NCBI RefSeq assembly: GCF_009392895.1
Contig: NZ_CP045488.1
Coordinates: 62,001-126,000, forward strand
Direction: 5' to 3'
DNA from: Natronorubrum aibiense
GTDB lineage: Archaea > Halobacteriota > Halobacteria > Halobacteriales > Natrialbaceae
DNA: 64,000 nucleotides
The number at the start of each line of letters is the position of its first letter. The stretch's first letter is position 1. A model generated the notes under the pieces. That model saw only the letters and a program-made list of their open reading frames with translations, was not told the origin of the DNA and ran no database searches. This document shows positions 1 through 64,000 of this stretch, piece by piece. The translations under genes and the position numbers were made by a program.

Positions 1-31
1 GGAGGAGGCGAAAGGTTGTTCCGATGTGACA

Positions 32-53
32 CACTCGAGGGGACTCTCGAGTG
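32..53. terminator. 8-bp hairpin upstream of the LeuA-family gene
   Basis: The arms CACTCGAG (32-39) and CTCGAGTG (46-53) are perfectly complementary around a 6-base loop. The hairpin lies before the promoter at 91-97, so it more likely belongs to the 3' end of a gene left of the window than to the leuA leader. There is no clear T-tract after it, so terminator function is only a guess. Confidence 0.3.
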
Positions 54-90
54 CCCCACAGCGTCGGGGTGGCGCTTCTGGACCGGCGGA

Positions 91-97
91 TTTAAGT
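91..97 (+). promoter_or_regulatory. TATA-like box for the LeuA-family gene
   Basis: TTTAAGT sits about 30 bp before the ATG at 125. That is the usual haloarchaeal spacing from TATA box to a leaderless start, so transcription probably begins close to 120-125. Confidence 0.45.
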
Positions 98-124
98 CAG
101 CATGATTCATTAGGGTCTGATACC

Positions 125-214
125 ATGGCACGAGATTCGTTCTCAACGCCGGAGTCCGAGGATAGAGGAAGTCGGGGCAACCCGGCTGGGCGTGAAATTC
201 CGCGACGAAACTAA
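125..214 (+). CDS. possible 29-codon leader peptide overlapping the LeuA-family gene
   Basis: An ATG at 125 lies right where the transcript from the TATA-like box at 91-97 should begin. It opens a 29-codon frame (begins MARDSFSTPE, ends REIPRRN) that stops at 212-214, beyond the GTG at 192 used for the synthase. Upstream ORF and synthase therefore overlap by 23 bases in different frames, an arrangement that could couple their translation. The peptide has no leucine or valine and a single isoleucine, so classic branched-chain attenuation is not supported. It could equally be non-coding leader, or the synthase could begin here if a frameshift is present. Confidence 0.3.
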   Translation: MARDSFSTPESEDRGSRGNPAGREIPRRN

Positions 215-1763
215 TCGTAGTGTATCACTCTTGCCTGTAACTCACTCCGCCGAGCAGACGATTCCATCGGATCGCACAGTCCGCCTTCTCGATACGACGC
301 TTCGCGACGGCGAACAAGCCCCGGGTGTCTCACTGTCACCCGACGAAAAAGTCGAGATCGCCCGCGCCTTAGAGCGCGCCGGCGTCTCCGTCATCGAGGC
401 AGGCAGCGCCTGCACCGGGGCGGGTGAACGCCAGGCAATCTCCCGAGTCACCGACCTCGATCTCGACGCCCGCGTCACCAGTTTCTCTCGCGGGATTCGA
501 AACGATATCGACCTCGCACTCGAGTGTGACGTCGACGGGATCCACCTCGTCGTCCCCTCGAGCGACCGCCACGTCGAAGAGAAGGTCGGAACCTCCCGCG
601 AGGACAACCTCGAGAAAACCGCCGAACTCGTCGAGTACGCCACGGCCCACGACCTCTGGGTCGAAGTCATCGGCGAGGACGGCTCACGGGCCGACCTCGA
701 CTATCTCGAGAAACTCATGGGGACCGCTCTCGACGCCGGGGCCGACCGGGTCTGTTTCGCCGACACCGTCGGCCACACCGGCCCCGAACGCACCGCCGAG
801 GCCGTCTCCCGGCTCGCCGAACTCGGCCCGGTTAGCGCCCACACCCACGACGATCTCGGACTGGGTGTCGCGAACGCCCTGTCGGCCGTCTCCGCCGGGG
901 CTGACCTCGTTCACTGTACCGTCAACGGACTTGGCGAACGCGCCGGCAACGTCGCCCTCGAGGAGGTCGCGATCGCGCTCTCGCACGTCTACGATGTCGA
1001 GACGCTCGAGCTCACGGAGCTGTACGATCTCGCGCAGATCGTCTCTCGAGCGACCGGCATTCAGCTGCCGCCGAACAAGGCCGTCATCGGCGAGAACGCC
1101 TTCACCCACGAAAGTGGCATCCACACCGACGGGACGCTCAAAGACGACAAGATGTACGAGCCCTACGCCCCCGAGACGGTCGGCCGCGAGCGCCGACTCG
1201 CCCTCGGCAAGCACACGGGCCGGGCTGGCGTCAAAGCGACGCTCGAGGAACACGGCGTCGAGGCCAGCAACGACGAGATTGCCGAAATCGCTACCCGCGT
1301 TACGGAACTCGGTGACCGCGGTCGCCGCGTGACCGACGCTGATCTGCTCGCGATCGCCGAAGACGTCACTGGCGACGACCGCGAACGTGTCGTCGAACTG
1401 CTCGATCTCACCGCTACGAGCGGCGGTGCCGTCCCGACCGCGAGCATCCGACTCGCCGTCGGCGGTGAGGAACGCGTCGCCAGCGGGACCGGCTCCGGTC
1501 CCGTCGACGCCGCCGTCTCCGCGGTCCGTGAGGCGCTTGGCTCGATGGCCGACGCCGAACTCGAGTCCTATCACGTCGATGCCGTCACGGGCGGCACCGA
1601 CGCCGTCGTCACCGTCGAGGTGACGATGGTTCGCAACGACCGCTCGGTTACGGTCGCTCGCAGCGAAGCCGACATCACGCGCGCGAGCGTCGAGGCGATG
1701 GTCGACGCGCTCGATCGACTGCTCGCGTCAGATCCGCAACCGCTCACGCCGGCGGACGACTAA
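192..1763 (+). CDS. LeuA/CimA-family 2-isopropylmalate or (R)-citramalate synthase
   Basis: This enzyme condenses acetyl-CoA with a 2-oxo acid (2-oxoisovalerate for leucine, pyruvate for the citramalate route to isoleucine). The HMGL-like TIM barrel begins near residue 30 with LLDTTLRDGEQAPG. The metal-binding HTHDDLG (about residue 217) and NGLGERAGN follow, and a C-terminal LeuA-type regulatory domain fills about residues 395-515. With 523 residues it is a full-length, feedback-regulated form. The start is GTG 192; no ATG exists in frame upstream before the stop at 111, though TTG 231 is an alternative. No ilv or leu genes flank it, so sequence alone does not settle leucine versus isoleucine synthesis. 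Confidence 0.9.
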   Translation: MKFRDETNRSVSLLPVTHSAEQTIPSDRTVRLLDTTLRDGEQAPGVSLSPDEKVEIARALERAGVSVIEAGSACTGAGERQAISRVTDLDLDARVTSFSRGIRNDIDLALECDVDGIHLVVPSSDRHVEEKVGTSREDNLEKTAELVEYATAHDLWVEVIGEDGSRADLDYLEKLMGTALDAGADRVCFADTVGHTGPERTAEAVSRLAELGPVSAHTHDDLGLGVANALSAVSAGADLVHCTVNGLGERAGNVALEEVAIALSHVYDVETLELTELYDLAQIVSRATGIQLPPNKAVIGENAFTHESGIHTDGTLKDDKMYEPYAPETVGRERRLALGKHTGRAGVKATLEEHGVEASNDEIAEIATRVTELGDRGRRVTDADLLAIAEDVTGDDRERVVELLDLTATSGGAVPTASIRLAVGGEERVASGTGSGPVDAAVSAVREALGSMADAELESYHVDAVTGGTDAVVTVEVTMVRNDRSVTVARSEADITRASVEAMVDALDRLLASDPQPLTPADD

Positions 1764-1798
1764 CCTCTCGATTACGTTCGCTTTCGACACTCGAGTCG

Positions 1799-1996
1799 CT
1801 AGTGGAACGGTTGTCGGCTGAGAATCCCCCACGGGTCGAACAGGTAGACGACGGCCAGAAACAGTGCGACGACGACGACGAACAGCCGTGCGAGTCCGCT
1901 GGTCGAGGAGAGCGCACCCGACTCGAGGGTGGTCGCCATCACCGCCGCGACTCCGATCCAGAGACTCCCGACGATCAGTCGTTGACGAGTGTCCAT
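1799..1996 (-). CDS. small two-helix membrane protein
   Basis: A 65-residue protein with two predicted membrane helices (about residues 6-24 and 34-54) separated by a short serine-rich loop. It starts at ATG 1996 and converges with the LeuA-family gene, leaving only 35 bases between the stops. I recognise no family function. The length, hydrophobic pattern and acidic or neutral loop make it look like one of the many small haloarchaeal membrane proteins rather than a chance ORF. Confidence 0.6.
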   Translation of the reverse strand: MDTRQRLIVGSLWIGVAAVMATTLESGALSSTSGLARLFVVVVALFLAVVYLFDPWGILSRQPFH

Positions 1997-2145
1997 ACCC
2001 GGGTGTACGTCCCAGTCGTTATCAAGCCGACGAGTCGATTCGAGGAGATCACCGACGCCCGATCATACGGTCTGCTGTGCCGATGTACCGCCAATCACCA
2101 GCGGCGGGGTCGGTGGTCGGCGGGACGTGACGACAGCAGTCCGTA

Positions 2146-3738
2146 TCAGAAGTCGAGTCCGACGGTGCCTTGATCGAGCACGTCCTTTCGGTTGTCCGTC
2201 TGCCCGACCTGATCGTAGGAGACCGGCCCCTCGACCTGATGGGCGTTCGGCCCGGGCTGGTTGCCGAGGTAGACGACGTTCGGATTCGTGCCGATGTCCT
2301 CGAGGAGTTTGAACCGCGAGTGTGGGGTCCCAGCGAACTCCTCGAGTCGGGTCTGGGCGAGGTTCTCGCTTGGCCCCGCGAACTCCTCGCCCTCACCGGG
2401 CTCCTCGGCGAGGTCGAGTTGGACGAGGACGTCCTCGCTCTTGAGGTCCAGTCCCTGCTCTTGGAGGACACCCACTAGATCGACGATCGCCGTTTCCTGC
2501 TCGATGAGCGTGTTGTTTTGCTCGTTTTCGGGCTGGTCTTCGTCGGCGAGGATTTCGACGGCTTTCAACAGGGCGATCGTTTCCTCGTCTAAATCCTCGA
2601 CGTCGTTGACGACGGATTCCAGATCGGTGCTACCGCCGCCCAGCGCACTCTCGACGTCCTCCGTCGCGGGGAGTTGGGCCTCGAGCCGAACGATCGACCG
2701 ACTCTTTGCGGTGTTGTCGATGTACTGCTGTGGATCGCTGTTCGGATTGTTCATGTCGCCGAACTGGATCACCTCGGGCGGGCAGGCATCCTCGCAGGCA
2801 GTTCGACCGACGAGTTCCGGGCCCTGAGTCCCGTCCTGACGAGTCGCACAGAACGTACACTTCTCCATGACGCCTCGCGGCCCGCGGCTGTTGACCGGAC
2901 GGTCGCGCTCGTCGTAGATGTGTTCGTCGTCGATTTCGTCTTCCGAGACGGTCGGCTCCTCCCACTGGAAGTAGTTGACACCGTACGGACAGGCCACCTG
3001 ACAGTACCGACAGCCGATACAGACGCCGTAGTCGGTCAGGACGAGGCCGTCCGAGTCGCGAGTGTGGCGGGCCGTCGTCGGACACACCTTCTCACAGGGA
3101 GCGTCCGTGCAGTGTTGACACGGCCGGATAAGGCGATTGGTGAACTCCTCGCTCGTCGTGTCGTCCTCGTAGTCGAGGATGTACATCCAGTTTGCGCCCT
3201 GATCCCAGTTGTGCTCTTCGGCACAGGCGACGACACAGGAGAGACAGCCATCACAGTACTCGAGGTCGAGTGCCATCCCCCACTGGACACCCTCACCCGG
3301 GTCCTCCCTGCCGTGTTCGTCCTGGACGGCGGGCTGGGGGTCGTCCGGCCCGTCTCCGTTCCCTCCACCCGCAGCCGTTCCCCAGGCCCCGAGCCCGACA
3401 GCACCGGCACCGCCCATCTTCTTCATGACGTCGCGACGCGACTCCTCGTCGAGACCGAACTTCGAGAGGGTGTTCTCGAGGCGACCGTCGTCGTCGGGCC
3501 GCTCGACTGGTCGTTCGTCCTCGCCGAACTCCGCCATGACGTCTTCGTGATACCGGTCGTAGAAGGCCTCCTCCGAGAGCTCCCCTTCCGTAACACGCAT
3601 GGCGTCTTTGGCCATCTCGAGACCCAACTTCGCGTCGTACTCGGTGTCCTCGAGTGCGTCCTCGAGATTCTCTTGCCACGCCTCGCCGAGTGGATGGAAC
3701 GTGTCTCCGTCGCCACGCGTTTCGTCGTCGAACGTCAC
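2146..3738 (-). CDS. 4Fe-4S ferredoxin-type subunit (DMSO-reductase/PsrB-like) with internal Tat-like motif
   Basis: A 530-residue iron-sulfur protein of the type that relays electrons in molybdopterin oxidoreductases or related membrane complexes. Four cysteine clusters are visible: YCDGCLSCVVAC (161-172), CQHCTDAPCEKVCP (207-220), CIGCRYCQVACP (240-251) and KCTFC...CEDACP (293-320). A twin-arginine sequence, SRRDVMKKMGGAG, lies at residues 100-112 instead of at the N terminus, after a roughly 95-residue acidic domain. The last 210 residues carry no motif I know. The GTG start overlaps the stop of a 14-codon micro-ORF by one base. No catalytic or membrane-anchor subunit lies beside it, so its partner is unknown. 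Tat export is an inference. Confidence 0.8.
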   Translation of the reverse strand: MTFDDETRGDGDTFHPLGEAWQENLEDALEDTEYDAKLGLEMAKDAMRVTEGELSEEAFYDRYHEDVMAEFGEDERPVERPDDDGRLENTLSKFGLDEESRRDVMKKMGGAGAVGLGAWGTAAGGGNGDGPDDPQPAVQDEHGREDPGEGVQWGMALDLEYCDGCLSCVVACAEEHNWDQGANWMYILDYEDDTTSEEFTNRLIRPCQHCTDAPCEKVCPTTARHTRDSDGLVLTDYGVCIGCRYCQVACPYGVNYFQWEEPTVSEDEIDDEHIYDERDRPVNSRGPRGVMEKCTFCATRQDGTQGPELVGRTACEDACPPEVIQFGDMNNPNSDPQQYIDNTAKSRSIVRLEAQLPATEDVESALGGGSTDLESVVNDVEDLDEETIALLKAVEILADEDQPENEQNNTLIEQETAIVDLVGVLQEQGLDLKSEDVLVQLDLAEEPGEGEEFAGPSENLAQTRLEEFAGTPHSRFKLLEDIGTNPNVVYLGNQPGPNAHQVEGPVSYDQVGQTDNRKDVLDQGTVGLDF

Positions 3739-3782
3739 TATTTCTCCCCCCGGAACATGTCACGCTCGTACTGGAAACTCAT
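3738..3782 (-). CDS. 14-residue micro-ORF coupled to the Fe-S protein
   Basis: ATG 3782 opens a 14-codon frame (MSFQYERDMFRGEK). Its TAG stop shares its last base with the GTG start of the Fe-S gene. A TATA-like box at 3814-3821 places the transcript start about 7-10 bases before this ATG, so the micro-ORF, not the Fe-S gene, has the normal near-leaderless position. Coupled re-initiation on the GTG is the simplest reading. No function can be assigned. Confidence 0.45.
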   Translation of the reverse strand: MSFQYERDMFRGEK

Positions 3783-3813
3783 TGTGAAGTAGTGACAGTA
3801 CCCGACCGACGTC

Positions 3814-3821
3814 GATAAAAA
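3814..3821 (-). promoter_or_regulatory. TATA-like box for the micro-ORF/Fe-S gene
   Basis: On the minus strand TTTTTATC lies about 32 bases before ATG 3782, typical for a haloarchaeal promoter with a very short leader. Confidence 0.5.
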
Positions 3822-3985
3822 GCATGCTTGCGAATGACATGCTAGTACGAGTTTCGAGAAGTCACAGTTTGAGTTCGTGGGGACGTGCGTGCAGTCTCAA
3901 CCATCTCAAGAAGATCCAAATCTCCAATAATCAGCTTCTGTGTGACAGACGAGTCGCACCGCTTCTCGTTTTGCGTCGTGAAAAA

Positions 3986-4070
3986 CGCCGAGAGGGAGAT
4001 TTGAACTCCCGAGTCCGTGAGGACAGCAGATTTCGAATCTGCCGCCTTGGCCGGGCTAGGCTATCTCGGC
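3986..4070 (-). tRNA. tRNA-Ser (CGA)
   Basis: The 85-base gene folds as a class II tRNA. The acceptor stem pairs GCCGAGA with TCTCGGC and the discriminator is G. The anticodon stem GCAGA/TCTGC holds the loop TTCGAAA (anticodon CGA). A long variable arm GTCC-TCAC-GGAC and a T arm GGGAG-TTCAAAT-CTCCC complete it. CCA is not encoded. An A/T-rich promoter-like stretch lies upstream near 4090-4100. Confidence 0.95.
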
Positions 4071-4356
4071 TCACTCATACCTATCCGGGTGATGTTTTTA
4101 CCCGTTTCGATTCTTCTCCGCGATTGTGACTCCGTCACGGACTATCCGTGTGGACTCGAGCCGGTGGTGCAGTCGTGACGCGACGGTCGGACTGTCCACC
4201 GTCGTGACTCGAGAAATACGTTTCCGTCGAAAACATCCGCTCGAGGTCGCCCAGAACCGATGATGAATTTGTGAACGGCGCGTGCAGAACGCTGTCCGTC
4301 AGTTCTGGCGCGACCACAGAACAGATCGAACTGAAACCTCGGTACGGCGGACCGTC

Positions 4357-4554
4357 TCAGTCGAGAATGTCGCCGACCCGTCGCGGCTCGCCTTGCAAGT
4401 TCGGCTGCTCGGCGACGATTTTCAGCACTTCGTGGTCGGTCACATCGTAGTAGGACTTCTCCGTGGCTTCCTCGATGAGGGAGCGCTCGAGGCGGAACTC
4501 GGTGCCTTCGTAGACGACGTCGACGCCGTCGTCGTCGAACGCGAGGGTTGTCAT
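4357..4554 (-). CDS. small conserved haloarchaeal protein (DUF5800-like)
   Basis: A 65-residue acidic protein starting MTTLAFDDDGVDVVYEGTEF. I recognise it as a small haloarchaeal family of unknown function (DUF5800, from memory). The start at ATG 4554 is preferred over longer in-frame options because a TATA-like TTTTAG lies about 25 bases upstream, giving a leaderless transcript. It is divergent from the bactofilin-like gene. No catalytic motif is visible. Confidence 0.75.
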   Translation of the reverse strand: MTTLAFDDDGVDVVYEGTEFRLERSLIEEATEKSYYDVTDHEVLKIVAEQPNLQGEPRRVGDILD

Positions 4555-4680
4555 GGACTCGTGTACGCAACGCGCACCTAAAAGGGAGGCGACCTGAACT
4601 GGCAACCCGTGCGACGGGCGTCAGACGCACGGCAGACGACGCGCGAGGTTTATTAGTTGATACCTCCTTTAGGCCGGAAT

Positions 4681-5535
4681 GTGGCCTTCAGCAGGGATCC
4701 GCTCGACGAACTGGTCGTCCCCGACGGCACGGAAGCCAAGGAAGTCGATCTCGTAACCGACGGTGACGTCTTCGTCGGTGCCCGATCGACTGTCGAGTTC
4801 GGCGTCCGCGGTCGGAACGTACTCGCCGGCGAGAACGTCACGTTCGGCGGTGCGATCGAAGCCGAAGGTGATTGTCGACTCGACATGTGGTGTGACGTCG
4901 CCGAGAACGTCCTCGTCGGGCAAGACGCCTACATCGGCGAACGCGTCCACGTCGCCGGTGAGATGAAAGTCGCCGGCGATCTGGATATCGGCGACGACGT
5001 CGAGATCGACGAGGGATTCGAGGCGAACGGCTGGATCGTGATCCGAAATCCGATGCCCACGATCGTCTTCCTGTTCGTCTACCTCAAGCAGCTCCTGCTC
5101 ATCGGCGAAGACGAAACCGCCCAGCAACTCGTCTCCGAACTCGTCGACGACGAGGAACAGGCGGACGTCGAACCACTCGTTATCCCGAAAAACGCGACGG
5201 TCAGCGACGACGCGTGGCGGGTTTCGACCCCTGCAACGATCGGCGACGACTGCCGACTCCACGGCAACGTCCGCGCCGAGACGATCGACGTCGGGACCGA
5301 CACCACGATCTTCGGTAGCCTCCGGGCTCGAGGCGACGTTACTGTCGGCAGTGGGAGTCGAATCCACGGTGACGTTACCACCCGCGACGGCGACGTCACT
5401 ATCGAGGAAGACGCCCGGATCCTCGGTGACGTTTCCTGTGCCGACCTTGAGCTCGGTCCGAACGCCGAAATCGACGGGACGATCCGTGCCGGCGGCGAGA
5501 TCACGATGGGAACGACCGAACGCGAACAAGAGTGA
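4681..5535 (+). CDS. bactofilin/halofilin-like polymer-forming cytoskeletal protein
   Basis: A 284-residue protein of two right-handed beta-helix-like halves rich in short Gly-Asp/Val repeats (GENVTFGGAIEAEGD, GDVTVGSGSRIHGDVTTRDGD). This is the pattern of bactofilins, which polymerise into filaments; haloarchaeal homologues called halofilins influence cell shape. The halves (about residues 15-120 and 180-280) are separated by a hydrophobic stretch TIVFLFVYLKQLLLI (about 127-141) and an acidic linker. The start is GTG 4681: the TATA-like TTTATTA at about 4649-4655 sits 28 bases upstream, and the TTG at 4657 would lie upstream of the predicted transcript start. Confidence 0.75.
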   Translation: MAFSRDPLDELVVPDGTEAKEVDLVTDGDVFVGARSTVEFGVRGRNVLAGENVTFGGAIEAEGDCRLDMWCDVAENVLVGQDAYIGERVHVAGEMKVAGDLDIGDDVEIDEGFEANGWIVIRNPMPTIVFLFVYLKQLLLIGEDETAQQLVSELVDDEEQADVEPLVIPKNATVSDDAWRVSTPATIGDDCRLHGNVRAETIDVGTDTTIFGSLRARGDVTVGSGSRIHGDVTTRDGDVTIEEDARILGDVSCADLELGPNAEIDGTIRAGGEITMGTTEREQE

Positions 5536-5733
5536 CGGCCGCCCTGCGCAGACTCACGGTGGACGACGCACCGTTCGTCGACACGGGCGGAGAGGGACTG
5601 GACTTCTTCCGGTGACCAGTGTCGATACCGGCACTATCTCGAGGCGATTTTTACCCCTATTCTTAATACTGAGACTCGGGTAGAGAGCGACAGTCATGCG
5701 AGTGAAAGCCACGCACATGAGACGGAGGGATCC

Positions 5734-6597
5734 ATGCGATCGATCGCCCTGACCAAAGGAGTGCCGGATTTCTCGGAGGGATCGGTGTCGTTCGACGAAG
5801 ATGGCCATCTCGAGCGAGGGAAGACACCGACAGTGATGAACCCGAACGACGAACGCGCGCTGCAGGCGGCCCTGCAGACGAAGGTTCGTCACGGCGGTCA
5901 CGTCAGTGGAATGAGTATGGGACCGCCGGGGTACAGCAACGTCTTGCAAGAAACCATGGAATCGGTGTACACCGACGACAGCTACCTGCTCTCGGATCGG
6001 GAACTGGCCGCTTCGGACACGTGGGCGACGGCGATCACCCTCAGCGCTGGTCTCGAGACGTATCGTGAGAACGTCGCCGACATCGACCTGGTGTTCGCCG
6101 GGTTCAAGACGGCCGACGGCGAGACCGGGCAGACGGGACCCCAGACTTGCTGGGCGATGGACTGGCCGATCGTCACGCACGTGCTCGCGCTCGATATCGA
6201 TCCCGAGGAACGGACGCTTCGAGCCAAGCGACTCGTCGAGGGCAACGTCGACGAAATCGAAACCGTCGAAGCACCCTTGCCCTGTTTCGTCGTCACCGAT
6301 CCCGAGTTCGAACCGACCTATCGCAAAGCCTCCCACCGGCTGACACGCAAACGGCTCCGGGCGGAGACCGAAGCGCGGGCGGCGGATCACGACGAGCGGT
6401 TGACCGTGTGGGACCATACCGACCTGAACCTCGACCCCGACTACATCGGACTCGATGGCTCGCCGACGATCGTCTCCTCGGTCGACCCGATCCCGAAAGC
6501 GCCGTCCGAACGGGAGGCGACGATGGTTGATCCCGACGACGAACGCGGGATGGAAGCCGTCCTCGGGGAACTACAGCCGTACGCAACGGGTGATTGA
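5734..6597 (+). CDS. etfB: electron transfer flavoprotein beta subunit (EtfB/FixA)
   Basis: The 287-residue beta subunit of an electron transfer flavoprotein, first gene of a fix-type operon. With EtfA it carries electrons to the FixC quinone oxidoreductase; FixAB-type ETFs in bacteria can be electron-bifurcating, which remains unproven here. Features typical of EtfB are MNPNDERALQAAL (about residue 35), the DLVFAGFKTADGETGQTGP nucleotide-binding segment (113-131) and the C-terminal PKAP region (about 253). ATG 5734 is preceded by GGAGG at 5723-5727, an unusually clear Shine-Dalgarno for this window. An A/T-rich element, CTTAATAC, lies near 5664. Confidence 0.92.
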   Translation: MRSIALTKGVPDFSEGSVSFDEDGHLERGKTPTVMNPNDERALQAALQTKVRHGGHVSGMSMGPPGYSNVLQETMESVYTDDSYLLSDRELAASDTWATAITLSAGLETYRENVADIDLVFAGFKTADGETGQTGPQTCWAMDWPIVTHVLALDIDPEERTLRAKRLVEGNVDEIETVEAPLPCFVVTDPEFEPTYRKASHRLTRKRLRAETEARAADHDERLTVWDHTDLNLDPDYIGLDGSPTIVSSVDPIPKAPSEREATMVDPDDERGMEAVLGELQPYATGD

Positions 6598-6598
6598 G

Positions 6599-8182
6599 AT
6601 GTCGGAACTGGACCCGAACGATCACACAGTCGACGAACTGACCGAGCGACTCGAGACGATCGACGACGAAGCGAAACTCCAGACGATCCTCGAAGCGGAA
6701 CAGGCGGGACAGGATCGAAAGACGGCTCGCGAGGCGATCCACCGACGACTCGAGGCGATCGGCGAAGTCGGTGGGGACGAGCGCGACAGTGACGGTGTCG
6801 AGGAGGACACGGAGACGGAAGGCGAGTACGAGGAGACGGCCAAAGACGTAGGCGAGGAGGCAGCGGCGGACGAGGGTAATGACGAACCCGACGACTCGGA
6901 GTCAGAAGCGACTGAGGACGCTGCCGAACAAGACGACGACCTTTCACATCCAACTCGCGACAAAAAGCACGTCCGGGCGCTCGAGGACGGCGAGTACGCC
7001 GACATGTGGGTGTTCTGTGAGACACAGGGCGGCGAGTTGCTCGACGTCTCGCTAGAGATGCTGGGGAAGGCCCGCGAACTGATGGACCAGTTCGAAGCGG
7101 ACTACGGCGACGAGGAACGCGTCGTCGCGTTTCTGATGGGCGACGACTGCGAGGGACTCGCCGAGGAGTGTATCGCCTACGGTGCCGACGTCGCGGTCTA
7201 TCACGACGACGAGCGCCTCGAGCGGTTCCTCCACAAACCCTACACCGAGATCGCAGCCCACATGGCCCGCGGGCAGGGGACCGTCGAGAGCACCGACTGG
7301 CGGGCGTACGACGAGCCCCGATACATCCTCTTCCCGGCGACGAACAACGGTCGCGACCTCTCGGCGAAGGTGCAGGCCGAACTCGACTCTGGGCTCGCCT
7401 CGGACTGTTCGGATCTATTCATCGAGGACGAAGAGATCTCGAATCCGGTCAAAACCGGCGAACCCGGCATCAAGAAGACCTTCGAGAAAGTCCTGCACAT
7501 GAAGCGGCCGGACTTCTCGGGCTTCGAGTACTCGACGATCCTCTGTCTGGACAACCCCGGCCGGGAGTTCCACCCACAGGGGGCGTCGATCATCCCGGGC
7601 AGCTTCGACCCAATCGAGCGCGACCCCGACCGAGAGGGGTTGGTCGTCGAGCACGATATGGAACTCGAGGCGGAGTGGTTCCGCGTCGAAATCACCGAGT
7701 CGGACCAACTCGAGGCCGGGGTCGATCTCACCGGCCACGAGGTGATCGTCTGTCTCGGCCGCGGGATCGCCGACGACCCGACCGAGGGCATGCAGCTGGG
7801 GCTCGAACTGGTCGATGCTTTCGACGACGCTGCACTCGGTATCACGCGCGGCATCGTCACCTCCTCCTACCAGTTCGCGGGCCACGTCGAACAGTATTCG
7901 AACGAGGAGCGCCAGATCGGCGAAACCGGGCAAGTCGTCACGCCCGACCTGTACATCGCCGCCGGCGTGTCGGGGGCCGTCCAGCACAAGGTCGGCATGG
8001 ACGAATCGGACACGATCATCGCGATCAACACCGACACGGACGCCCGGATCAGGGACTTCAGCGACTACTTCATCGAAGGGGACCTGTTTTCCGTGCTCCC
8101 CCAGCTGACTGCGGCAGTCGAATCGGGTGCGACCACGCTCGAGGCGCTCGCAGACGGACGCGGAGGTGAGACCGATGACTGA
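6599..8182 (+). CDS. etfA: electron transfer flavoprotein alpha subunit with long N-terminal extension (EtfA/FixB)
   Basis: The alpha subunit of the ETF, binding FAD in its C-terminal domain (GQVVTPDLYIAAGVSGAVQH, then TIIAINTDTDARI and FSDYFIEGD). At 527 residues it is about 200 longer than typical EtfA. The ordinary fold begins near residue 138 (ADMWVFCETQGGELL). Before it come a helical module (residues 8-57, VDELTERLETIDDEAKLQTI) and about 65 very acidic residues. The start ATG 6599 is one base after the etfB stop, and its end overlaps fixC by eight bases, so translation is probably coupled. Confidence 0.92.
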   Translation: MSELDPNDHTVDELTERLETIDDEAKLQTILEAEQAGQDRKTAREAIHRRLEAIGEVGGDERDSDGVEEDTETEGEYEETAKDVGEEAAADEGNDEPDDSESEATEDAAEQDDDLSHPTRDKKHVRALEDGEYADMWVFCETQGGELLDVSLEMLGKARELMDQFEADYGDEERVVAFLMGDDCEGLAEECIAYGADVAVYHDDERLERFLHKPYTEIAAHMARGQGTVESTDWRAYDEPRYILFPATNNGRDLSAKVQAELDSGLASDCSDLFIEDEEISNPVKTGEPGIKKTFEKVLHMKRPDFSGFEYSTILCLDNPGREFHPQGASIIPGSFDPIERDPDREGLVVEHDMELEAEWFRVEITESDQLEAGVDLTGHEVIVCLGRGIADDPTEGMQLGLELVDAFDDAALGITRGIVTSSYQFAGHVEQYSNEERQIGETGQVVTPDLYIAAGVSGAVQHKVGMDESDTIIAINTDTDARIRDFSDYFIEGDLFSVLPQLTAAVESGATTLEALADGRGGETDD

Positions 8183-9845
8183 GCACGAACACTACGAGGC
8201 CGTCGTCGTCGGCTGTGGGCCCGGCGGCGCCGCGGCCGCCGCCCGACTGGCGGATCACGGCGTCGAGACGCTCGTCCTCGAGCGCGGAACGCAAGCGGGT
8301 TCGAAGAACGTCTCCGGCGGGCTCATCTACGCCGAGGAGTCGGCTCCGTACACGATCGACGATCTCTTCGACGGCTTTCGTCACGCGGCGAGCGAACGGC
8401 CGGTCACGGATTACTACATCCACAACGTCGCGGGCAACACGGTCAAGACGTTCGATCTGACGGACCTCCACGAGCACGATACGGACTGGTGTGACGCGGT
8501 GTTACGGCGGCGGATGGACTCCTGGCTTCAGAAACAAGTCCACGAAAAGACGAGCGAAACCGGTGGCGGCGTCCTGACGAACGTTCGCGTAAACGGCCTG
8601 CTCCGAGAGCACGGCGAGATCGTCGGCGTCACCTGCGACGAACTCGACCCCATCGAAGCGGACCTGATCGTCGCCGCCGACGGCGTCAACTCCGAACTCG
8701 CCCGCGAGGCGGGCCTGATGGACTGGGAAGAGCCCGAGGAGTGGTTCCAGGGCGTCAAAGCCGTCGTCGATATGGACCCCGACGTGATCGACGACCGGTT
8801 CGACATCGACGCGGACGAGGGCGTCGCCCACCTGTTCTCGGGCGATCTCTTCTCCGACGTCCGCGGCGGCGGCTTCTGCTATACGAACGAGGACTCGCTG
8901 TCGATCGGGACCGTCTTCCATCTCGACAGTCTCGTCGAACAGCAGGCCGAGCCCCACGAACTGCTCGACGCGTTGCTCACCCATCCCCTGCTGGCCCAGT
9001 GGCTCCGCGACGAGTATCACGAACGCGAGTACGCCGCGAAACTCGTTCCCGACTCGAAAAAGGTCGCCCACGAGGAGCCCTACCGCGACCGACTCGTCCT
9101 CGTCGGCGACGCTGCCGGCCAGATGCAGGCTCAAGGGCCGATCATCAAGGGGATGAACCACGCCGTCGCCGCCGGCGCGCTCGCCGCCGATGCGTTCGTC
9201 GTCACGCGTGGCAACGCCCACCCGGAAGCCGCCGGACGGCGATACGCACAGATGCTCGAGCGATCGGGGACGATGGCAAAACTGCGGCCCCGCCGCTACG
9301 AGGTGAGTCGCTCCGTCGGCGAACGCGAGTCGGTGACGAACGCCGTCGAACGGGTCCTAGAGTCGCCGATCGGGTCGCTCGCAGTCGGCAATCCGCTGTC
9401 GGAACGCCTGCTGAAGCGGGCGTACAACTCGCCGTTTTTGGTGTCGATGCTCCCCGATACGAAAACCGGTTACGTCACGCTGCCGTCGATCATCGGCGAG
9501 GAACGCGGCCGGACGATCAACTGGGACTCCGAGATCGAACCGCCGACACTCGAGGAGCGGATCGGTGACCTCACCTACGACACGGACGTCGGCAACCCGC
9601 ACATCGAACTCAGAGACGAGTCCGCCGAGGCCAGCGGTGCGGCGGTCACGGCCTGCCCGGTCAGCGCTGAGGACTTCGGCGGCGGCTGCTATCGGACTGA
9701 GCGCGTCAAAACGAACGGGACTGAAGAGACGCTCGTCAGCCTCGACACCCAGCCCTGTGTCGAGTGTGGCACCTGTGCGATCGTCGCCGACACCGAGTGG
9801 GAACACCCGCGGGGCGGCAAGGGCGTCGAGTTCCGCGAGGGATAG
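8175..9845 (+). CDS. fixC: ETF:quinone oxidoreductase FixC fused to FixX ferredoxin domain
   Basis: A 556-residue flavoprotein that should pass electrons from EtfAB to menaquinone. The Rossmann motif VVGCGPGGAAAAARL is at residues 9-23, and GDAAGQMQAQGPIIKGMNHA near 311 is the second FAD-binding segment. After about residue 480 a FixX-like ferredoxin domain begins. It carries one distal cysteine (ACPV), then CVECGTC and the FixX signature HPRGGKGVEF at the end, enough ligands for one 4Fe-4S cluster. In bacteria FixC and FixX are usually separate. ATG 8175 overlaps the etfA stop. Confidence 0.9.
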   Translation: MTEHEHYEAVVVGCGPGGAAAAARLADHGVETLVLERGTQAGSKNVSGGLIYAEESAPYTIDDLFDGFRHAASERPVTDYYIHNVAGNTVKTFDLTDLHEHDTDWCDAVLRRRMDSWLQKQVHEKTSETGGGVLTNVRVNGLLREHGEIVGVTCDELDPIEADLIVAADGVNSELAREAGLMDWEEPEEWFQGVKAVVDMDPDVIDDRFDIDADEGVAHLFSGDLFSDVRGGGFCYTNEDSLSIGTVFHLDSLVEQQAEPHELLDALLTHPLLAQWLRDEYHEREYAAKLVPDSKKVAHEEPYRDRLVLVGDAAGQMQAQGPIIKGMNHAVAAGALAADAFVVTRGNAHPEAAGRRYAQMLERSGTMAKLRPRRYEVSRSVGERESVTNAVERVLESPIGSLAVGNPLSERLLKRAYNSPFLVSMLPDTKTGYVTLPSIIGEERGRTINWDSEIEPPTLEERIGDLTYDTDVGNPHIELRDESAEASGAAVTACPVSAEDFGGGCYRTERVKTNGTEETLVSLDTQPCVECGTCAIVADTEWEHPRGGKGVEFREG

Positions 9846-9847
9846 CC

Positions 9848-10231
9848 GTGAGCCGCTACGGATCACGAATCGCCGCCCTCGAGCGCCACGCCGAACGCGA
9901 CCGACGCGCCGTCGAGGCTGGCCGCGCGCCGACGGATCCGGACGACGCCACGACGTACCTCCGTGCGGGTGCTGGGCAGGCGATCTGGCTCTACGTCGAG
10001 GCTCGCACCGGCGGCCGACTGGTCCCGTTTGCACGGGCCGAACTCGAGGCGCTCGAAGCGGCGATGAACCGCTGGCTCGAGTGTTACGCCCGCTGTTACG
10101 GCGTCGACCTCAAGGCCGCGTTTACGGTTCGCGAAGCGGCCGAACTCTTGCTCGAGACCAGAAACATCGTCGATACCGCAGCGCTGTTGACCTGCGTCCC
10201 GGATCGGCCGCACAGTCACGCCAACGGGTGA
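9848..10231 (+). CDS. conserved protein of the fix operon, function unknown
   Basis: A 127-residue helical protein that starts at GTG 9848, two bases after the fixC stop, and is therefore very likely co-transcribed. It contains an N-terminal Arg/Ala-rich helix and a central region with GQAIWLYVEARTGGRLVPF and MNRWLECYARCYGVD. Two cysteines sit in CYARCYG. No membrane segment or known motif is seen. Its position suggests a structural or maturation role for the ETF-quinone complex, but nothing in the sequence proves it. Confidence 0.75.
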   Translation: MSRYGSRIAALERHAERDRRAVEAGRAPTDPDDATTYLRAGAGQAIWLYVEARTGGRLVPFARAELEALEAAMNRWLECYARCYGVDLKAAFTVREAAELLLETRNIVDTAALLTCVPDRPHSHANG

Positions 10232-10356
10232 GCACCACTTTCCGCCGACGACTGAGTGCTCTCTCGTGGTGTCGAGACCGTACTGAATCCGCTCGTCACG
10301 TCCAAAATCGATCGACGACTGCGTGACGGCCCAAATCGGTGCCGAGCGCAGCGACC

Positions 10357-11028
10357 TCAGTAGATGAGTTCGTCGTCGTTTTCGACCATGTACAGCGTCC
10401 GCGCCGCGATGTTGACCGCGTGGTCGCCGACGCGCTCTAGGTCGCGGATCGTCAACAGGAGCCGAGACACGTCCTGCAAGAGAGCCTCGACTTCCTCGGG
10501 TGCTTCGAGTTCGCGTTCGATCAGGTCCCGGACGACGATCTCGCTCGCGCGTTCAGCGAAGTGATCGAGGTCGTCGTCACGGGCAGCAAGCTCTCGGCAG
10601 GCCTCGGTATCCTCGGTGTCGTAGGCGATCATCGCGTCCTCGATCATCGCCAGCGTCAGCTCGCCCATCTCCTGAACGTCGACGTCCGGAAAGAGATCCT
10701 CTTTGGCGTCGAGCGTGTACTCGCCCAGATTGGCCGCGAGATCGGCGATTCGCTCGAGGTCGGTGATGATCTTGAACGAGGCAGCGATAAATCGGAGATC
10801 GCTCGCGACCGGCTGTTGCAGCGCCAGCAGGTCGATGCAATCCTGCTCTAGATCGAGATACATCCGGTTGATTTCGCCGTCTCCCTCGATCACTTCGCGA
10901 GCGAGATCGGTGTCTTTCTGCTCTAACGCGTCGAGTCCCATTCGAAGCCGCTCCATGACGACTTCACTCATGTAGAGGATATCCTCACGGAGTTCCGTGA
11001 GTTTCTCTTGATATGATTTGCGAGCCAT
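10357..11028 (-). CDS. phoU: phosphate-signalling protein PhoU
   Basis: A 223-residue all-helical protein with two PhoU repeats of three helices. Each has the metal-binding style motif with aspartate and glutamate on helices: FIAASFKIITDLERIADLAAN (first half) and LLTIRDLERVGDHAVNIA (second half). PhoU restrains Pst transport and signals phosphate status. ATG 11028 (MARKSYQEKL) is preferred over the GTG/ATG candidates 14 codons upstream because it gives the family's normal N terminus. It is the last gene of pstSCAB-phoU, separated from pstB by 132 bases that could hold its own promoter. Confidence 0.93.
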   Translation of the reverse strand: MARKSYQEKLTELREDILYMSEVVMERLRMGLDALEQKDTDLAREVIEGDGEINRMYLDLEQDCIDLLALQQPVASDLRFIAASFKIITDLERIADLAANLGEYTLDAKEDLFPDVDVQEMGELTLAMIEDAMIAYDTEDTEACRELAARDDDLDHFAERASEIVVRDLIERELEAPEEVEALLQDVSRLLLTIRDLERVGDHAVNIAARTLYMVENDDELIY

Positions 11029-11160
11029 ACTGCAGAAAGCTTGCCCGATGGTCATTAGACTTGTGCTCAAACGAAACTGTGCAGAAACGGTAACGGCTCA
11101 CGTCGCGGGGGTCACACGCGAGTCCGATTACGGTGTGCGGTGTCTCGATTGGCGCGAGTC

Positions 11161-12039
11161 TCAGCCGAACTTACCGGTGATGTAGTCTTCGACGCGGTCG
11201 TGTTCGGGGTTTTCGAAGATCTTGTCCGTGTCGTCGAACTCGACGAGTTCGCCGCCGGTGAGGAAGACGGCTGTCTTGTCGGAGATTCGGGCGGCCTGTT
11301 GCATGTTGTGGGTGACGATGACGACCGTGTACTCCTCGGCGAGCTCCTCGATCAGATCCTCGATCTTCGAGGTCGCGACGGGGTCCAGCGCCGACGCTGG
11401 TTCGTCCATCAGGATCACGTCGGGGTCGGGCGCGATCGCACGAGCGATACAGAGGCGCTGCTGTTGTCCGCCCGAGAGGTCAAGTCCGCTCGAGTCGAGT
11501 TGATCTTCGACCTCCTCGAGCAACGCTGCTTGCTCGAGTGCCGTGCGAACCTTCTCGTCGACGTCGCCGTCGTCTTTGCCCTGGACGCGGAGGCCGTAGG
11601 CGACGTTATCGCGGATCGATTTCGGGAACGGGTTCGGCGACTGAAACACCATCCCGATCTGTCGACGTAAGGCGACCGGATCGACGTCGTCGGCGTAGAC
11701 GTTCGTGCCGTCGAACACGAGTTCGCCGTCGACGTGGGCGGCGTCGACGAGGTCGTTCATGCGGTTGATCGAGCGCAGGAACGTCGACTTCCCACAGCCT
11801 GAGGGCCCGATGACCGCCGTCACTTGCTGTTCGGGGATCTCGATGTCGACGCTGTCGAGGGCCTGTTCCTCGCCGTAGTAGACGCTCAGATCACGCGCCT
11901 CGAGGAGCGTCCGCTCCGTTGTGGACTGCTCACCAGTGTCGGTGCTGTCAGTGAGTCCGTCGGCTCCCGATACCGGTGCTGGTTGGTCGTCACTCGATTC
12001 CGACTCCGAGGACAGCAACTGTTCGTTACTCAGTGTCAT
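11161..12039 (-). CDS. pstB: phosphate ABC transporter ATP-binding protein PstB (operon copy)
   Basis: The 292-residue ATPase that energises phosphate import through PstCA. The Walker [10 protein letters not shown], signature LSGGQQQRL, Walker B VILMDEP and H-loop VTHNMQQA are all intact. About 45 acidic and serine-rich residues precede the ATPase domain. Its ATG overlaps the pstA stop by four bases. A second, very similar PstB is encoded 3 kb away at 15053-15916; from the motif IGMVFQ onward the two differ at only seven of 165 positions. Confidence 0.96.
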
Positions 12040-12917
12040 GTTCGCTGTTGATAGCGGTTCCGGATGACGATCGCGATCGAGTTGATCGTGAGCAAGACGA
12101 CCAGCAGCGTGACGACGCCAGCGGCGACAACGCCGTACTGGAACTCCGTTTCGGGGTACGATGCCCAGGTGTAGATCTGCAGGGGCATCGCGCTGACCTT
12201 GCTCTCGAGGCTGTTCGGAATGCCGAACACGGTCGTCGGCGCGGCGATCATGATCAGCGGTGCGGTTTCGCCGATCGCTCGCCCCAGTGCCAGGATCGTT
12301 CCGGTCATGATCCCGGGCATCGCCCGTGGCAAGACGACGTTACGGATCGTCTGCCACTTCGTCGCACCCATGCCGTAGGAGGCCTGGCGTTGTGAGTCGG
12401 GAACCGCGCGGATCGCCTCCTGTGCGGAGATGATGACGATCGGTAGGATGAGCAAGGCGACGGTAAACGCCGCGGCGAGCACCGTCCCGTAGCCGAATCC
12501 GAGCAGCCCCACGAACAGCCCCAGACCCAACAACCCGTAGACGACCGAGGGGACGCCCGCGAGGTTGGCGATGTTGAGCTGGATGAATCGCGTTAGGAGT
12601 CCGTCGTCGGCGTACTCCTCGAGGTAGACCGCGGCGCCGACACCGACTGGGAACGTGATCAGCGCGATCAACAGCATGATCGCGATGGAGCCGACGAGTG
12701 CCGGCAAGAACCCCGCTTCGTAGGGGTCCGGATGCGGCGGACTCGTGAGGAATCCCCAGTTGAGCCAGCCGACCGCGTCGACGGCGACGTTCGCCAGCAG
12801 CGCTGCGAGCGAGACGATCCCGATGAGGGTCGCCCCAAGCGCCAGTAGGCGGAAGGCGACGTCTTTCGTCCGGCTAACCTGTCCGAAGTCGGTCTCAGTG
12901 GGTGTGTCAGTAGCCAT
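12036..12917 (-). CDS. pstA: phosphate ABC transporter permease PstA
   Basis: A 293-residue permease with about six membrane helices that forms the phosphate channel together with PstC. The cytoplasmic coupling segment of binding-protein-dependent permeases is seen as [21 protein letters not shown] followed by RAIGETAPL. The start codon ATG 12917 shares one base with the pstC stop and the stop overlaps pstB by four bases, so all pst genes appear translationally coupled. Confidence 0.95.
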
Positions 12918-13840
12918 TATCGATACTCCTCCCGGTAGCGCGATGCAACGAGTTCACTGACGAGGTTCATAGCGAAGGTGATAACGAACAGGGTGAGTCC
13001 GACCGCGAAGAGACTCTTGTACGCTTCTCCCTGGCCGACGATGTCGCCGGTCCCGATCTGGACCATCGCGGCGGTCATCGTCTGAATCGAGTTCAGGAAC
13101 AGTCCTGCAGGATCAGTCACGTCGATCAGCCGCGGGGTCTGTCCCGCTGCGATGGCGACGATCATCGTCTCACCGATCGCTCGCGAGAGTGCGAGGATGA
13201 ACGATGAGAAGATGCCCGACACCGCCGCCGGAACGACGACGGATGTCGAGACGGTAAACTTCGTCGCGCCGAGGCCGTAACTGGCCTGCCGCAGGGAATC
13301 CGGAACGGCGCTCATCGCGTCTTCACTGATCGACGAGACCATCGGGATGATCATGATGCCGACCATGATCGACGCCGACAGCGCGTTGAACGTCGACAAC
13401 GGCAGGAACGTATCCAGCGCCGGCGTGACGTAGACGAGCGCGAAGTAGCCGTAGACGACCGTCGGCACGCCCGCAAGCACCTCGAGTGCCGGCTTCAGGT
13501 AAGCTCGACGGCGCTCGGAGGCGTACTCGCTCAGGTAGATCGCCGTCAGCAGGCCGATCGGGAGCGCAACGAGCGCCGATCCGACCGTGATGACCAGCGT
13601 CCCCGAAATCAACGGTAAGACGCCGAAGGCGACGGGTTCGTTCGTCGGGCTCCACCGCGTGCCGGTGAGGAACTCGCCGAGGGAAACTTCCGCGAAGAAA
13701 TCGACCGCGTCGACGAGCAGCGTCAGGATGATCGCGACGGTGGTCAGGATCGACAGCAGCGCACACAGCATGAAGAGGTAGCGAAACGCCTTCCCGCGTG
13801 CCGTCCGGATCCCGTCGTGGGAGAAGTCCGGTTGGCTCAT
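12917..13840 (-). CDS. pstC: phosphate ABC transporter permease PstC
   Basis: A 307-residue permease, partner of PstA, with an N-terminal membrane helix (about residues 17-45) and five more. The conserved coupling loop reads DAMSAVPDSLRQASYGLGATK and is followed by SRAIGETMIVAIAAG. The start overlaps pstS by four bases (ATGA). Length and motif order match the family throughout, with no sign of damage. Confidence 0.95.
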   Translation of the reverse strand: MSQPDFSHDGIRTARGKAFRYLFMLCALLSILTTVAIILTLLVDAVDFFAEVSLGEFLTGTRWSPTNEPVAFGVLPLISGTLVITVGSALVALPIGLLTAIYLSEYASERRRAYLKPALEVLAGVPTVVYGYFALVYVTPALDTFLPLSTFNALSASIMVGIMIIPMVSSISEDAMSAVPDSLRQASYGLGATKFTVSTSVVVPAAVSGIFSSFILALSRAIGETMIVAIAAGQTPRLIDVTDPAGLFLNSIQTMTAAMVQIGTGDIVGQGEAYKSLFAVGLTLFVITFAMNLVSELVASRYREEYR

Positions 13841-14814
13841 GCTGTCACCTCCTCGATCGCCTCCTCGAGTCGCTCGAGGTTCTCGTCGCGTTTCTCTTCG
13901 GTGATCGGGACGTAGCCGACCTCGGAGACGAGGTCCGTCGCGGCCTGTTCCATGTAGAAGCGAGCGAAGTCACGGACTGCCGGTTTCTCGAGCGACTCCT
14001 TGGCGACGTAGATGAAAAGCGGCCGCGAGAGGGGCGTGTATTCGCCGGACATTGCTGTCTCGATCGACGGCTCGACGCAGCCGTTTCCGTCGTCGATGGA
14101 GACCGCCTTGATCGAGTCCGGATTTTCGCTGTAGAACGAAAAGCCAAAGTATCCCATCGCGGCCTCCGATCCGCGAACGCCCTGGACGATCGTTCGGTCG
14201 CGTTCGGTTGCGTAGTAGTCGCTTCGGTGGTTGACATCCTCGCCGAGGACCGCCTCGTTGAAGTAATCGAACGTCCCCGACGTCGTCGCGGCCCCGTACA
14301 GTTCGAACTCCTCGTCGGGCCAGTCGTCGTTGATATCGCTCCAGCGCTCGGCACCGTCAGCGCTCCAGATCTCACGGAGCTGGTCGACGGTGAGGCAGTC
14401 GATCCAATCGGCGTCCGGATTGACGACGACCGTCAGCGCGTCGGTCGCGACGGTGAGTTCTATCGGTGTGATACTGTTCTCCCCACACTGTTCGATTTCG
14501 GCGTCGGCGATCTCTCGACTCGCGTTGTTAATGTCGGTTCGGCCTGCACAGAAGAAGTTCCCGAACCCACCACCGGTCCCAGTCTGACTGATCGAGACGT
14601 TGATAGTCGGGTGTTCTTCGGAGAAGGCGGAACCGATCGCCTCGGTCACGGGAAACACCGTACTGCTCCCCGCGATGTTCACTTGGTCACCCTCCGCAGC
14701 GAGAATGCTGCTACAACCAGCGAGGCTGCCGGAGAGGGCAACGCCCGCCGCGGCGAGAAAATCACGCCGACCGACCGCGGTCGGCAGCGACGCCGTGGAA
14801 TCTCTCGACATCAT
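13837..14814 (-). CDS. pstS: phosphate-binding lipoprotein PstS
   Basis: A 325-residue substrate-binding protein that captures phosphate outside the membrane. A Tat-type lipoprotein signal is visible: VGRRDFLAAAGVALSGSLAGC, with the lipobox cysteine at residue 34. The mature part shows the PstS ligand-binding pattern GSSTVFPVTEAIGSAF and SQTGTGGGFGNF. Two adjacent ATG codons (14814 and 14811) could start it. It leads the operon, with the promoter region and a 16-bp palindrome upstream at 14853-14868. Confidence 0.94.
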   Translation of the reverse strand: MMSRDSTASLPTAVGRRDFLAAAGVALSGSLAGCSSILAAEGDQVNIAGSSTVFPVTEAIGSAFSEEHPTINVSISQTGTGGGFGNFFCAGRTDINNASREIADAEIEQCGENSITPIELTVATDALTVVVNPDADWIDCLTVDQLREIWSADGAERWSDINDDWPDEEFELYGAATTSGTFDYFNEAVLGEDVNHRSDYYATERDRTIVQGVRGSEAAMGYFGFSFYSENPDSIKAVSIDDGNGCVEPSIETAMSGEYTPLSRPLFIYVAKESLEKPAVRDFARFYMEQAATDLVSEVGYVPITEEKRDENLERLEEAIEEVTA

Positions 14815-14852
14815 CGAATCGAAGCCGCACTATAGGTAAGTAGACTACTATG

Positions 14853-14868
14853 ATTGCTATATAGCAAT
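14853..14868 (-). promoter_or_regulatory. 16-bp perfect palindrome in the pstS promoter region
   Basis: ATTGCTATATAGCAAT is a perfect 16-bp palindrome whose centre is itself TATA-like, about 40-55 bases before the pstS ATG. It could be the TATA box covered by a dimeric repressor, or the operator alone, with the CTATAG near 14829-14835 as a second TATA candidate. Phosphate-dependent promoters are known for haloarchaeal pst operons; the link to this palindrome is my inference. Confidence 0.45.
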
Positions 14869-14936
14869 ATATATTTCTCAACGCACCCGGCAGCTAGATA
14901 GACGATGGCAAAATCACGCCGCTAAACCGTATGTAT

Positions 14937-14949
14937 GACAATGATTGTC
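14937..14949. promoter_or_regulatory. inverted repeat upstream of pstS
   Basis: GACAAT-G-ATTGTC forms a 6-bp inverted repeat with a single central base, 123 bases upstream of the pstS start. All of 14815-15052 lies upstream of pstS because the second pstB ends at 15053 on the same strand. The spacing would suit a distal regulator site; no binding protein can be named. Confidence 0.3.
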
Positions 14950-15052
14950 GCTACGACCGTTCAACTCGAGTGAAACTAATCACAACGATGGTCGTCTATC
15001 CGATGCGCAGCCAGACATATATAGACGAAACGAGATCGGCCGTTCGGACGCC

Positions 15053-15916
15053 TTATCCGAATTTGCCAGTGATGTAGTCTTCGACGCGGTCGCTTTCGGG
15101 GTTTTCGAAGATTTTGTTCGTGTCGTCGAACTCGACGAGGTGGCCACCGGTGAGGAAGACGGCAGTCTTATCGGAGATTCGAGCGGCCTGTTGCATGTTG
15201 TGGGTGACGATCACGACCGTGTACTCCTCGGCGAGTTCTTCGACCAGATCCTCAATCTTCGAGGTTGCGACGGGGTCGAGTGCCGAGGCCGGCTCGTCCA
15301 TCAGGATCACTTCCGGATCGGGGGCAATCGCACGAGCGATGCAGAGTCGCTGCTGTTGTCCGCCCGAGAGGTCCAGCCCGCTCGAGTCGAGTTGGTCTTC
15401 GACCTCCTCGAGCAATGCTGCCCGCTCGAGTGCCGTGCGAACCTTCTCGTCGACGTCACCGTCGTCTTTTCCCTGGACGCGGAGGCCGTAGGCGACGTTG
15501 TCCCGGATCGATTTCGGGAACGGGTTTGGTTTCTGGAACACCATACCGATTTTCCGGCGCAGGGCAACCGGATCGACGTCGTCGTCGTAGACGTTCTTAT
15601 CGCGGAAGTAGAGGTCGCCGTCGACGCGGGCGATGTCGATGAGATCGTTCATGCGATTGATCGAGCGCAGGAACGTCGACTTCCCACAGCCCGACGGCCC
15701 GATGAGTGCCGTCACCTTCTGCTCCGGGATGTCCATGTCGACTCCGTGGAGTGCCTGATCGTCACCGTAGTAGACATCGAGGTCACGGGATTTGATGACG
15801 GCATTGTCGACGCGTGGCGAGCCCAGTGGTGCGTTGTCGGTCATCGTCGCGTCCGAACGCGAACCACCCGGGTCGGACGCCGATACGGATCGTGAGCTGC
15901 CGCCATTTGCAGTCAT
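15053..15916 (-). CDS. pstB: second phosphate ABC transporter ATP-binding protein PstB
   Basis: A 287-residue PstB paralogue with intact Walker A (GPSGCGKST), [16 protein letters not shown] and THNMQQA. The first 35-40 residues are a polar extension unrelated to that of the operon copy. Similarity to the other PstB is uneven: 18 differences in the first roughly 74 aligned ATPase residues, but only seven in the last 165. No permease or binding protein accompanies it, so it probably works with the neighbouring PstSCA. ATG 15916 is used; an internal ATG gives MTDNAPLGS as an alternative start. Confidence 0.92.
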
Positions 15917-16024
15917 ATGTGGTGGTTAAGCCTTGGGACTCACGCAATTACCTGTTGCGGAATCCGTCTCGAGGCGGTCACGACCGGAAAACGGCCGCTC
16001 GTCGTCCGGTTTGTCTGTCGCGGA

Positions 16025-17713
16025 TCAGTCGTCAGTGTCGGGACCGGAATCGACACTCGAGTCCGTCCCAGTGGCCGCCGGGTCGACTCGTGGTAACTCG
16101 AGGACGACGGTCGCTCCCGCGCGGTCGGTCTCGTCGCCGTCGCTCGAGTCGACCGGTGGAATCACGAGGCGACCATCGTACCGGCTCACGATCCAGTCGA
16201 CCAGCCACAGCCCGATCCCACCGGTGTGTGTCACCTGTGAAATCGCTCGGTCACCCGTGACGATGGCGGCTTCGTCGACGGGAATCCCGGGGCCGTCGTC
16301 CTCGATTCGAATGCGAACGCAGTCGGCCGTCGTCTCGACGGTGATGTCGACGGTCGGCTCCGGGCCGGCGTGATCGGCGGCGTTCGCAAGCAGTTCGTCG
16401 ATCGCCGCTTCGATCTCCGGCCCACAGGCCGCGACAGCCCGTTCTGGGGCCGTGACGGTTATTTCCGGATTCGTTCCGCCGTCACCCCGTGCAGCACTCC
16501 ACTCCGCGACGCGATCGCGAACGACGGTTGCGAGGTCCGTTCGTGGGACCGGATCGTCCACCGGGTCGAGCAGATTCTCGGTCATCCGTGCTCTGTCGGC
16601 CAACTCGAGCAATTCCGCCGTCGCCAGCCGGATCTTCCGGGCCGACGCTTGCTCGTCGCCCTCGAGGGTCGCTTCGAGATCCGCGGCATGCCCAGAGACG
16701 ACGTTGAGCGTGTTCCGAAGGTTGTGTCGCAGAATCCGATTTAACACGAGCAGCATCTGTTCGCGCCGCGCCAGCGCGATCGACAGGCGCTCGAGAGCGT
16801 CGTCGATACGTTGCCACTCCGGCGCGCCAGCGAACGACGGGCCGTCGTCGTACTCGCGTCGCTCGAGCGCCCGGACTCGATCGACGAGGCGGCCGATGTG
16901 GCGCAGCTCCGACGTGTACACCCACGCGCCGAAGACCACGATCGAGCCGAGCAATGCGACCGCCGACACGGCCTGAAAGAGCACGAGTCGGTTGATCCGT
17001 GCGTCGACGGCATCCTGATCACGGTGGGCCGTTACCGTCCAATCGACGACCTCGAGTGTCACGCTGTGGGAGACGGTCTCGTCGAACCGATCGGCCGTCG
17101 TATACAGCGTCCGATTACCCGCCTCGACGGTAATCGCGTCCTGGTCGTCGTTGCCGGCCAACGAGTTGAACAGGCTCGTTTCGTCGAGGTAGTACGCGCC
17201 GTTTACCGAGCCGATCACTTCGCCGTCGTCGACGAGCGGCGCACTGATAACGACGATCGTGTTTCCCGTCTGCGCGCGGAACGGATCGGTGATGTACTGC
17301 TCACCGTCGAGTGCCGCCTCGACGTACGCCTGCTCGCTGAGGTCCGTACCGACGATTGGATCGGTCTCGCGTGCCGGCCTCGTCGACGTAAACGACTGCA
17401 CTGTTCCCGTTTCGTCGACCACCGTCGCCCCATCGAACGCCGACGTCGAAACGAACTCCTCGAGTTCTCGGTCCTGACGGTCCGTTTCGTGTGCCGCGAG
17501 ATCGGGGTTGGTCGCCGCGACGGCGACGGTTCGACGTTGTTCTCTGAGTCGCTCATCGAGAACCGACGCCGACATGTTTGCCCGGTCAGCGACCGACGTC
17601 TCCGTGTTCTCGTCGACCTCAGTTCGGTGTGCATCGAACGTGACGACGAGCACTCCACCGGCTACGAGAACGACGACGAGAAACACGATCCCGAACCGGT
17701 ATGCGAGCCTCAT
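16025..17713 (-). CDS. membrane sensor histidine kinase with Cache-type sensor domain
   Basis: A 562-residue sensor kinase. It has a membrane helix at residues 7-27, an extracytoplasmic domain of about 215 residues with the Cache-like pattern DLSEQAYVEAALDGEQYI and GSVNGAYYLDE, and a second helix near 245-266. The phosphoacceptor region reads NRILRHNLRNTLNVVSGHA, and the ATPase domain has ELLANAADHA, DDGPGIP and GGIGLWLVDWIV. It lies upstream of the second pstB on the same strand (108-base gap) and divergent from the PhoU/AbrB gene. A role in phosphate sensing is suggested only by position. No response regulator is adjacent, which is common in haloarchaea. Confidence 0.88.
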   Translation of the reverse strand: MRLAYRFGIVFLVVVLVAGGVLVVTFDAHRTEVDENTETSVADRANMSASVLDERLREQRRTVAVAATNPDLAAHETDRQDRELEEFVSTSAFDGATVVDETGTVQSFTSTRPARETDPIVGTDLSEQAYVEAALDGEQYITDPFRAQTGNTIVVISAPLVDDGEVIGSVNGAYYLDETSLFNSLAGNDDQDAITVEAGNRTLYTTADRFDETVSHSVTLEVVDWTVTAHRDQDAVDARINRLVLFQAVSAVALLGSIVVFGAWVYTSELRHIGRLVDRVRALERREYDDGPSFAGAPEWQRIDDALERLSIALARREQMLLVLNRILRHNLRNTLNVVSGHAADLEATLEGDEQASARKIRLATAELLELADRARMTENLLDPVDDPVPRTDLATVVRDRVAEWSAARGDGGTNPEITVTAPERAVAACGPEIEAAIDELLANAADHAGPEPTVDITVETTADCVRIRIEDDGPGIPVDEAAIVTGDRAISQVTHTGGIGLWLVDWIVSRYDGRLVIPPVDSSDGDETDRAGATVVLELPRVDPAATGTDSSVDSGPDTDD

Positions 17714-18156
17714 TCAGATGTACCCTGGTAGGCGGTACAAATAATGCCACCATTACTCTTATGGCACGTAACAAGTAGATCAAACGATTAAGCAGTTCCG
17801 AGAAAGCCGTGTTCGGCGGTTCAACTGCCGTTGTGTCCCCTGACCCGATCGACCGGGGGCGAACCACCGCGAACAGTGGGGCCACACCCGACACCCCCGT
17901 GTGCTGCGTGCTTCGATACGTTCCCAGCGACTCCAGCTGTCCGGTCAATCTCCGTTCCCGTCCCCCGGTACAGATTGGTCTACATACACTAGTGCAAATA
18001 TACATACCCAGTCATTCCGTGGAGAGTATCGATACGGAAGAAACGGCTAAACGGCGACAGAATCAACTCGAGCGTTTGAGCGATGGCGAATATCCGTCCA
18101 CGCCCATCTCTATAGTGAATGGTAGTTTTATGAATGTCCACTCGAAATCAAGCGAT
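17714..18156. other. 443-base divergent intergenic region
   Basis: This region separates the sensor kinase from the PhoU/AbrB regulator. It holds the kinase promoter on the left (A/T-rich at about 17738-17750, with a short TGCCA...TGGCA inverted repeat at 17745-17766). On the right is the TATA-like TTTTATG of the regulator at about 18126-18132. The open frame running in from 17809 has no upstream promoter of its own and is not needed for the regulator. I see no RNA gene or repeat. Confidence 0.5.
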
Positions 18157-19152
18157 ATGGAGACGCGAAAGGTTCAGGTAACGGGTGGCTCTACGTATAC
18201 CGTTTCGCTCCCGAAATCCTGGGCGACTGCGAACGACGTCAGTGCCGGGACGATCGTGGAGTTCTACCCCGAGTCAGATTCGCTGCTGTTGACGCCACAG
18301 CGCGAATCCGATCGGCAGGAGGGAACGCTCGAGATTACGGATCTCGAGGGCGAACGACTCACTCGAGCCGTGATGACGATGTACGTCAGCGGCTTCGACA
18401 TCATCCGACTCGAAGCCAGCCGCATTACGACCGACCAGCGCAGTGCGATCCGGAACGCGACGCAGAGCCTCGTCGGCGTCGAAGTGCTCTCGGAGACGAC
18501 CGACACCGTCGTGATCCAGGACCTCCTCGACTCCTCGGAGCTGTCGATCGTCAACGCCGTCTCGCGGATGCGGCTGATCGCCAGTTCGATGCTCGAGGAC
18601 GCCGTCATCGCGCTGAGCGAAAACGACGATGACATTGCCGCGGACGTCATCGACCGCGACGACGACGTCGACCGGCTCTGGCTGGTCGTTTCGCGGATTT
18701 TCCGTGCGACGCTTCGATCCCCCCGTGCGGCCGAGGAACTCGGCGTCCCCAGAGAGGACTGCTTCGACTACCACTCGAGCGCCCGCCAACTCGAACGGGT
18801 TGCCGACCACGCGGCCAAGATCAGCAACCTCGCGCTCAAACTCGACGACATTCCCGAGGCCGTCGCCGACGCCCTCATCGATCTGCACGCGGACGCCTCG
18901 GACGTGCTCGAAAAATCGATGGACGCGCTGGTCGCCGACGACACCGAGGAGGCGAACCGACTGGGACACGCCGCCCGCGAGGCCGTCCTCGAGATCGACG
19001 AGCACACCCGGATGATCGACGACATGCTCCGCGAACTCGATCCCGTGCAGGCCCAGTCGCTCGGCCTGATCGTCGACTCGCTCTCCCGCAGTGCCGACTA
19101 CGGCGGGAACATCGCCGAGACGGCGCTCCAGAAGGCCGCCCCGCGGCCGTAG
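18157..19152 (+). CDS. PhoU-domain regulator with N-terminal AbrB/SpoVT DNA-binding domain
   Basis: A 331-residue protein. Residues 1-45 form an AbrB-like swapped-hairpin domain (METRKVQVTGGSTYTVSLPK), followed by a linker and PhoU-type helical repeats (DYHSSARQLERVADHAAKIS). Such fusions are archaeal phosphate regulators that join DNA binding to PhoU signalling. The start at ATG 18157 leaves no leader after a TATA-like TTTTATG about 27 bases upstream; ATG 18130 overlaps that box and is rejected. Its place beside the kinase, two PstB genes and pstSCAB-phoU suggests it controls this island. Confidence 0.9.
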   Translation: METRKVQVTGGSTYTVSLPKSWATANDVSAGTIVEFYPESDSLLLTPQRESDRQEGTLEITDLEGERLTRAVMTMYVSGFDIIRLEASRITTDQRSAIRNATQSLVGVEVLSETTDTVVIQDLLDSSELSIVNAVSRMRLIASSMLEDAVIALSENDDDIAADVIDRDDDVDRLWLVVSRIFRATLRSPRAAEELGVPREDCFDYHSSARQLERVADHAAKISNLALKLDDIPEAVADALIDLHADASDVLEKSMDALVADDTEEANRLGHAAREAVLEIDEHTRMIDDMLRELDPVQAQSLGLIVDSLSRSADYGGNIAETALQKAAPRP

Positions 19153-19291
19153 CCGTTAGCCACTCGGCGTAACGGCGTCGTCTTCTCTCATACGCCACGG
19201 AGTTACGCGTGGGCAGTCGTGAGGTGGATTCGAGGACCGAAACGCGGTCGCTAGGGGGCTGAAAACGGCAGGAGCTCGATTGTCTGCAGTG

Positions 19292-19663
19292 TTACTCGAG
19301 GAGAACGGCGTTGACCTGTCCGGTCTGGCCGGGACGGGACGTGACGCGTGCCTGTCCTTCGGACGTCTCGATGACGGCGCCTTTCGTGATGATGTTTCGG
19401 CGAACGTAGTTCGGGTTGGCGTCGTTCTCGACGACGTCTTCGATGTCTGCCGACACCGTCTCGCCGCCTTTGTTGACGCTCGCGACGTTCGTGGCGAGCG
19501 CGCGAACTTTCGTGCTGTTGCCGCGGGCGTCGACGACGCGGAAGCGTGGTTCGCCGACCTGCGTTTCGGTTGGCAGGCGACCGAGTTCGTCTTTACGGCG
19601 TTTGCGTACGTTCTTCAGTCGGCCACCGGTTCGCTTTCGCGTAGAGCGTCCCTGGTCTTGCAT
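19292..19663 (-). CDS. rps8e: 30S ribosomal protein S8e
   Basis: A 123-residue archaeal-eukaryotic ribosomal protein of the small subunit. It begins MQDQGRSTRKRTGGRLKNVR and contains the S8e hallmarks RRKDELGRLP, ARGNSTKVRAL and NPNYVRRNIITKGAVIET. Length fits the archaeal form. It is a single-gene unit between the PhoU/AbrB gene (convergent) and the PQQ lipoprotein. Confidence 0.96.
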   Translation of the reverse strand: MQDQGRSTRKRTGGRLKNVRKRRKDELGRLPTETQVGEPRFRVVDARGNSTKVRALATNVASVNKGGETVSADIEDVVENDANPNYVRRNIITKGAVIETSEGQARVTSRPGQTGQVNAVLLE

Positions 19664-19749
19664 ACTCGATCAAATTGCTGGCGTATACTTGAATGCACTG
19701 CTATGCGCTTTTCCGGCGAGCAGGCGCGTTGGGATGCTCTCGGCGCGAA

Positions 19750-21171
19750 CTACTCCCCTTCGACCAGACAGTACGCGTGACCCGGTTCTTGGAGTCTCGT
19801 CTCCCGGTCGTCGTCGTAGTAGTTCGAAAACACACCTCGTTCCGCATAATAGATCCGCCCATCGACGGGCACTGGGGCGCTCGTGACGCGGCCCCGGTTT
19901 TCGACCCGCCAACACCGGTCGCCGGTCTCCTTATCGAGCGCGTACAGAGACGAATCGTACGAGCCGACGAGCACCGTCCCCGCAGTAACGGTCAGTGCGC
20001 CGATGACGCGACCGCCGACGTTCGCCGACCACAGTTCGTCGCCGGAATCGGCCTCGAGTGCGTAGACGTAGTCGTCGTCGCTTCCCATGTAGACGACGTC
20101 CGCGTCGACGTCGACGGCTGGATTCGACATGATCGAGCCGTCGGTCTCGAACGCCCACTCGAGCGTGCCGTCCTCAAGGTCGAGACAATAGAAGGTGTCG
20201 TCCCAGCTCCCGACGTACCCGAACCCGTCGTGGGCGGCGACGGTGCCTTTGATCTCGGCACCGGCGCGGAACGCGCCGCCTTCCCGTTCCTCGCCGTTCG
20301 CATCGGCCTGGAACGACCACGCGAACTCGAGCGATGGGAACTCCCAGCAGTAGACGACGCCGTCGTTCGACCCGGCGAGGATCCGTCCGGTCTCGAGGTC
20401 GATCGTCGGCGACGGATGAGCCTGGCCCCACACGCGGTCGTCGCTCCAGATCGGCTCGCCGGTCTCGGGATCGATCGCCCACAGCGCCCCGGAGGATGGC
20501 GAGCCGTACTCGGCGATGACGTATAGTACCCCGTCGTAGTAGGCGGGACTCGACCCGATCGCGAGCGTCCCCTCGAGATCGGCCGATCGGGTTCGCCAGA
20601 CCATGTTGCCGGTCTCGATATCGAGTGCGTAGAGGTCGCCGTCGTAGCCGCCGATGTAGGCGGTGCCGTCGACGATAGCTGCCGAGCCGTGAAATCCAAG
20701 GCCCGTCGCGTCGGTCTGGACCGACCAGCGTTGCTCGCCCGTTGGCGCACGCGCGTAGACTCGGCCATCGTCGCCCGCGAAAACGATCGTCTCCCCATCG
20801 GGCGTCGGCACGGGACTGGCTTTGGCCGCGGTATGGCCGACACGGTTGATCGGGAACGACCAGTCAACGCGCACCGACGCCGGCACGACTTCGTCGGGGT
20901 AGTAGCCGAGCCGACGCAGTCCGCGCTGGAACAGCGACACGTCGTCGTCAGGATGGGTCGCGTACTCGGAGACGGAGTCGACCGGGTCCACATCGGTACA
21001 GGTCGTGGTAACTGGGGCAACACTCTCGACGTCCGCTCTCGGCAACTCGACACAGCCGGCGAGCCCAGTGACCGTACCTGCGCCAGTCAGTCGGAGGAGC
21101 TGTCGTCGGGATGGCATCGCGTTCGGTTCTCGAGTGCGCCCGGCCGTGCCGGACTGCTTCGTCGGCTGCAT
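19750..21171 (-). CDS. PQQ-like beta-propeller lipoprotein
   Basis: A 473-residue secreted protein. A Tat lipoprotein signal SRRQLLRLTGAGTVTGLAGC places the lipid-anchored cysteine about residue 38. Seven or so propeller blades follow, each with the PQQ/WD-like core seen in AYIGGYDGDLYALDIETGNM, VYYCWEF-type and LVGSYDSSLYALDKETGD strands. Such propellers act in BamB-like scaffolding or in quinoprotein dehydrogenases; no catalytic residue identifies either here. ATG 21171 is chosen over 21219 because a TATA-like tract sits about 35 bases upstream and the paralogue at 52442 begins at the equivalent point. Confidence 0.85.
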   Translation of the reverse strand: MQPTKQSGTAGRTREPNAMPSRRQLLRLTGAGTVTGLAGCVELPRADVESVAPVTTTCTDVDPVDSVSEYATHPDDDVSLFQRGLRRLGYYPDEVVPASVRVDWSFPINRVGHTAAKASPVPTPDGETIVFAGDDGRVYARAPTGEQRWSVQTDATGLGFHGSAAIVDGTAYIGGYDGDLYALDIETGNMVWRTRSADLEGTLAIGSSPAYYDGVLYVIAEYGSPSSGALWAIDPETGEPIWSDDRVWGQAHPSPTIDLETGRILAGSNDGVVYCWEFPSLEFAWSFQADANGEEREGGAFRAGAEIKGTVAAHDGFGYVGSWDDTFYCLDLEDGTLEWAFETDGSIMSNPAVDVDADVVYMGSDDDYVYALEADSGDELWSANVGGRVIGALTVTAGTVLVGSYDSSLYALDKETGDRCWRVENRGRVTSAPVPVDGRIYYAERGVFSNYYDDDRETRLQEPGHAYCLVEGE

Positions 21172-21297
21172 GTGCTCTCTAGGCGAGGTGTTCGGGTGCC
21201 AAAAACATAGGGCTCCCAATCGGACACCGACCGCTGGGTCAGGGCCGTCAAGTGTGGTGGTGACGGGGAGTCTCGTCGCCGTTCGGGGCTCTGTTTC

Positions 21298-23553
21298 TTA
21301 CTCCTTCTGGGCGTCGACGACTGCCACACCCGCCAGGTTGACGATGTCTTTGACCTCGTCGCCACGCTGGAGGACGTGCACCGGCTTGTCCATACCGACC
21401 AGCATCGGGCCGATGGCGTCCGCACCGCCGAGTCGCTGGAGCAGCTTGTAGCCGATGTTGCCCGACTCGAGGTTCGGGAAGACGAGCACGTTCGCCGGCT
21501 CCTCGAGTTCGGAGAAGCCGTACGTGCCCTCGAGGATATCCTCGACGACGGCCGTGTCGGCCTGCATTTCGCCGTCGACGGGGAAGTCAATCTCGGGGTC
21601 GTCCTGTAGCATGGCCGCAGCCTTGCGCGGCTTGCGGGTGCCTTCGTTGTCGACGCTGCCGAAGTTCGAGTACGACAGCAACGCAGCGCGCGGTTCGACG
21701 TTGAACCGGCGGGCGAGTTTCCCCGTCTGCTTCGTGACTTCCGCGAGGACTTCCTCGTCGGGATCCTGATTGACCGTCGCGTCGGCCACGAAAATCACGC
21801 GATTCTTGAACGTGAGCATGTAGACGCCAGCGGCGTAATCGACATCCTCGTCGGTGCCGATCACCTGCAGTGGCGGACGCAGCGCCGAGGGGTAGTGATG
21901 GGACAGTCCGGTCAGGAGCGCGTCAGCGTCGCCCTGTTCGACCATCACGCTCCCGAAGTAGTTCGAGTCGCGTTCGATGAGTTCGCCCGCTTCGGTCCGC
22001 GTGATGCCCTTTCGCGAACGGAGTTCGTGCAGGCGGTCGGCGTAGGCCTCGTAGTCGCCGGCGGATGGGTCCGCAACCTGCGGATCGAAGTCGAGTCCGA
22101 GGTTCGCCGCCGTCTGCCGAATCTCGCTCTCGTCGCCGATGAGGACCGGCAGCGCGATGCCCTGCTCTTGGATCTGGTAGGCCGCGCGGATCATCTTCTC
22201 ATTTTCGCCCTCCGCGAGCGCGACCGTCTTGGGGTCGCTTTTCGCCTTGTTGAGGACGACGCGCATCATCTCCCGGGATTTGCCGAGGCGAGCCTCGAGT
22301 TCCTCCTCGTAGGCCTCGAGGTCGATCTCGGTCCGAGCTGCGCCGGATTCCATCGCAGCTTCGGCGATCGATGGGGCGACGCGGAAGAGCACACGGGGGT
22401 CGACCGGCTTCGGGATGATGTAATCGGGGCCGTACTGCAGTGGGTCATCGCCGTAGGCCTTGACGACCGCGTCGGGAACGTCCTGACGTGCGAGATCGGC
22501 CAGCGCTTCAGCGCAGGCGACTTTCATCTCCTCGTTGATCTCGGTCGCGCGCACGTCGAGTGCGCCACGGAAGATGAAGGGGAACCCGAGGACGTTGTTG
22601 ACCTGGTTCGGGTAGTCAGAGCGGCCGGTCGCCATGATGACGTCGTCGTCGCGGGCCGCTTTGGCCTCCTCGTAGCCGATCTCCGGATCGGGGTTGGCCA
22701 TCGCGAAGATGATCGGGTTGTCGCCCATCGAGGCGACCATCTCTTGGCTGACGATGCCGCCGGCCGAGAGGCCGACGAAGACGTCGGCCCCTTCCATCGC
22801 GTCCGCGAGACTGCCCTCGGGGACGTCACGGGCGAACTGCTGTTTGTACTCGTTGACATCACCCGATTTCGCGCGCTCTTCGGTGATGATCCCCGAGGAG
22901 TCACACATCGTGATGTTCTCTTTCTTACACCCGAGCGAGACGTAGAACCGGGCCGTCGCGATCGCGCTCGCTCCGGCACCGGAGAAGGTGATCTCGAGGT
23001 CCTCGAGATTCTTGCCCGCGATGTCGGCGGCGTTCAACAGCGCCGCACCGGAGATGATCGCGGTGCCGTGTTGGTCGTCGTGGAAAACCGGGATGTCGAG
23101 TTCTTCGCGCAGGCGTTCCTCGACGGTGAAACACTCGGGGGCTTTGATGTCCTCGAGATTGACGCCGCCGAACGTCGGTTCCATCATCTTGACGGCCTCG
23201 ACGAGTTTGTCGGGGTCGGCCTCGTCGAGTTCGATATCGAAGACATCGATGTCGGCGAAGCGCTTGAACAGGACGCCTTTCCCCTCCATGACCGGCTTGG
23301 AAGCCTGCGCACCGATATCTCCGAGTCCGAGGACCGCAGATCCGTTCGAGACGACGCCGACGAGATTGCCCTTGGCAGTATAGGTGTAGGCATCGGTCTC
23401 GTCTTCGTCGATCTCTAAACACGGCGCAGCGACGCCGGGTGAGTATGCAAGCGAGAGGTCACGCTGCGTATTCGTCGGTTTCGTGGTCGAAATCTCGATC
23501 TTTCCTGGTGGATCCGTGCGATGGTATTCCAGTGAATCCTCGTCTAGTCCCAT
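21298..23553 (-). CDS. maeB: malic enzyme with C-terminal phosphotransacetylase-like domain (MaeB type)
   Basis: A 751-residue enzyme that oxidatively decarboxylates malate to pyruvate, most likely with NADP. The malic domain includes [19 protein letters not shown], the NAD(P)-binding domain [20 protein letters not shown] and a GAGASAIA loop near residue 195. From about residue 425 a phosphotransacetylase-like domain follows ([34 protein letters not shown]), which in this class is regulatory, not catalytic. ATG 23553 is chosen because TTTTTAGT lies 24-30 bases upstream at 23577-23584, giving a leaderless transcript. Confidence 0.95.
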
Positions 23554-23576
23554 ACCGGGGACACTGTGTGGGACTA

Positions 23577-23584
23577 CTAAAAAC
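23577..23584 (-). promoter_or_regulatory. TATA-like box for the malic enzyme gene
   Basis: TTTTTAGT on the minus strand lies 24-31 bases before ATG 23553. The divergent coaD gene has its own TTTTATA box at about 23672-23678. Confidence 0.6.
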
Positions 23585-23703
23585 AATGTGAAGGTGACAT
23601 TCGTCAATCGTCGAATGTACGGGTGCCCTGAACCACGTCACCCCCCGCTCAGTCGAGTCCCGGATTCGACCGTTTTATACGCACCGCACAAGTGTGGTGG
23701 GAT

Positions 23704-24201
23704 ATGGACGTCGCGCTTGGTGGGACGTTCGACCCCGTCCACGATGGCCATCGCCGGCTGTTCGAACGGGCGTTCGAACTCGGGGACGTGACTGTGGGAC
23801 TGACAAGTGACGACCTCGCACCGAAGACACGACACGTCGAACGGCGCGTGAGATCGTTCGACGAACGCAAAGCACGGCTCGAGGACGAACTCGAGCCACT
23901 CGCCGCCGAACAGGACCGCGAGTTCGAGATCCGACGGCTCGACGAACCGACGGGTATCGCGACCGAGCCGCAGTTCGACTATCTGGTCGTCTCACCCGAA
24001 ACCCGCGACGGTGGCAAGCGGATCAACGAGATTCGACGCGAACGGGGCTACGATCCGCTCGACGTCGTCGTCGTTCCGCACATGCTTGCCGACGACGGCG
24101 ACATCATCTCGAGTACTCGAATCGTCCACGGCGAGATCGACGAACACGGAACTGTCCTCGAGGACGAGAGTGACGACACCGAGGATACAGACGACGCCTA
24201 A
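23704..24201 (+). CDS. coaD: phosphopantetheine adenylyltransferase
   Basis: A 165-residue archaeal-type PPAT that transfers AMP to 4'-phosphopantetheine, the penultimate step of coenzyme A synthesis. The nucleotidyltransferase motif GGTFDPVHDGHRRL (residues 6-19, HxGH type) and the late ISSTRI motif are intact. The last 20 residues are an acidic tail. ATG 23704 is leaderless relative to TTTTATA at about 23672-23678. Confidence 0.93.
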   Translation: MDVALGGTFDPVHDGHRRLFERAFELGDVTVGLTSDDLAPKTRHVERRVRSFDERKARLEDELEPLAAEQDREFEIRRLDEPTGIATEPQFDYLVVSPETRDGGKRINEIRRERGYDPLDVVVVPHMLADDGDIISSTRIVHGEIDEHGTVLEDESDDTEDTDDA

Positions 24202-24324
24202 CGAATCGAAAGCGACGCCAGTCGAACCGCCAAACCCCAGTTGTCGACGGTTTCAGTTTCGTATCGTCTCCTTACCTTGTCACAGCCTACCACTGCGGTG
24301 AGAAATCGACTGAAACAGTCGGAT

Positions 24325-24633
24325 CTACCAGCGTGGTGGCTCGAGTCCGGCCTGCTCGAGCAGGTCCTTCCAGCGCGACTGGATCGAGAGCCGCGATACG
24401 TCGGCGGCCTCGGCAACTGTCCCCTGTGTTCGACCGTCGCCGGCGACGAGCGACCCGGCGTACACACTCGCCGCGAGCACTGCTCGTTTCGACCGGTCGT
24501 CTTCGGGGACATCGGCAAGAAAGAGGTCTATCGCACACGACCGCGCCTCAGTCGATAATTCGAGTCGCTCGGCGACAACCTCGAGTTCCTCGAGCCACTG
24601 TTCGTACTCGATTCGGTCCCGGGCGCTGTGCAT
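24325..24633 (-). CDS. single-cyclin-fold TFB-like protein
   Basis: A 102-residue protein resembling one cyclin repeat of transcription factor B. LELSTEARSCAIDLFLADVP corresponds to the first helices, RAVLAASVYAGSLVAGDGRT to the conserved central helix, and VAEAADVSRLSIQSRWKDLL to the helix-turn-helix that ends each TFB repeat. It lacks the zinc ribbon, B-finger and second repeat, so it cannot act as a normal TFB. A TATA-like TTTATCC near 24657 gives a leaderless start at ATG 24633. Function unknown; a modulator of transcription or DNA-binding accessory is my inference. Confidence 0.75.
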   Translation of the reverse strand: MHSARDRIEYEQWLEELEVVAERLELSTEARSCAIDLFLADVPEDDRSKRAVLAASVYAGSLVAGDGRTQGTVAEAADVSRLSIQSRWKDLLEQAGLEPPRW

Positions 24634-24894
24634 ACACGGCCTATCGTTCCGGTATGGATAAACTCACGGGGTTGATCGTCTCGCAGTGCTGTCAGGTATC
24701 GAACGAAGAGATGTGCGTGTCGAAGACCGTGTTCTCCAATACGGTACTACGTGGGGACAACGGGTCGATACGAACGGCTAGCTAAATCGGCCGTTCACCG
24801 GCGATTTCACTAGGACACGACTACTAAAGCCGTGACCCACCAACAGTCGAAGTGACGCCCGTCGGCCGGTTTCGGATCACGACAGCGTCCGTCC
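24634..24894. other. 261-base intergenic region
   Basis: Apart from the TATA-like box for the minus-strand TFB-like gene at about 24657, I see no gene, RNA fold or repeat here. The promoter of the small Cys-rich gene at 24895 is not obvious. Confidence 0.4.
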
Positions 24895-25068
24895 ATGAAA
24901 GAACCCACCTGCAAACTCGTCTGTACCGGCTGCGGCCTCGAGATGCCGTATCGGGATCGTTCGCTGGCCGAACAAGCGGCGGAGCTCCACCAGCTTCGCG
25001 ATTCGGAGCACGTGACGTTTATCGTGCCGCCGGATTGGTCTCCGGAGGAGCCCGTGAAACAGCGCTGA
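24895..25068 (+). CDS. 57-residue Cys-rich small protein
   Basis: A short gene starting MKEPTCKLVCTGCGLEMPYR and ending at TGA 25066-25068. Cysteines at positions 6, 10 and 13 with histidines at 32 and 39 could bind one zinc ion. The rest is a predicted helix (SLAEQAAELHQLRDSEH) and a Pro-rich tail. The codon use and third-position GC match neighbouring genes. It resembles the many small haloarchaeal zinc-finger-like proteins but I cannot name the family. Confidence 0.6.
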   Translation: MKEPTCKLVCTGCGLEMPYRDRSLAEQAAELHQLRDSEHVTFIVPPDWSPEEPVKQR

Positions 25069-25115
25069 CGCGGACCGACAGGTACTTACTCGGCTCGTGA
25101 AAACTTCGGATACGA

Positions 25116-25200
25116 GCGCGGGTAGCCAAGCCAGGCCAACGGCGCAGCGCTTAGGACGCTGTCCCGTAGGGGTCCGCCGGTTCGAATCCGGTCCCGCGCA
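25116..25200 (+). tRNA. tRNA-Leu (TAG)
   Basis: An 85-base class II tRNA. The acceptor stem pairs GCGCGGG with CCCGCGC with discriminator A. The anticodon stem CAGCG/CGCTG carries loop CTTAGGA (anticodon TAG). A variable arm CCC-GTA-GGG and T arm CCGG-TTCGAAT-CCGG are present. CCA is not encoded. Its last 21 bases recur exactly at 25497-25517 and in two diverged copies between. Confidence 0.95.
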
Positions 25201-25517
25201 TTGCTGTCGCGAGTAAACCCGCGAGCGACAGCACTTGTCGGCTGGATTCGTGGCCCAGAGAACGAGCGAAGCGACGTTCTCGTGGTTCGAATCCGGTCTC
25301 GCGCATTCTCCGCGAACAACATCGTGAGCGGAGACTTCGGTCAGCGGTTCGAGCCCTGGAAACCGAACGAAGTGAGGTTTCCTCCGGTTCGTAATCCGAT
25401 CCCGCGCGTGAGCGAATGGAGAGCGAAGGAGCAGAACCGAGTCGAGCCCTGCAAGGAACGCGCAGCGACAAACTGGAGCGAGCATTTCTTATTTCAGTTC
25501 GAATCCGGTCCCGCGCA
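25201..25517 (+). repeat. array of tRNA-Leu 3'-end copies alternating with hairpins
   Basis: Directly after the tRNA, three modules of about 102-110 bases each end in a copy of its 3' end: 25284-25305 (one mismatch), 25386-25407 (two changes, including one insertion) and 25497-25517 (21/21 identical to 25180-25200). Perfect hairpins lie between them: 25202-25210/25225-25233 (9 bp), 25258-25264/25275-25281 (7 bp), 25307-25313/25328-25334 (7 bp) and 25358-25364/25376-25382 (7 bp). The second and fourth have loops of related sequence (AGCGAAGCGA, GAACGAAGTGA). No protein gene is credible here. It may be an attachment-site remnant or a structured RNA. Confidence 0.8.
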
Positions 25518-25594
25518 CTGAACGGCACAGAGAAAGCAGATACGCGTCAGACGCTCCACAACGCTTATTCGCGCGGCCACAGCTTGTATGATTA

Positions 25595-26407
25595 ATGGCC
25601 GGGTTAGACGACGTGTTCGGGGATCTCTATCGGAGTGTCGATGCGGTCGTCCTCTTTTCGCCGAGCGGCTCGTACTACGAGCGCTTCGCGGACATCGAGG
25701 ATCTCGATCTGATCGTCATCGGAACGGAAAACACCGTCGGCGCGGAGACGTTCGTCGAGTTGCCACTCGCATTCGACGACATCCGAGACCGAATCCGATT
25801 CGGCCTCGAGGGCGCCTTAGAACAGGGATTGATCGAAGACGGTGACGAACTCGTCTGTGCGACGAGCGTCTTCAGTGACGGAATCGATACAGTCTCACGA
25901 GTCCGTGCGGACGCCGAAACGCACACGGGAATCTACGATCTGTTCGTCAAGTCCCGTGCGGAGCCGGAAGTGGTCAAGGCAGTCCTCGAACTAGCGATCG
26001 AACTCGGGAAGAAAGGCCAGAAAGGCAAGCCCGTGGGCGCACTGTTCGTCGTCGGTGATGCGGGGAAGGTGATGAACAAGTCCCGGCCGCTATCGTACAA
26101 CCCCTTCGAGAAATCCCACGTTCACGTCGGCGATCCGATCGTGAACGTCATGCTGAAGGAGTTCTCCCGACTCGACGGCGCATTCATCATCTCCGATGCG
26201 GGCAAGATCGTCTCGGCGTACCGATACCTCGAGCCGTCCGCCGAAGGGGTCGACATCCCGAAAGGGCTGGGCGCACGCCACATGGCCGGCGGGGCGATCA
26301 CGCGTGATACGAACGCGATCACGATCGTGCTCTCCGAAAGCGATGGCCTCGTTCGGGCGTTCAAAGCCGGCGAGCTCATTCTGGAGGTCGATCCGGAGGC
26401 GTACTGA
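25595..26407 (+). CDS. dacZ: diadenylate cyclase DacZ
   Basis: A 270-residue enzyme that makes cyclic di-AMP from two ATP. The DisA_N/DAC catalytic core is in the C-terminal half: LDGAFIISDAGKIVSA supplies the DGA motif (about residue 196) and GLGARHMAGGAIT corresponds to the RHR-like motif (about 226). The first 110 residues form the N-terminal domain typical of archaeal DacZ. The downstream MscS gene starts one base after its stop. Haloferax DacZ is essential and linked to osmotic balance (established knowledge), which fits this partner. Confidence 0.92.
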   Translation: MAGLDDVFGDLYRSVDAVVLFSPSGSYYERFADIEDLDLIVIGTENTVGAETFVELPLAFDDIRDRIRFGLEGALEQGLIEDGDELVCATSVFSDGIDTVSRVRADAETHTGIYDLFVKSRAEPEVVKAVLELAIELGKKGQKGKPVGALFVVGDAGKVMNKSRPLSYNPFEKSHVHVGDPIVNVMLKEFSRLDGAFIISDAGKIVSAYRYLEPSAEGVDIPKGLGARHMAGGAITRDTNAITIVLSESDGLVRAFKAGELILEVDPEAY

Positions 26408-26408
26408 T

Positions 26409-27173
26409 ATGAACTGGCAGACCCTCATCGACGAACCGGCCGTCATCGCGGCAGCGGTGTTGGTGCTCGGACTCGTCGTCGGCTATCTGGTCGGGCGACT
26501 CAACGAGGAACTCCTGTCCGCGTCTGGGGTTCCCGAAGCCGTCGAGGGAACGCCGTTCGAGCGGACCGCTCAGTCGATCGGGACGTCGACGGTCAAGATC
26601 GTCGCCCGACTGAGTTCGTGGTTCATCTACGGCATCGCCGTACTGACGGCGATTCACATCGCCCAGTTGCTCGATACCGATGCCTTCTGGCTGCGCGTAA
26701 CTGAGTTTATCCCTCAAGTATTTATCGCCGTTCTCGTGCTTATTCTGGGCTTTATCATCGCCGACAAGGCGGAACTTGTCGTCGGCGAGTATCTCCGTGG
26801 CGTCAAACTCCCCGAGGTCTCGATTCTACCGAAACTGATCAAATACTCCGTGCTGTACGTGGCGTTCATCATTTCGCTGGGCCAGATCGGTGTGCACGTA
26901 CTGGCGCTGTTGATCCTGCTTACGGTGTACGCCGTCGGGATCATCGTCGTCGGCACCGTCGCGTTCAAGGAGTTCCTCGTCTCGAGTGCAGCCGGGATCT
27001 ACCTGCTGCTCAATCAGCCCTACGGGATCGGTGATCGAGTCCGCGTTGGCGACCAGACGGGGATCGTTCAGGAAGTCGATCTGTTCGTGACGAAGATCGA
27101 AGACGATTCCGAGGAGTACATCGTGCCGAACCGGAAAGTGTTCGAGAACGGTATCGTTCGGATTCGAGAGTAG
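26409..27173 (+). CDS. MscS-family mechanosensitive channel
   Basis: A 254-residue membrane protein. Helices lie near residues 10-30, 65-85, 95-118 and 135-180, and the MscS beta-domain signature NQPYGIGDRVRVGDQTGIVQEV is at about 200, followed by YIVPNRKVFEN. It is shorter than E. coli MscS and stops just after the beta domain, so it lacks most of the cytoplasmic cage. ATG 26409 is preceded by the dacZ stop with a one-base gap, so the pair is an operon. It may release solutes on hypo-osmotic shock or be gated by c-di-AMP; the latter is inference. Confidence 0.85.
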   Translation: MNWQTLIDEPAVIAAAVLVLGLVVGYLVGRLNEELLSASGVPEAVEGTPFERTAQSIGTSTVKIVARLSSWFIYGIAVLTAIHIAQLLDTDAFWLRVTEFIPQVFIAVLVLILGFIIADKAELVVGEYLRGVKLPEVSILPKLIKYSVLYVAFIISLGQIGVHVLALLILLTVYAVGIIVVGTVAFKEFLVSSAAGIYLLLNQPYGIGDRVRVGDQTGIVQEVDLFVTKIEDDSEEYIVPNRKVFENGIVRIRE

Positions 27174-27181
27174 GCGAGGGA

Positions 27182-28006
27182 CTACTCCTCGAGCGAGAGG
27201 CCGGCGTGCCAGCGATCCACGCCGGCGTCGCGCTTGACGGCGTCCATTTTCGCGAGCAGCTGTGTCGCAAGCGTCGCGGTTTCGGCGGCGCGTGACTCGC
27301 CTTCGGTTCGGAACTCGCCGGTTTCGCGGTTAGCGTAGACGGTACAGACGGCACCCGCACGGAGCCCGTAGACGCTTGCAAGCGTCAGGATCGCGCTTGC
27401 CTCCATCTCGATGTTTTTGACGTTCGCGGCTTTGAGTTGGTCGACGAGGTCGGCCGACCCGGCGGCTTCGAATCCCTCGAATCCGGGTCGGCCCTGACCT
27501 GCGTAAAACGAGTCTGCGCTCATCGTAACGCCGGTGTGGTAGTCGTAGCCGAGTCGTTCGGCCGCCGCAACGAGCGCACTGACGACTTCGTGGTCAGCCG
27601 TGGCGGGGTAGTCCTCTCGAACGTATTCGTCGCTGGTCCCCTCCTGACGAACTGCGCCAGTCGTGATAACTAGATCTCCGACGGCCATCTCGGGCTGGAT
27701 CGCCCCGCAGGAGCCGACGCGGATGAACGTCTCACAGCCGACACGAGCAAGTTCTTCGACGGCGATCGCCGCTGACGGACTCCCGATCCCGGTCGACGTC
27801 ACCGAGATCGGCGTTCCCTCGTACGTGCCCGTCGCCGTTCGATACTCACGATGGTGGGCCTGTATTTCGTAGTCGTCCCAGTGGGCGACGATCGTCGGTA
27901 TACGGTCGGGATTGCCCGGAAGGAGAACGGTCTCTGCGACGTCGTCGGGACCGACCTCGAGATGGTACTGTACGTCTGCGTTCGGGTTTTCGCTGTCGCC
28001 GGTCAT
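27182..28006 (-). CDS. udp: uridine phosphorylase-type nucleoside phosphorylase
   Basis: A 274-residue PNP/UDP-family enzyme that splits a nucleoside with phosphate to give the base and ribose 1-phosphate. The phosphate-binding LLPGNPDRIPTI is at residues 28-39, the family signature GIGSPSAAIAVEELARVGCETFIRVGS-type segment is at about 74-100 and the nucleoside-binding IEMEASAIL is near 199. The substrate is most likely uridine on overall resemblance. TATATAA-like sequence at 28034-28041 gives an almost leaderless ATG 28006. It is convergent with the MscS gene. Confidence 0.85.
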   Translation of the reverse strand: MTGDSENPNADVQYHLEVGPDDVAETVLLPGNPDRIPTIVAHWDDYEIQAHHREYRTATGTYEGTPISVTSTGIGSPSAAIAVEELARVGCETFIRVGSCGAIQPEMAVGDLVITTGAVRQEGTSDEYVREDYPATADHEVVSALVAAAERLGYDYHTGVTMSADSFYAGQGRPGFEGFEAAGSADLVDQLKAANVKNIEMEASAILTLASVYGLRAGAVCTVYANRETGEFRTEGESRAAETATLATQLLAKMDAVKRDAGVDRWHAGLSLEE

Positions 28007-28118
28007 CGAGTAGCGGCGATTCGATCCGTCACGGTATATAACTGCAGGCTCTCACCGTTCGCGACGACCGACGGCCTCGAGGGTTGAATCGTTCGCACTC
28101 GTCTGTGACGGACACGCC

Positions 28119-28180
28119 AAAAAAAGTACTCTCACCGATCGGTTCTGCGAGTCCGATCCACGGCGACGAGCCCGCCGTGG
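28119..28180 (-). terminator. hairpin plus T-tract at the end of the cba operon
   Basis: Read on the minus strand, an 8-bp stem CCACGGCG/CGCCGTGG with a 7-base loop (28180-28158) is followed about 33 bases later by a run of seven T (28125-28119). Archaeal termination depends mainly on the T-tract. It lies just past cbaC and before the uridine phosphorylase promoter. Confidence 0.55.
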
Positions 28181-28190
28181 GCTCGAGCGG

Positions 28191-28412
28191 TTACAGGTCC
28201 GAGTTCGACACGTCGCGGTCGGACGCCTCGTCGTCACCGCCTTCGGGCAGGAACGCCCAGACGAGGATCGCGGCGATAATGACGCTACCAAGTGCGACCG
28301 TCTCGAGGACGCCTAACTCGATGTTCGCCCAGGCGAGCACCGTCCGTAACTCGACGAGGACGGGTGCGAGAAACGCCAGCACGACCAACAGTCCGGCTTT
28401 CGAGATGCGCAT
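28191..28412 (-). CDS. cbaC: ba3-type oxidase small subunit CbaC
   Basis: A 73-residue protein with two membrane helices (residues 6-28 and 36-54) and an acidic cytoplasmic tail. It starts with the ATG that overlaps the cbaA TAA (TAATG). The order cbaD-cbaB-cbaA-cbaC matches the four-subunit cytochrome ba3 operon described from Natronomonas pharaonis, and naming rests largely on this position. Confidence 0.8.
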   Translation of the reverse strand: MRISKAGLLVVLAFLAPVLVELRTVLAWANIELGVLETVALGSVIIAAILVWAFLPEGGDDEASDRDVSNSDL

Positions 28413-30199
28413 TAGTTCATCACCCCCGAGAGCGCAGTGTGTGCGAGGTCGCCGGCCGACTCGAGTGCGGCGGTTCCGAGGTGGTCGACGGCAAAGGCGA
28501 GGAACCGCACCGACTCGAGGCTAACCGGGAACGGGTTGATATCGGGGCCGAAGAGGCCACCGCGCTCGATGATACTCAGCAGTGGGAGCGAGTACGCGAA
28601 GACCACGAGTACGACCGCAATCGCGGTCCAGAGTTTGAGGTTGTCGAGCACCTTCGGTGCGTCGTCGGAGCCGGACAGTGCTTCGGCGTAGCCGTTGTCC
28701 GGAAGGTTCGTGCTTCGGCCGTTGAGTGTCGTTCCGATGATGTTGGCGAAGAACAACACGAGTGAGAGGGTGAGCAACACGCCACCCAGCGCAATCTGGC
28801 CGTTGAGTTCACCGACGGAGCCGACTGCGGTTTCGAACTCGAAGCCGGTGTACTGCGGTTCGGCCGTCCGGCGGGGCATGCCGATCAGCCCGGCGCGGTG
28901 CATCGAGTTCGTCATGAACGTCATCCCGATGAACCAGAGGACGACCTGAACCAGTGCGACCGAGCGGTTCCAGAGCTCCTTGCCCGTCACCTGTGGGATG
29001 AACCAGTAGGAAACGGCCATGAACGTCAGCGCGACAGCAGTGCCGACGGTGAGGTGGAAGTGACCGACGACCCACAGGGAGTTGTGGACGAGGTAGTTGA
29101 TGTTCATCCCGGCGTTGACCATGCCCGAGAAGCCGGCAGCGGCGAAAAGCAGGCCAGCGAGTGCCATCCCGGCGAAAACGGGATCACGCCACGGGAGGGC
29201 TCTGAGCCACCCGAAGTAGCCCGTGCCGCCGCGCTGGCGGGCACCGTGTTCCATGCTGGCGACGACGGTAAACGCTGTCAGCAGGCTGGGCAACAACAGG
29301 AACATCGTGTTCGTCATCGCGATGAACTTGAACCCTTCTGCGATGCCGGGGTCGAGATACTGGTGGTGGATCCCGACTGGCGTCGACAGCAACAGGAACA
29401 GGACAAACCCGACGCGAGCCAGCGGGTCACTGAACAGTTTGCCACCGGCGAACTTCGGGAGCATCGTGTACCACAGCAGGTACGCCGGCATCAGCCAGAA
29501 GTACACGACTGGGTGACCGAAGAACCAGAACAGCGTTCTGGTAAGCAGCGGATTGACGGTCTCGATCCAGCCGAGCGACCACGGCAGCAAGAAGACGAGG
29601 ATCGACGTAGCAACGCCCATCGTGGCGATGTACCACATGAGCATCGTCGTCAACACCATGAACGTCGGGAGCGGAATCCGCTCGTCAGGGTTCTCTTTCT
29701 TCCATGCCCACCAGGAACGGAACCAGTCAGCGCCGGCGACCCACGTGCCGACGACGAACAGGACCAGACCGAGGTAAAACAGCGGATGGGCCTGCAACGG
29801 TGCGTAGAACGTAAACAGCACTGAAGCGCTCATGTCGATCGAGTCGACGAATCCGGCGAGAATGGCCACACCGGCCATCACCGTCCCGATCGACATCAGA
29901 GCGACCCAACTCCAAGTGAACCGGATATCCTCGACGCCCCTGTCGAGACTCGTCGTCACAGCCCACGTGAACACGCCCACGAGGAAGAAGATCGTGAACG
30001 TAATCACCATGAACACACCGTGAGCAGTGAGGACGGTGTAGTAATCCGCCGGATCGATAAACCGATAGACGTCCGTTCGGTGAAGCGTCTGAATGATCCC
30101 GAACACGCCTCCAAGCGCGAGCGCGAGGAAGGAACTGAAGAATACCGTCTTGACAACTTTCGCTTCCGCAGGGAACTTGTCGATATACGCGTTACTCAT
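28412..30199 (-). CDS. cbaA: ba3-type terminal oxidase subunit I CbaA
   Basis: A 595-residue heme-copper oxidase catalytic subunit with 13 or so membrane helices; it reduces oxygen to water and helps build the proton gradient. Heme and CuB ligands are visible in TAHGVFMVITFTIF, FGHPVVYFWLMPAYLLWYT, VGIHHQYLDPG and VVGHFHLTVGTA. The family lacks the K and D channels of A-type oxidases, as expected for the B class. The start overlaps cbaB by eight bases. Confidence 0.95.
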   Translation of the reverse strand: MSNAYIDKFPAEAKVVKTVFFSSFLALALGGVFGIIQTLHRTDVYRFIDPADYYTVLTAHGVFMVITFTIFFLVGVFTWAVTTSLDRGVEDIRFTWSWVALMSIGTVMAGVAILAGFVDSIDMSASVLFTFYAPLQAHPLFYLGLVLFVVGTWVAGADWFRSWWAWKKENPDERIPLPTFMVLTTMLMWYIATMGVATSILVFLLPWSLGWIETVNPLLTRTLFWFFGHPVVYFWLMPAYLLWYTMLPKFAGGKLFSDPLARVGFVLFLLLSTPVGIHHQYLDPGIAEGFKFIAMTNTMFLLLPSLLTAFTVVASMEHGARQRGGTGYFGWLRALPWRDPVFAGMALAGLLFAAAGFSGMVNAGMNINYLVHNSLWVVGHFHLTVGTAVALTFMAVSYWFIPQVTGKELWNRSVALVQVVLWFIGMTFMTNSMHRAGLIGMPRRTAEPQYTGFEFETAVGSVGELNGQIALGGVLLTLSLVLFFANIIGTTLNGRSTNLPDNGYAEALSGSDDAPKVLDNLKLWTAIAVVLVVFAYSLPLLSIIERGGLFGPDINPFPVSLESVRFLAFAVDHLGTAALESAGDLAHTALSGVMN

Positions 30200-30992
30200 C
30201 GTTGTTGCCTCCGTTTTCTTCTTCGAGATCTTCGACCACGGTGAGCGTCCCGCTCTCTTCGTAGTCGTCGACCGTCACTGTCCAGTCGTGGTCACCTTCA
30301 CCGAGTTCGGTCGAGTCGACGGTAAAGGTCACTTCCTCGGAATCCTGCCCAGAGACGGTGATGTCCTCTTCGACCGTCTGGTTGCCGATTTCGAATGTCG
30401 CCGTCGTCTCGAGGTCGTCGAGCGCGCCGTTTTCGACGGTGGCGGTGATTGTCGTCTCGTTGCCGAGTTCGACCTCGTCGTCGGCCTCGGCCTCGAGTTC
30501 GGTCATGTCGAACTCATCTTCGGGAACGACGTTGAGTTGCCCTTCCATCGTGTGGTGGAAGTCGCCACAGTATTCGTTGCAGACAATTCCGTACTCGTCG
30601 GGCTCGTCGAACTCGACGGTCATCTTCGACACCTCACCGGGGATGACCATCGCGTTGATGTTCGTGCCGGGAACGGCGAAGCCGTGGATCACGTCCCGGC
30701 TAGTTACGTAGAAGGTGACTTCGCTATTTGCAGGTACTTCGATCGGATCGGGCTGGAAGATGAACGTCTGAGCAACGACGTAGGCTTCGTACTCGTTTTC
30801 ACCGACCTGCTCGACGCGTGGTTCGCCGAAGCGCTCGTCGTCGTTGAGCTCTTTTGGTTCGATGGTTTCTTCGCTGTCATCGAGCATCGCGATTCCAAGC
30901 CCCACTGACCCGTACGTGATCGTTGCGATGAACCCAACAATCAACAAGAGTGCAGCGACGAGCCACAATTTCTCGTATGCATGAATTTTCAT
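30192..30992 (-). CDS. cbaB: ba3-type oxidase subunit II with CARDB-like C-terminal domain CbaB
   Basis: A 266-residue subunit. One N-terminal membrane helix (residues 9-35) is followed by a cupredoxin domain with the CuA ligands HGFAVPGTN and CNEYCGDFHHTM (about 112-148), which accepts electrons from a halocyanin-type donor. Normal B-type subunit II ends soon after. Here about 95 further residues (VELGNETTITATVENG ... GDHDWTVTVDDYEESGTLTV) form a CARDB-like beta-sandwich facing outward. The start overlaps cbaD by four bases. Confidence 0.93.
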   Translation of the reverse strand: MKIHAYEKLWLVAALLLIVGFIATITYGSVGLGIAMLDDSEETIEPKELNDDERFGEPRVEQVGENEYEAYVVAQTFIFQPDPIEVPANSEVTFYVTSRDVIHGFAVPGTNINAMVIPGEVSKMTVEFDEPDEYGIVCNEYCGDFHHTMEGQLNVVPEDEFDMTELEAEADDEVELGNETTITATVENGALDDLETTATFEIGNQTVEEDITVSGQDSEEVTFTVDSTELGEGDHDWTVTVDDYEESGTLTVVEDLEEENGGNNDE

Positions 30993-31186
30993 AGCATCTC
31001 CCCCACCGTCAGTACAGCGCCGATTACCGTCGGATCATTCCCGAGGAATTCGACGAAGTACATGAAAAACCACAGCAACACCAGGATGAGGAAGTACAAC
31101 CCGATCAGTGCGAGTGTCCCAACCGGATCGTACTCATCGTGTCCGATCTCCTGTAGTTGCTCTGGCTCTTCTGTCGCCTGACTCAT
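30989..31186 (-). CDS. cbaD: ba3-type oxidase small subunit CbaD
   Basis: A 65-residue protein: an acidic N-terminal stretch, then one long or two short membrane helices (about 22-44) and a short tail. It is the first gene of cbaDBAC with a four-base overlap to cbaB, the arrangement known for haloarchaeal ba3 oxidase. A TATA-like GTTAAGC lies near 31211-31217 on its strand. Confidence 0.82.
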   Translation of the reverse strand: MSQATEEPEQLQEIGHDEYDPVGTLALIGLYFLILVLLWFFMYFVEFLGNDPTVIGAVLTVGEML

Positions 31187-31285
31187 ACGCTCGTGTTAGG
31201 ACAGTCATTGCTTAACGTCTAGACTCATTCCCAGCAGATAGGAACGGCAGGGGGTATTATGCAATTTCGTCGCTGATACGCCAGT

Positions 31286-31486
31286 ATGGTACTCGAGGAT
31301 GCCTCTCCACGAGTTGCACTCGTGGCCGGGTTACTGGCACTCTTGCCGGTGTTGTCGTACGCGCTGTGGGGATCGCTGCCGGCAGGTGCGATCTCCGCGA
31401 TCAACGTCCTGATTATTATTACGAGCCTCTACATCGCGTTCAGCCCGTTACAGGAGCCACACGTCCACGGATCCGCCGAAACGTAA
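31286..31486 (+). CDS. putative accessory subunit of ba3-type oxidase
   Basis: A 66-residue protein with two membrane helices (residues 10-30 and 33-51) and a His-containing C terminus (EPHVHGS). It is divergent from cbaDBAC with only 99 bases between starts, and leaderless relative to TATTATG near 31255. Proteins like this are annotated as cytochrome-ba3 oxidase subunits in haloarchaea (from memory); the sequence itself shows only a small membrane protein. Confidence 0.65.
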   Translation: MVLEDASPRVALVAGLLALLPVLSYALWGSLPAGAISAINVLIIITSLYIAFSPLQEPHVHGSAET

Positions 31487-31626
31487 GTGAACGGGTGGAC
31501 CCGGGTGGATCGGCCATCTCGTCCTCGATCACACAGCGCCGCTATGTCCACGTCCGGTGTTCGAGCGTTCACCACTATCGTTCTCCCAGCCATCGCGATC
31601 CGGTCCGTTCGTAGTCTCGTCACATC

Positions 31627-34065
31627 ATGAGTCGACCCCAGTCACGATCCGACGCCGAACCCGCCTCGAGCGCGCCAGCAGACGCTCGAGAAGACGCTGC
31701 AGGCGAGTGTACGCTCTGTTCGTTTCCAACCCCAGCGGACCCGGTCACCGACGACGACATCGACGGGACGTTCTGCTGTCAGGGCTGTCTCGAGGTCCAC
31801 CGGACGCTCGAGACGGTCGACGACACCGACGCTGATGCCGTCCGCGACCGACTCGACGACGACGGTCCCGACTTAGACGACGTCGACGGTGAGGACGCGT
31901 TTCTCGCCGTCGACGGGATGCACTGTGCGACCTGTGAGGCGTTCCTCGAGACGCGAGCGACTGCGACCGACGGCGTTGTGGGTGCGGAAGCGAGTTACGC
32001 CACGGATACGCTTCGACTGGTGTACGACCCCGAGTCACTCGAGGCAGAGTCGCTTCCGGACCTCGTCTCGGGATACGGCTACGAGGCTCGCGACCGGGGC
32101 GAGGGCCGAAGCGACGAGCCACGCGAGGCGGCGCTCGTGAAGTTCCTGATCGGCGGCGGGATGTTCGGGATGATGGTTATGATCTGGTATGCGCTGTTTC
32201 TGTACCCGACGTACTTCGGGTACGAGCCGCTGGCTGATTTCGGTAGCTACGACGGCTACTACATCGCCGCGAACATCTGGCTCATGACGTCGTTTGTCCT
32301 GTTTTACACCGGCTATCCGATCCTGCGCGGCGCGTACGTGAGTCTCCGCGCAGGGATGCCGAACATGGACCTGCTCATCTCGCTCGCCGCGGCCGGCTCG
32401 TACGGGTACAGCACGCTTGCGATAGTACTCGGGCGGACGGATCTCTACTTCGACGTTACGGTCGCAATCATCCTCGTCGTCACGGCCGGGACCTACTACG
32501 AGGGCGTGATTAAACGCCGTGCCGCCGGCCTCCTCTCGGAGCTGACCGAGTCACAGGTCGACGAAGCCCGTCGTGCGGACGGCGGTGAGATCGTCCCGCT
32601 TTCGGAGGTGGGTCCCGGCGAGCATCTGCTCGTCCAGCCCGGCGAGCGCGTGCCACTCGACGGTACCGTCGTCGACGGACAGGCTGCCGTCGACGAGTCG
32701 CTGGTTACCGGTGAGTCGCTTCCCGTCGAGAAACGGCTGGACGATCCGGTCCGGGGTGGGACGGTCGTCACCGACGCACCCCTGATCGTCGAAGTCGGCG
32801 ACGACGCAGAGAGCACGCACGATCGGCTCGTCTCCCTGCTGTGGTCGATTCAAAGCGCCCGACCCGGCGTCCAGCGGCTCGCGGACAAGCTCGCGACGAT
32901 CTTCGTCCCGCTGGTCGTCACCCTCGCGGTCGCCGTCACTGGAATCCTGCTTGCGACCGGTTCGAGTCCTGCAACGGCGTTTCTCGTCGGCCTGACGGTC
33001 ATCATCGTCTCCTGTCCGTGTGCGCTCGGGCTCGCGACACCGCTTGCGATCGCCTCCGGGGTCCAGACGGCCGCCCGACGCGGGGTCGTCGTCGCTGCTG
33101 AGACGATCTTCGAGGACGCACCGGATATCGACATCGTCGTCCTCGACAAGACTGGGACGCTCACGGAAGGCCGAATGTCGGTCGAAGGCGTCCACGTCGT
33201 CACAGGGGACGGTTCGACGGACACAGACGCTGCAACACTCTTGGCGCGTGCCGGTGCCGTCGAAGCGCTCTCGGAACACCCCATCGGGCAAGCGATCACC
33301 GAGGCAGTGTTCGACGATCGCGACCGCGAGGACACTGCCGATGTCGACGGGTTCGAACGGTATTCCCGTGGGGTCAGTGGGATCGTCGACGGTCAGCGGG
33401 TATTCGTCGGCCATCCGGACCTCCTTCGAGACCACGAGCTGTCGATCCCGTCATCGCTCGAGGACCGGATCGACCGCGTGCGAGCGTCGGGTGACGTCCC
33501 AGTCGTCGTTGGCTGGGATGGCCGCGCCCACGGCGTCGTCGTCGTGGGTGACTCGCCGCGCGAAGACTGGGAAGACGCCGTCGAGACGCTCGCCGAGGGT
33601 CGGGAGGTCGTCGTGCTCACCGGCGACGAGGGCGCGTCGGCGGACCGGTTTCGGGCCGTCGACGGCGTCGACGAGGTTTTCGCGGGTGTGCCGCCCGAGG
33701 CCAAGGCGGAGACCGTTCGAAGACTTCGCGCGCGTGGGACGGTGGCAATGGTCGGCGACGGGAGCAACGACGCGCCCGCACTGGCCGCCGCGGACGTCGG
33801 TATCGCCATGGGTAGCGGAACGCAACTCGCGACCGATGCTGCCGACGCCGTGATCGTCGGCGACGATCTGGGTGCCGTCGCCGACATCTTCGATATCGCC
33901 TCGGGAACCTACTGGCGAATCCGGCAGAACCTCGGCTGGGCGTTCCTCTACAACGCCCTCGCGATCCCGCTCGCGATCGCCGGCCTGCTGAACCCGCTGC
34001 TGGCGGCGCTGGCAATGGCGGCGAGTAGCCTGCTGGTCGTCCTCAACTCCTCGCGGTCGCTGTGA
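31627..34065 (+). CDS. heavy-metal P1B-type ATPase (FixI/CcoI-like copper transporter)
   Basis: An 812-residue P-type ATPase. A cysteine-rich N-terminal module (CTLCSF ... FCCQGCLEVH, residues about 28-58) precedes a heavy-metal domain with GMHCATCEAF (about 98). Membrane helices, TGES (actuator), the metal-channel SCPCALGLATP, phosphorylation motif DKTGTLTEG, SEHPIGQ and GDGSNDAPAL follow in order. CPC indicates Cu+. The FCCxGC module is characteristic of FixI/CcoI ATPases that supply copper to oxidases, and the neighbouring cba genes support this. Copper detoxification by a CopA role is the alternative. Confidence 0.93.
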   Translation: MSRPQSRSDAEPASSAPADAREDAAGECTLCSFPTPADPVTDDDIDGTFCCQGCLEVHRTLETVDDTDADAVRDRLDDDGPDLDDVDGEDAFLAVDGMHCATCEAFLETRATATDGVVGAEASYATDTLRLVYDPESLEAESLPDLVSGYGYEARDRGEGRSDEPREAALVKFLIGGGMFGMMVMIWYALFLYPTYFGYEPLADFGSYDGYYIAANIWLMTSFVLFYTGYPILRGAYVSLRAGMPNMDLLISLAAAGSYGYSTLAIVLGRTDLYFDVTVAIILVVTAGTYYEGVIKRRAAGLLSELTESQVDEARRADGGEIVPLSEVGPGEHLLVQPGERVPLDGTVVDGQAAVDESLVTGESLPVEKRLDDPVRGGTVVTDAPLIVEVGDDAESTHDRLVSLLWSIQSARPGVQRLADKLATIFVPLVVTLAVAVTGILLATGSSPATAFLVGLTVIIVSCPCALGLATPLAIASGVQTAARRGVVVAAETIFEDAPDIDIVVLDKTGTLTEGRMSVEGVHVVTGDGSTDTDAATLLARAGAVEALSEHPIGQAITEAVFDDRDREDTADVDGFERYSRGVSGIVDGQRVFVGHPDLLRDHELSIPSSLEDRIDRVRASGDVPVVVGWDGRAHGVVVVGDSPREDWEDAVETLAEGREVVVLTGDEGASADRFRAVDGVDEVFAGVPPEAKAETVRRLRARGTVAMVGDGSNDAPALAAADVGIAMGSGTQLATDAADAVIVGDDLGAVADIFDIASGTYWRIRQNLGWAFLYNALAIPLAIAGLLNPLLAALAMAASSLLVVLNSSRSL

Positions 34066-34111
34066 TCGCTCACGGCACGTCGGAAACGACGGCGACGGCT
34101 GACGGAGACGA

Positions 34112-34504
34112 CTACTCGAGCGTTTCTTCGGTGATCGTATTCGGCAACAGTTCGCCGAGCGTGTACTCGGTCGGCGGTTCGCCCTCGCCTTCGTCACAGA
34201 CGACGCGGAGGTCGTCGTCACAAAATTCGGCTAGCGTCTGGCGACACATTCCACAGGGCGTAACGCCGTCTCGGCGGCCGGAGCTGACGGCGATCCGGGC
34301 GAACTCGCGGTGGCCGTTTTTGACCGCCTCGGCGATCGCGACCTCTTCGGCGTGGAGGCTGTTGCTGTAGTTGGCGTTCTCGATGTTACAGCCGACGAAA
34401 ATTTCGCCGGATTCGGTCTCGAGCGCGGCACCGACGGCGTACTCGGAGTAGGGGACGTGGGCAGTCAACTGGACGTCACGAGCGGCATCGATCAGGTCGT
34501 GCAT
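34112..34504 (-). CDS. cdd: cytidine deaminase
   Basis: A 130-residue zinc enzyme that converts cytidine to uridine. The catalytic HAEEVAI (His and Glu, about residues 56-62) and zinc ligands PCGMCRQTL (about 88-96) are intact, and VGCNIENANYSNSLHAE fits homotetrameric CDA. It lies 46 bases upstream of the phosphohexomutase end and could work with the uridine phosphorylase in pyrimidine salvage. Confidence 0.95.
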   Translation of the reverse strand: MHDLIDAARDVQLTAHVPYSEYAVGAALETESGEIFVGCNIENANYSNSLHAEEVAIAEAVKNGHREFARIAVSSGRRDGVTPCGMCRQTLAEFCDDDLRVVCDEGEGEPPTEYTLGELLPNTITEETLE

Positions 34505-34550
34505 AGCTGAGAGTGACTTGGGCTGAACGCAAGAACCTGCCTACTGCGTA

Positions 34551-35975
34551 CTACCTCGAGTCGTCGATCGTCGACTCGACGACGGTGCGTGTCGCGTCGA
34601 CGAGGTCGTCGACGGTGTCGCTTTCGGCGTAGATTCGAACGTACGGCTCAGTTCCGCTGGGTCGGACGAGCACCCACGAGGCGTCGTTGAACTCGAGGCG
34701 GACCCCGTAGTCGGTGTCGACCGTCGCGTCGGGGAAGGCATCGGGGAGTGCCGTCTCGAGGGCGGCCATCGCGTCGGCCTTGGCGTCGTCGGGACAGTCG
34801 ACGCTGACCTTTCGGTAGGGGCGTTCACTAACGGGCGCTCGGAGGGCGTCCGTCCCGCCGGCGTCGGCGACGAGCGCGGCGACGACGGCGGCGCTCGTGA
34901 CGGCGTCGATCCAGCCACCGAAGGCGGTGTGGATGTGTTTCCACGGCTCGGCGGCGAAGACGACTTCGGTGTCGTCGTCGTGGCTCCGCTCTCGAGCGAT
35001 CCCCTCGTGGAGCGCACCGAGTCGAACGCGTTCGACGCGGCCGCCGGCGTCGCGGACCAGTTCGTCGATCCGGGCAGAGGCGTTAGGCGTGGTGACGACG
35101 ACAGGGTCGTCGACGTCGGCCGCCGCAGTGTAGTGGGCTGCGACCACCGCGAGGATCGTGTCTTCGTGGATGACTGCACCGTCGGAATCGAGCACGACGA
35201 GTCGATCGGCGTCGCCGTCGTGAGCGATGCCGAGATCAAACTTGTTTTCGGGCCCACCACTCGTCTGTTCCTCGCTTCCCTGCTCGAGAAACGCTGTAAA
35301 CGACGACAACGTCTCGGGCGTCGGCTTGCTCTCGCGGGCGACGAAGTGGCCATCGACGTTCGCGTTGACTGCGACGACGTCGGCACCGAGGCGGTCGAGG
35401 ACCTGTGGTGTCGCGACCGATCCCATTCCGTTGCCACAGTCGACGGCGACCGAGAGCCCGGCCAGTGGCGACGCCGACGGCTCCGCTGGGGAACCGCTGT
35501 CGAACTCCTCGCAAACGTACGAGACGACACTGTCGCGGTACTGCTCGAGGACGTCGAGTGATGAGGACTCGCCCCAGTCGTCCCACGATGCGAGTCCAGT
35601 CGTGCAGTCGTCGCCCTCGAGTCGGTCGTCGATAGCCTGCTCGGCGTCGCGGTCGTACTCGACGCCGTCCGTAAAGAGTTTGATCCCGTTGTCTTCGGGC
35701 GGGTTGTGGCTCGCAGTGACCATCACGCCCTGTCGTCCGCGCGAGGCGAACGCGAGCGCCGGTGTCGGCACCTGGCCGAGCCGACGGACGTCGGCACCCG
35801 CGCTCTCGAGGCCGGCCTCGAGGGCCGCAGCGAGCGCGGGGCCGGTTTCTCGGCCGTCGCGGCCGACGACGAACGTCTCACCGGGCTCCCCAGCGGCTTG
35901 GCCGACAGCGAGGGCCAGCGACGGGGTCACCTCCTCGACTGGACCACGGATCCCTGCAGTCCCGAATACGGTCAT
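34551..35975 (-). CDS. phosphohexomutase (phosphoglucosamine/phosphomannomutase family)
   Basis: A 474-residue alpha-D-phosphohexomutase. The active-site serine loop VMVTASHNPPEDNG is at about residues 99-112, the metal-binding loop DGDADRL at about 253, the sugar-binding GG(W) segment near 330 and the phosphate-binding VRPSGTEPYVRIY at about 434. Substrate choice among glucosamine, mannose and glucose phosphates cannot be read from this. A TATA-like GTATAAGT near 35998-36005 gives a nearly leaderless ATG 35975. Confidence 0.88.
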   Translation of the reverse strand: MTVFGTAGIRGPVEEVTPSLALAVGQAAGEPGETFVVGRDGRETGPALAAALEAGLESAGADVRRLGQVPTPALAFASRGRQGVMVTASHNPPEDNGIKLFTDGVEYDRDAEQAIDDRLEGDDCTTGLASWDDWGESSSLDVLEQYRDSVVSYVCEEFDSGSPAEPSASPLAGLSVAVDCGNGMGSVATPQVLDRLGADVVAVNANVDGHFVARESKPTPETLSSFTAFLEQGSEEQTSGGPENKFDLGIAHDGDADRLVVLDSDGAVIHEDTILAVVAAHYTAAADVDDPVVVTTPNASARIDELVRDAGGRVERVRLGALHEGIARERSHDDDTEVVFAAEPWKHIHTAFGGWIDAVTSAAVVAALVADAGGTDALRAPVSERPYRKVSVDCPDDAKADAMAALETALPDAFPDATVDTDYGVRLEFNDASWVLVRPSGTEPYVRIYAESDTVDDLVDATRTVVESTIDDSR

Positions 35976-36202
35976 ACGGGTCCGTTCCGCGAGGAACTAC
36001 TTATACTGTCGGAGAAAACCACTCTCAGGTCTATCCTACTCGATGGGGTCGACGTAGACACAGAATCTGGTGGCGCAACCGATCGGTCGCCGGCTGTCGG
36101 TCGCCGTAGCGCCCCATCGGTATCGGTCCGGGCGGGGATGCCGGACCGAAGGCTGCGTGGTGTCGAGCTGACTGCCGTCGCTCGAGCGGGATACGACGGT
36201 GA

Positions 36203-36838
36203 TTACTCCGTAGGGAGATCGTCGATCAGGACGACAGCTTCACCGTTGATGACGGTCGCGTCGTCGTCTTCGTTTCGGATGATCGTCTCGAGTCGGTACT
36301 GTCTGTTGCCGAGGTCTTCGACGACTTCGACGCGAGCGGAGACGCGGTCGCCGATCCCGACGGGGCCGCTGAACTCGAGATCCTGGGAGAGATAGATCGT
36401 CAGGCCGGGGAGTCGAGCCAGTGCGGCGCTGATCAGGCCGGAGACGAGCGTGCCGTGGACGATCCGTTCGCCGAACCGGGTGTCGCTTGCGAACGCCTCG
36501 TCGAGGTGAAGTCGGTTCGTGTCGCCGCTTACGTGTGCGAACGCACGAACGTCGTCTTCGCTGAGGACCTTCTCGAACGTGACAGTGTCGCCAACGCTGA
36601 TACTGTCGGTGTCGTCGACGGTCCGGTCGAACTGCCAGTCGAGACGGGAGTGGTCGATCGACGGTATCGACGGCGCGACGGTTTCGCTTTCCGAACCGTT
36701 CGAGAGGTTCGGCGCCAGCATCGCGGACATGGCCGCACGGTTTGCCGCGGTTGCACTCTGGAGGACGGTCTGTGTCATCGTCGCCCACGCGTCAGTCATC
36801 GCAGCGAAATTTCCTTTCGCAGTATTCTGGTGGGACAT
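36203..36838 (-). CDS. MaoC-like (R)-enoyl-CoA hydratase of the PHA cluster (PhaJ-like)
   Basis: A 211-residue protein. Its first 75 residues are a helical, phasin-like region (MTDAWATMTQTVLQSATAA). The rest is a MaoC hot-dog domain with FEKVLSEDDVRAFAHVSGDTNRLHLDE and FGERIVHGTLVSGLISAAL, which contain the catalytic Asp and His. It should hydrate crotonyl-type enoyl-CoA to (R)-3-hydroxyacyl-CoA for PHA synthase. It diverges from phaR across a 268-base region; GTCATAACC upstream acts as its TATA candidate. The N-terminal region may target it to granules (inference). Confidence 0.85.
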   Translation of the reverse strand: MSHQNTAKGNFAAMTDAWATMTQTVLQSATAANRAAMSAMLAPNLSNGSESETVAPSIPSIDHSRLDWQFDRTVDDTDSISVGDTVTFEKVLSEDDVRAFAHVSGDTNRLHLDEAFASDTRFGERIVHGTLVSGLISAALARLPGLTIYLSQDLEFSGPVGIGDRVSARVEVVEDLGNRQYRLETIIRNEDDDATVINGEAVVLIDDLPTE

Positions 36839-37032
36839 CTAGTCTGTCTGTAGGTGTGTGATGGTTATGACTTCTTTGGCTTACCCAAGCAGAAGTTACT
36901 CTAGATATTTGCTGGTAATTTAGTACTAGAACGGCTCTCAGCGCTGGTTTCGGCCAAAATTGATACGGATGGATCGGAACGTATCGATCGCACTGCGAAC
37001 CGAGCAGAAACTTTCAGTGGTGCTTGAACGCA

Positions 37033-37079
37033 GGTATTTCCATTAGATGGTATCAGATGGTATTTGACGGAAACACTTA
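37033..37079 (+). promoter_or_regulatory. phaR promoter with direct repeats
   Basis: AGATGGTAT occurs twice, at 37045-37053 and 37055-37063, exactly 10 bp apart. A third GGTATTT lies at 37033-37039. The TATA-like ACTTATGT follows at about 37074-37081 and ATG 37107 is leaderless. The repeats sit where an upstream regulator would act; the AbrB-like PhaR encoded next is the obvious candidate. Confidence 0.5.
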
Positions 37080-37106
37080 TGTTCCTCTGGGGAGTTGGTA
37101 CAGGTG

Positions 37107-37418
37107 ATGACGGACGACTCCGACCGAACGCCCTGGTTCCCGCCTGCAATGTTCACCGAACAGATGCAGGAGGCAGGCGAGCAGGTTGCCGAATCCCAGC
37201 AGGAGCTGTTGCGGAAGATGATGCAGGCAGGGAGTTCGAACCCGTTCGACACGGGATCGGCTCTCGGGCCGATGAACATGGGAACGGCAACGTTCAAAGC
37301 TCGCGTCCAGAGCGGCGGTCGGATCAGTATTCCCGGTCCAGAACGGGAAGCCCTCGACATCGAAGAGGGAGATATCGTCCAGACGATCGTCGTTCCCGTC
37401 AAACGCAACCGAGACTAA
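37107..37418 (+). CDS. phaR: AbrB/SpoVT-type regulator PhaR of PHA granules
   Basis: A 103-residue protein. Its N-terminal half is helical (MFTEQMQEAGEQVAESQQEL) and may bind granules. Residues about 60-100 form an AbrB-like domain (FKARVQSGGRISIPGPEREA, DIEEGDIVQTIVV). In Haloferax mediterranei a protein of this type represses phaRP and coats granules (established knowledge). ATG 37107 is preferred over GTG 37095 because it fits the TATA spacing. The phaP start follows five bases after its stop. Confidence 0.88.
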   Translation: MTDDSDRTPWFPPAMFTEQMQEAGEQVAESQQELLRKMMQAGSSNPFDTGSALGPMNMGTATFKARVQSGGRISIPGPEREALDIEEGDIVQTIVVPVKRNRD

Positions 37419-37422
37419 TACC

Positions 37423-37908
37423 ATGACCCAGAACCCATTCACCGCCGTCTTCGACGCCCAGCGCACCGCAGTCGAACAGTCCCAGAACTTCACCCACGAC
37501 GCCCTCGAGGCCCAGAAGGCGTCGATCAGCGCCTTCGGCGACGCGATGGAGTCCTCGAGTTCGCTCTTCGAGTCCAACGCCGAGATGACCAAAGGCGCCG
37601 TCCACGCCTACTTCGACGCCCTCGAAGCCTCGATGCCCGAGGACGCCGCCGACCTCGACGAGATGCGCGAACTCGTCGACGACGGCTTCGACTCCGCGAC
37701 CGAAGCCCAGACCCAGTCGATCGAAGCCGTCCTCGAGGCGCTCGATGAATCCGAAGCTGCCTACGACGAATTCGCAGCCAGCTACTCCGAGATGGTCGAC
37801 AGCTCGTTCGACGCCTTCCTCGAGGCCCACGGCCAGATGGAAGAGAACGTTACTGCTGTCGCCGAGAACGTCGAAGAGGCCACCGAAGAGTTCGACGTCT
37901 CCGCATAG
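37423..37908 (+). CDS. phaP: haloarchaeal phasin PhaP
   Basis: A 161-residue, almost entirely helical and acidic protein with heptad-like hydrophobic spacing (AQRTAVEQSQNFTHDALEAQ; LEALDESEAAYDEFAASYSE). Phasins coat polyhydroxyalkanoate granules and control their size. It follows phaR in the same operon and precedes phaE by 45 bases, matching the known haloarchaeal phaRP-phaEC order. Confidence 0.88.
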   Translation: MTQNPFTAVFDAQRTAVEQSQNFTHDALEAQKASISAFGDAMESSSSLFESNAEMTKGAVHAYFDALEASMPEDAADLDEMRELVDDGFDSATEAQTQSIEAVLEALDESEAAYDEFAASYSEMVDSSFDAFLEAHGQMEENVTAVAENVEEATEEFDVSA

Positions 37909-37953
37909 AGCGTCGACTAGGCCGTAGCCTTTTGACAGTCGATCCCCAATTTT

Positions 37954-38508
37954 ATGCCAATGACAGATTCACAGCCCCAGATGCAAAACTGGAACGCGTT
38001 TGTCGAACAGTGGAATGAACAGTTTCTCGACGCACTCGAGGAGAACATGGAAGCCCAAGCGGAGTTCGTCGAGAGCTGGTCTGAGACCGTCGGTGAAGTC
38101 AGCGACGACAACGAGATCTCCGACGGCGTCGAGGGCTATGCTCGCGCCTACGAGACGTGGATGAACGCCTCACAGCAGATGGTCGAGCGAATGAACGACA
38201 CGCTCGAAGGCGAAGACGTCGACGTCGCGGAGTTCCGTGATATCTGGCTGAACACGGCCAACGAGGCGTTCAAAGACGTCATGTCGACGACTGCTTTCGC
38301 CAAGATGACCGGCGAGACCGTCGGCGACGTGCTCGAACTCCAACAGCAGGCCGACGAGACGTCTCAGGAAACCCTGCGGTCGCTCGGCTTTGCAACCGAG
38401 GAGGGTGTCGTTGAGGTCGGCGACCGCCTCGTCGAACTCGAGCGCCGGCAACACGCCGTCGAGAAGAAACTCGATCGTGTGCTCGAGCATCTGGACGACG
38501 AACAATGA
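37954..38508 (+). CDS. phaE: PHA synthase subunit PhaE (class III)
   Basis: A 184-residue helical protein required with PhaC for polyhydroxyalkanoate polymerisation. It has the motif [20 protein letters not shown] (about 90-109) and a coiled-coil C terminus ([20 protein letters not shown]). Its stop overlaps the phaC ATG by four bases, so the two subunits are translationally coupled. Length is typical of haloarchaeal PhaE and much shorter than bacterial class III PhaE. Confidence 0.9.
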
Positions 38509-39962
38509 AAAACCCGTACGCAACCGTCTTGGATCTGCAACGGGAGGCCTGGGAGGCGACAGCCGATCTGGCCGAGAAGAGTCAGGTCGCGCCCGACCGA
38601 ACCGAGACGCTCGAGAACGTCGAGGTCGGCCAGACGCCCAGCGAGGTCGTCTACGAGGAGAACAAACTGAAGCTCCTCCACTACGAGCCGATGACGGAGG
38701 AGCAACACGACATTCCGATCCTCATCGTCTACGCGCTGATCAACAAGCCGTACATCCTCGATCTGCAGCCCGATCGCTCGGTCGTTCAGACGCTGCTCGA
38801 GGCCGGCTTCGACGTCTACCTCATCGACTGGGGCGAGCCATCGAAGCTCGATCGAAAGCTGTCGCTCGACGACTACGTCAACCGCTACATCGACAACTGT
38901 GTTGACGTCGTAAGCGAGCGGTCCGGACAGGATGCGATCAACATCCTTGGCTACTGTATGGGCGGCACCATGTCGGCCATGTATGCGTCGTTACACCCCG
39001 AGAAGGTCCAGAACCTGGCTTTGATGGCCGCTGGACTCTGCTTTGCCGGCGACGGTGGGGTGCTCGAACTCTGGGGCGACGACGACTTCTATGACCCGGA
39101 GACGGTCACGGACACCTTCGACAACGTCCCGGCTGAGTTCTTAGACGTCGGGTTCGCGCTGATGGACCCCGTTGCGAACAACGTGACAAAGTATGTCCGG
39201 TTCTACGACAACATGGAAGACGAGGACTTCGTCGAGAACTTCGCCCGCATGGAGCGGTGGCTCGACGAGGGAATCGACGTCGCCGGCGTCGCCTACGAGG
39301 AGTTCATCCGCGACATCTACCAGGAAAACAAGCTGATCAACAACGAACTCTATCTGGACGGCAAACACGTCGACCTCGAGAACATCGACATGCCGTTGCT
39401 CCAGATCGTCGCGGAGTACGACCACCTCATCCCGCCGGAGGCCTCCAAGCCGTTCAACGAGTTCGTCTCGTCGGACGATACCGAGATCCTCGAGTTCGCG
39501 ACGGGTCATATCGGGATGTCCGTCTCCTCGCGCAGCCACGACGAACTCTGGCCGGACGTCTGTGAGTGGTTCGAAGCGCGCTCGAACGGGACCGAGGCCG
39601 AAGCCGCCGCCGAGATTACGGCTGAAACAGGCCCACAGACGGATACAACGGTCGCTGCTGACGCCGGCGACCAATCCAGTCTCGAGGACGTCACCGACGG
39701 TGGGACGGGACTCGAATCCGAACACGGGGACGATGAGGTGGTTGGCGAAGTGGAAGACGACCAGCCCACGGAAACTGACGCAGACGCGGACGACCTCACC
39801 GACCTCACCGGTGTTGGACAAGCGTACGCGGACAGTTTGGCTGACGCTGGCGTCGAGACGTTTGCCCAACTCGCTGCGGCCGACGTCGCGGAACTCGCCA
39901 CCGAGACGGGAATCTCACCGAGCCGAATCGAAGACTGGATCGAACAGGCCCAGAACCGCTGA
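38505..39962 (+). CDS. phaC: PHA synthase subunit PhaC (class III) with HhH-type C-terminal domain
   Basis: A 485-residue alpha/beta hydrolase that polymerises (R)-3-hydroxyacyl-CoA. The lipase-like box GYCMGGT (about residue 148) holds the nucleophilic Cys; the catalytic Asp lies in [12 protein letters not shown] (about 307) and the His in GHIGMS (about 333). After residue 360 come about 70 acidic linker residues, then a helix-hairpin-helix-like module ([20 protein letters not shown] ... [14 protein letters not shown]) that bacterial PhaC lacks. Confidence 0.94.
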
Positions 39963-40134
39963 CGCCGTCGCCGGACTAGCCCACGGCTCGTTTTCACTCG
40001 GTTGTCGCCGTGTCTTCTGTCAGTGCTGCCCAGCAACGATCTCTACCAGTGACACCTCTCGTGAAACCGAATCGGTTCGGTTCCAATATCTAACAGGTTG
40101 TTATTTACCATCGGAGCTACAATAGGTATGCATC

Positions 40135-40878
40135 ATGTCGATGGAAGGACGCACCTGCGTTATCACGGGCTCGGCACGCGGTATCGGGCGGGGAATCGCA
40201 CAGCACCTCGGTGAAAAAGGTGCAAACGTCGTGATCAACTACCGATCGTCGGAAGGCGATGCACACGAGGCCGTCGAGGCGATCGAATCGGCCGGCGGCG
40301 AGGCGATCACGGCGCGTGCAGACGTCTCCGATCGTGCCGAGGTCGAACACATGCTCGAGGTCTGTCATGAGGCGTTCGGGCCGGCGGACGTGCTGGTCAA
40401 CAACGCCGGAATCACGGCCGACGAACAGTTCACCGATATGAGCCGCGAGGAGTGGGACCGAGTCATGGACGTCAACCTCGGCGGGATGTTCAACTGCACG
40501 CAAGTATTCTTCGACGACATCTGGAACGCCGACGAGGGTCGGTTGATCAACATCTCGAGTGTTGTCGGGAAACAGGGCAACTTCGGGCAGGCCAACTACG
40601 CGACCGCCAAGAGTGGGATGTTCGGCTTCACCCGGACGATCGCCCTCGAACTCGCCAAAGGCGGGTCGACGGCAAACTGCGTCGCACCCGGTTTCACCGC
40701 GACCGACATGCTCGAGAGCGTCCCGGATGCGGTCTTAGAGCGGATCATCTCGGGGATCCCCCTCGAGCGACTCGCGGAGGTCGAAGACATCGCTGCCGTT
40801 GTTCGCTTCCTCGCCAGCGAGGAGTCGTCCTACGTCACGGGTGAAGTGATCGACGTTAACGGCGGAATGGACCTGTAA
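40135..40878 (+). CDS. phaB: short-chain dehydrogenase, acetoacetyl-CoA reductase-like (PhaB)
   Basis: A 247-residue SDR enzyme that most likely reduces acetoacetyl-CoA to (R)-3-hydroxybutyryl-CoA. The cofactor loop GSARGIGRGIA is at residues 11-21, NNAG near 88, catalytic Ser in NISSVVGKQG and YxxxK in YATAKSGMFG (about 153-157). It ends with the reductase hallmark GEVIDVNGGMDL. The TATA-like TTATTTA at about 40099 gives a leaderless ATG 40135, so it is a separate unit after phaC. FabG-like ACP reduction is the alternative, unlikely in archaea. Confidence 0.88.
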   Translation: MSMEGRTCVITGSARGIGRGIAQHLGEKGANVVINYRSSEGDAHEAVEAIESAGGEAITARADVSDRAEVEHMLEVCHEAFGPADVLVNNAGITADEQFTDMSREEWDRVMDVNLGGMFNCTQVFFDDIWNADEGRLINISSVVGKQGNFGQANYATAKSGMFGFTRTIALELAKGGSTANCVAPGFTATDMLESVPDAVLERIISGIPLERLAEVEDIAAVVRFLASEESSYVTGEVIDVNGGMDL

Positions 40879-41046
40879 GTCCGGAAGCTTCGCGTGCCCG
40901 ACACCCCCTGAGAGCCCCCGTCGATCTCGAGGTCGCGTCCCGAGCGTGACGTCGCGGACACCCTCTCTTTTTGAAACTCGGTTCGTCTCGAGCGCCCGCA
41001 GTTGCCACCAATGCGTCTGCAAGCCATTGCCTCCGTCGACCCCCAG

Positions 41047-41544
41047 TTAGGATCGCTGTTTCTCCTTCGTGAGCACCCGCACGTTCTCGATACCCGTGTC
41101 GGGATACTGACCGTCGTCGTCTTTTTCGACGGCTTTGACCATATCCCAGACGACGTTGAGTCCGGTCGTCACGCCCTCGAGGGCTTCCATCTCACAGCCC
41201 GTTTTCCCGGTCGTCTCGACTGTGACCTCGAGTTCGATCCGGTCGTCGGCGAGCGAGAACTCGGTGTCGACGTTGGTGATCGGGATCTGGTGACACATCG
41301 GAATCGTCTCCCAGGTGTGTTTGACGGCCTGAATCGCACCGACGCGGGCCGTCGCGAGGACGTCACCCTTGCCGACGCCATCATCGCGAATTGCGTCGAT
41401 CGTCGACGACTGCAGTTGGATTTCACCAGCCGCGACCGCGCGGCGCTTGCTGTCTGGTTTGTCGCCCACGTCGACCATCTGGACGTCGCCCTCGTCAGTA
41501 GTGTGGGTCAGTTCGTCAGCTCGGCCTTCGGATTCGTCAGACAT
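41047..41544 (-). CDS. moaC: cyclic pyranopterin monophosphate synthase MoaC
   Basis: A 165-residue enzyme of molybdenum-cofactor synthesis. The conserved segments VQMVDVGDKPDSKRRAVAAG, the substrate-binding PMCHQIPIT (about 85-93) and EMEALEGVTTGLNVVWDMVK with the catalytic Lys are present. ATG 41544 overlaps the Nnr stop by eight bases; GTG 41553 is an alternative three codons upstream. Co-transcription with Nnr is likely though the two pathways are unrelated. Confidence 0.94.
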   Translation of the reverse strand: MSDESEGRADELTHTTDEGDVQMVDVGDKPDSKRRAVAAGEIQLQSSTIDAIRDDGVGKGDVLATARVGAIQAVKHTWETIPMCHQIPITNVDTEFSLADDRIELEVTVETTGKTGCEMEALEGVTTGLNVVWDMVKAVEKDDDGQYPDTGIENVRVLTKEKQRS

Positions 41545-42964
41545 CGTGCTCACCCCACAGGACTGGCGGCAGTTCCGTAAGTAACTCGGACGCGAGCAGG
41601 CCGTTGCCGTCTCGCTCGGCGAGTTGTTCGCCCGCGAGGCCGTTGACCTGTGCGGCCGCCGCCGCAGCCGTGAGTGGCTCAGCGAGATCTAGCAGCGCCG
41701 CGACGACGCCGGCCAGCGTGTCGCCGGTACCGCCGACCGCCATGCCAGCCGTCCCGGAACGGCTGATTCGCGTTCGGTCGCCGTCAGTCACGACGTCGTC
41801 GACACCTTTCGCGAGCACGACGTGACCGAGGTCCGCTGCGAAGGCCTCGATTTCAGCGGCGGCCCCCGATAGCGAGTCCACGTCCGGCCCGCCCATCCGC
41901 GCGAGTTCGCGGCGATTCGGCGTACAGATCAGCGTCGCGTCGGTCTCGAGTCCGGGCACGACCTCGAGAGCGTCCGCGTCGACGACCGCCGGGCCGGTGT
42001 AGGACTCGAGGAACTGGCGGGCCGCCTCGAGTGTTTCGTCGGCGGTGCCCAATCCCGGCCCGAGCACGACGACGTCGTCGTAGCGTTCTGCAGTGTCGAC
42101 GAGGTCGTCGACCTGTGCAGGCGTGAGCACCTCGCTGTCGTAGGGCTGGACGATGAGGTCCTCGCTGTAACCCTGAATCTCGCCGGCAACGGAGTCGGGT
42201 GCGGCGACGAACGACAACTCCATTCCGGTCCGGAGCGCAGCCTGGGCGGCGAGTGCCGGTGCACCGGTGTAGGGTCCGCCGCCGACGACGAACGCACGAC
42301 CGCTTCGGTCGGAGGGTCGTGCGCGGGCGACGTCGCCCGGCCCGACGAACCGTTCGGCGGCAGCTGGAATGCCGATATCAGCGACAGTGGTTTGGGCCTC
42401 GAGTGCCTCGAGTCCCGGTTTCGTGTCGTGGAAGGTGACGACGTGGTCGGCCGTGACGCCGTTGGTAGCGTGATCGCCGTCGTCAGCGTCGAACCCCGAG
42501 GGGACGTCGACCGCGACGACCGTCGCGTCGGCGGCATTGATCTCCTCGGCTGCGGTGGCGGCCGGTTCCCGAAGGTCACCGCTGATTCCCGTCCCGAGCA
42601 TCGCGTCGACGATCACGTCCGCGCCGGGCAACTCGAACGCACTCGAGTCGGTCACCTCGCAAACGTCGTAATCGGCGTGCTCGAGAGCAGCCCAGTTCTC
42701 GCGAGCGATTTGGGTGCCAATAGTCTCGGCCCGGCCGAGCAGGAGCGTGGTGACGTCGTATTCGTCCAGAAAGCGGGCAGCGACGAACGCATCCCCGCCG
42801 TTGTTGCCCCGGCCGGCGACGATCACGACGCTCGAGCCCGGATCGGCCACATCGCGAACCGTTCGGGCAACGGCGTTACCGCTCGACTCCATCAACTGTT
42901 TCCGTGGCACACCCAGTGCGGCTGCGTTCTCGTCGACGGCAGCCATCCGCTCGCCTGTAATCAT
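41537..42964 (-). CDS. nnr: bifunctional NAD(P)H-hydrate epimerase/ADP-dependent dehydratase
   Basis: A 475-residue repair enzyme that restores hydrated NAD(P)H. The N-terminal epimerase (YjeF_N) domain shows VIVAGRGNNGGDAFVAAR and VDAMLGTGISGDLR. The C-terminal ribokinase-like dehydratase has GGGPYTGAPALAAQAAL, VLGPGLGTAD and the catalytic VGGTGDTLAGVVAALL. ATG 42964 (MITGERMAAVDENAA) is chosen over the long in-frame extension because a TATA-like CTTAACG sits about 27 bases upstream. Confidence 0.94.
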   Translation of the reverse strand: MITGERMAAVDENAAALGVPRKQLMESSGNAVARTVRDVADPGSSVVIVAGRGNNGGDAFVAARFLDEYDVTTLLLGRAETIGTQIARENWAALEHADYDVCEVTDSSAFELPGADVIVDAMLGTGISGDLREPAATAAEEINAADATVVAVDVPSGFDADDGDHATNGVTADHVVTFHDTKPGLEALEAQTTVADIGIPAAAERFVGPGDVARARPSDRSGRAFVVGGGPYTGAPALAAQAALRTGMELSFVAAPDSVAGEIQGYSEDLIVQPYDSEVLTPAQVDDLVDTAERYDDVVVLGPGLGTADETLEAARQFLESYTGPAVVDADALEVVPGLETDATLICTPNRRELARMGGPDVDSLSGAAAEIEAFAADLGHVVLAKGVDDVVTDGDRTRISRSGTAGMAVGGTGDTLAGVVAALLDLAEPLTAAAAAAQVNGLAGEQLAERDGNGLLASELLTELPPVLWGEHDV

Positions 42965-43129
42965 ATCCGGTGGGTTTGCCCGCGGTCGCGTTAAGCGTGT
43001 GGGAGTGTGACCTCCGTCTCGACGGGAGTGTGGCCTACTTCTCGAGATAACTGACAGACGGACCGAGTCGGTCCGCAGACATCGGATCGTGAATCGTAAA
43101 ATAAGTAGGCTAACAAGATCGTTTGTCCT

Positions 43130-43486
43130 ATGGTCTCCCGCGAAAACCGCGTCCTCATCGGCTCGCTTCTGGCCGTCTGGCTCGCCGTGATCGGCATCGG
43201 GCTTACGGGCATCGGTGCACAAAGTGCCGTGGTGACGTTCGTCGTTTTAGCTGGAATCGGGATCATCGCCCCACAGCTCTATTTGGCCGTGACCGACGCC
43301 GACGTCTCTCCCGAACGGCGCGTTCGAATCGCTGTCATGCTCGCGATCGTGATCGCCATGCTCGGCTTCGGCAGGGTCGAGCCACTCGAGCGAGGTGTCA
43401 TCGGCGCACTCGTCGCGGCGCTGTTCGTCGCGCTCGTCGCCTTCGAATTCGCCAGCGGCTACCGAGAGACTGCTGGAAAGCAGTAG
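43130..43486 (+). CDS. four-helix membrane protein, function unknown
   Basis: A 118-residue protein with four predicted membrane helices (about residues 8-28, 33-53, 66-82, 88-108). The loop SPERRVRIAV is basic and the C terminus is cytoplasmic-like. The A/T-rich GTAAAATAAG at about 43097-43106 gives a leaderless ATG 43130. It diverges from nnr; a short hairpin CGGACC/GGTCCG lies at 43059-43075 between them. No family recognised. Confidence 0.65.
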   Translation: MVSRENRVLIGSLLAVWLAVIGIGLTGIGAQSAVVTFVVLAGIGIIAPQLYLAVTDADVSPERRVRIAVMLAIVIAMLGFGRVEPLERGVIGALVAALFVALVAFEFASGYRETAGKQ

Positions 43487-43543
43487 TCATCCTCCGTCTT
43501 TCGTAACCGATAGCGTCTCGCCCCTCGAGCACCATCGTACCGT

Positions 43544-44041
43544 GTGAACGTCTTCTGGCTCGACGAGGACCCGCGCCTTGCCGCGCGGTATCACTGCGAT
43601 CAGCACGTAAACAAGCTGCTGCTCGAGGCCGCACAGGTGCTCTGTACGGCAGCCCGCGAGAACGGGTACAAGGCAGCGTTCCTCTACGAATCGACCCACG
43701 TCGGCCACCCGGTCACGAAGTGGGCCACGGAGTCACGAGCCAACTGGCTGCGGTTGCGCGACCACGCTGGGGCGCTCAACGCGGAGTTCGCCGAGCGCTA
43801 CGAGAAGGACGACGACCACGCCAGTTGGCAGGTGATCGAGCGCATCGACCCCGACGAGATCACGTTTCCGACCACGGAGCCGACGCCGCGGCCACAGGCG
43901 ATGCCCGACGAGTACAAACGACCGGACGACCCCGTCGGCGCGTATCGGGCCTACTACGCCGGTGAGAAGGCCGAGTGGGCCGAGTGGAAGTACACTGACG
44001 AACCAGCGTGGCTCGAGGACTCCCTGCTGGATCAGGTGTAA
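43544..44041 (+). CDS. conserved protein, possibly distantly related to pyrimidine-dimer glycosylases
   Basis: A 165-residue protein with strongly patterned motifs: RYHCDQHVNKLLLEAAQVLC, GHPVTKWATESRANWLRLRD and a C-terminal region rich in Pro, Asp and aromatic residues (AYRAYYAGEKAEWAEWKY). The early H-x-D-Q-H-V cluster recalls the ADQH of T4 endonuclease V-type proteins, but the similarity is slight and I would not assign that function. It starts at GTG 43544. The family appears in both archaea and phages as far as I recall. Confidence 0.65.
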   Translation: MNVFWLDEDPRLAARYHCDQHVNKLLLEAAQVLCTAARENGYKAAFLYESTHVGHPVTKWATESRANWLRLRDHAGALNAEFAERYEKDDDHASWQVIERIDPDEITFPTTEPTPRPQAMPDEYKRPDDPVGAYRAYYAGEKAEWAEWKYTDEPAWLEDSLLDQV

Positions 44042-44132
44042 ACACAGCGGCTCGTTCTGGACCACCGACGATTCCAGTTACTGTCGGATACAGCACATTT
44101 ATCTGGCGTAGCAACGTCACTGTTCATCACCG

Positions 44133-44450
44133 ATGCTCCCGCCGTTCGCCTCCCGAGACTCGATCCTCACCGACGACATGAACCCGCTTACGCGAGCCTA
44201 CCACGACGTCGTCATCTACGGCGACGCCGCGTCGGACGACGTCCTCTACGAGGGACCGATCGTCGTCCACGCAAACGGCTGGATCGAACTCGAGGGTAAT
44301 CGTCTCCTCTCGCCACAGGCGATTCACCACATCGACATCTACGACGACGAGCGCGGCGAGTGGGCGACCGGCGACGGCAGCGATAACAACGATGGCGGCG
44401 ACGCCGGCAGCGGTGACGACCACCGAACGAATCGATTCAGCACCCGATGA
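44133..44450 (+). CDS. hypothetical acidic protein
   Basis: A 105-residue protein. A compact predicted beta domain (ILTDDMNPLTRAYHDVVIYG ... VVHANGWIELEGNRLLSPQA) is followed by a low-complexity Gly/Asp tail. ATG 44133 fits a TATA-like ACATTTATC near 44094-44102; ATG 44178 (MNPLTRAYHD) would be an internal alternative. No known domain. It converges with acyP, leaving 16 bases. Confidence 0.55.
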   Translation: MLPPFASRDSILTDDMNPLTRAYHDVVIYGDAASDDVLYEGPIVVHANGWIELEGNRLLSPQAIHHIDIYDDERGEWATGDGSDNNDGGDAGSGDDHRTNRFSTR

Positions 44451-44466
44451 CGAACGACGCCGAGGA

Positions 44467-44745
44467 TTAGTACCGGATCTCGAACCCGTCGACTCCCTGT
44501 GGCGGTTCGTACTCGACTTCGACGTCGCCGACCTCCGCGGCGGGGCTGCCCGTGTGACACCACTCGATCATCGACTCGACGACGTCCTCGGGCCCCTCGA
44601 AGACTGCTTCGACACGACCGTCCTCGAGGTTTTTGACCCAGCCGTCGACTCCCTTCTCGCGGGCCGTATCACGCGTGTTCGCACGATAGTAGACGTCCTG
44701 AACCGTTCCGGAAACGAAAACGTGTGCACGGGTTCGGTCTGCCAT
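44467..44745 (-). CDS. acyP: acylphosphatase
   Basis: A 92-residue enzyme that hydrolyses acyl phosphates. The phosphate-binding loop GTVQDVYYRANTRDTA contains the catalytic Arg, and VDGWVKNLEDGRVEAVFEG contains the catalytic Asn. The usual VQGVxFR has Asp for Gly and Tyr for Phe here, changes that should be tolerated. ATG 44745 is used. Confidence 0.92.
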   Translation of the reverse strand: MADRTRAHVFVSGTVQDVYYRANTRDTAREKGVDGWVKNLEDGRVEAVFEGPEDVVESMIEWCHTGSPAAEVGDVEVEYEPPQGVDGFEIRY

Positions 44746-44828
44746 GGCTGGATGATCGAGTGCGATCGGGAAAAATCCGGCTCTCCGTCGAGGGCCGGTT
44801 TTCGTGTTCGTTTGGTTGTGTCGTTCGG

Positions 44829-45146
44829 TCAGCGTGGTGTCTCGTAGCGCCGACTGCCAAGGACCATCCGAACGGTGAGACCGAGGACGCCGACGGTGAA
44901 CGCGATCCAGACGAGTTCGGTGTCGTCGAGTAACTCGAGCAACTTGACGAGCGTGACGAGTCCCATGAGCGCGGCAACGTACAGGGTGTTCGTCCCGATG
45001 AACGTCGCCAGCCCATCTTCATCGGTGACACGGTCGGGATCGTAGCCAGCGATTAACTCGACGTGGCCGAAGTACGCGATCAAGACACCCAGCATCGCGA
45101 CGATGCCCATAACCACGAGTAACACGACTAACAAGCCACTAGTCAT
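44829..45146 (-). CDS. DUF3784-like membrane protein
   Basis: A 105-residue protein with three membrane helices (about 4-27, 51-68, 74-94). The extramembrane loop GHVELIAGYDPDRVTDEDGL is characteristic of DUF3784-type proteins (family named from memory). It lies between acyP and the DNA glycosylase on the same strand, 63 bases from the latter. Function unknown. Confidence 0.7.
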   Translation of the reverse strand: MTSGLLVVLLVVMGIVAMLGVLIAYFGHVELIAGYDPDRVTDEDGLATFIGTNTLYVAALMGLVTLVKLLELLDDTELVWIAFTVGVLGLTVRMVLGSRRYETPR

Positions 45147-45209
45147 GAACCGATAGTGCCACGCAGTTCACAAAACAGTCGTGCGACTCGAGCGAGCCGA
45201 CGCGTCGGC

Positions 45210-46115
45210 TCACTCTCCGGTTCGTAAGTGATGGAAGATATACGTCTGTGCGTAGCCGGCGTAGTCGCCGCCGAGTCGGTCGCGGATCGCGCGCGAGGTC
45301 GCCGCGTAGGAGCCACAGTCACAGTCGGGGTAGTAGTCCTCGATCGCCGACTTGATCCACGTATCGAGCGGGACGGCCTCGTCGAAGCCGAGCGAGAACA
45401 GCAACACGCAGTCGGCCACCTTGTCGCCGACGCCGACGAACTGGGTGAGGTAGTCGCGCGCGTCCTCGTACTCGAGGGTGCGTGCCTCCTCGGGGTGCGC
45501 CTCGCCGTCGGCAACCATCTCGGCCGTGCGGACGACGTAGGGGGCCCGGTAGCCGAGACCGAGGTCGCGTAGTTCGGCCTCGGTTGCCGTCGCGAGTTGG
45601 GCCGGCGTCGGAAACGCGTGGTAGGTGTCGCCGTCGAACTCGATCGGCGTGCCGTACTCGTGGGCCAGCGTCGAAACCATCGTATGAATCCGACTGACGC
45701 GCATCTGGGCCGAGCAGATAAACGAGATCAGACAGGGGAAAGCGGGGTCCTCGACCAGTCGCATTCCTCGGTGGGCTGCGTAGGCCTCATCGAGTAGTGG
45801 ATCGTCCGGTGCGGCCGCGACGATCGCCTCGAGGTCGTCATCTAACCGTAACAGTCGACGAACGATCGAGTCGGCGTCGACCGTCGACTCCCACTCGAGG
45901 ACGCCGTTGCGAACGCGGACGCGGATCACCGCGTCGGACACCGCAGCGTCTTCTGGCGCGCTGACGACGGTGTGATACCACGCGTTGGGTGCAGGAGACC
46001 CACCGTACATCTCGACGTCGCTGCGGCGCCAGCAGTAACTCTGGCCGCTCTCGAGCGTTCGGTAGAGATCGAGGCCACCGGAGAGTTCGTCTACGGGAAT
46101 CGTCCCAGTCTCCAT
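45210..46115 (-). CDS. ogg: 8-oxoguanine-type DNA glycosylase (HhH-GPD family)
   Basis: A 301-residue base-excision repair enzyme with an OGG1-like layout: an N-terminal beta domain (SGGLDLYRTLESGQSYCWRR), a long helical middle and the HhH-GPD core FVGVGDKVADCVLLFSLGF. The catalytic Lys is in GDKVADC and the catalytic Asp in AVPLDTWIKSAIED. A C-terminal YAQTYIFHHLR matches OGG1. ATG 46115 is preferred over the extended frame to 46181 because it gives the family N terminus. AlkA-type substrates are less likely given the OGG1-like domain. Confidence 0.88.
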   Translation of the reverse strand: METGTIPVDELSGGLDLYRTLESGQSYCWRRSDVEMYGGSPAPNAWYHTVVSAPEDAAVSDAVIRVRVRNGVLEWESTVDADSIVRRLLRLDDDLEAIVAAAPDDPLLDEAYAAHRGMRLVEDPAFPCLISFICSAQMRVSRIHTMVSTLAHEYGTPIEFDGDTYHAFPTPAQLATATEAELRDLGLGYRAPYVVRTAEMVADGEAHPEEARTLEYEDARDYLTQFVGVGDKVADCVLLFSLGFDEAVPLDTWIKSAIEDYYPDCDCGSYAATSRAIRDRLGGDYAGYAQTYIFHHLRTGE

Positions 46116-46262
46116 CTGTCCATCCCTTCGAGGGCACGGGCTTTTGCGTTTCGAACCGAAGACGACGCAAACGGCCGCCACTGTGGCCGTATAGAAGCGT
46201 TGTCGACGGCTGGTTCACCTATGGGGCGAACTTTCATACTGGAGGCAACACAATACCATGGT

Positions 46263-46745
46263 ATGAACTGCAGGGTTGTCGTCGAGGCCGCCGTGCCGGT
46301 GTTCGATGTCGAGACGGAAGACGAGGCGATCCGGATCGCTATCTCGAAGACGGGCGAGATGTTGAACCCTGACCTGAACTACGTCGAGATCAATATGGGC
46401 GAGCGCACGTCGCCGTCGGGTGAGGAGTTGCCACCTGCGTTCATCGCCGCCGACGAAGCACTCGTCGCGCTCGAACTGGAGATGACCGTTTTCAACGTCG
46501 AGCGCGAGGAACACGCCTCGCGGATCGCCCGCAAAGAGATCGGGCAACGCCTCGAGAACATCCCGCTCGAGGTGATCCAGATCGACGAACTCGAGGATGA
46601 AGACGACGAAAATGAGCATTCGGCGGCTGAGACCGACGAAGACGAGGGGGATCGAGACGAGCCATCCGACACGGCTGCCGACCAGACCGACGACGATGAC
46701 GACGAAATCCTTCCCGAGTTCGAGGATTTAGTCGAACGGGACTGA
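46263..46745 (+). CDS. UPF0212/DUF555-family protein lacking its CxxC pair
   Basis: A 160-residue protein starting MNCRVVVEAAVPVFDVETED, followed by the conserved AIRIAISKTGEMLNPDLNYV, FIAADEALVALELEMTVFNV and EHASRIARKEIGQRL. In relatives I recall the segment after the second strand reads CPxCG-EELP; here it is SPSGEELP, so the presumed zinc ligands are serines. The last 50 residues are an Asp/Glu tail. ATG 46263 is leaderless to TTTCATACT at about 46231. It diverges from ogg. Function unknown. Confidence 0.82.
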   Translation: MNCRVVVEAAVPVFDVETEDEAIRIAISKTGEMLNPDLNYVEINMGERTSPSGEELPPAFIAADEALVALELEMTVFNVEREEHASRIARKEIGQRLENIPLEVIQIDELEDEDDENEHSAAETDEDEGDRDEPSDTAADQTDDDDDEILPEFEDLVERD

Positions 46746-46906
46746 TCCGTTCGGGCGGTTGTTCGCGTCTTACTCGATTGAATCGTAGATTAAGAGGAGT
46801 TTGTCTGGAACGGAGTGCAGTGTACGGATCGAAAACGGCCTGTAAGAGACGGATGGCGAGTCTTGCCAGTTTGGACCTGTGATTTCCGAAGGAGACGACG
46901 AATTTC

Positions 46907-47149
46907 TCAGTCTGCGGTAGCGGCGACTGCTTCCTGCTCGTCTTCGCGCATGTTCATCGTGATTCCGCCAGCGAGCGCAAAAACAGCAGCTTTGTGGTCC
47001 GTTTTCGATTTGTGGATCGATGTCGGTCGAATTCCAAGCGACTCGTACTCCTCGAGGTCGATCTGACAGTCATCCCACGCTGCACACTGGTTCGATACCT
47101 CCGCGAGAAGGCCGTGAAGGTGAATGAGCTCCTGCTTCTTCATAACCAT
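46907..47149 (-). CDS. UPF0058-family protein
   Basis: An 80-residue protein of an archaeal family of unknown role. The family pattern is the N-terminal KKQELIHLHGLLAEV helix, GIRPTSIHKSKTDHKAAVFAL in the middle and a short acidic C terminus. Several histidines could bind a metal. The A/T-rich box (ATAATAATATAA at about 47174-47185, minus strand) is one of the clearest promoters in the window and makes ATG 47149 nearly leaderless. Confidence 0.82.
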   Translation of the reverse strand: MVMKKQELIHLHGLLAEVSNQCAAWDDCQIDLEEYESLGIRPTSIHKSKTDHKAAVFALAGGITMNMREDEQEAVAATAD

Positions 47150-47412
47150 GCAAGCCTACCCACTGCAGGGTTATATTATTATCTTGAGTCGCGTTAGCAT
47201 GCAACCCGTGTTCGATACCCTGTATGTCACGGAATGTATGTGATCGAAAGACAGGCCTACTGATCAAATACCGGCAGAAGGGAGTCGCTACAAGATGCTG
47301 TTACTACTATAATGTATTATTTCTTTCTGGTGTCTCATAAAGCTATTCGGCCGAGGTAACCCGACAATACTGTTGGAAAATCGATATGAACGGCCGCGCT
47401 CGAGACGTGTGT
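47150..47412. other. 263-base A/T-rich intergenic region
   Basis: It holds the UPF0058 promoter at the left. The rest is unusually A/T-rich (around 47305-47345) for this genome but shows no fold, repeat or reading frame that I can support. Confidence 0.4.
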
Positions 47413-47592
47413 TTATCCGAGTTGTTTCAACGTCTGTAGATCGCGGTCCGTTCGCATAAATTCGGACAGTCGTCGCGAGGCGTGGCAGTTGGGACAGTGG
47501 AACATCGTCGCGGGCGCATCGAGATCACCGGGCGAGGTCTGCCAGTTTTTCGCACATTCGGGGCACAACAGATTCACGGTCGTCTCATCCAT
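47413..47592 (-). CDS. 59-residue zinc-ribbon protein
   Basis: A short gene from ATG 47592 to TAA 47413-47415. Two CPxC motifs, LLCPECAKNW near the start and FHCPNCHASRR in the middle, form a compact zinc ribbon, followed by a helical tail (SEFMRTDRDLQTLKQLG). It resembles small haloarchaeal zinc-ribbon proteins whose role is unknown. It lies downstream of the TFB gene on the same strand with a 107-base gap. It falls below many annotation length limits. Confidence 0.8.
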   Translation of the reverse strand: MDETTVNLLCPECAKNWQTSPGDLDAPATMFHCPNCHASRRLSEFMRTDRDLQTLKQLG

Positions 47593-47699
47593 GACACGTC
47601 ATTACACACCATCCGACAAAAGTGTTGTCGCCTTTCGACCGCGACTCGTCCATCCGAGACCGAACTGCACCGATTACCGAGACACTCGACAGATCGCGT

Positions 47700-48671
47700 T
47701 TATGCGGGAGCCGCCGAATCGGAGGCTTCGAGCAGTTCCTTGTACCGGTTTCGGATCGTCACTTCCGAGATGCTGGCGACGTCGCTGACGTCGTTTTGCG
47801 TGACCTTCTCGTTGGTCAGCAGGGCAGCGGCGTAGACGGCGGCGGCGGCGAGGCCGACCGGCGACTTACCACTGTGGACGCCTTCCTGTCGAGCCGACTC
47901 GAGCAGTTCGCGAGCCATGCGTTCGGTCTCATCCGAGAGGTCGAGGTCGCTGACGAACCGTGGGACGTAGTGTTCGGGGTCGGCCGGTTTGACTTCGAGG
48001 CCGAGTTCCCGGATGATGTACCGGTAGGTTCGGGTCAGCTCCATCTTCTCGACGCGGCTGACGGCCGAGATCTCGTCGAGGCTCCGCGGCGTGCCCGCCT
48101 GTCGAGCCGCGGCGTACAGCGACGCCGTTGCGACGCCTTCGATCGATCGGCCCGGAAGCAGGTCCTCCTCTAAGGCACGTCGGTAGATGACACTTGCCGT
48201 CTCGCGTACGTTCTCGGGCAGGCCAAGCGCCGAGGCCATGCGATCGATCTCACCCAGCGCCTGTTTGAGGTTGCGCTCTTTCGAGTCACGAGTACGGAAG
48301 CGCTCGTTCCACGTGCGCAGGCGCTGCATCTTCTGGCGCTGGCGACTCGAGAGCGCGCGGCCGTAGGCGTCTTTGTCCTGCCAGCCGATGTTCGTCGAGA
48401 GTCCCTGGTCGTGCATCATCTTCGTCGTGGGGGCTCCGACGCGGGATTTCTCGTCTTTCTCGCTGGCGTCGAACGCTCGCCACTCGGGGCCACGGTCGAT
48501 CTCGTCTTCTTCGACGACGAGCCCGCAGTCGCTACAGACCGTCTCGGCGTGTTCCGTGTCCGAGACGAGTCGTCCACCACACTCCGGGCAGTACTCCTTC
48601 TCACCCGTCCGCTCGGTCGATTCTTCCTCTTCCGTTTCGTTCGTATAGGTTCTAATTCGAGTGTCTGTCAT
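47700..48671 (-). CDS. tfb: transcription initiation factor TFB
   Basis: A 323-residue archaeal TFIIB homologue that recruits RNA polymerase to TBP-bound promoters. The zinc ribbon YCPECGGRLV ... VCSDCGLV is at residues 27-50, the B-reader RGPEWRAFDASEKDEKSRVG follows, and two cyclin repeats fill 120-315 (GRSIEGVATASLYAAARQAG and GKSPVGLAAAAVYAAALLTN). It is complete. The predicted transcript start, about 66 bases upstream of ATG 48671, gives a long leader by haloarchaeal standards. Confidence 0.96.
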   Translation of the reverse strand: MTDTRIRTYTNETEEEESTERTGEKEYCPECGGRLVSDTEHAETVCSDCGLVVEEDEIDRGPEWRAFDASEKDEKSRVGAPTTKMMHDQGLSTNIGWQDKDAYGRALSSRQRQKMQRLRTWNERFRTRDSKERNLKQALGEIDRMASALGLPENVRETASVIYRRALEEDLLPGRSIEGVATASLYAAARQAGTPRSLDEISAVSRVEKMELTRTYRYIIRELGLEVKPADPEHYVPRFVSDLDLSDETERMARELLESARQEGVHSGKSPVGLAAAAVYAAALLTNEKVTQNDVSDVASISEVTIRNRYKELLEASDSAAPA

Positions 48672-48760
48672 GGTATATCGGGTTGGTTACTCGGGGCTCC
48701 CGGGTGGGGTAACCAGAAGAAACCCGGTCGCCTCGGCTAACATATTGTAAGGCCGAAAGC

Positions 48761-48775
48761 CATATAAAGCTTTCG
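48761..48775 (-). promoter_or_regulatory. strong BRE/TATA promoter of tfb
   Basis: On the minus strand CGAAAG (BRE-like) is followed directly by CTTTATATG, an almost ideal archaeal promoter. The start of transcription should be near 48737, leaving about 66 bases of leader before tfb. Confidence 0.65.
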
Positions 48776-48800
48776 CCTACTTTATAAACAAATCGGGAAA

Positions 48801-49025
48801 TGGGTTATATATGTTCCGATTATATGTCGATTAATCATTTGAGTTCGTCGGTCGTGATCGCCAATCCGACGACGATCTATACCCGGCAGGCGGACATCCG
48901 TGGCCGACTGCCGATCGAGTCATCGATCACACTATCGACACAACTGCAACGGGTTTCACACCGATCGCACAGCTATCGTGCGATTGGGTGTGCACTGACC
49001 GTCAGTGGCTGCTGTAGACACTGCT
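48801..49025 (+). ncRNA. candidate hairpin-rich transcript of unknown role
   Basis: A plus-strand TATA-like GGTTATATATG at about 48802-48812 faces no credible protein gene. Downstream lies a strong imperfect hairpin (48957-48970 with 48978-48992, about 13 pairs and a 7-base loop). Then comes a 7-bp palindrome CACTGAC/GTCAGTG at 48993-49007 and a CAGTG/CACTG pair reaching about 49023. Opposite-strand DUF357 ends at 49074. A small RNA or 3'-end structure is possible; nothing proves transcription. Confidence 0.3.
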
Positions 49026-49073
49026 GATTCCGGTGTTGGAAACTGGTACCGTGGCCGCCGCTCGAGCGGCCTC

Positions 49074-49358
49074 TCAGACGGTAAACAGGTGCCCCTCAGT
49101 GGGGACGTCGAACAGCCCTACGCGTGCGCCCGCATCGAGCCACGCGTGTCCGTACGAAAACGACGCGAGTGCGTTGACGAGATCGTCGTTCTCGCGGAAG
49201 TGGGTGCCGTCCTCGAGGTACGACGCCGCCATCTCGTAACACTCCTCGGCCGCCTCGGCCATCGGCGTCCCCATCGGTGGCGCGACTGACGCCGCCTCGA
49301 GTGCCTCTGCGAGCAGTTCTCCGTATCGGTCCGTCTTTTCCTCGAGATCCGCAGCCAT
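49074..49358 (-). CDS. DUF357-family protein
   Basis: A 94-residue helical protein (MAADLEEKTDRYGELLAEAL ... EECYEMAASYLEDGTHFREN ... VNALASFSYGHAWLDAGARV), the pattern of the archaeal DUF357 family, predicted to form a two-helix bundle with conserved Tyr and Trp. The start at ATG 49358 gives the family N terminus; the long in-frame upstream extension is low-complexity shadow sequence. Function unknown. Confidence 0.82.
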   Translation of the reverse strand: MAADLEEKTDRYGELLAEALEAASVAPPMGTPMAEAAEECYEMAASYLEDGTHFRENDDLVNALASFSYGHAWLDAGARVGLFDVPTEGHLFTV

Positions 49359-49500
49359 AGTCGACGGTCGGCCGTCGGAACCGTAAGTGCGTCGTCGTGC
49401 GGCGTGCGAGGAGCCGACAGAACGATAGCGATCGCGTAAGATGAGACTGCAACAGCAATAACAACTACATAGATTTGGATCAGGTGTCGTTCGTTCGATT

Positions 49501-50805
49501 GTGAGACTGATCCAGGTGTTCGTCCCGGACGACAAACGTGAGACTGCACTCGAGGTTCTCGATACCGAGGACATCGACTACGTCCGAACCGCAGAAAACG
49601 GGGACGGACTCGACGGAGAAGTAGTCACCTTTCCAGTACCGACGCAGGCGGTCGAGCACGTGTTAACCTCGCTGCGCGACATCGGAATCGAGGAAGACTT
49701 CGTCATCGTCTCATCGATCGAGGCCGCACGAACGCCCAGTATCGACGCCCTCGAGGAGCGCTACGTCAACGGACAGGCTGAAGACGACAGCATCGCCCAC
49801 GAGGAGATCCGCTCTCGAGCGCTAAATATGACGCCGGGCCGCGTCACCTACTATGCGATGACCGTGTTGAGCGCGCTCGTCGCGACGGCGGGGCTGTTGC
49901 TCGACTCCCCGGCGATCGTCGTCGGTTCGATGGTGATCGCACCGCAGGTCAGCGCGGCGTTGACCGGGACCGTCGGGCTCGTTCTCAACGATCGCAGGAT
50001 GGTCGTCGATGGGCTCTCTTCGCTCGCACTCGGTCTCGTCGTCGCGATCACCAGCGCGTTCACGTTCGCTTGGTTGCTCCGGTCCGGTGCGGTCGTCCCG
50101 TCGACGATCGACATCACCGCGATCGTGCAGGTGCAGAACCGAATCTCGCCTGGCTTACTCGCGCTCATCGTCGGCATCTGTGCCGGTGCCGCGGGCGCGT
50201 TCGGCCTCGCGACGGCGATTCCCGTCTCGCTGGTCGGTGTCATGATCGCCGTCGCACTCATCCCAGCGGCCGCGGCGGTCGGTATCGGCGTCGCCTGGGG
50301 AAACGCGCCCGTCGCCCTCGGCGCGTTCGTCCTCGTCGCGGTCAACGCCACGTCGATCCTCCTCGCCGGACTCGCCGTCTTCTGGTATCTGGGCTACCGA
50401 CCCGACGGGTGGTCGCGAGGTTCGATCCGAGACAACGTCTCGAGAGAGCAGCTCGGAACGCTCGCGATCGTGCTGTCTCTCGGCGCGATCGTTTTTGCCG
50501 GGGGTGGCGTCGTCCTTGGCCAGCACGTCGTCTACGAGAGCACCGTCAACGACGAGATACGGACCGTCCTCGACGACGAGGAGTACGCAGCGCTCGAACT
50601 CGTCGAGGTTCGAGTAACGTTCTCCGACGACATCCTCAGTAGCGACGAGACGGAAGTGACCGTCGTCGTCCAGCGACCCGCAGACGTGCCCTATCCTGAT
50701 CTGGTCACGGACCTCGAGACGCGACTCGAGGACCGAACCGACCGAGACGTCTCCGTCGTCGTCGAGTTCGTCGACAGTGCGCGTTCGCCCCAGTCTCCGT
50801 CGTAG
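49501..50805 (+). CDS. DUF389-family membrane protein
   Basis: A 434-residue protein. An ACT-like cytoplasmic domain of about 90 residues (MRLIQVFVPDDKRETALEVL) is followed by a DUF389 membrane core with the family motif SPAIVVGSMVIAPQVSA (about 139-155) and some eight helices. A soluble C-terminal domain with beta/alpha character comes last (ELVEVRVTFSDDI). Function is unproven in any organism as far as I know; a transporter or sensor is often guessed. It begins at GTG 49501 and diverges from the DUF357 gene. Confidence 0.86.
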   Translation: MRLIQVFVPDDKRETALEVLDTEDIDYVRTAENGDGLDGEVVTFPVPTQAVEHVLTSLRDIGIEEDFVIVSSIEAARTPSIDALEERYVNGQAEDDSIAHEEIRSRALNMTPGRVTYYAMTVLSALVATAGLLLDSPAIVVGSMVIAPQVSAALTGTVGLVLNDRRMVVDGLSSLALGLVVAITSAFTFAWLLRSGAVVPSTIDITAIVQVQNRISPGLLALIVGICAGAAGAFGLATAIPVSLVGVMIAVALIPAAAAVGIGVAWGNAPVALGAFVLVAVNATSILLAGLAVFWYLGYRPDGWSRGSIRDNVSREQLGTLAIVLSLGAIVFAGGGVVLGQHVVYESTVNDEIRTVLDDEEYAALELVEVRVTFSDDILSSDETEVTVVVQRPADVPYPDLVTDLETRLEDRTDRDVSVVVEFVDSARSPQSPS

Positions 50806-50866
50806 AACCCACCGCGCGATTGCTGAGAACGCAAGGCGTTTAGGCCCAGTTTCCCAACTGTGGTGC

Positions 50867-52180
50867 ATGAGCGACCAGCCTCGAGTCGAGATCTATACGA
50901 AGGACAACTGTCCGTACTGCGTCAAAGCGATGGACCTCTTCGATGCGAAAGGCATCGAGTACGAGACGTACAACGTCACGGGCGACGAGGAGCGCTTCGC
51001 GGAGATGGTCGACCGCGCCGACGGCCGCAAGACCGCTCCCGAGGTGTTCATCGACGACGAACTCATCGGCGGCTGGGACGACACCAGCGCCCTCAACGAG
51101 ACGGGCGAGTTGGACGAAAAACTCGGGCTCGAGAGCGGCGACGTCGTCGAACACCGCACGCTCATCATCGCCGGCACCGGAATCGCCGGTCTCACCGCCG
51201 CGATCTACGCCGGCCGCGCGAACAACGAGCCGCTGGTCATCGAAGGCGACGAACCCGGCGGCCAGCTCACGCTGACGACCGACGTCGCGAACTACCCCGG
51301 CTTCCCCGAGGGTATCAGCGGCCCCGAACTCGTGAACAACATGAAAGCACAGGCCACGCAGTTCGGTGCCGACCTTAAAAACGGCATCATCGAAAACGTC
51401 GACGCCTCGAGCAAGCCGTTCCGCGTCGAGTTGACCAACGGCGACGTCTACACCACGGACGCCCTCATCGCCGCCTCCGGTGCGAGCGCGCGCACGCTCG
51501 GCATCCCCGGCGAGGAGGAACTCATGGGCTATGGACTCTCGACGTGTGCGACCTGTGACGGCGCGTTCTTCCGCGACGAGGATATGCTCGTCGTCGGCGG
51601 CGGCGACGCCGCCATGGAGGAAGCGACCTTCCTCACGAAGTTCGCCGACACCGTCTACATCGCCCACCGCCGCGAGGAGTTCCGCGCGGAGGACTACTGG
51701 GTCGACCGCGTCCACGAAAAGGTCGAAGAGGGCGAGATCGAGATCATGAAGAACACAGAGGTGACCGAACTCCACGGCACCCGCGAGGAGGGCATCGACC
51801 ACGTCACCCTCGTCCACAACGACAAGGGCCACCCGACCGACCGCCTCGACGACCCCGAAACCGAGGAGTTCGAGTTCGACGTCGGCGCCGTCTTCTTCGC
51901 CATCGGCCACACCCCCAACACCGACTACCTTGAGGGCACCGGCGTCAAAACCGACGACGAAGGCTACCTCGAGACGAAAGGCGGCGACGGCGGCGGCCAG
52001 ACCGAAACCCACGTCCCCGGCATCTTCGGCGCCGGCGACGTCGTCGACTACCACTACCAGCAGGCCGTCACCGCGGCCGGTATGGGCTCGAAGGCAGCCC
52101 TCGACGCCGATGAGTATCTCGAGGACCTCGAGCGGGCGGACGCGACAGGTGAGGGCGAAGCTGTCGCCGCGGACGACTAA
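50867..52180 (+). CDS. glutaredoxin-thioredoxin reductase fusion
   Basis: A 437-residue flavoprotein. Residues 1-85 are a glutaredoxin domain with active site CPYC (VEIYTKDNCPYCVKAMDLF), and residues 100-425 a thioredoxin-reductase fold: GTGIAGLTAAIYAG for FAD, redox pair CATC in STCATCDGAFF (about 224), VVGGGDAAMEEATFL for the nicotinamide nucleotide and GIFGAGDVVD near 386. The reductase probably reduces its own Grx domain or an external thioredoxin. A TATA-like GCGTTTAG about 27 bases upstream supports ATG 50867 over the longer frame. Confidence 0.92.
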   Translation: MSDQPRVEIYTKDNCPYCVKAMDLFDAKGIEYETYNVTGDEERFAEMVDRADGRKTAPEVFIDDELIGGWDDTSALNETGELDEKLGLESGDVVEHRTLIIAGTGIAGLTAAIYAGRANNEPLVIEGDEPGGQLTLTTDVANYPGFPEGISGPELVNNMKAQATQFGADLKNGIIENVDASSKPFRVELTNGDVYTTDALIAASGASARTLGIPGEEELMGYGLSTCATCDGAFFRDEDMLVVGGGDAAMEEATFLTKFADTVYIAHRREEFRAEDYWVDRVHEKVEEGEIEIMKNTEVTELHGTREEGIDHVTLVHNDKGHPTDRLDDPETEEFEFDVGAVFFAIGHTPNTDYLEGTGVKTDDEGYLETKGGDGGGQTETHVPGIFGAGDVVDYHYQQAVTAAGMGSKAALDADEYLEDLERADATGEGEAVAADD

Positions 52181-52441
52181 CCGGTCACTGAATCAGGAGA
52201 ACTGGTTTTTCTGCGGTCTCTCGTTGGTAATCCGTAGTCTATCCAGGATCTCGAGCGGACAACGAGTGAGGACGAGGAGGGGCAGCTTCGGACGACCAAC
52301 GGATCAAGGGGTGAGTCGTGGCCGTTGACCGTTTTTCGATGGGATATCGGTTCCAGTTCGTCGAAACGGGTTAAATCATGAAAATCGAGGTACTTTTGTC
52401 TTCAGCACTTTTCGACGCTAACAGAACCTCCGATGGGGTCG
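52181..52441. other. 261-base intergenic region
   Basis: It contains a plausible promoter for the PQQ paralogue: the A/T-rich GGTACTTTTGTC at about 52388. A small frame at 52378 runs into the PQQ gene in another frame and is not accepted. I see no repeat or RNA. Confidence 0.4.
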
Positions 52442-53856
52442 ATGAACCAGTTCGCGTCGTCCGAGCACACTCGAGAACACTCTACTGCACCGACTCGGCG
52501 ACAGCTCCTTCGCGCGGGCAGTGCAGCCGCGGTCACCGGACTGGCCGGTTGTTCCGACAGAGTCGATATGTTCGGCGGTAGCGACGATCCGAACGGCGTC
52601 AGCAACGGTTGTGGCTCCGCCGAGCCTGCAGTCTCCGTCTCCGAGTACGCGACACATCCGGACAACGACGTCTCGCTATTTCGCCGCGGACTACGTCGCC
52701 TCGGCTACTACCCGACGAGACCGTTCCGGCATCAGTCAGTGTCAACTGGACGTTCCCGATCAACTACGTCGGCCACACCGCAGCCAAGTCGAGCCCCGTA
52801 CCGACACCCGACGGAGAGATGATTATCTTCGCGGGCGATAATGGGTGGGTGCACGCGTACGCACCTGACGGCGAGAAGCACTGGTCGACGCGGACAGGTG
52901 CGACCGAGCTGGGGTTTCACGGCTCGGCAGCTATCGTCGGCAAAACGGCCTATATCGGCGGCTATGACGGTGATCTGTACGCGCTGGATATCGAAACTGG
53001 CGACCTGGTCTGGCGAACGCGATCCGAGGACCTCGGGGGAACGCTCGTGATCGGATCGAGTCCGGCGTACTACGACGGGATACTCTACGTCATCGCCGAG
53101 TACGGTTCTCCCTCCACAGGCGCACTCTGGGCGATCGACGCCGAAACCGGTGAGCCGACCTGGAGCGACGATCGTATATGGGGCCAACCTCACCCCTCAC
53201 CGACGATCGACCTCGAGGCAGGACGCATCCTCGCCGGGTCGAACGACGGCGTCGTCTACTGCTGGGAGTTTCCCTCGCTCGAGTTCGCGTGGGAATTTCA
53301 GGCCGATGCGAACGGCGAGGAACAAGAAGACGGCGCGTTCCGCGCCGGTGCCGAAATCAAGGGGACTGTCGCGGCTCACGACGGGTTCGGGTACGTCGGG
53401 AGCTGGGACGACATCTTCTATTGTCTCGACCTCGAGGACGGCACGCTCGAGTGGGCGTTCGAGACCGACGGCTCGATCATGTCGAACCCCGCGGTCGACC
53501 CCGACGCCGATGTCGTTTACATGGGTAACGACGACAACTACGTCTATGCGATCGATGCCAAATCCGGCGAAGAGTTCTGGTCAACCGACGTAAACGGGCG
53601 TGTCATCGGCGCGTTGTCGGTCACTGCCGGTTCGGTGCTCGTCGGCTCGTACGATTCACACCTCTATGCCCTCGACAAGGAGACGGGCGATCGGTGCTGG
53701 CGAGTCGAGAACCGGGGGCGTGTCACCAGCGCGCCGGTGCCCGTCGACGGCCGGATTTACTACGCCGAGCGCGCCGTCTTTTCGAACTACTACGACGACG
53801 AGGAGACAGTCATGGACGAACCCGGCCACGCGTACTGTTTAGTCGGCGACGAGTGA
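52442..53856 (+). pseudogene. frameshifted PQQ-propeller lipoprotein, paralogue of 19750-21171
   Basis: The N-terminal part (TRRQLLRAGSAAAVTGLAGC lipoprotein signal, then SVSEYATHPDNDVSLFRRGL) is read from ATG 52442. The rest (ETVPASVSVNWTFPINYVGH and the propeller blades to the end) is in the next frame. The intact paralogue has CTACTACCCCGACGAAG where this copy has CTACTACCCGACGAG, so a single C is missing in the run at 52711-52713. Everything else is highly similar, including the last blade. A real recent mutation or a sequencing error in a homopolymer would look the same. Confidence 0.85.
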
Positions 53857-53861
53857 CGAAT

Positions 53862-53887
53862 CACCCGGATTCGGGGTGGTTTTATTT
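53862..53887 (+). terminator. terminator after the PQQ paralogue
   Basis: A short stem CACCC/GGGTG (53862-53866 and 53874-53878) is followed at once by GTTTTATTT, the T-rich tract expected for an archaeal terminator, just after the TGA of the PQQ reading frame. Confidence 0.5.
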
Positions 53888-54212
53888 CGGTTTTCATCCG
53901 GAGCACGTGCGGAAGAATCACAGTGAGGCCACCGGCTCGAGCATTCCATAGATGTCCGTCTGCACAGCTCACGACGAGTCTCGAAATCGTAACGCCGCGC
54001 TAGGCACCGATGCAGATCGGCTGCGCTGATCAGAGACGCACTGCACTGTCGGCTCTCGAAAGGTTGCGTGGAACACTCTGGATCAAACGAACGAGATCCC
54101 ACAACAGTCGCTTGTGAGACAACGCGGCAAAACAGGTAACGTACGCGCCGAGTGCTGTCGCTGGGTGGTGTAGCGTCCGAAAGAAATGAAAGTGCGGAAA
54201 GTGCGGCAGGGC

Positions 54213-54227
54213 CGGATGAAATCCGGT
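54213..54227 (-). terminator. hairpin downstream of the S-layer gene
   Basis: CCGGAT-GAA-ATCCGG forms a 6-bp stem with a 3-base loop. On the minus strand it is followed by pyrimidine-rich sequence (CTTTCCGCACTTTCATTTC). It lies 14 bases past the S-layer stop. Confidence 0.4.
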
Positions 54228-54240
54228 AGTTAGTTAGGCC

Positions 54241-56575
54241 TTAGTTCTGGCGGCGGAGTGCCAGCATAGCGGCTGCGAGCAGTGCGACGACTGCGACAGC
54301 GACACCGAAGCCGGGCGTGCCTTCTTCTTCGCCTTCCTCAGGCTCTTCGTCGCCGTTCTCGGCGCCGTTCTCGTCACCGTTCTCGTCGGCTTCGGCGACG
54401 GTCAGCGTACCGGAGTCTTCGACCTCACCGTCGACCTTGAGCTCCCAGTCGTAGTCGCCAGCTGGGGCTTCTTCAACGGTGTCGGTCCACGAGTCGGATT
54501 CGCCACCCTCGAGTTCGACGTCGTCACCCTCGAGCAGGGTTTCGCCGTTGAAGATGAACTCGTAGGACGCGTTGCCGGTCTCGTCGCCGAGGTTCTCGGC
54601 GGAGACGGTCACGTCAACGTCGTCACCGGCGACAGGCTCGGCGGGGTCGACGTCAACGTTCCAGTCGAGGTTAGCCTCTGCTTCTTCTTCTTCCTCGCTC
54701 TCGACGAGCGTGGAGTCAGCCGTAACGTGGTTGCTGGTCACTGGATCCGTAACACGGAGCGTGAATTCAGTACCAGCGTTGTATTCGCTGAAGTCGTATT
54801 CAGCACCGAAGGTGCGGTCTTCGGAGACTTCAACGTCGTTGAAGGTCACGAACGTACCTGGTGCGCGAGCTCGGGTAGTCATCTCCGTGCCTGGTGCAAC
54901 GTTCGTTGTACCGGTCACGAGAGCGTCAGCCGAGTTAGGGACTTCTGCGACGCTGTCGTCCCATTCAACATTACGTTCTTCGAGCGTGAACTCGCTCTCG
55001 GCAGACTCATCGTCATCACTGACGTAATCGTTGTCAGTCGAGACGGTGAAGTTTGCGTCGAAGCTCTGTTCCCCATCGAAGTCTGCAACGTCTCCTTCGT
55101 ACAGGTTGTTGTAGTCGATCGCGAAGACCAGGTATTCTTCGGACTGGTTAGCGCTGATGAGGTCAGCGTTAAGCTGAGTCTCATCATCCTCAGGGCTGGT
55201 GCTCCAGACCTGTGGGGCCGCGTTCAGCGAACTGTCCTGCTCTGTCACCGAAAGCGAGATACCATCGCTTGCGAGGTCAGCGTCGTCACCGAGGTAGCCG
55301 TAGAGGCTTGAGGTTTCAACGGTAACAAGCATCTGGTCACCAACAGCGATCTGATCGGTTTCGGTCACCGTTGCATCCTCGAAGTCGTCAACACTCGTGA
55401 TGTCGCCCTGTGGTGCGGTGTGCGTCTGGACCGTGTCCTCGGAGAGTTCCGTGCGCTCTTCGAGCGTCAGGTATGCTGTGTCGTATTCTTCGCTCAGCTC
55501 ACCAGCATCGTAGTTCCCGGCGATGTCTAGCTGGTAGTCGCCAGCTGCGAGCGGATCTTCGAGGTTGTTCTCGTGGACAACGTCGACGACCTCAACACTG
55601 GCGTCGTTGTCAGCGGTGAAGGCATCGTGCTGGCCAGTACTGTCAACGCTGTGGGCGGTTGCAGTGTTCATCGAAACGTTAACTTCGTCGTCGTTCTCGT
55701 CAGGCGTAACTTCCAGAACGACTTCGTAGTTGACTTCGCTCTCGTCACCAACGACGAGGTAAGCGTTGTCTGCGTTGTCGAAGTCAACCGTCACATCTGC
55801 AACGTTACTACGCTCTTCAACGAAGGTCGACTGAGCGAAGTCGACTGAGATGTCTTCTTCAGTGACCGTAATCGAAGCAGTGGTTTCTGCTGCAGTGTCT
55901 CCAGATTCGATGGTGAAGTTGTATTCACCTGCTTCGACGTTCTGGAAGTCAGCAGGGTGGCTACCTCGGTCTTCGACAACAACGTATCCGTCATCGCTGT
56001 GGTCGTAGTCGCTGTCTTCCGCAACACCGAAGATGTCAACAAGTTCGTCCCCGCTGAGATCTTCGGAGCTAATGTGAACAGGGAAGCTCGAGCGCGAGGA
56101 GTCGACATCGAGCGTCGTTTCCGACGAGTCACCCTCGAGGTTCGTGACGACACCACTCGAAATCAGCACTCAGGTCCTGAACACGAACGGAGAAAGTGAG
56201 TGTAGCACCATCTTGGACAATGGAATAGGTACCCGATTCGAGATTATCTGTCTCGATTGTAACCTTGTTGTTGTTGTCCGTATCAACGTCGACTTCACGG
56301 ATCCACTCCGCATCATCATCACTGTCGTAATCTCCGGAGTAGAGATCAACAGTGTTATTGTCGGTGTTGAGCGGACTGACTCCCTCTGCAGTTACATTCT
56401 GTCCTTGATACGCACGGTCACCGCTACCGTCGGTGGCCGTAATCGTCGTTTCTTCGCTATGGTTCGCCGCTGCTGCGCCCGCAAACGCTGCGGACATGGC
56501 AACGACAGACATTACCATAAGCGCGGCCAGGAACAGTGCGCGTCCCTTTTCGCGATATGAAGTTTCGTTTGTCAT
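54241..56575 (-). pseudogene. S-layer glycoprotein with PGF-CTERM anchor, frameshifted
   Basis: The cell-surface glycoprotein of the S-layer. ATG 56575 begins a long-type signal (MTNETSYREKGRALFLAALM, cleavage after AGAAAA) and the first domain, with N-glycosylation sequons. Near 56150-56165 the frame breaks: LSADFEW-C leads to a stop at 56129, while the continuation SSGVVTNLEGDSSETTLDVD runs open in the neighbouring frame to the end. The C-terminal half has an acidic body, a CARDB-like domain (NLGDETGNASYEFIFNGETL) and the sorting tail GTPGFGVAVAVVALLAAAML with PGF motif, a substrate type for archaeosortase A. An S-layer gene is normally essential, so a sequence error is quite possible. Confidence 0.85.
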
Positions 56576-56644
56576 TAAGTTGTCTTGTATTTCGTGTTGC
56601 GTTAGTTGTCGCACGATTCGATCGGAGTGCGAGCATGGTACCAA

Positions 56645-56659
56645 TGTGGGGACCCCACA
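56645..56659 (-). promoter_or_regulatory. palindrome in the S-layer 5' leader
   Basis: TGTGGGG-A-CCCCACA is a perfect inverted repeat about 70-85 bases upstream of the S-layer ATG. In RNA it could form a 5-bp stem with a 5-base loop in the untranslated leader, as transcription probably starts upstream near 56660-56685. Confidence 0.35.
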
Positions 56660-56689
56660 CTGACTCGCACCGGGTAGGGGTATCCAAAC

Positions 56690-56712
56690 GGATAAAGCAT
56701 CACGTAATAAGC
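56690..56712 (-). promoter_or_regulatory. promoter region of the S-layer gene
   Basis: On the minus strand two TATA-like elements, GCTTATTACG at about 56703-56712 and GCTTTATCC at about 56690-56698, precede the gene. Either gives a leader of roughly 90-110 bases, long for haloarchaea but reasonable for a highly expressed S-layer gene. Confidence 0.4.
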
Positions 56713-57081
56713 CTTCTGGATATTTTAACAGTTGCTATCGCTGAGAAATCGACGCAAAAACGCACGATTGCGTCGCCTCTGAAGCTATCCGATCAAATTG
56801 ATAACATATCGTGAGATACGTTCGCAAGCATAAATTACCGGCGGACACCCAGTACATAATGAGTGATTCCTTGAGCCACCAGCCATTCCCTCAAACACGC
56901 TGAAACTCCGCTAAAACCGACGCTCGCTGTAACAATCAATTACTGTCGCCGACACTCGAGTCGATCTCTCGGCTCGAGAAACAGTCCGGCTAAACTGAGT
57001 CTCAGGCGTAATAGAGCATCAATAAGCCGTGAGTTTCAGTGAGCAAAACTGGTTTAGCGGGTAGATTCGAACACTGGGAGG
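56713..57081. other. 369-base A/T-rich intergenic region
   Basis: Upstream of the S-layer promoter. It is distinctly A/T-rich (56740-56860) and contains no supportable gene or RNA. It ends at the lipoprotein relic. Confidence 0.4.
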
Positions 57082-57345
57082 CTGAACACCGACCGACGTA
57101 CACTGTTGCAACTGACGGGCACGACGGCAGCCGCTTCGATTGCCGCACTGGCCAGCTGCCTAGATAGCGAGAAGGGGACCACCGAACGCGCGTGCGAACA
57201 ACCCGATCTACGAGCGCTGGCTGGCCACCATCGACGAGCAGCTGCTGGTCGCCTCTCTCGACTGGGCCGCCCTTGAGGACCTCGAGTCGTTCGACGCGGC
57301 GGAGTCGGTGATCGACGATCGGGTCACCGGCGATGGACACTCGCT
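57082..57345 (+). pseudogene. relic of a Tat-type lipoprotein gene
   Basis: In one frame TDRRTLLQLTGTTAAASIAA and LASC form a convincing Tat lipoprotein signal, but there is no start codon between it and the stop at 57055. After about 57190 the recognisable continuation (NNPIYERWLATIDEQLLVAS, LDWAALEDLESFDAAESVID) lies in the next frame, while the first frame stops at about 57274. Later sequence is unrecognisable. The pieces look like the start of a haloarchaeal surface lipoprotein that has lost its start, frame and C terminus. Confidence 0.6.
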
Positions 57346-57472
57346 TGCCGACGACGAGACCTGTTCTCGAGGTGCCGGTGCTCGGCTCGTTCGTTGTGAA
57401 ACCGGCTGCAAAAACTGTTTGCTGAGATCGAATCGGAAGCGACTCGAGCCCGCGGAATCGGGCCGCACTGAT

Positions 57473-58270
57473 TCAGAACGGGAACAGCGACTCGGCGTCG
57501 GGGTCGCGCTCGAGCAGTTCGATCTCGTGGCCGTCCTGATCCTTCGTGAAGGCGTACATGTCGTCGTTGCTCTCGGGGTCGCGGTAGTCGGGGGCCTCGC
57601 GCTCAAGCAGCGTCTCCCAGTCCTCGGCGAGGTCGTCGACGCGAACACAGAGGTGGCCCCAGGCGTCGCCCATCTCGTAACTCCGTCCGTCGTAGTTGTA
57701 GGTCAGCTCGAGCGACATCGCTTCGTCGGCAGCGTCTCGGGGCTCGACGAAGTAGTTCGCGAAGGTGTCCGATTCCCAGCGTCCGACCTCGTCGTACTCG
57801 AACTTTCGGGTCCAGTAGCCGAGGGCCTCGTCGGCGTCTTCGACGCGGATCATGGTGTGGTCGAGCGACCACAGCGCGCCCTGGTCGGGGTCGCGCTGAA
57901 CGATCTCGATCTCGTGGCCGTCGGGATCTTTGACGAACGCGTAGCGGCCGCCACAGCTCTCGGGGTCGCGGTAGTCCTCGACGCCCTCGTCCATGAGCTG
58001 CTGGTAGTAGTCCTCGAGTTCGCCCTCGGGTACTCGAACCGCAACGTGTCCCCAGGCGTCGCCGACCTCGAGGTCGTCCTCGCCCTCGTTGTGGGTCAAC
58101 TCGAGCAGCGCGCCGTCCTCGTGCATCTCCTCGGGCCCGAGGTAGACGATGGTGAAGCCGTCGCCTTCGTAGCGGTCTTTCTCCTCGTACTCGAGGTGGG
58201 TCTGGTACCAGTCGAGTGATTCCTCGAGGTCGGCGACACGAAGCATCGTGTGATCGAGCGTTCCGTCCAT
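57473..58270 (-). CDS. tandem VOC-domain (glyoxalase-like) protein
   Basis: A 265-residue protein made of two glyoxalase/bleomycin-resistance modules. Each begins LDHTM(L/I)RV with a likely metal-binding His, has a central LELT(H/Y)N Glu, and ends with DPDGHEIEIVQRDP or DQDGHEIELLERDP. Together they resemble a fused lactoylglutathione lyase pair, though the thiol used by haloarchaea is gamma-glutamylcysteine, so the substrate is open. ATG 58270 is leaderless relative to a T-rich element near 58297. Confidence 0.88.
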   Translation of the reverse strand: MDGTLDHTMLRVADLEESLDWYQTHLEYEEKDRYEGDGFTIVYLGPEEMHEDGALLELTHNEGEDDLEVGDAWGHVAVRVPEGELEDYYQQLMDEGVEDYRDPESCGGRYAFVKDPDGHEIEIVQRDPDQGALWSLDHTMIRVEDADEALGYWTRKFEYDEVGRWESDTFANYFVEPRDAADEAMSLELTYNYDGRSYEMGDAWGHLCVRVDDLAEDWETLLEREAPDYRDPESNDDMYAFTKDQDGHEIELLERDPDAESLFPF

Positions 58271-58318
58271 ACACGGAACCACACCAGCAGGCGGCAAAAA
58301 CGTGGCGGAGACGGTAGT

Positions 58319-60028
58319 TCAGTCGCTGTCCCCGGGCTGTGAACTGGTCGCTGGCTCCGACTCTTGGCCGTCCGCCGAGACCGTGACCGTGGAGGGTTTC
58401 GGACTGACGCCTTTGCGCCGGGCATCGAGTTCGGAGAAGGCGTACACGAGCGCGACCAGCAGGACGACCCCGAGCGGGAGAAAGAGCAGCGGCGAGATGC
58501 CGAGGAAGCCATACAGCGCGTAGCAGACGATCACGACGAGCATGACGGTCCCGGCGTAGTACAGCTGCGTTCGAATGTGGTCGATGAGGTCGGCCCCGGT
58601 GAACGTCGACGAGAGCACGGAGGTGTCGGAGATCGGTGACGTGTGGTCGCCGAAGATCGCCCCCGAGAACACCGCGCCGACCATCACGGGCATGAGGTCG
58701 AACGTCCCGGTGAGGTCGTACGCGACGGTGATCGCGATCGGCGTCACGATCCCCATCGTCGCCCACGACGACCCCATCGTGAAGGCGACGAACGCGGAGA
58801 CCAGCAGGACGACGATCGGGAGGATCGCGGGCGAGACGACGCCCTCTGCGGCACCGGCGACGTACGTCCCCGTGCCGAGTTCGTCGGCGACGGCGCTGAT
58901 CGACCAGGCCAGCACCAGCACGGTCACCGCGGTCAGCATCAGGTTGAAGCCGTCGAGGACGGTTTCGATTCCGGTGCCGAGATCGAAGAGGTCGTAGACG
59001 AGTCCGATGGTGATCGCCGTCGCCACCATCGCGAACGACCCCCAGATGAGTGCGGCCGCGAAGTCGCCGGCACCCACGACGTCGACGAGCACTGGCACGA
59101 CGCCGTCCTGACTCATCGCTACCTCGAGCGATGTCGTCGCATCCGCCTCGGTCTGATCTGCGAGCCAGGACTGGTGGCCGGTCCAGAACGCCCCTGCGAG
59201 CGTCACGGCGATCAGCACGACGATCGGCGCGAAAAACGTCCGCAGCATCGGACGGTCCTCGATCGGTGCGCCCAGGTCCTTCTCGACTTCCTGTAACGGC
59301 TGGGCCTCGTCGCGGTTGACCTTTCCGGTCTGCCACGAGCGGTGCTCGGCGTCGAGCATCTCACCGTAATCGCGGCGCGAGAGGATGATGAGCCCCACCA
59401 TGACGATCGCGAGCAGCGAGTAGGTGTTGAACGGAATCGAGCTGACGAACGTCTCGAACACGCCCGGCGTGTCGGCCGCCGCCACGTCGCGGTTCTCGAC
59501 GAGACTCGAGTAGCCGTCGTCGATCATCGACAGCTGGAACGCGACCCAACTCGAGAGGCCGATCGTCGCGACGGGGGCGGCCGTCGAGTCGACGATGTAG
59601 GAGAGCTTTTCGCGGGAGATCCGCATCTGATCGGAGATTTCGCGCATCGTGGAGCCGACGATGGCTGTGTTGGCGTAGTCGTCGAAAAACAACAGCATGC
59701 CGAGCACCCACGTCGCCAGCCCGGCGTTGCGCTGGGTCTCGAGTCGCGCCGTCGCCCAGTTGCGGACGGCGGTCGCCCCGCCGAGTCGCCAGATCAGGGC
59801 GACGCCGGAGCCGAGCAACAGCGTGAAGATGAGGATCTGTGCGTGAAACACGTCCGCGATCGATTCGGCGATCCAGGTAAACGCCTGTCCGAGTCCGATA
59901 CTCCCGGTCGCGATGACGCCGCCCGACCAGATCCCGATGAACAACGAGAGCATCGGCCGGCGCGTCACGATCGCGAGTACGATCGCGAGCAGCGGTGGAA
60001 CGAGAGACAGTGCCCCAAATTCCGACAT
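58319..60028 (-). CDS. NhaC-family Na+/H+ antiporter
   Basis: A 569-residue membrane antiporter with about 12-14 helices. It shows the NhaC-type motifs LLFFDDYANTAIVGSTMREI (about 134-153), VDSTAAPVATIGLSSWVAFQ and GSFAMVATAITIG, and a second DHTSPISDTSVLSSTF motif near 470, in a region that may coordinate Na+. It should export Na+ in exchange for protons. ATG 60028 (MSEFGALSLV) is preferred because the TATA-like GGATTATCC lies about 28 bases upstream. Confidence 0.9.
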   Translation of the reverse strand: MSEFGALSLVPPLLAIVLAIVTRRPMLSLFIGIWSGGVIATGSIGLGQAFTWIAESIADVFHAQILIFTLLLGSGVALIWRLGGATAVRNWATARLETQRNAGLATWVLGMLLFFDDYANTAIVGSTMREISDQMRISREKLSYIVDSTAAPVATIGLSSWVAFQLSMIDDGYSSLVENRDVAAADTPGVFETFVSSIPFNTYSLLAIVMVGLIILSRRDYGEMLDAEHRSWQTGKVNRDEAQPLQEVEKDLGAPIEDRPMLRTFFAPIVVLIAVTLAGAFWTGHQSWLADQTEADATTSLEVAMSQDGVVPVLVDVVGAGDFAAALIWGSFAMVATAITIGLVYDLFDLGTGIETVLDGFNLMLTAVTVLVLAWSISAVADELGTGTYVAGAAEGVVSPAILPIVVLLVSAFVAFTMGSSWATMGIVTPIAITVAYDLTGTFDLMPVMVGAVFSGAIFGDHTSPISDTSVLSSTFTGADLIDHIRTQLYYAGTVMLVVIVCYALYGFLGISPLLFLPLGVVLLVALVYAFSELDARRKGVSPKPSTVTVSADGQESEPATSSQPGDSD

Positions 60029-60129
60029 ACCGTACATATCGTCGAGCAGTGGGATAATCCTGCCCATTCGATACCTGAGAGTTTTCACACAGTTCGGCGA
60101 TGAAAACCCTGTCGACGGCCTCGAGACGG

Positions 60130-61239
60130 TTATCGGCGCAAAATGAGTTTGAGCACGTCTTCGTCCTCGAGGACGTGCTCCGTCCCCACCTGCTGTTCGT
60201 CGTGGGTCGCGCTGGGGCCAGTTACGCGGGCGAAGCGGAAGCGCTCTTCCATCTCGCCGCCGAGTTTCTCGATGGCTTCGCCGACCGTCGACCCCTCCTC
60301 GACGACGAGGGGTTCCTCCCAGTCGATGCCGCGGCCGGGTTTATTCATGTAGACGCGAATGAGGCCCAGATTGTCCCAGATGCGGTCTTTGAGCGCGTCC
60401 AGTCCCTTCTCTTTCTCGGCGCTGATGAACGTCACTTCCTCCGGATCCAAGTCGCGCTCGCGCAACTGCTCGTCGACGGTCTCCTTGTAGGAGGGTTCGA
60501 TCAGGTCGACCTTGTTCACGCAGGTGATCGACGGGATGTACTCGCGGTTTTCCATCAGGCCGTCGACCAGCCGATCGATGCTGACGTTCTCCTGGAGATT
60601 GACGTCCGCGTTGACGTAGCCGTGTTCGCGGAGGACGTCCGAGATCGTCTTTTCATCGAGGTCCTGCTCAGTGCTCGAGGTGATCTTGATGCCGTCTTTG
60701 ATCTTCGGTCGCACCGTCACCCGCGGCGGCTTCTGGTCGACGCGGATGTTGATGTCGTACAGCTCTTCTTGTAAGCGGTCGTATTGGTCGATCTCGAACA
60801 CCGAGAGGACGAAGACGATCAGGTCGGCGTTGCGAACGACCGCCAGCACTTGCTGGCCGTCACCACGCCCTGATGCCGCGCCCTCGATCAGCCCTGGGAC
60901 GTCGAGCATCTGGATGTTTGCCCCGCGGTGGTGGAGCATCCCCGGGTTGACGTCCAGCGTTGTGAACTCGTAGGAGCCCGTCTCGCTTTCGGCGTTGGTC
61001 AGCGAGTTCAACAGCGAGGACTTGCCGACGCTGGGAAAGCCAACCAGCGCGACGGTCGCGTCACCGTGTTTCTCGACGGAGTAGCCCGTGCCGCCGCCGG
61101 AGGAACTCTGATTCTGGAGCTTCTCCTTTTTTTCCGCGAGCTTCGACTTCAGCCGGCCGATATGGGCCTCTGTCGACTTGTTGTAGGGCGTGTTGGCGAT
61201 TTCGTCTTCGATCTTCTCGATCTCCTCCTCGAGCCCCAT
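60130..61239 (-). CDS. DRG-family GTP-binding protein
   Basis: A 369-residue GTPase of the OBG/DRG class, conserved between archaea and eukaryotes and associated with ribosomes. The helical N terminus (MGLEEEIEKIEDEIANTPYN) precedes G1 GFPSVGKSSLL (about 68-78), G3 DVPGLIEGA, the GRGDGQQVL segment, G4 CVNKVD and a C-terminal TGS domain (GLIRVYMNKPGRGIDWEEPL ... DEDVLKLILR). ATG 61239 gives the family N terminus; the longer upstream frame overlaps the divergent promoter region. Confidence 0.95.
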   Translation of the reverse strand: MGLEEEIEKIEDEIANTPYNKSTEAHIGRLKSKLAEKKEKLQNQSSSGGGTGYSVEKHGDATVALVGFPSVGKSSLLNSLTNAESETGSYEFTTLDVNPGMLHHRGANIQMLDVPGLIEGAASGRGDGQQVLAVVRNADLIVFVLSVFEIDQYDRLQEELYDINIRVDQKPPRVTVRPKIKDGIKITSSTEQDLDEKTISDVLREHGYVNADVNLQENVSIDRLVDGLMENREYIPSITCVNKVDLIEPSYKETVDEQLRERDLDPEEVTFISAEKEKGLDALKDRIWDNLGLIRVYMNKPGRGIDWEEPLVVEEGSTVGEAIEKLGGEMEERFRFARVTGPSATHDEQQVGTEHVLEDEDVLKLILRR

Positions 61240-61509
61240 TTGCCTGTATCCAACCGCCCGTGCCGAAAAACACTTTCCATGCAACACGGCGAACGGATCG
61301 AACTGGTTCGAGGGCGTGTAGTCGGTTCGGACGCCACGGACCGTCTGAAGCCGATACGCCGTTTGTGACTGGATGAACGGCTCGATCGTCAGGGGGCTCG
61401 ACCGCGCCGTGGCATCGAGATGGAGCAACAGGGTGCCGAAACCGGGTGGATTACCGCAGGGACGGAAACCCGAGCCTCAAGTGACTGTACATCGTCTACT
61501 GTGACACTC

Positions 61510-62661
61510 ATGCGAAACTACCGAATTGCGAACATCTGGGGGATCCCGATCCAGCTCAACATCTCGCTACTGATTTTCCTTCCGGTCCTCGTCTGGTTGA
61601 TCGCGGCGACTGGCCAGATCGAGGTATACGCGTCGATCATCGACGGGCTCTCGTCAGCACCCCTCGACGCTGAGGGACTACAGGAGGGACTGAACCCGTG
61701 GCTGATCGGAACCGCAGCCGCAGTCGGGCTGTTCTTCAGCGTTGCCGTACACGAACTCGGCCACGCCTACGCCGCCCGACGGTACGGGATCGGCATTCGA
61801 TCGATCACGCTCTGGATTTTCGGCGGCCTCGCCTCGCTTGAGTCGATGCCCCGGGAGTGGGATCGCGAGTTCTGGATCGCGATCGCGGGACCGGTCACGA
61901 GCGTCCTGCTCGCGGGCGTCTTTTTCGGCGCGCTCCAGGTTGTTCCGGCTTCGCTCCCGCTCGTGGTGTTCGTCGTCGGCTGGCTAGCCGTAATCAACGT
62001 TACTTTGGCGATCTTCAACATGCTTCCCGCCTTCCCAATGGACGGCGGCCGGATCCTCAGGGCGTTGCTCGCTCGCTCGCGGAGCTACGCCAGTGCGACG
62101 CGAACCGCTGCGCGGGTCGGCACGATATTTGCGCTGTTGTTCGCGATCATCGGCGTCCTCTCGTGGAACCCGGTGTTGATTCTCATCGCGTTCTTCGTGT
62201 ACGGCACGGCGACGACCGAGTCACGAACGACGATGCTCGACGAACTTCTCACCGGCGTGACCGCGCGCGACGTCATGGACACGACGGTCCGGTCCGTTTC
62301 CGCGGATACGAGTGTCGCCGACTTTACCGATCGGCTGCTTCGGGACCGACAGACCGAGTTCGTAGTTGTCGATAGCACAGACGACGTCGTGGGCTTCGTG
62401 ACCCTCTCGGCGTTGAAACGGATCGACCGTGACATCTACGAGACGACGTCGGTTCGCGAGGTCATGGAAACCGATGTTCCCGCCGTCGAGCCGTCGACGC
62501 CCGCGTTCGATGTCCTCGTCGCAATGCGTAATGGGCCGCTTGTTCTGGTCGTCGAGGGCGACGAACAGATCGGGACCGTCTCTCGACGCGACCTCGGACG
62601 GGTGATGGACCTCCGAAAGCAGCTCGGAGCAGGTCAGCCGTTCGAACGCGTCGCGATGTGA
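61510..62661 (+). CDS. site-2-type intramembrane metalloprotease with CBS domains
   Basis: A 383-residue membrane protein of the M50 family. The zinc site HELGHAY is in the third helix (about residue 83) and NMLPAFPMDGGRILRAL (about 173) supplies the third ligand. Six or so helices span 15-245. Two CBS domains fill 250-375 (ARDVMDTTVRSVSADTSVAD and VREVMETDVPAVEPSTPAFD) and could sense an adenine nucleotide. The usual role is cleaving membrane-bound regulators. ATG 61510 is used; GTG 61501 is an in-frame alternative. Confidence 0.92.
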   Translation: MRNYRIANIWGIPIQLNISLLIFLPVLVWLIAATGQIEVYASIIDGLSSAPLDAEGLQEGLNPWLIGTAAAVGLFFSVAVHELGHAYAARRYGIGIRSITLWIFGGLASLESMPREWDREFWIAIAGPVTSVLLAGVFFGALQVVPASLPLVVFVVGWLAVINVTLAIFNMLPAFPMDGGRILRALLARSRSYASATRTAARVGTIFALLFAIIGVLSWNPVLILIAFFVYGTATTESRTTMLDELLTGVTARDVMDTTVRSVSADTSVADFTDRLLRDRQTEFVVVDSTDDVVGFVTLSALKRIDRDIYETTSVREVMETDVPAVEPSTPAFDVLVAMRNGPLVLVVEGDEQIGTVSRRDLGRVMDLRKQLGAGQPFERVAM

Positions 62662-62875
62662 GCAACGGCAGCGACCAGCGAGAATCACGCTCCATACTCC
62701 TGCTGTCGATGGTGACGAACCAGCCGTACCGCCTCGAAGGCGGAACTGGCCCAAGGTAATCGACACCGGGTCGGTGGAGGGCACGTCGCAGTTCAGAACG
62801 TCAGTAAGGGTGGGCCTGCGGTTATCCCGCTCGTCTCCGTCTCGCCGTTCGATTTTCGACGACCGAGCGCCGCGG

Positions 62876-64000
62876 CTACCGTTCGGGATGTGTCGGCGCA
62901 TCGAGCCCACCGCGAATCAGCGGCTTCGAAATGTGTCTACGGGCACACGGAGGCACCTCGTACCAGCCGACCTCGAGCTCGCGCTCGAGAGTTCGCGTCG
63001 CCTTTCCGTCTGCACTGGTCCCACAGTCCCGGCAGCGATACCCCTGATTCCGACCGGCGCTTTTCATCCGGCGCTCGCAGTCGGGACAGGTCGGCGTCAC
63101 GCGCTCGGTCGTCACGAGGTCTCGAACCGCGAACTTCTCGAGTTTGAGCGTGCCGCGAGACACCTCGCCACAGACGGTGAGTCGGTCGCCGACCCGTAGC
63201 GCCCGCACGCGGTCGCGAAACCGTTTTGTCGGCTCGAAGGCGGCACACTCGAGGCGTGCTGGGTCGCTCTCACCCTCGCTCTCGAGGCCCTCGAGTTCGA
63301 CGAAGACGTGGCCGCCGCGCCGGGTTTCGGGCTCGCTCGCGACCCGTCCGTCGACGCGGTAGGCGTGGCCATCCATGACCGACTCGAGGGTCTCGTCCTG
63401 CAGATGGACGTCCGTCCCTTGATTGGTCACGAACAGCTGACTCGAGGCGACGGGTTCGCTTGCGATCCGCTCGGCAACGTCGCGAACGGCGTCAGGATCG
63501 TCGCCACGAATCCCGTGAAGGATCGGGCCGGGCGTGTGCGGAACGCAGACAGTGTCGTCCTCGCCGCGGTCGACCGTATCCCACACCTCGGGGCGTCCCC
63601 AGTCGGCTGCGGCGAAGACGCTCTCGTGATCGATTTCCCGGGGCGTTCCCCAGCGCTCGGACTCGCGGTAGGAGATGTACTCGTACGTCCAGTCTGCGAG
63701 CGCGCGCCAGCTACCGATGGCGGCCAGCGCGCCGATCCGTCCGCGGCCGTCGTCGGCGTGCCACGACCGGTAGCCGTGGCGCTCGACGAGCGAGGTAGCG
63801 TCGGCGATCGTGAGGTGCTCGCGGATCGCTCGCCACGCGAACTCGGCCACGTCGTCGGGCGTTTCGTCGGGTCCGCTTTCCGTCACTACGAGCCCCGGAT
63901 TCGTCCGCTCGTCGGCCGTTTCGGCGAGTGTCTCGAGGCGCTTGCGGGCGATTTCGAACGCCCGGTCGGGGTCGCAGTCGGTGTGGATCGCGAGCGCGGC
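62876..64000 (-). CDS. tiaS: tRNA(Ile2) 2-agmatinylcytidine synthetase TiaS (5' end outside window)
   Basis: The enzyme attaches agmatine to C34 of tRNA-Ile(CAU) so that it reads AUA. The frame is open to the window edge (visible upstream residues AALAIHTDCDPDRAFEIARK precede GTG 63886), so about 50 N-terminal residues including the start lie beyond base 64000. Characteristic segments are RTNPGLVV, GRGRIGALAAIGSWRALADW, SYRESERWGTPREIDHESVF and GPILHGIRGDDP. An OB-fold (YRVDGRVASEPETRRGGHVF) and a C-terminal zinc ribbon (CPDCERRM ... YRCRDCG) end it. Confidence 0.94.
   Translation of the reverse strand, partial: AALAIHTDCDPDRAFEIARKRLETLAETADERTNPGLVVTESGPDETPDDVAEFAWRAIREHLTIADATSLVERHGYRSWHADDGRGRIGALAAIGSWRALADWTYEYISYRESERWGTPREIDHESVFAAADWGRPEVWDTVDRGEDDTVCVPHTPGPILHGIRGDDPDAVRDVAERIASEPVASSQLFVTNQGTDVHLQDETLESVMDGHAYRVDGRVASEPETRRGGHVFVELEGLESEGESDPARLECAAFEPTKRFRDRVRALRVGDRLTVCGEVSRGTLKLEKFAVRDLVTTERVTPTCPDCERRMKSAGRNQGYRCRDCGTSADGKATRTLERELEVGWYEVPPCARRHISKPLIRGGLDAPTHPER

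Follow-up and report, generated by a model that had tools for sequence, protein, structure and literature searches.

Several described systems share features with the array of short repeats that lies behind the tRNA-Leu(TAG) gene of Natronorubrum aibiense. Integron arrays (attI/attC; PMC2727003) resemble it in their growth at a fixed proximal site and in their units bounded by recombination-site-like palindromes with variable terminal structure, and perhaps in the folding of the site from one strand, but the units described here contain no gene, have a tRNA T-arm as their core, fold in the tRNA-sense strand and are haloarchaeal. The SMR-A and SMR-B elements of Haloquadratum walsbyi are also haloarchaeal, gene-less, about 80–110 bp long and furnished with inverted repeats; SMR-A inserts inside palindromes, and SMRs enter other mobile elements, for the most part IS605-type elements and PATEs, without duplicating the target (PMC3119063), whereas the present units go to tRNA 3' ends, where 20 nt of the tRNA are left behind as a copy. 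Islands placed at tRNA genes by tyrosine recombinases (PMC8371274) likewise repeat the 3' part of the tRNA at their far end and leave the tRNA intact; those islands are kilobases long and carry an integrase gene, while the units here are about 105 nt long, gene-less and stacked in arrays. Casposons and CRISPR arrays show leader-proximal growth with a duplicated repeat, and casposons can target tRNA 3' ends, but here there are carriers free of Cas1, the repeat is longer and the insert is palindromic. Finally, the REP/MITE-type hairpin repeats of bacteria are short, gene-less and mobilised in trans, but all loci examined here adjoin tRNA genes and are matched in sequence to each tRNA. We found no description of such units in the open-access literature searched; an earlier description elsewhere is possible.

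Results

The array behind tRNA-Leu(TAG)

The window, by which we mean the whole 64,000-nucleotide stretch analysed (contig NZ_CP045488.1, positions 62,001 to 126,000), carries its tRNA-Leu(TAG) among core genes, the next downstream gene being that for the diadenylate cyclase DacZ (25595-26407). The original prediction of three modules of about 105 bases behind this tRNA, with perfect hairpins between copies of the tRNA 3' end, agrees with our measurements (Table 1): each of the three units terminates in a copy of the last 20 nt of the tRNA, the spacing of the copies is 105, 103 and 109 nt, and the 24-nt tRNA 3' region that starts at 25179 in the tRNA itself recurs from 25284 (96%), 25387 (71%) and 25496 (92%). 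The 21/21 identity claimed for the last copy (GTTCGAATCC through GCGCA) was recovered at the far end of the array. Perfect stems are present in units 1 and 2 (A1, TGCTGTCGC/GCGACAGCA; A2, TCTCCGC/GCGGAGA; B1 and B2 as in Table 1), the loops of the B hairpins contain AGCGAAGCGA and AACGAAGTGA, and units 1 and 2 fold well as RNA while unit 3 is unfolded. A feature that had been missed is an inverted T-arm copy, called P1 here, upstream of every B hairpin, so that B and the tRNA copy form one long palindrome.

No integrase or transposase was found by Pfam among the seven ORFs that neighbour the array, and in an Rfam scan of the window the tRNA alone scores above the gathering threshold within the array region. 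The left edge of the window holds the leuA-Halobacteria RNA (RF03001; 151-203, plus strand), a known cis-regulatory RNA.

Table 1. Positions in the window of tRNA-Leu(TAG) and of the units behind it
Feature	Position	Strand	Remarks
tRNA-Leu(TAG)	25116..25200	+	ARAGORN; T54-N73 = 25181-25200, the stretch that recurs downstream
Unit 1 (proximal, youngest): hairpin A1, P1, hairpin B1, copy 1	25201..25305	+	RNA fold z -4.4; missing in sister species G007
Hairpin A1 (TGCTGTCGCGAG..CGCGAGCGACAGCA, tandem G-A mismatches)	25202..25233	+	
P1 of unit 1 (GGCTGGATTCG)	25240..25250	+	antisense to tRNA T-arm
Hairpin B1 (GAGAACG-AGCGAAGCGA-CGTTCTC)	25258..25281	+	
Copy 1 of tRNA T54-N73	25286..25305	+	1 mismatch
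Unit 2	25306..25408	+	z -2.6; 91% identity to first G007 unit behind tRNA-Leu(TAG)
Hairpin A2 (TCTCCGCGAACAACATCGTGAGCGGAGA)	25307..25334	+	
Hairpin B2 (GGAAACC-GAACGAAGTGA-GGTTTCC)	25358..25382	+	
Copy 2	25388..25408	+	decayed, one inserted base
Unit 3 (distal)	25409..25517	+	decayed fold, z +1.0
Copy 3 of tRNA T54-N73	25498..25517	+	0 mismatches

Similar units lie behind many haloarchaeal tRNA genes

The survey covered 168 tRNA genes in four haloarchaeal genomes, namely the window genome (G000) and one genome each from the same genus (G007), the same family (G034) and the same order (G060), and a unit was scored where the last 20 nt of a tRNA (T54 to N73) were copied 30–220 nt downstream of that same tRNA with ≤4 mismatches. 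Related haloarchaea had been named as the place to look for the module behind tRNA-Leu and other tRNAs, and it is found there: 62 of the 168 tRNA genes have a downstream copy of their own 3' end (G000, 10/48; G007, 18/44; G034, 23/44; G060, 11/32), with 19 perfect copies in G034, a few special cases among the 62 (a tandem tRNA-Asp in G007 and class II-like units at G007 Ala-CGC) and a null rate, measured with ends taken from the genome's other tRNAs, of 0–0.13%. The possibility of identical modules after many tRNAs had also been raised; modules do lie behind many tRNAs, yet each bears the 3' end of its own tRNA, which was not foreseen.

Of 43 haloarchaeal genomes, 23 contain a match to a strict pattern for the palindrome; none of 204 other Halobacteriota does, and the reversed pattern, used as a control, gave 0 matches. 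All 12 of the 12 loci opened from such matches lie close behind a tRNA gene, and matches that seem inverted are units behind tRNAs encoded on the other strand. A hairpin-A pattern tied to the T-arm gave 15 stretches in named genomes, all of them haloarchaeal, in genera that include Natronorubrum, Natrialba, Natronococcus, Halostagnicola and Halomicrobium; the hairpin-A pattern alone was unusable in the window genome, where with two mismatches allowed it did no better than its reversed control. The window array is a member of a widespread haloarchaeal family and not a local oddity, and the units are gene-less cassettes confined to haloarchaea among the genomes searched. A 7-kb element parts the tRNA-Leu(TAA) of the window genome from its hairpin array (L227; G000:C1:655000-673400, minus strand), so that tRNAs that seem free of units may have their array further off.

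Anatomy of the units

The usual order behind N73 is hairpin A, P1, hairpin B, GTGG or a similar sequence, and the copy of T54 to N73. Hairpin A lies directly behind N73 and often has a loop like GCGARCAANNYCGYGAGC, P1 is antisense to the T-loop and the 3' strand of the T-stem of the tRNA (GGGATTTGAA and variants), and hairpin B is of several recurrent types. P1 pairs with the tRNA copy, and B thus stands in the head of a long palindrome. Unit lengths of about 85–150 nt leave no room for a gene. Only 20 of the 62 units have a P1 that is clearly specific for its own tRNA (5% level), since many tRNAs have similar T-arms. The tRNA-Val(TAC) of the window genome has a unit without hairpin B, in which hairpin A runs straight into an entire T-arm and acceptor 3' strand (L061). 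Behind tRNA-Val(CAC) of the same genome (L064) two more perfect hairpins (CGAAAGACGCTTCGCGTCTTTCG, CGAGAGAGCTTCGCTCTCTCG) are nested in the loop of hairpin B, and from this locus the insertion of hairpin within hairpin seems to be common.

Hairpins with tandem G-A mismatches number 66 in the 62 units (2.1 in shuffles), and the complementary-strand equivalent (TC) occurs 0 times in the same units; the strand that folds is therefore the tRNA-sense strand. The loops comprise 47 GNA triloops, 4 GNRA tetraloops and 0 UUCG loops. GNA loops closed by G-C pairs, d(GCGNAGC), form an extraordinarily stable DNA minihairpin (PMC4686876), and the excess of GNA triloops points to DNA as the folding molecule, though this is not proof.

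Twelve further units, which we call class II, copy tRNA positions 60-73 only. Their hairpins are on the opposite strand (TC 11, GA 0), P1 is in the clearer cases antisense to the acceptor end, and the roles within the palindrome are exchanged. One of them follows a class I unit behind tRNA-Arg(GCG) of the window genome (L083, offset 240); other class II loci are L194, L203, L184, L106, L160 and L196. Hairpin A stays proximal in class II, which would not fit a flipped linear donor; the 12 units, of which some are short and some show a weak P1, suggest instead a circular cassette with two inverted cores that integrated via its other core.

Single-unit differences, decay and exchange

Comparison of orthologous tRNAs gives differences of exactly one unit. 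At Leu-TAG the window genome equals its sister G007 plus unit 1 (91% identity, the first G007 unit matching window unit 2), and G005 equals G002 plus one proximal unit; at Phe-GAA, G034 equals G007 plus one unit (89% identity, the alignment running from base 0 past the junction on both sides); and similar differences with exact boundaries occur at Lys-CTT (G007 vs G000), Ala-GGC, Arg-GCG and others. At Val-GAC, G007 has a unit that G000 lacks, and the DNA past the G007 copy starts like the DNA past the G000 tRNA. Recombination between the 20-bp repeats would also yield single-unit differences by loss, so the direction is unproven case by case, but different modules stand in different orders in different genera, which requires gains, and we infer that most of the differences are gains. 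At tRNA-Leu(TAG) of G001 (L025) position 57 in the T-loop of the tRNA is A, whereas the proximal copy retains the G of its congeners, which in this single case is as expected had the incoming cassette replaced the 3' part of the tRNA.

Copies are better preserved in proximal than in distal units, by 15:3 in the Leu-TAG arrays (p=0.0075) and 15:2 in other arrays (p=0.0023), and the proximal unit is the better folded by 30:12 (p=0.008); these p-values are approximate, since pairs within an array are not fully independent. Window copy 3, perfect at the far end, breaks this gradient. Adjacent units are mostly unlike modules, and the position at which one and the same module stands varies between genera. 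Repeated integration and/or excision, one of the original suggestions, is supported by the exact presence or absence of single modules at the tRNA boundary, by the unlike neighbours and by the decay that grows with distance, and tandem amplification, another of them, can have made no more than a small contribution (units 1 and 3 of L019; L219).

Similarity of hairpin A tracks tRNA orthology (0.61 vs 0.55, p=0.004) and similarity of hairpin B does not (0.546 vs 0.549, p=0.68), and different tRNA ends share B alone in 41 pairs and A alone in 8. At tRNA-Ser(TGA) in three genomes A and P1 are common while B is unrelated and has been swapped exactly between TTTGAA and TTCAAA. B is exchanged between tRNAs faster than A.

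Discussion

The arrays are best read as accreted mobile hairpin cassettes rather than processed RNA, and this reading is well supported by the target, the boundaries, the presence or absence of single units, the outward decay, the exchange of B and the strand-specific hairpins, all of which are observed. As the fuller account we favour, with a probability of roughly 60%, one in which each insertion sets A, P1 and B beside the tRNA and leaves a duplicate of T54-N73 at the far end. The incoming cassette (hairpin A, antisense T-arm P1, hairpin B) would be placed next to the tRNA, duplication of T54-N73 at its far end would leave the tRNA intact, and older cassettes would be displaced outward and decay there. 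The mobiliser would most likely be a tyrosine recombinase supplied in trans and crossing over in the T-loop, and the palindrome of P1, B and the T-arm copy may fold as single-stranded DNA into a double-stranded core, as does integron attC; we offer this mechanism as a proposal. A gene-less, integron-like haloarchaeal system in the full sense, with tRNA genes as integration platforms, a folded single-stranded site whose core is the inverted T-arm pair, and class II arising via the other core, is an extension of it that we consider rather unlikely.

A processed structured RNA had also been suggested. That the units might be co-transcribed with the tRNA, cut at their tRNA-like ends and kept as small RNAs under selection is favoured by their strong folds (mean RNA fold z of first units -3.45), a class I folding strand that is the tRNA-sense strand, and a P1 that tracks the tRNA sequence with some G-U pairs. 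Mismatches in the stems of 144 hairpins with tandem GA are nevertheless as often A-C (33) as G-U (30), and 12 vs 11 at internal positions, while tRNAs from these genomes have 57 G-U and 2 A-C in their acceptor and T stems, so that the decaying unit stems do not show the tolerance of wobble pairs expected if an RNA helix were maintained. The pairing of P1 with the copy departs from this (17 G-T(U), mostly at two fixed positions adjoining B, and 2 A-C) and would be compatible with a paired RNA as well. Moreover, the fold is lost in distal units, B is replaced wholesale, presence differs between sister species, the 5' strand of the tRNA T-stem is missing beside the loop in the copies, and class II hairpins are on the other strand. 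Purifying selection on the units is not evident from sister-species identity (0.78 in the first 60 nt, 0.68 in the flank beyond and 0.87 in the upstream DNA). The absence of a G·U preference in the stems, together with a loop type that is very stable in DNA, leads us to read the arrays as mobile cassettes, and we regard RNA processing as improbable. A greater, though still low, likelihood attaches to the units being scars. On this view a provirus or plasmid integrated at the tRNA, a deletion between the unit's end copy and the right-hand att site then removed it, and the unit is what is left of its attP-proximal DNA. Integrases adjoin several unit-bearing tRNAs, and the tRNA-Gly(TCC) of G034 hosts a 3-kb element (L223:175-3416) that contains a 369-aa integrase ORF and has at either end a near-identical direct repeat made up of 43 nt of tRNA and a whole unit; integrase-bearing elements can thus carry units along or have units duplicated around them, and this keeps the scar model alive. 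The model is opposed by BLAST searches, in which unit 1 had no match in plasmids and the array matched phages in its tRNA part only, by five pattern matches in viral contigs that lie in unrelated contexts with no tRNA gene or hairpins and are taken as chance, and by other elements (at Leu-TAA of the window genome and Glu-TTC of G060) that have no unit beside the tRNA and have merely pushed the array away. The repeats also start differently, at T54 in the units and near the anticodon loop in the integrated elements examined at haloarchaeal tRNAs, whose att identity blocks are about 43–60 nt.

Insertion by a Cas1 or casposase-type enzyme, with a 20-bp target duplication in the style of CRISPR spacer acquisition, would account for the freshest unit standing beside the 'leader', the tandem order and the duplication of a fixed repeat, and the casposase of A. 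boonei, whose target is the 3' end of a tRNA, reads the sequence TCAAATC (PMC6614799). It is hardly credible here: Cas1 (PF01867) is present in 6 of 14 carriers and missing in 8, including the window genome and G034, which has the most perfect copies; the repeat here, 20 nt long, has TCAAATC within it, as against a duplication of 14-15 bp that lies 8 bp beyond TCAAATC in A. boonei (PMC6614799); and flipping of the donor would not give the proximal A of flipped units. Neutral tandem duplication with hairpin slippage and no insertion enzyme, which we consider very unlikely, can point to the two 99% identical units (1 and 3) of L019 and to the tandemly duplicated block of two different units at tRNA-Ser(TGA) of G116 (L219), from which it follows that ordinary duplication also enlarges arrays; its difficulty lies in neighbours that are mostly unlike, in modules that recur at different positions in different genera, and in the exact boundaries.

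As to the enzyme that would serve the mobile-cassette reading, no recombinase was found linked to the units. The tyrosine recombinase domain PF00589 occurs in 14 of 14 carriers and is universal in controls too, so its presence is permissive and constitutes weak evidence. The start of the att identity blocks of integrated elements near the anticodon loop, and not at T54, also speaks against this reading. Reverse transcription primed at the antisense T-arm was rejected on the absence of the reverse transcriptase domain (RVT_1, PF00078) from all 14 carriers in a search in which positive controls scored, and mobilisation by a Y1 (IS200/IS605) transposase was rejected, PF01797 being present in 7 and missing in 7 of the 14.

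The family is a pointer to a system, as yet undescribed, that inserts DNA site-specifically. A large share of the tRNA genes of some haloarchaea bear these cassettes, and tRNA 3' ends are thus repeatedly used by something other than ordinary kilobase islands. Where these genomes show odd repeats or spurious ORFs behind a tRNA gene, the units may be the explanation. The question raised is which enzyme recombines hairpins with a core matched to each tRNA, and the arrays offer a record of insertions that is readable like a CRISPR or integron array.
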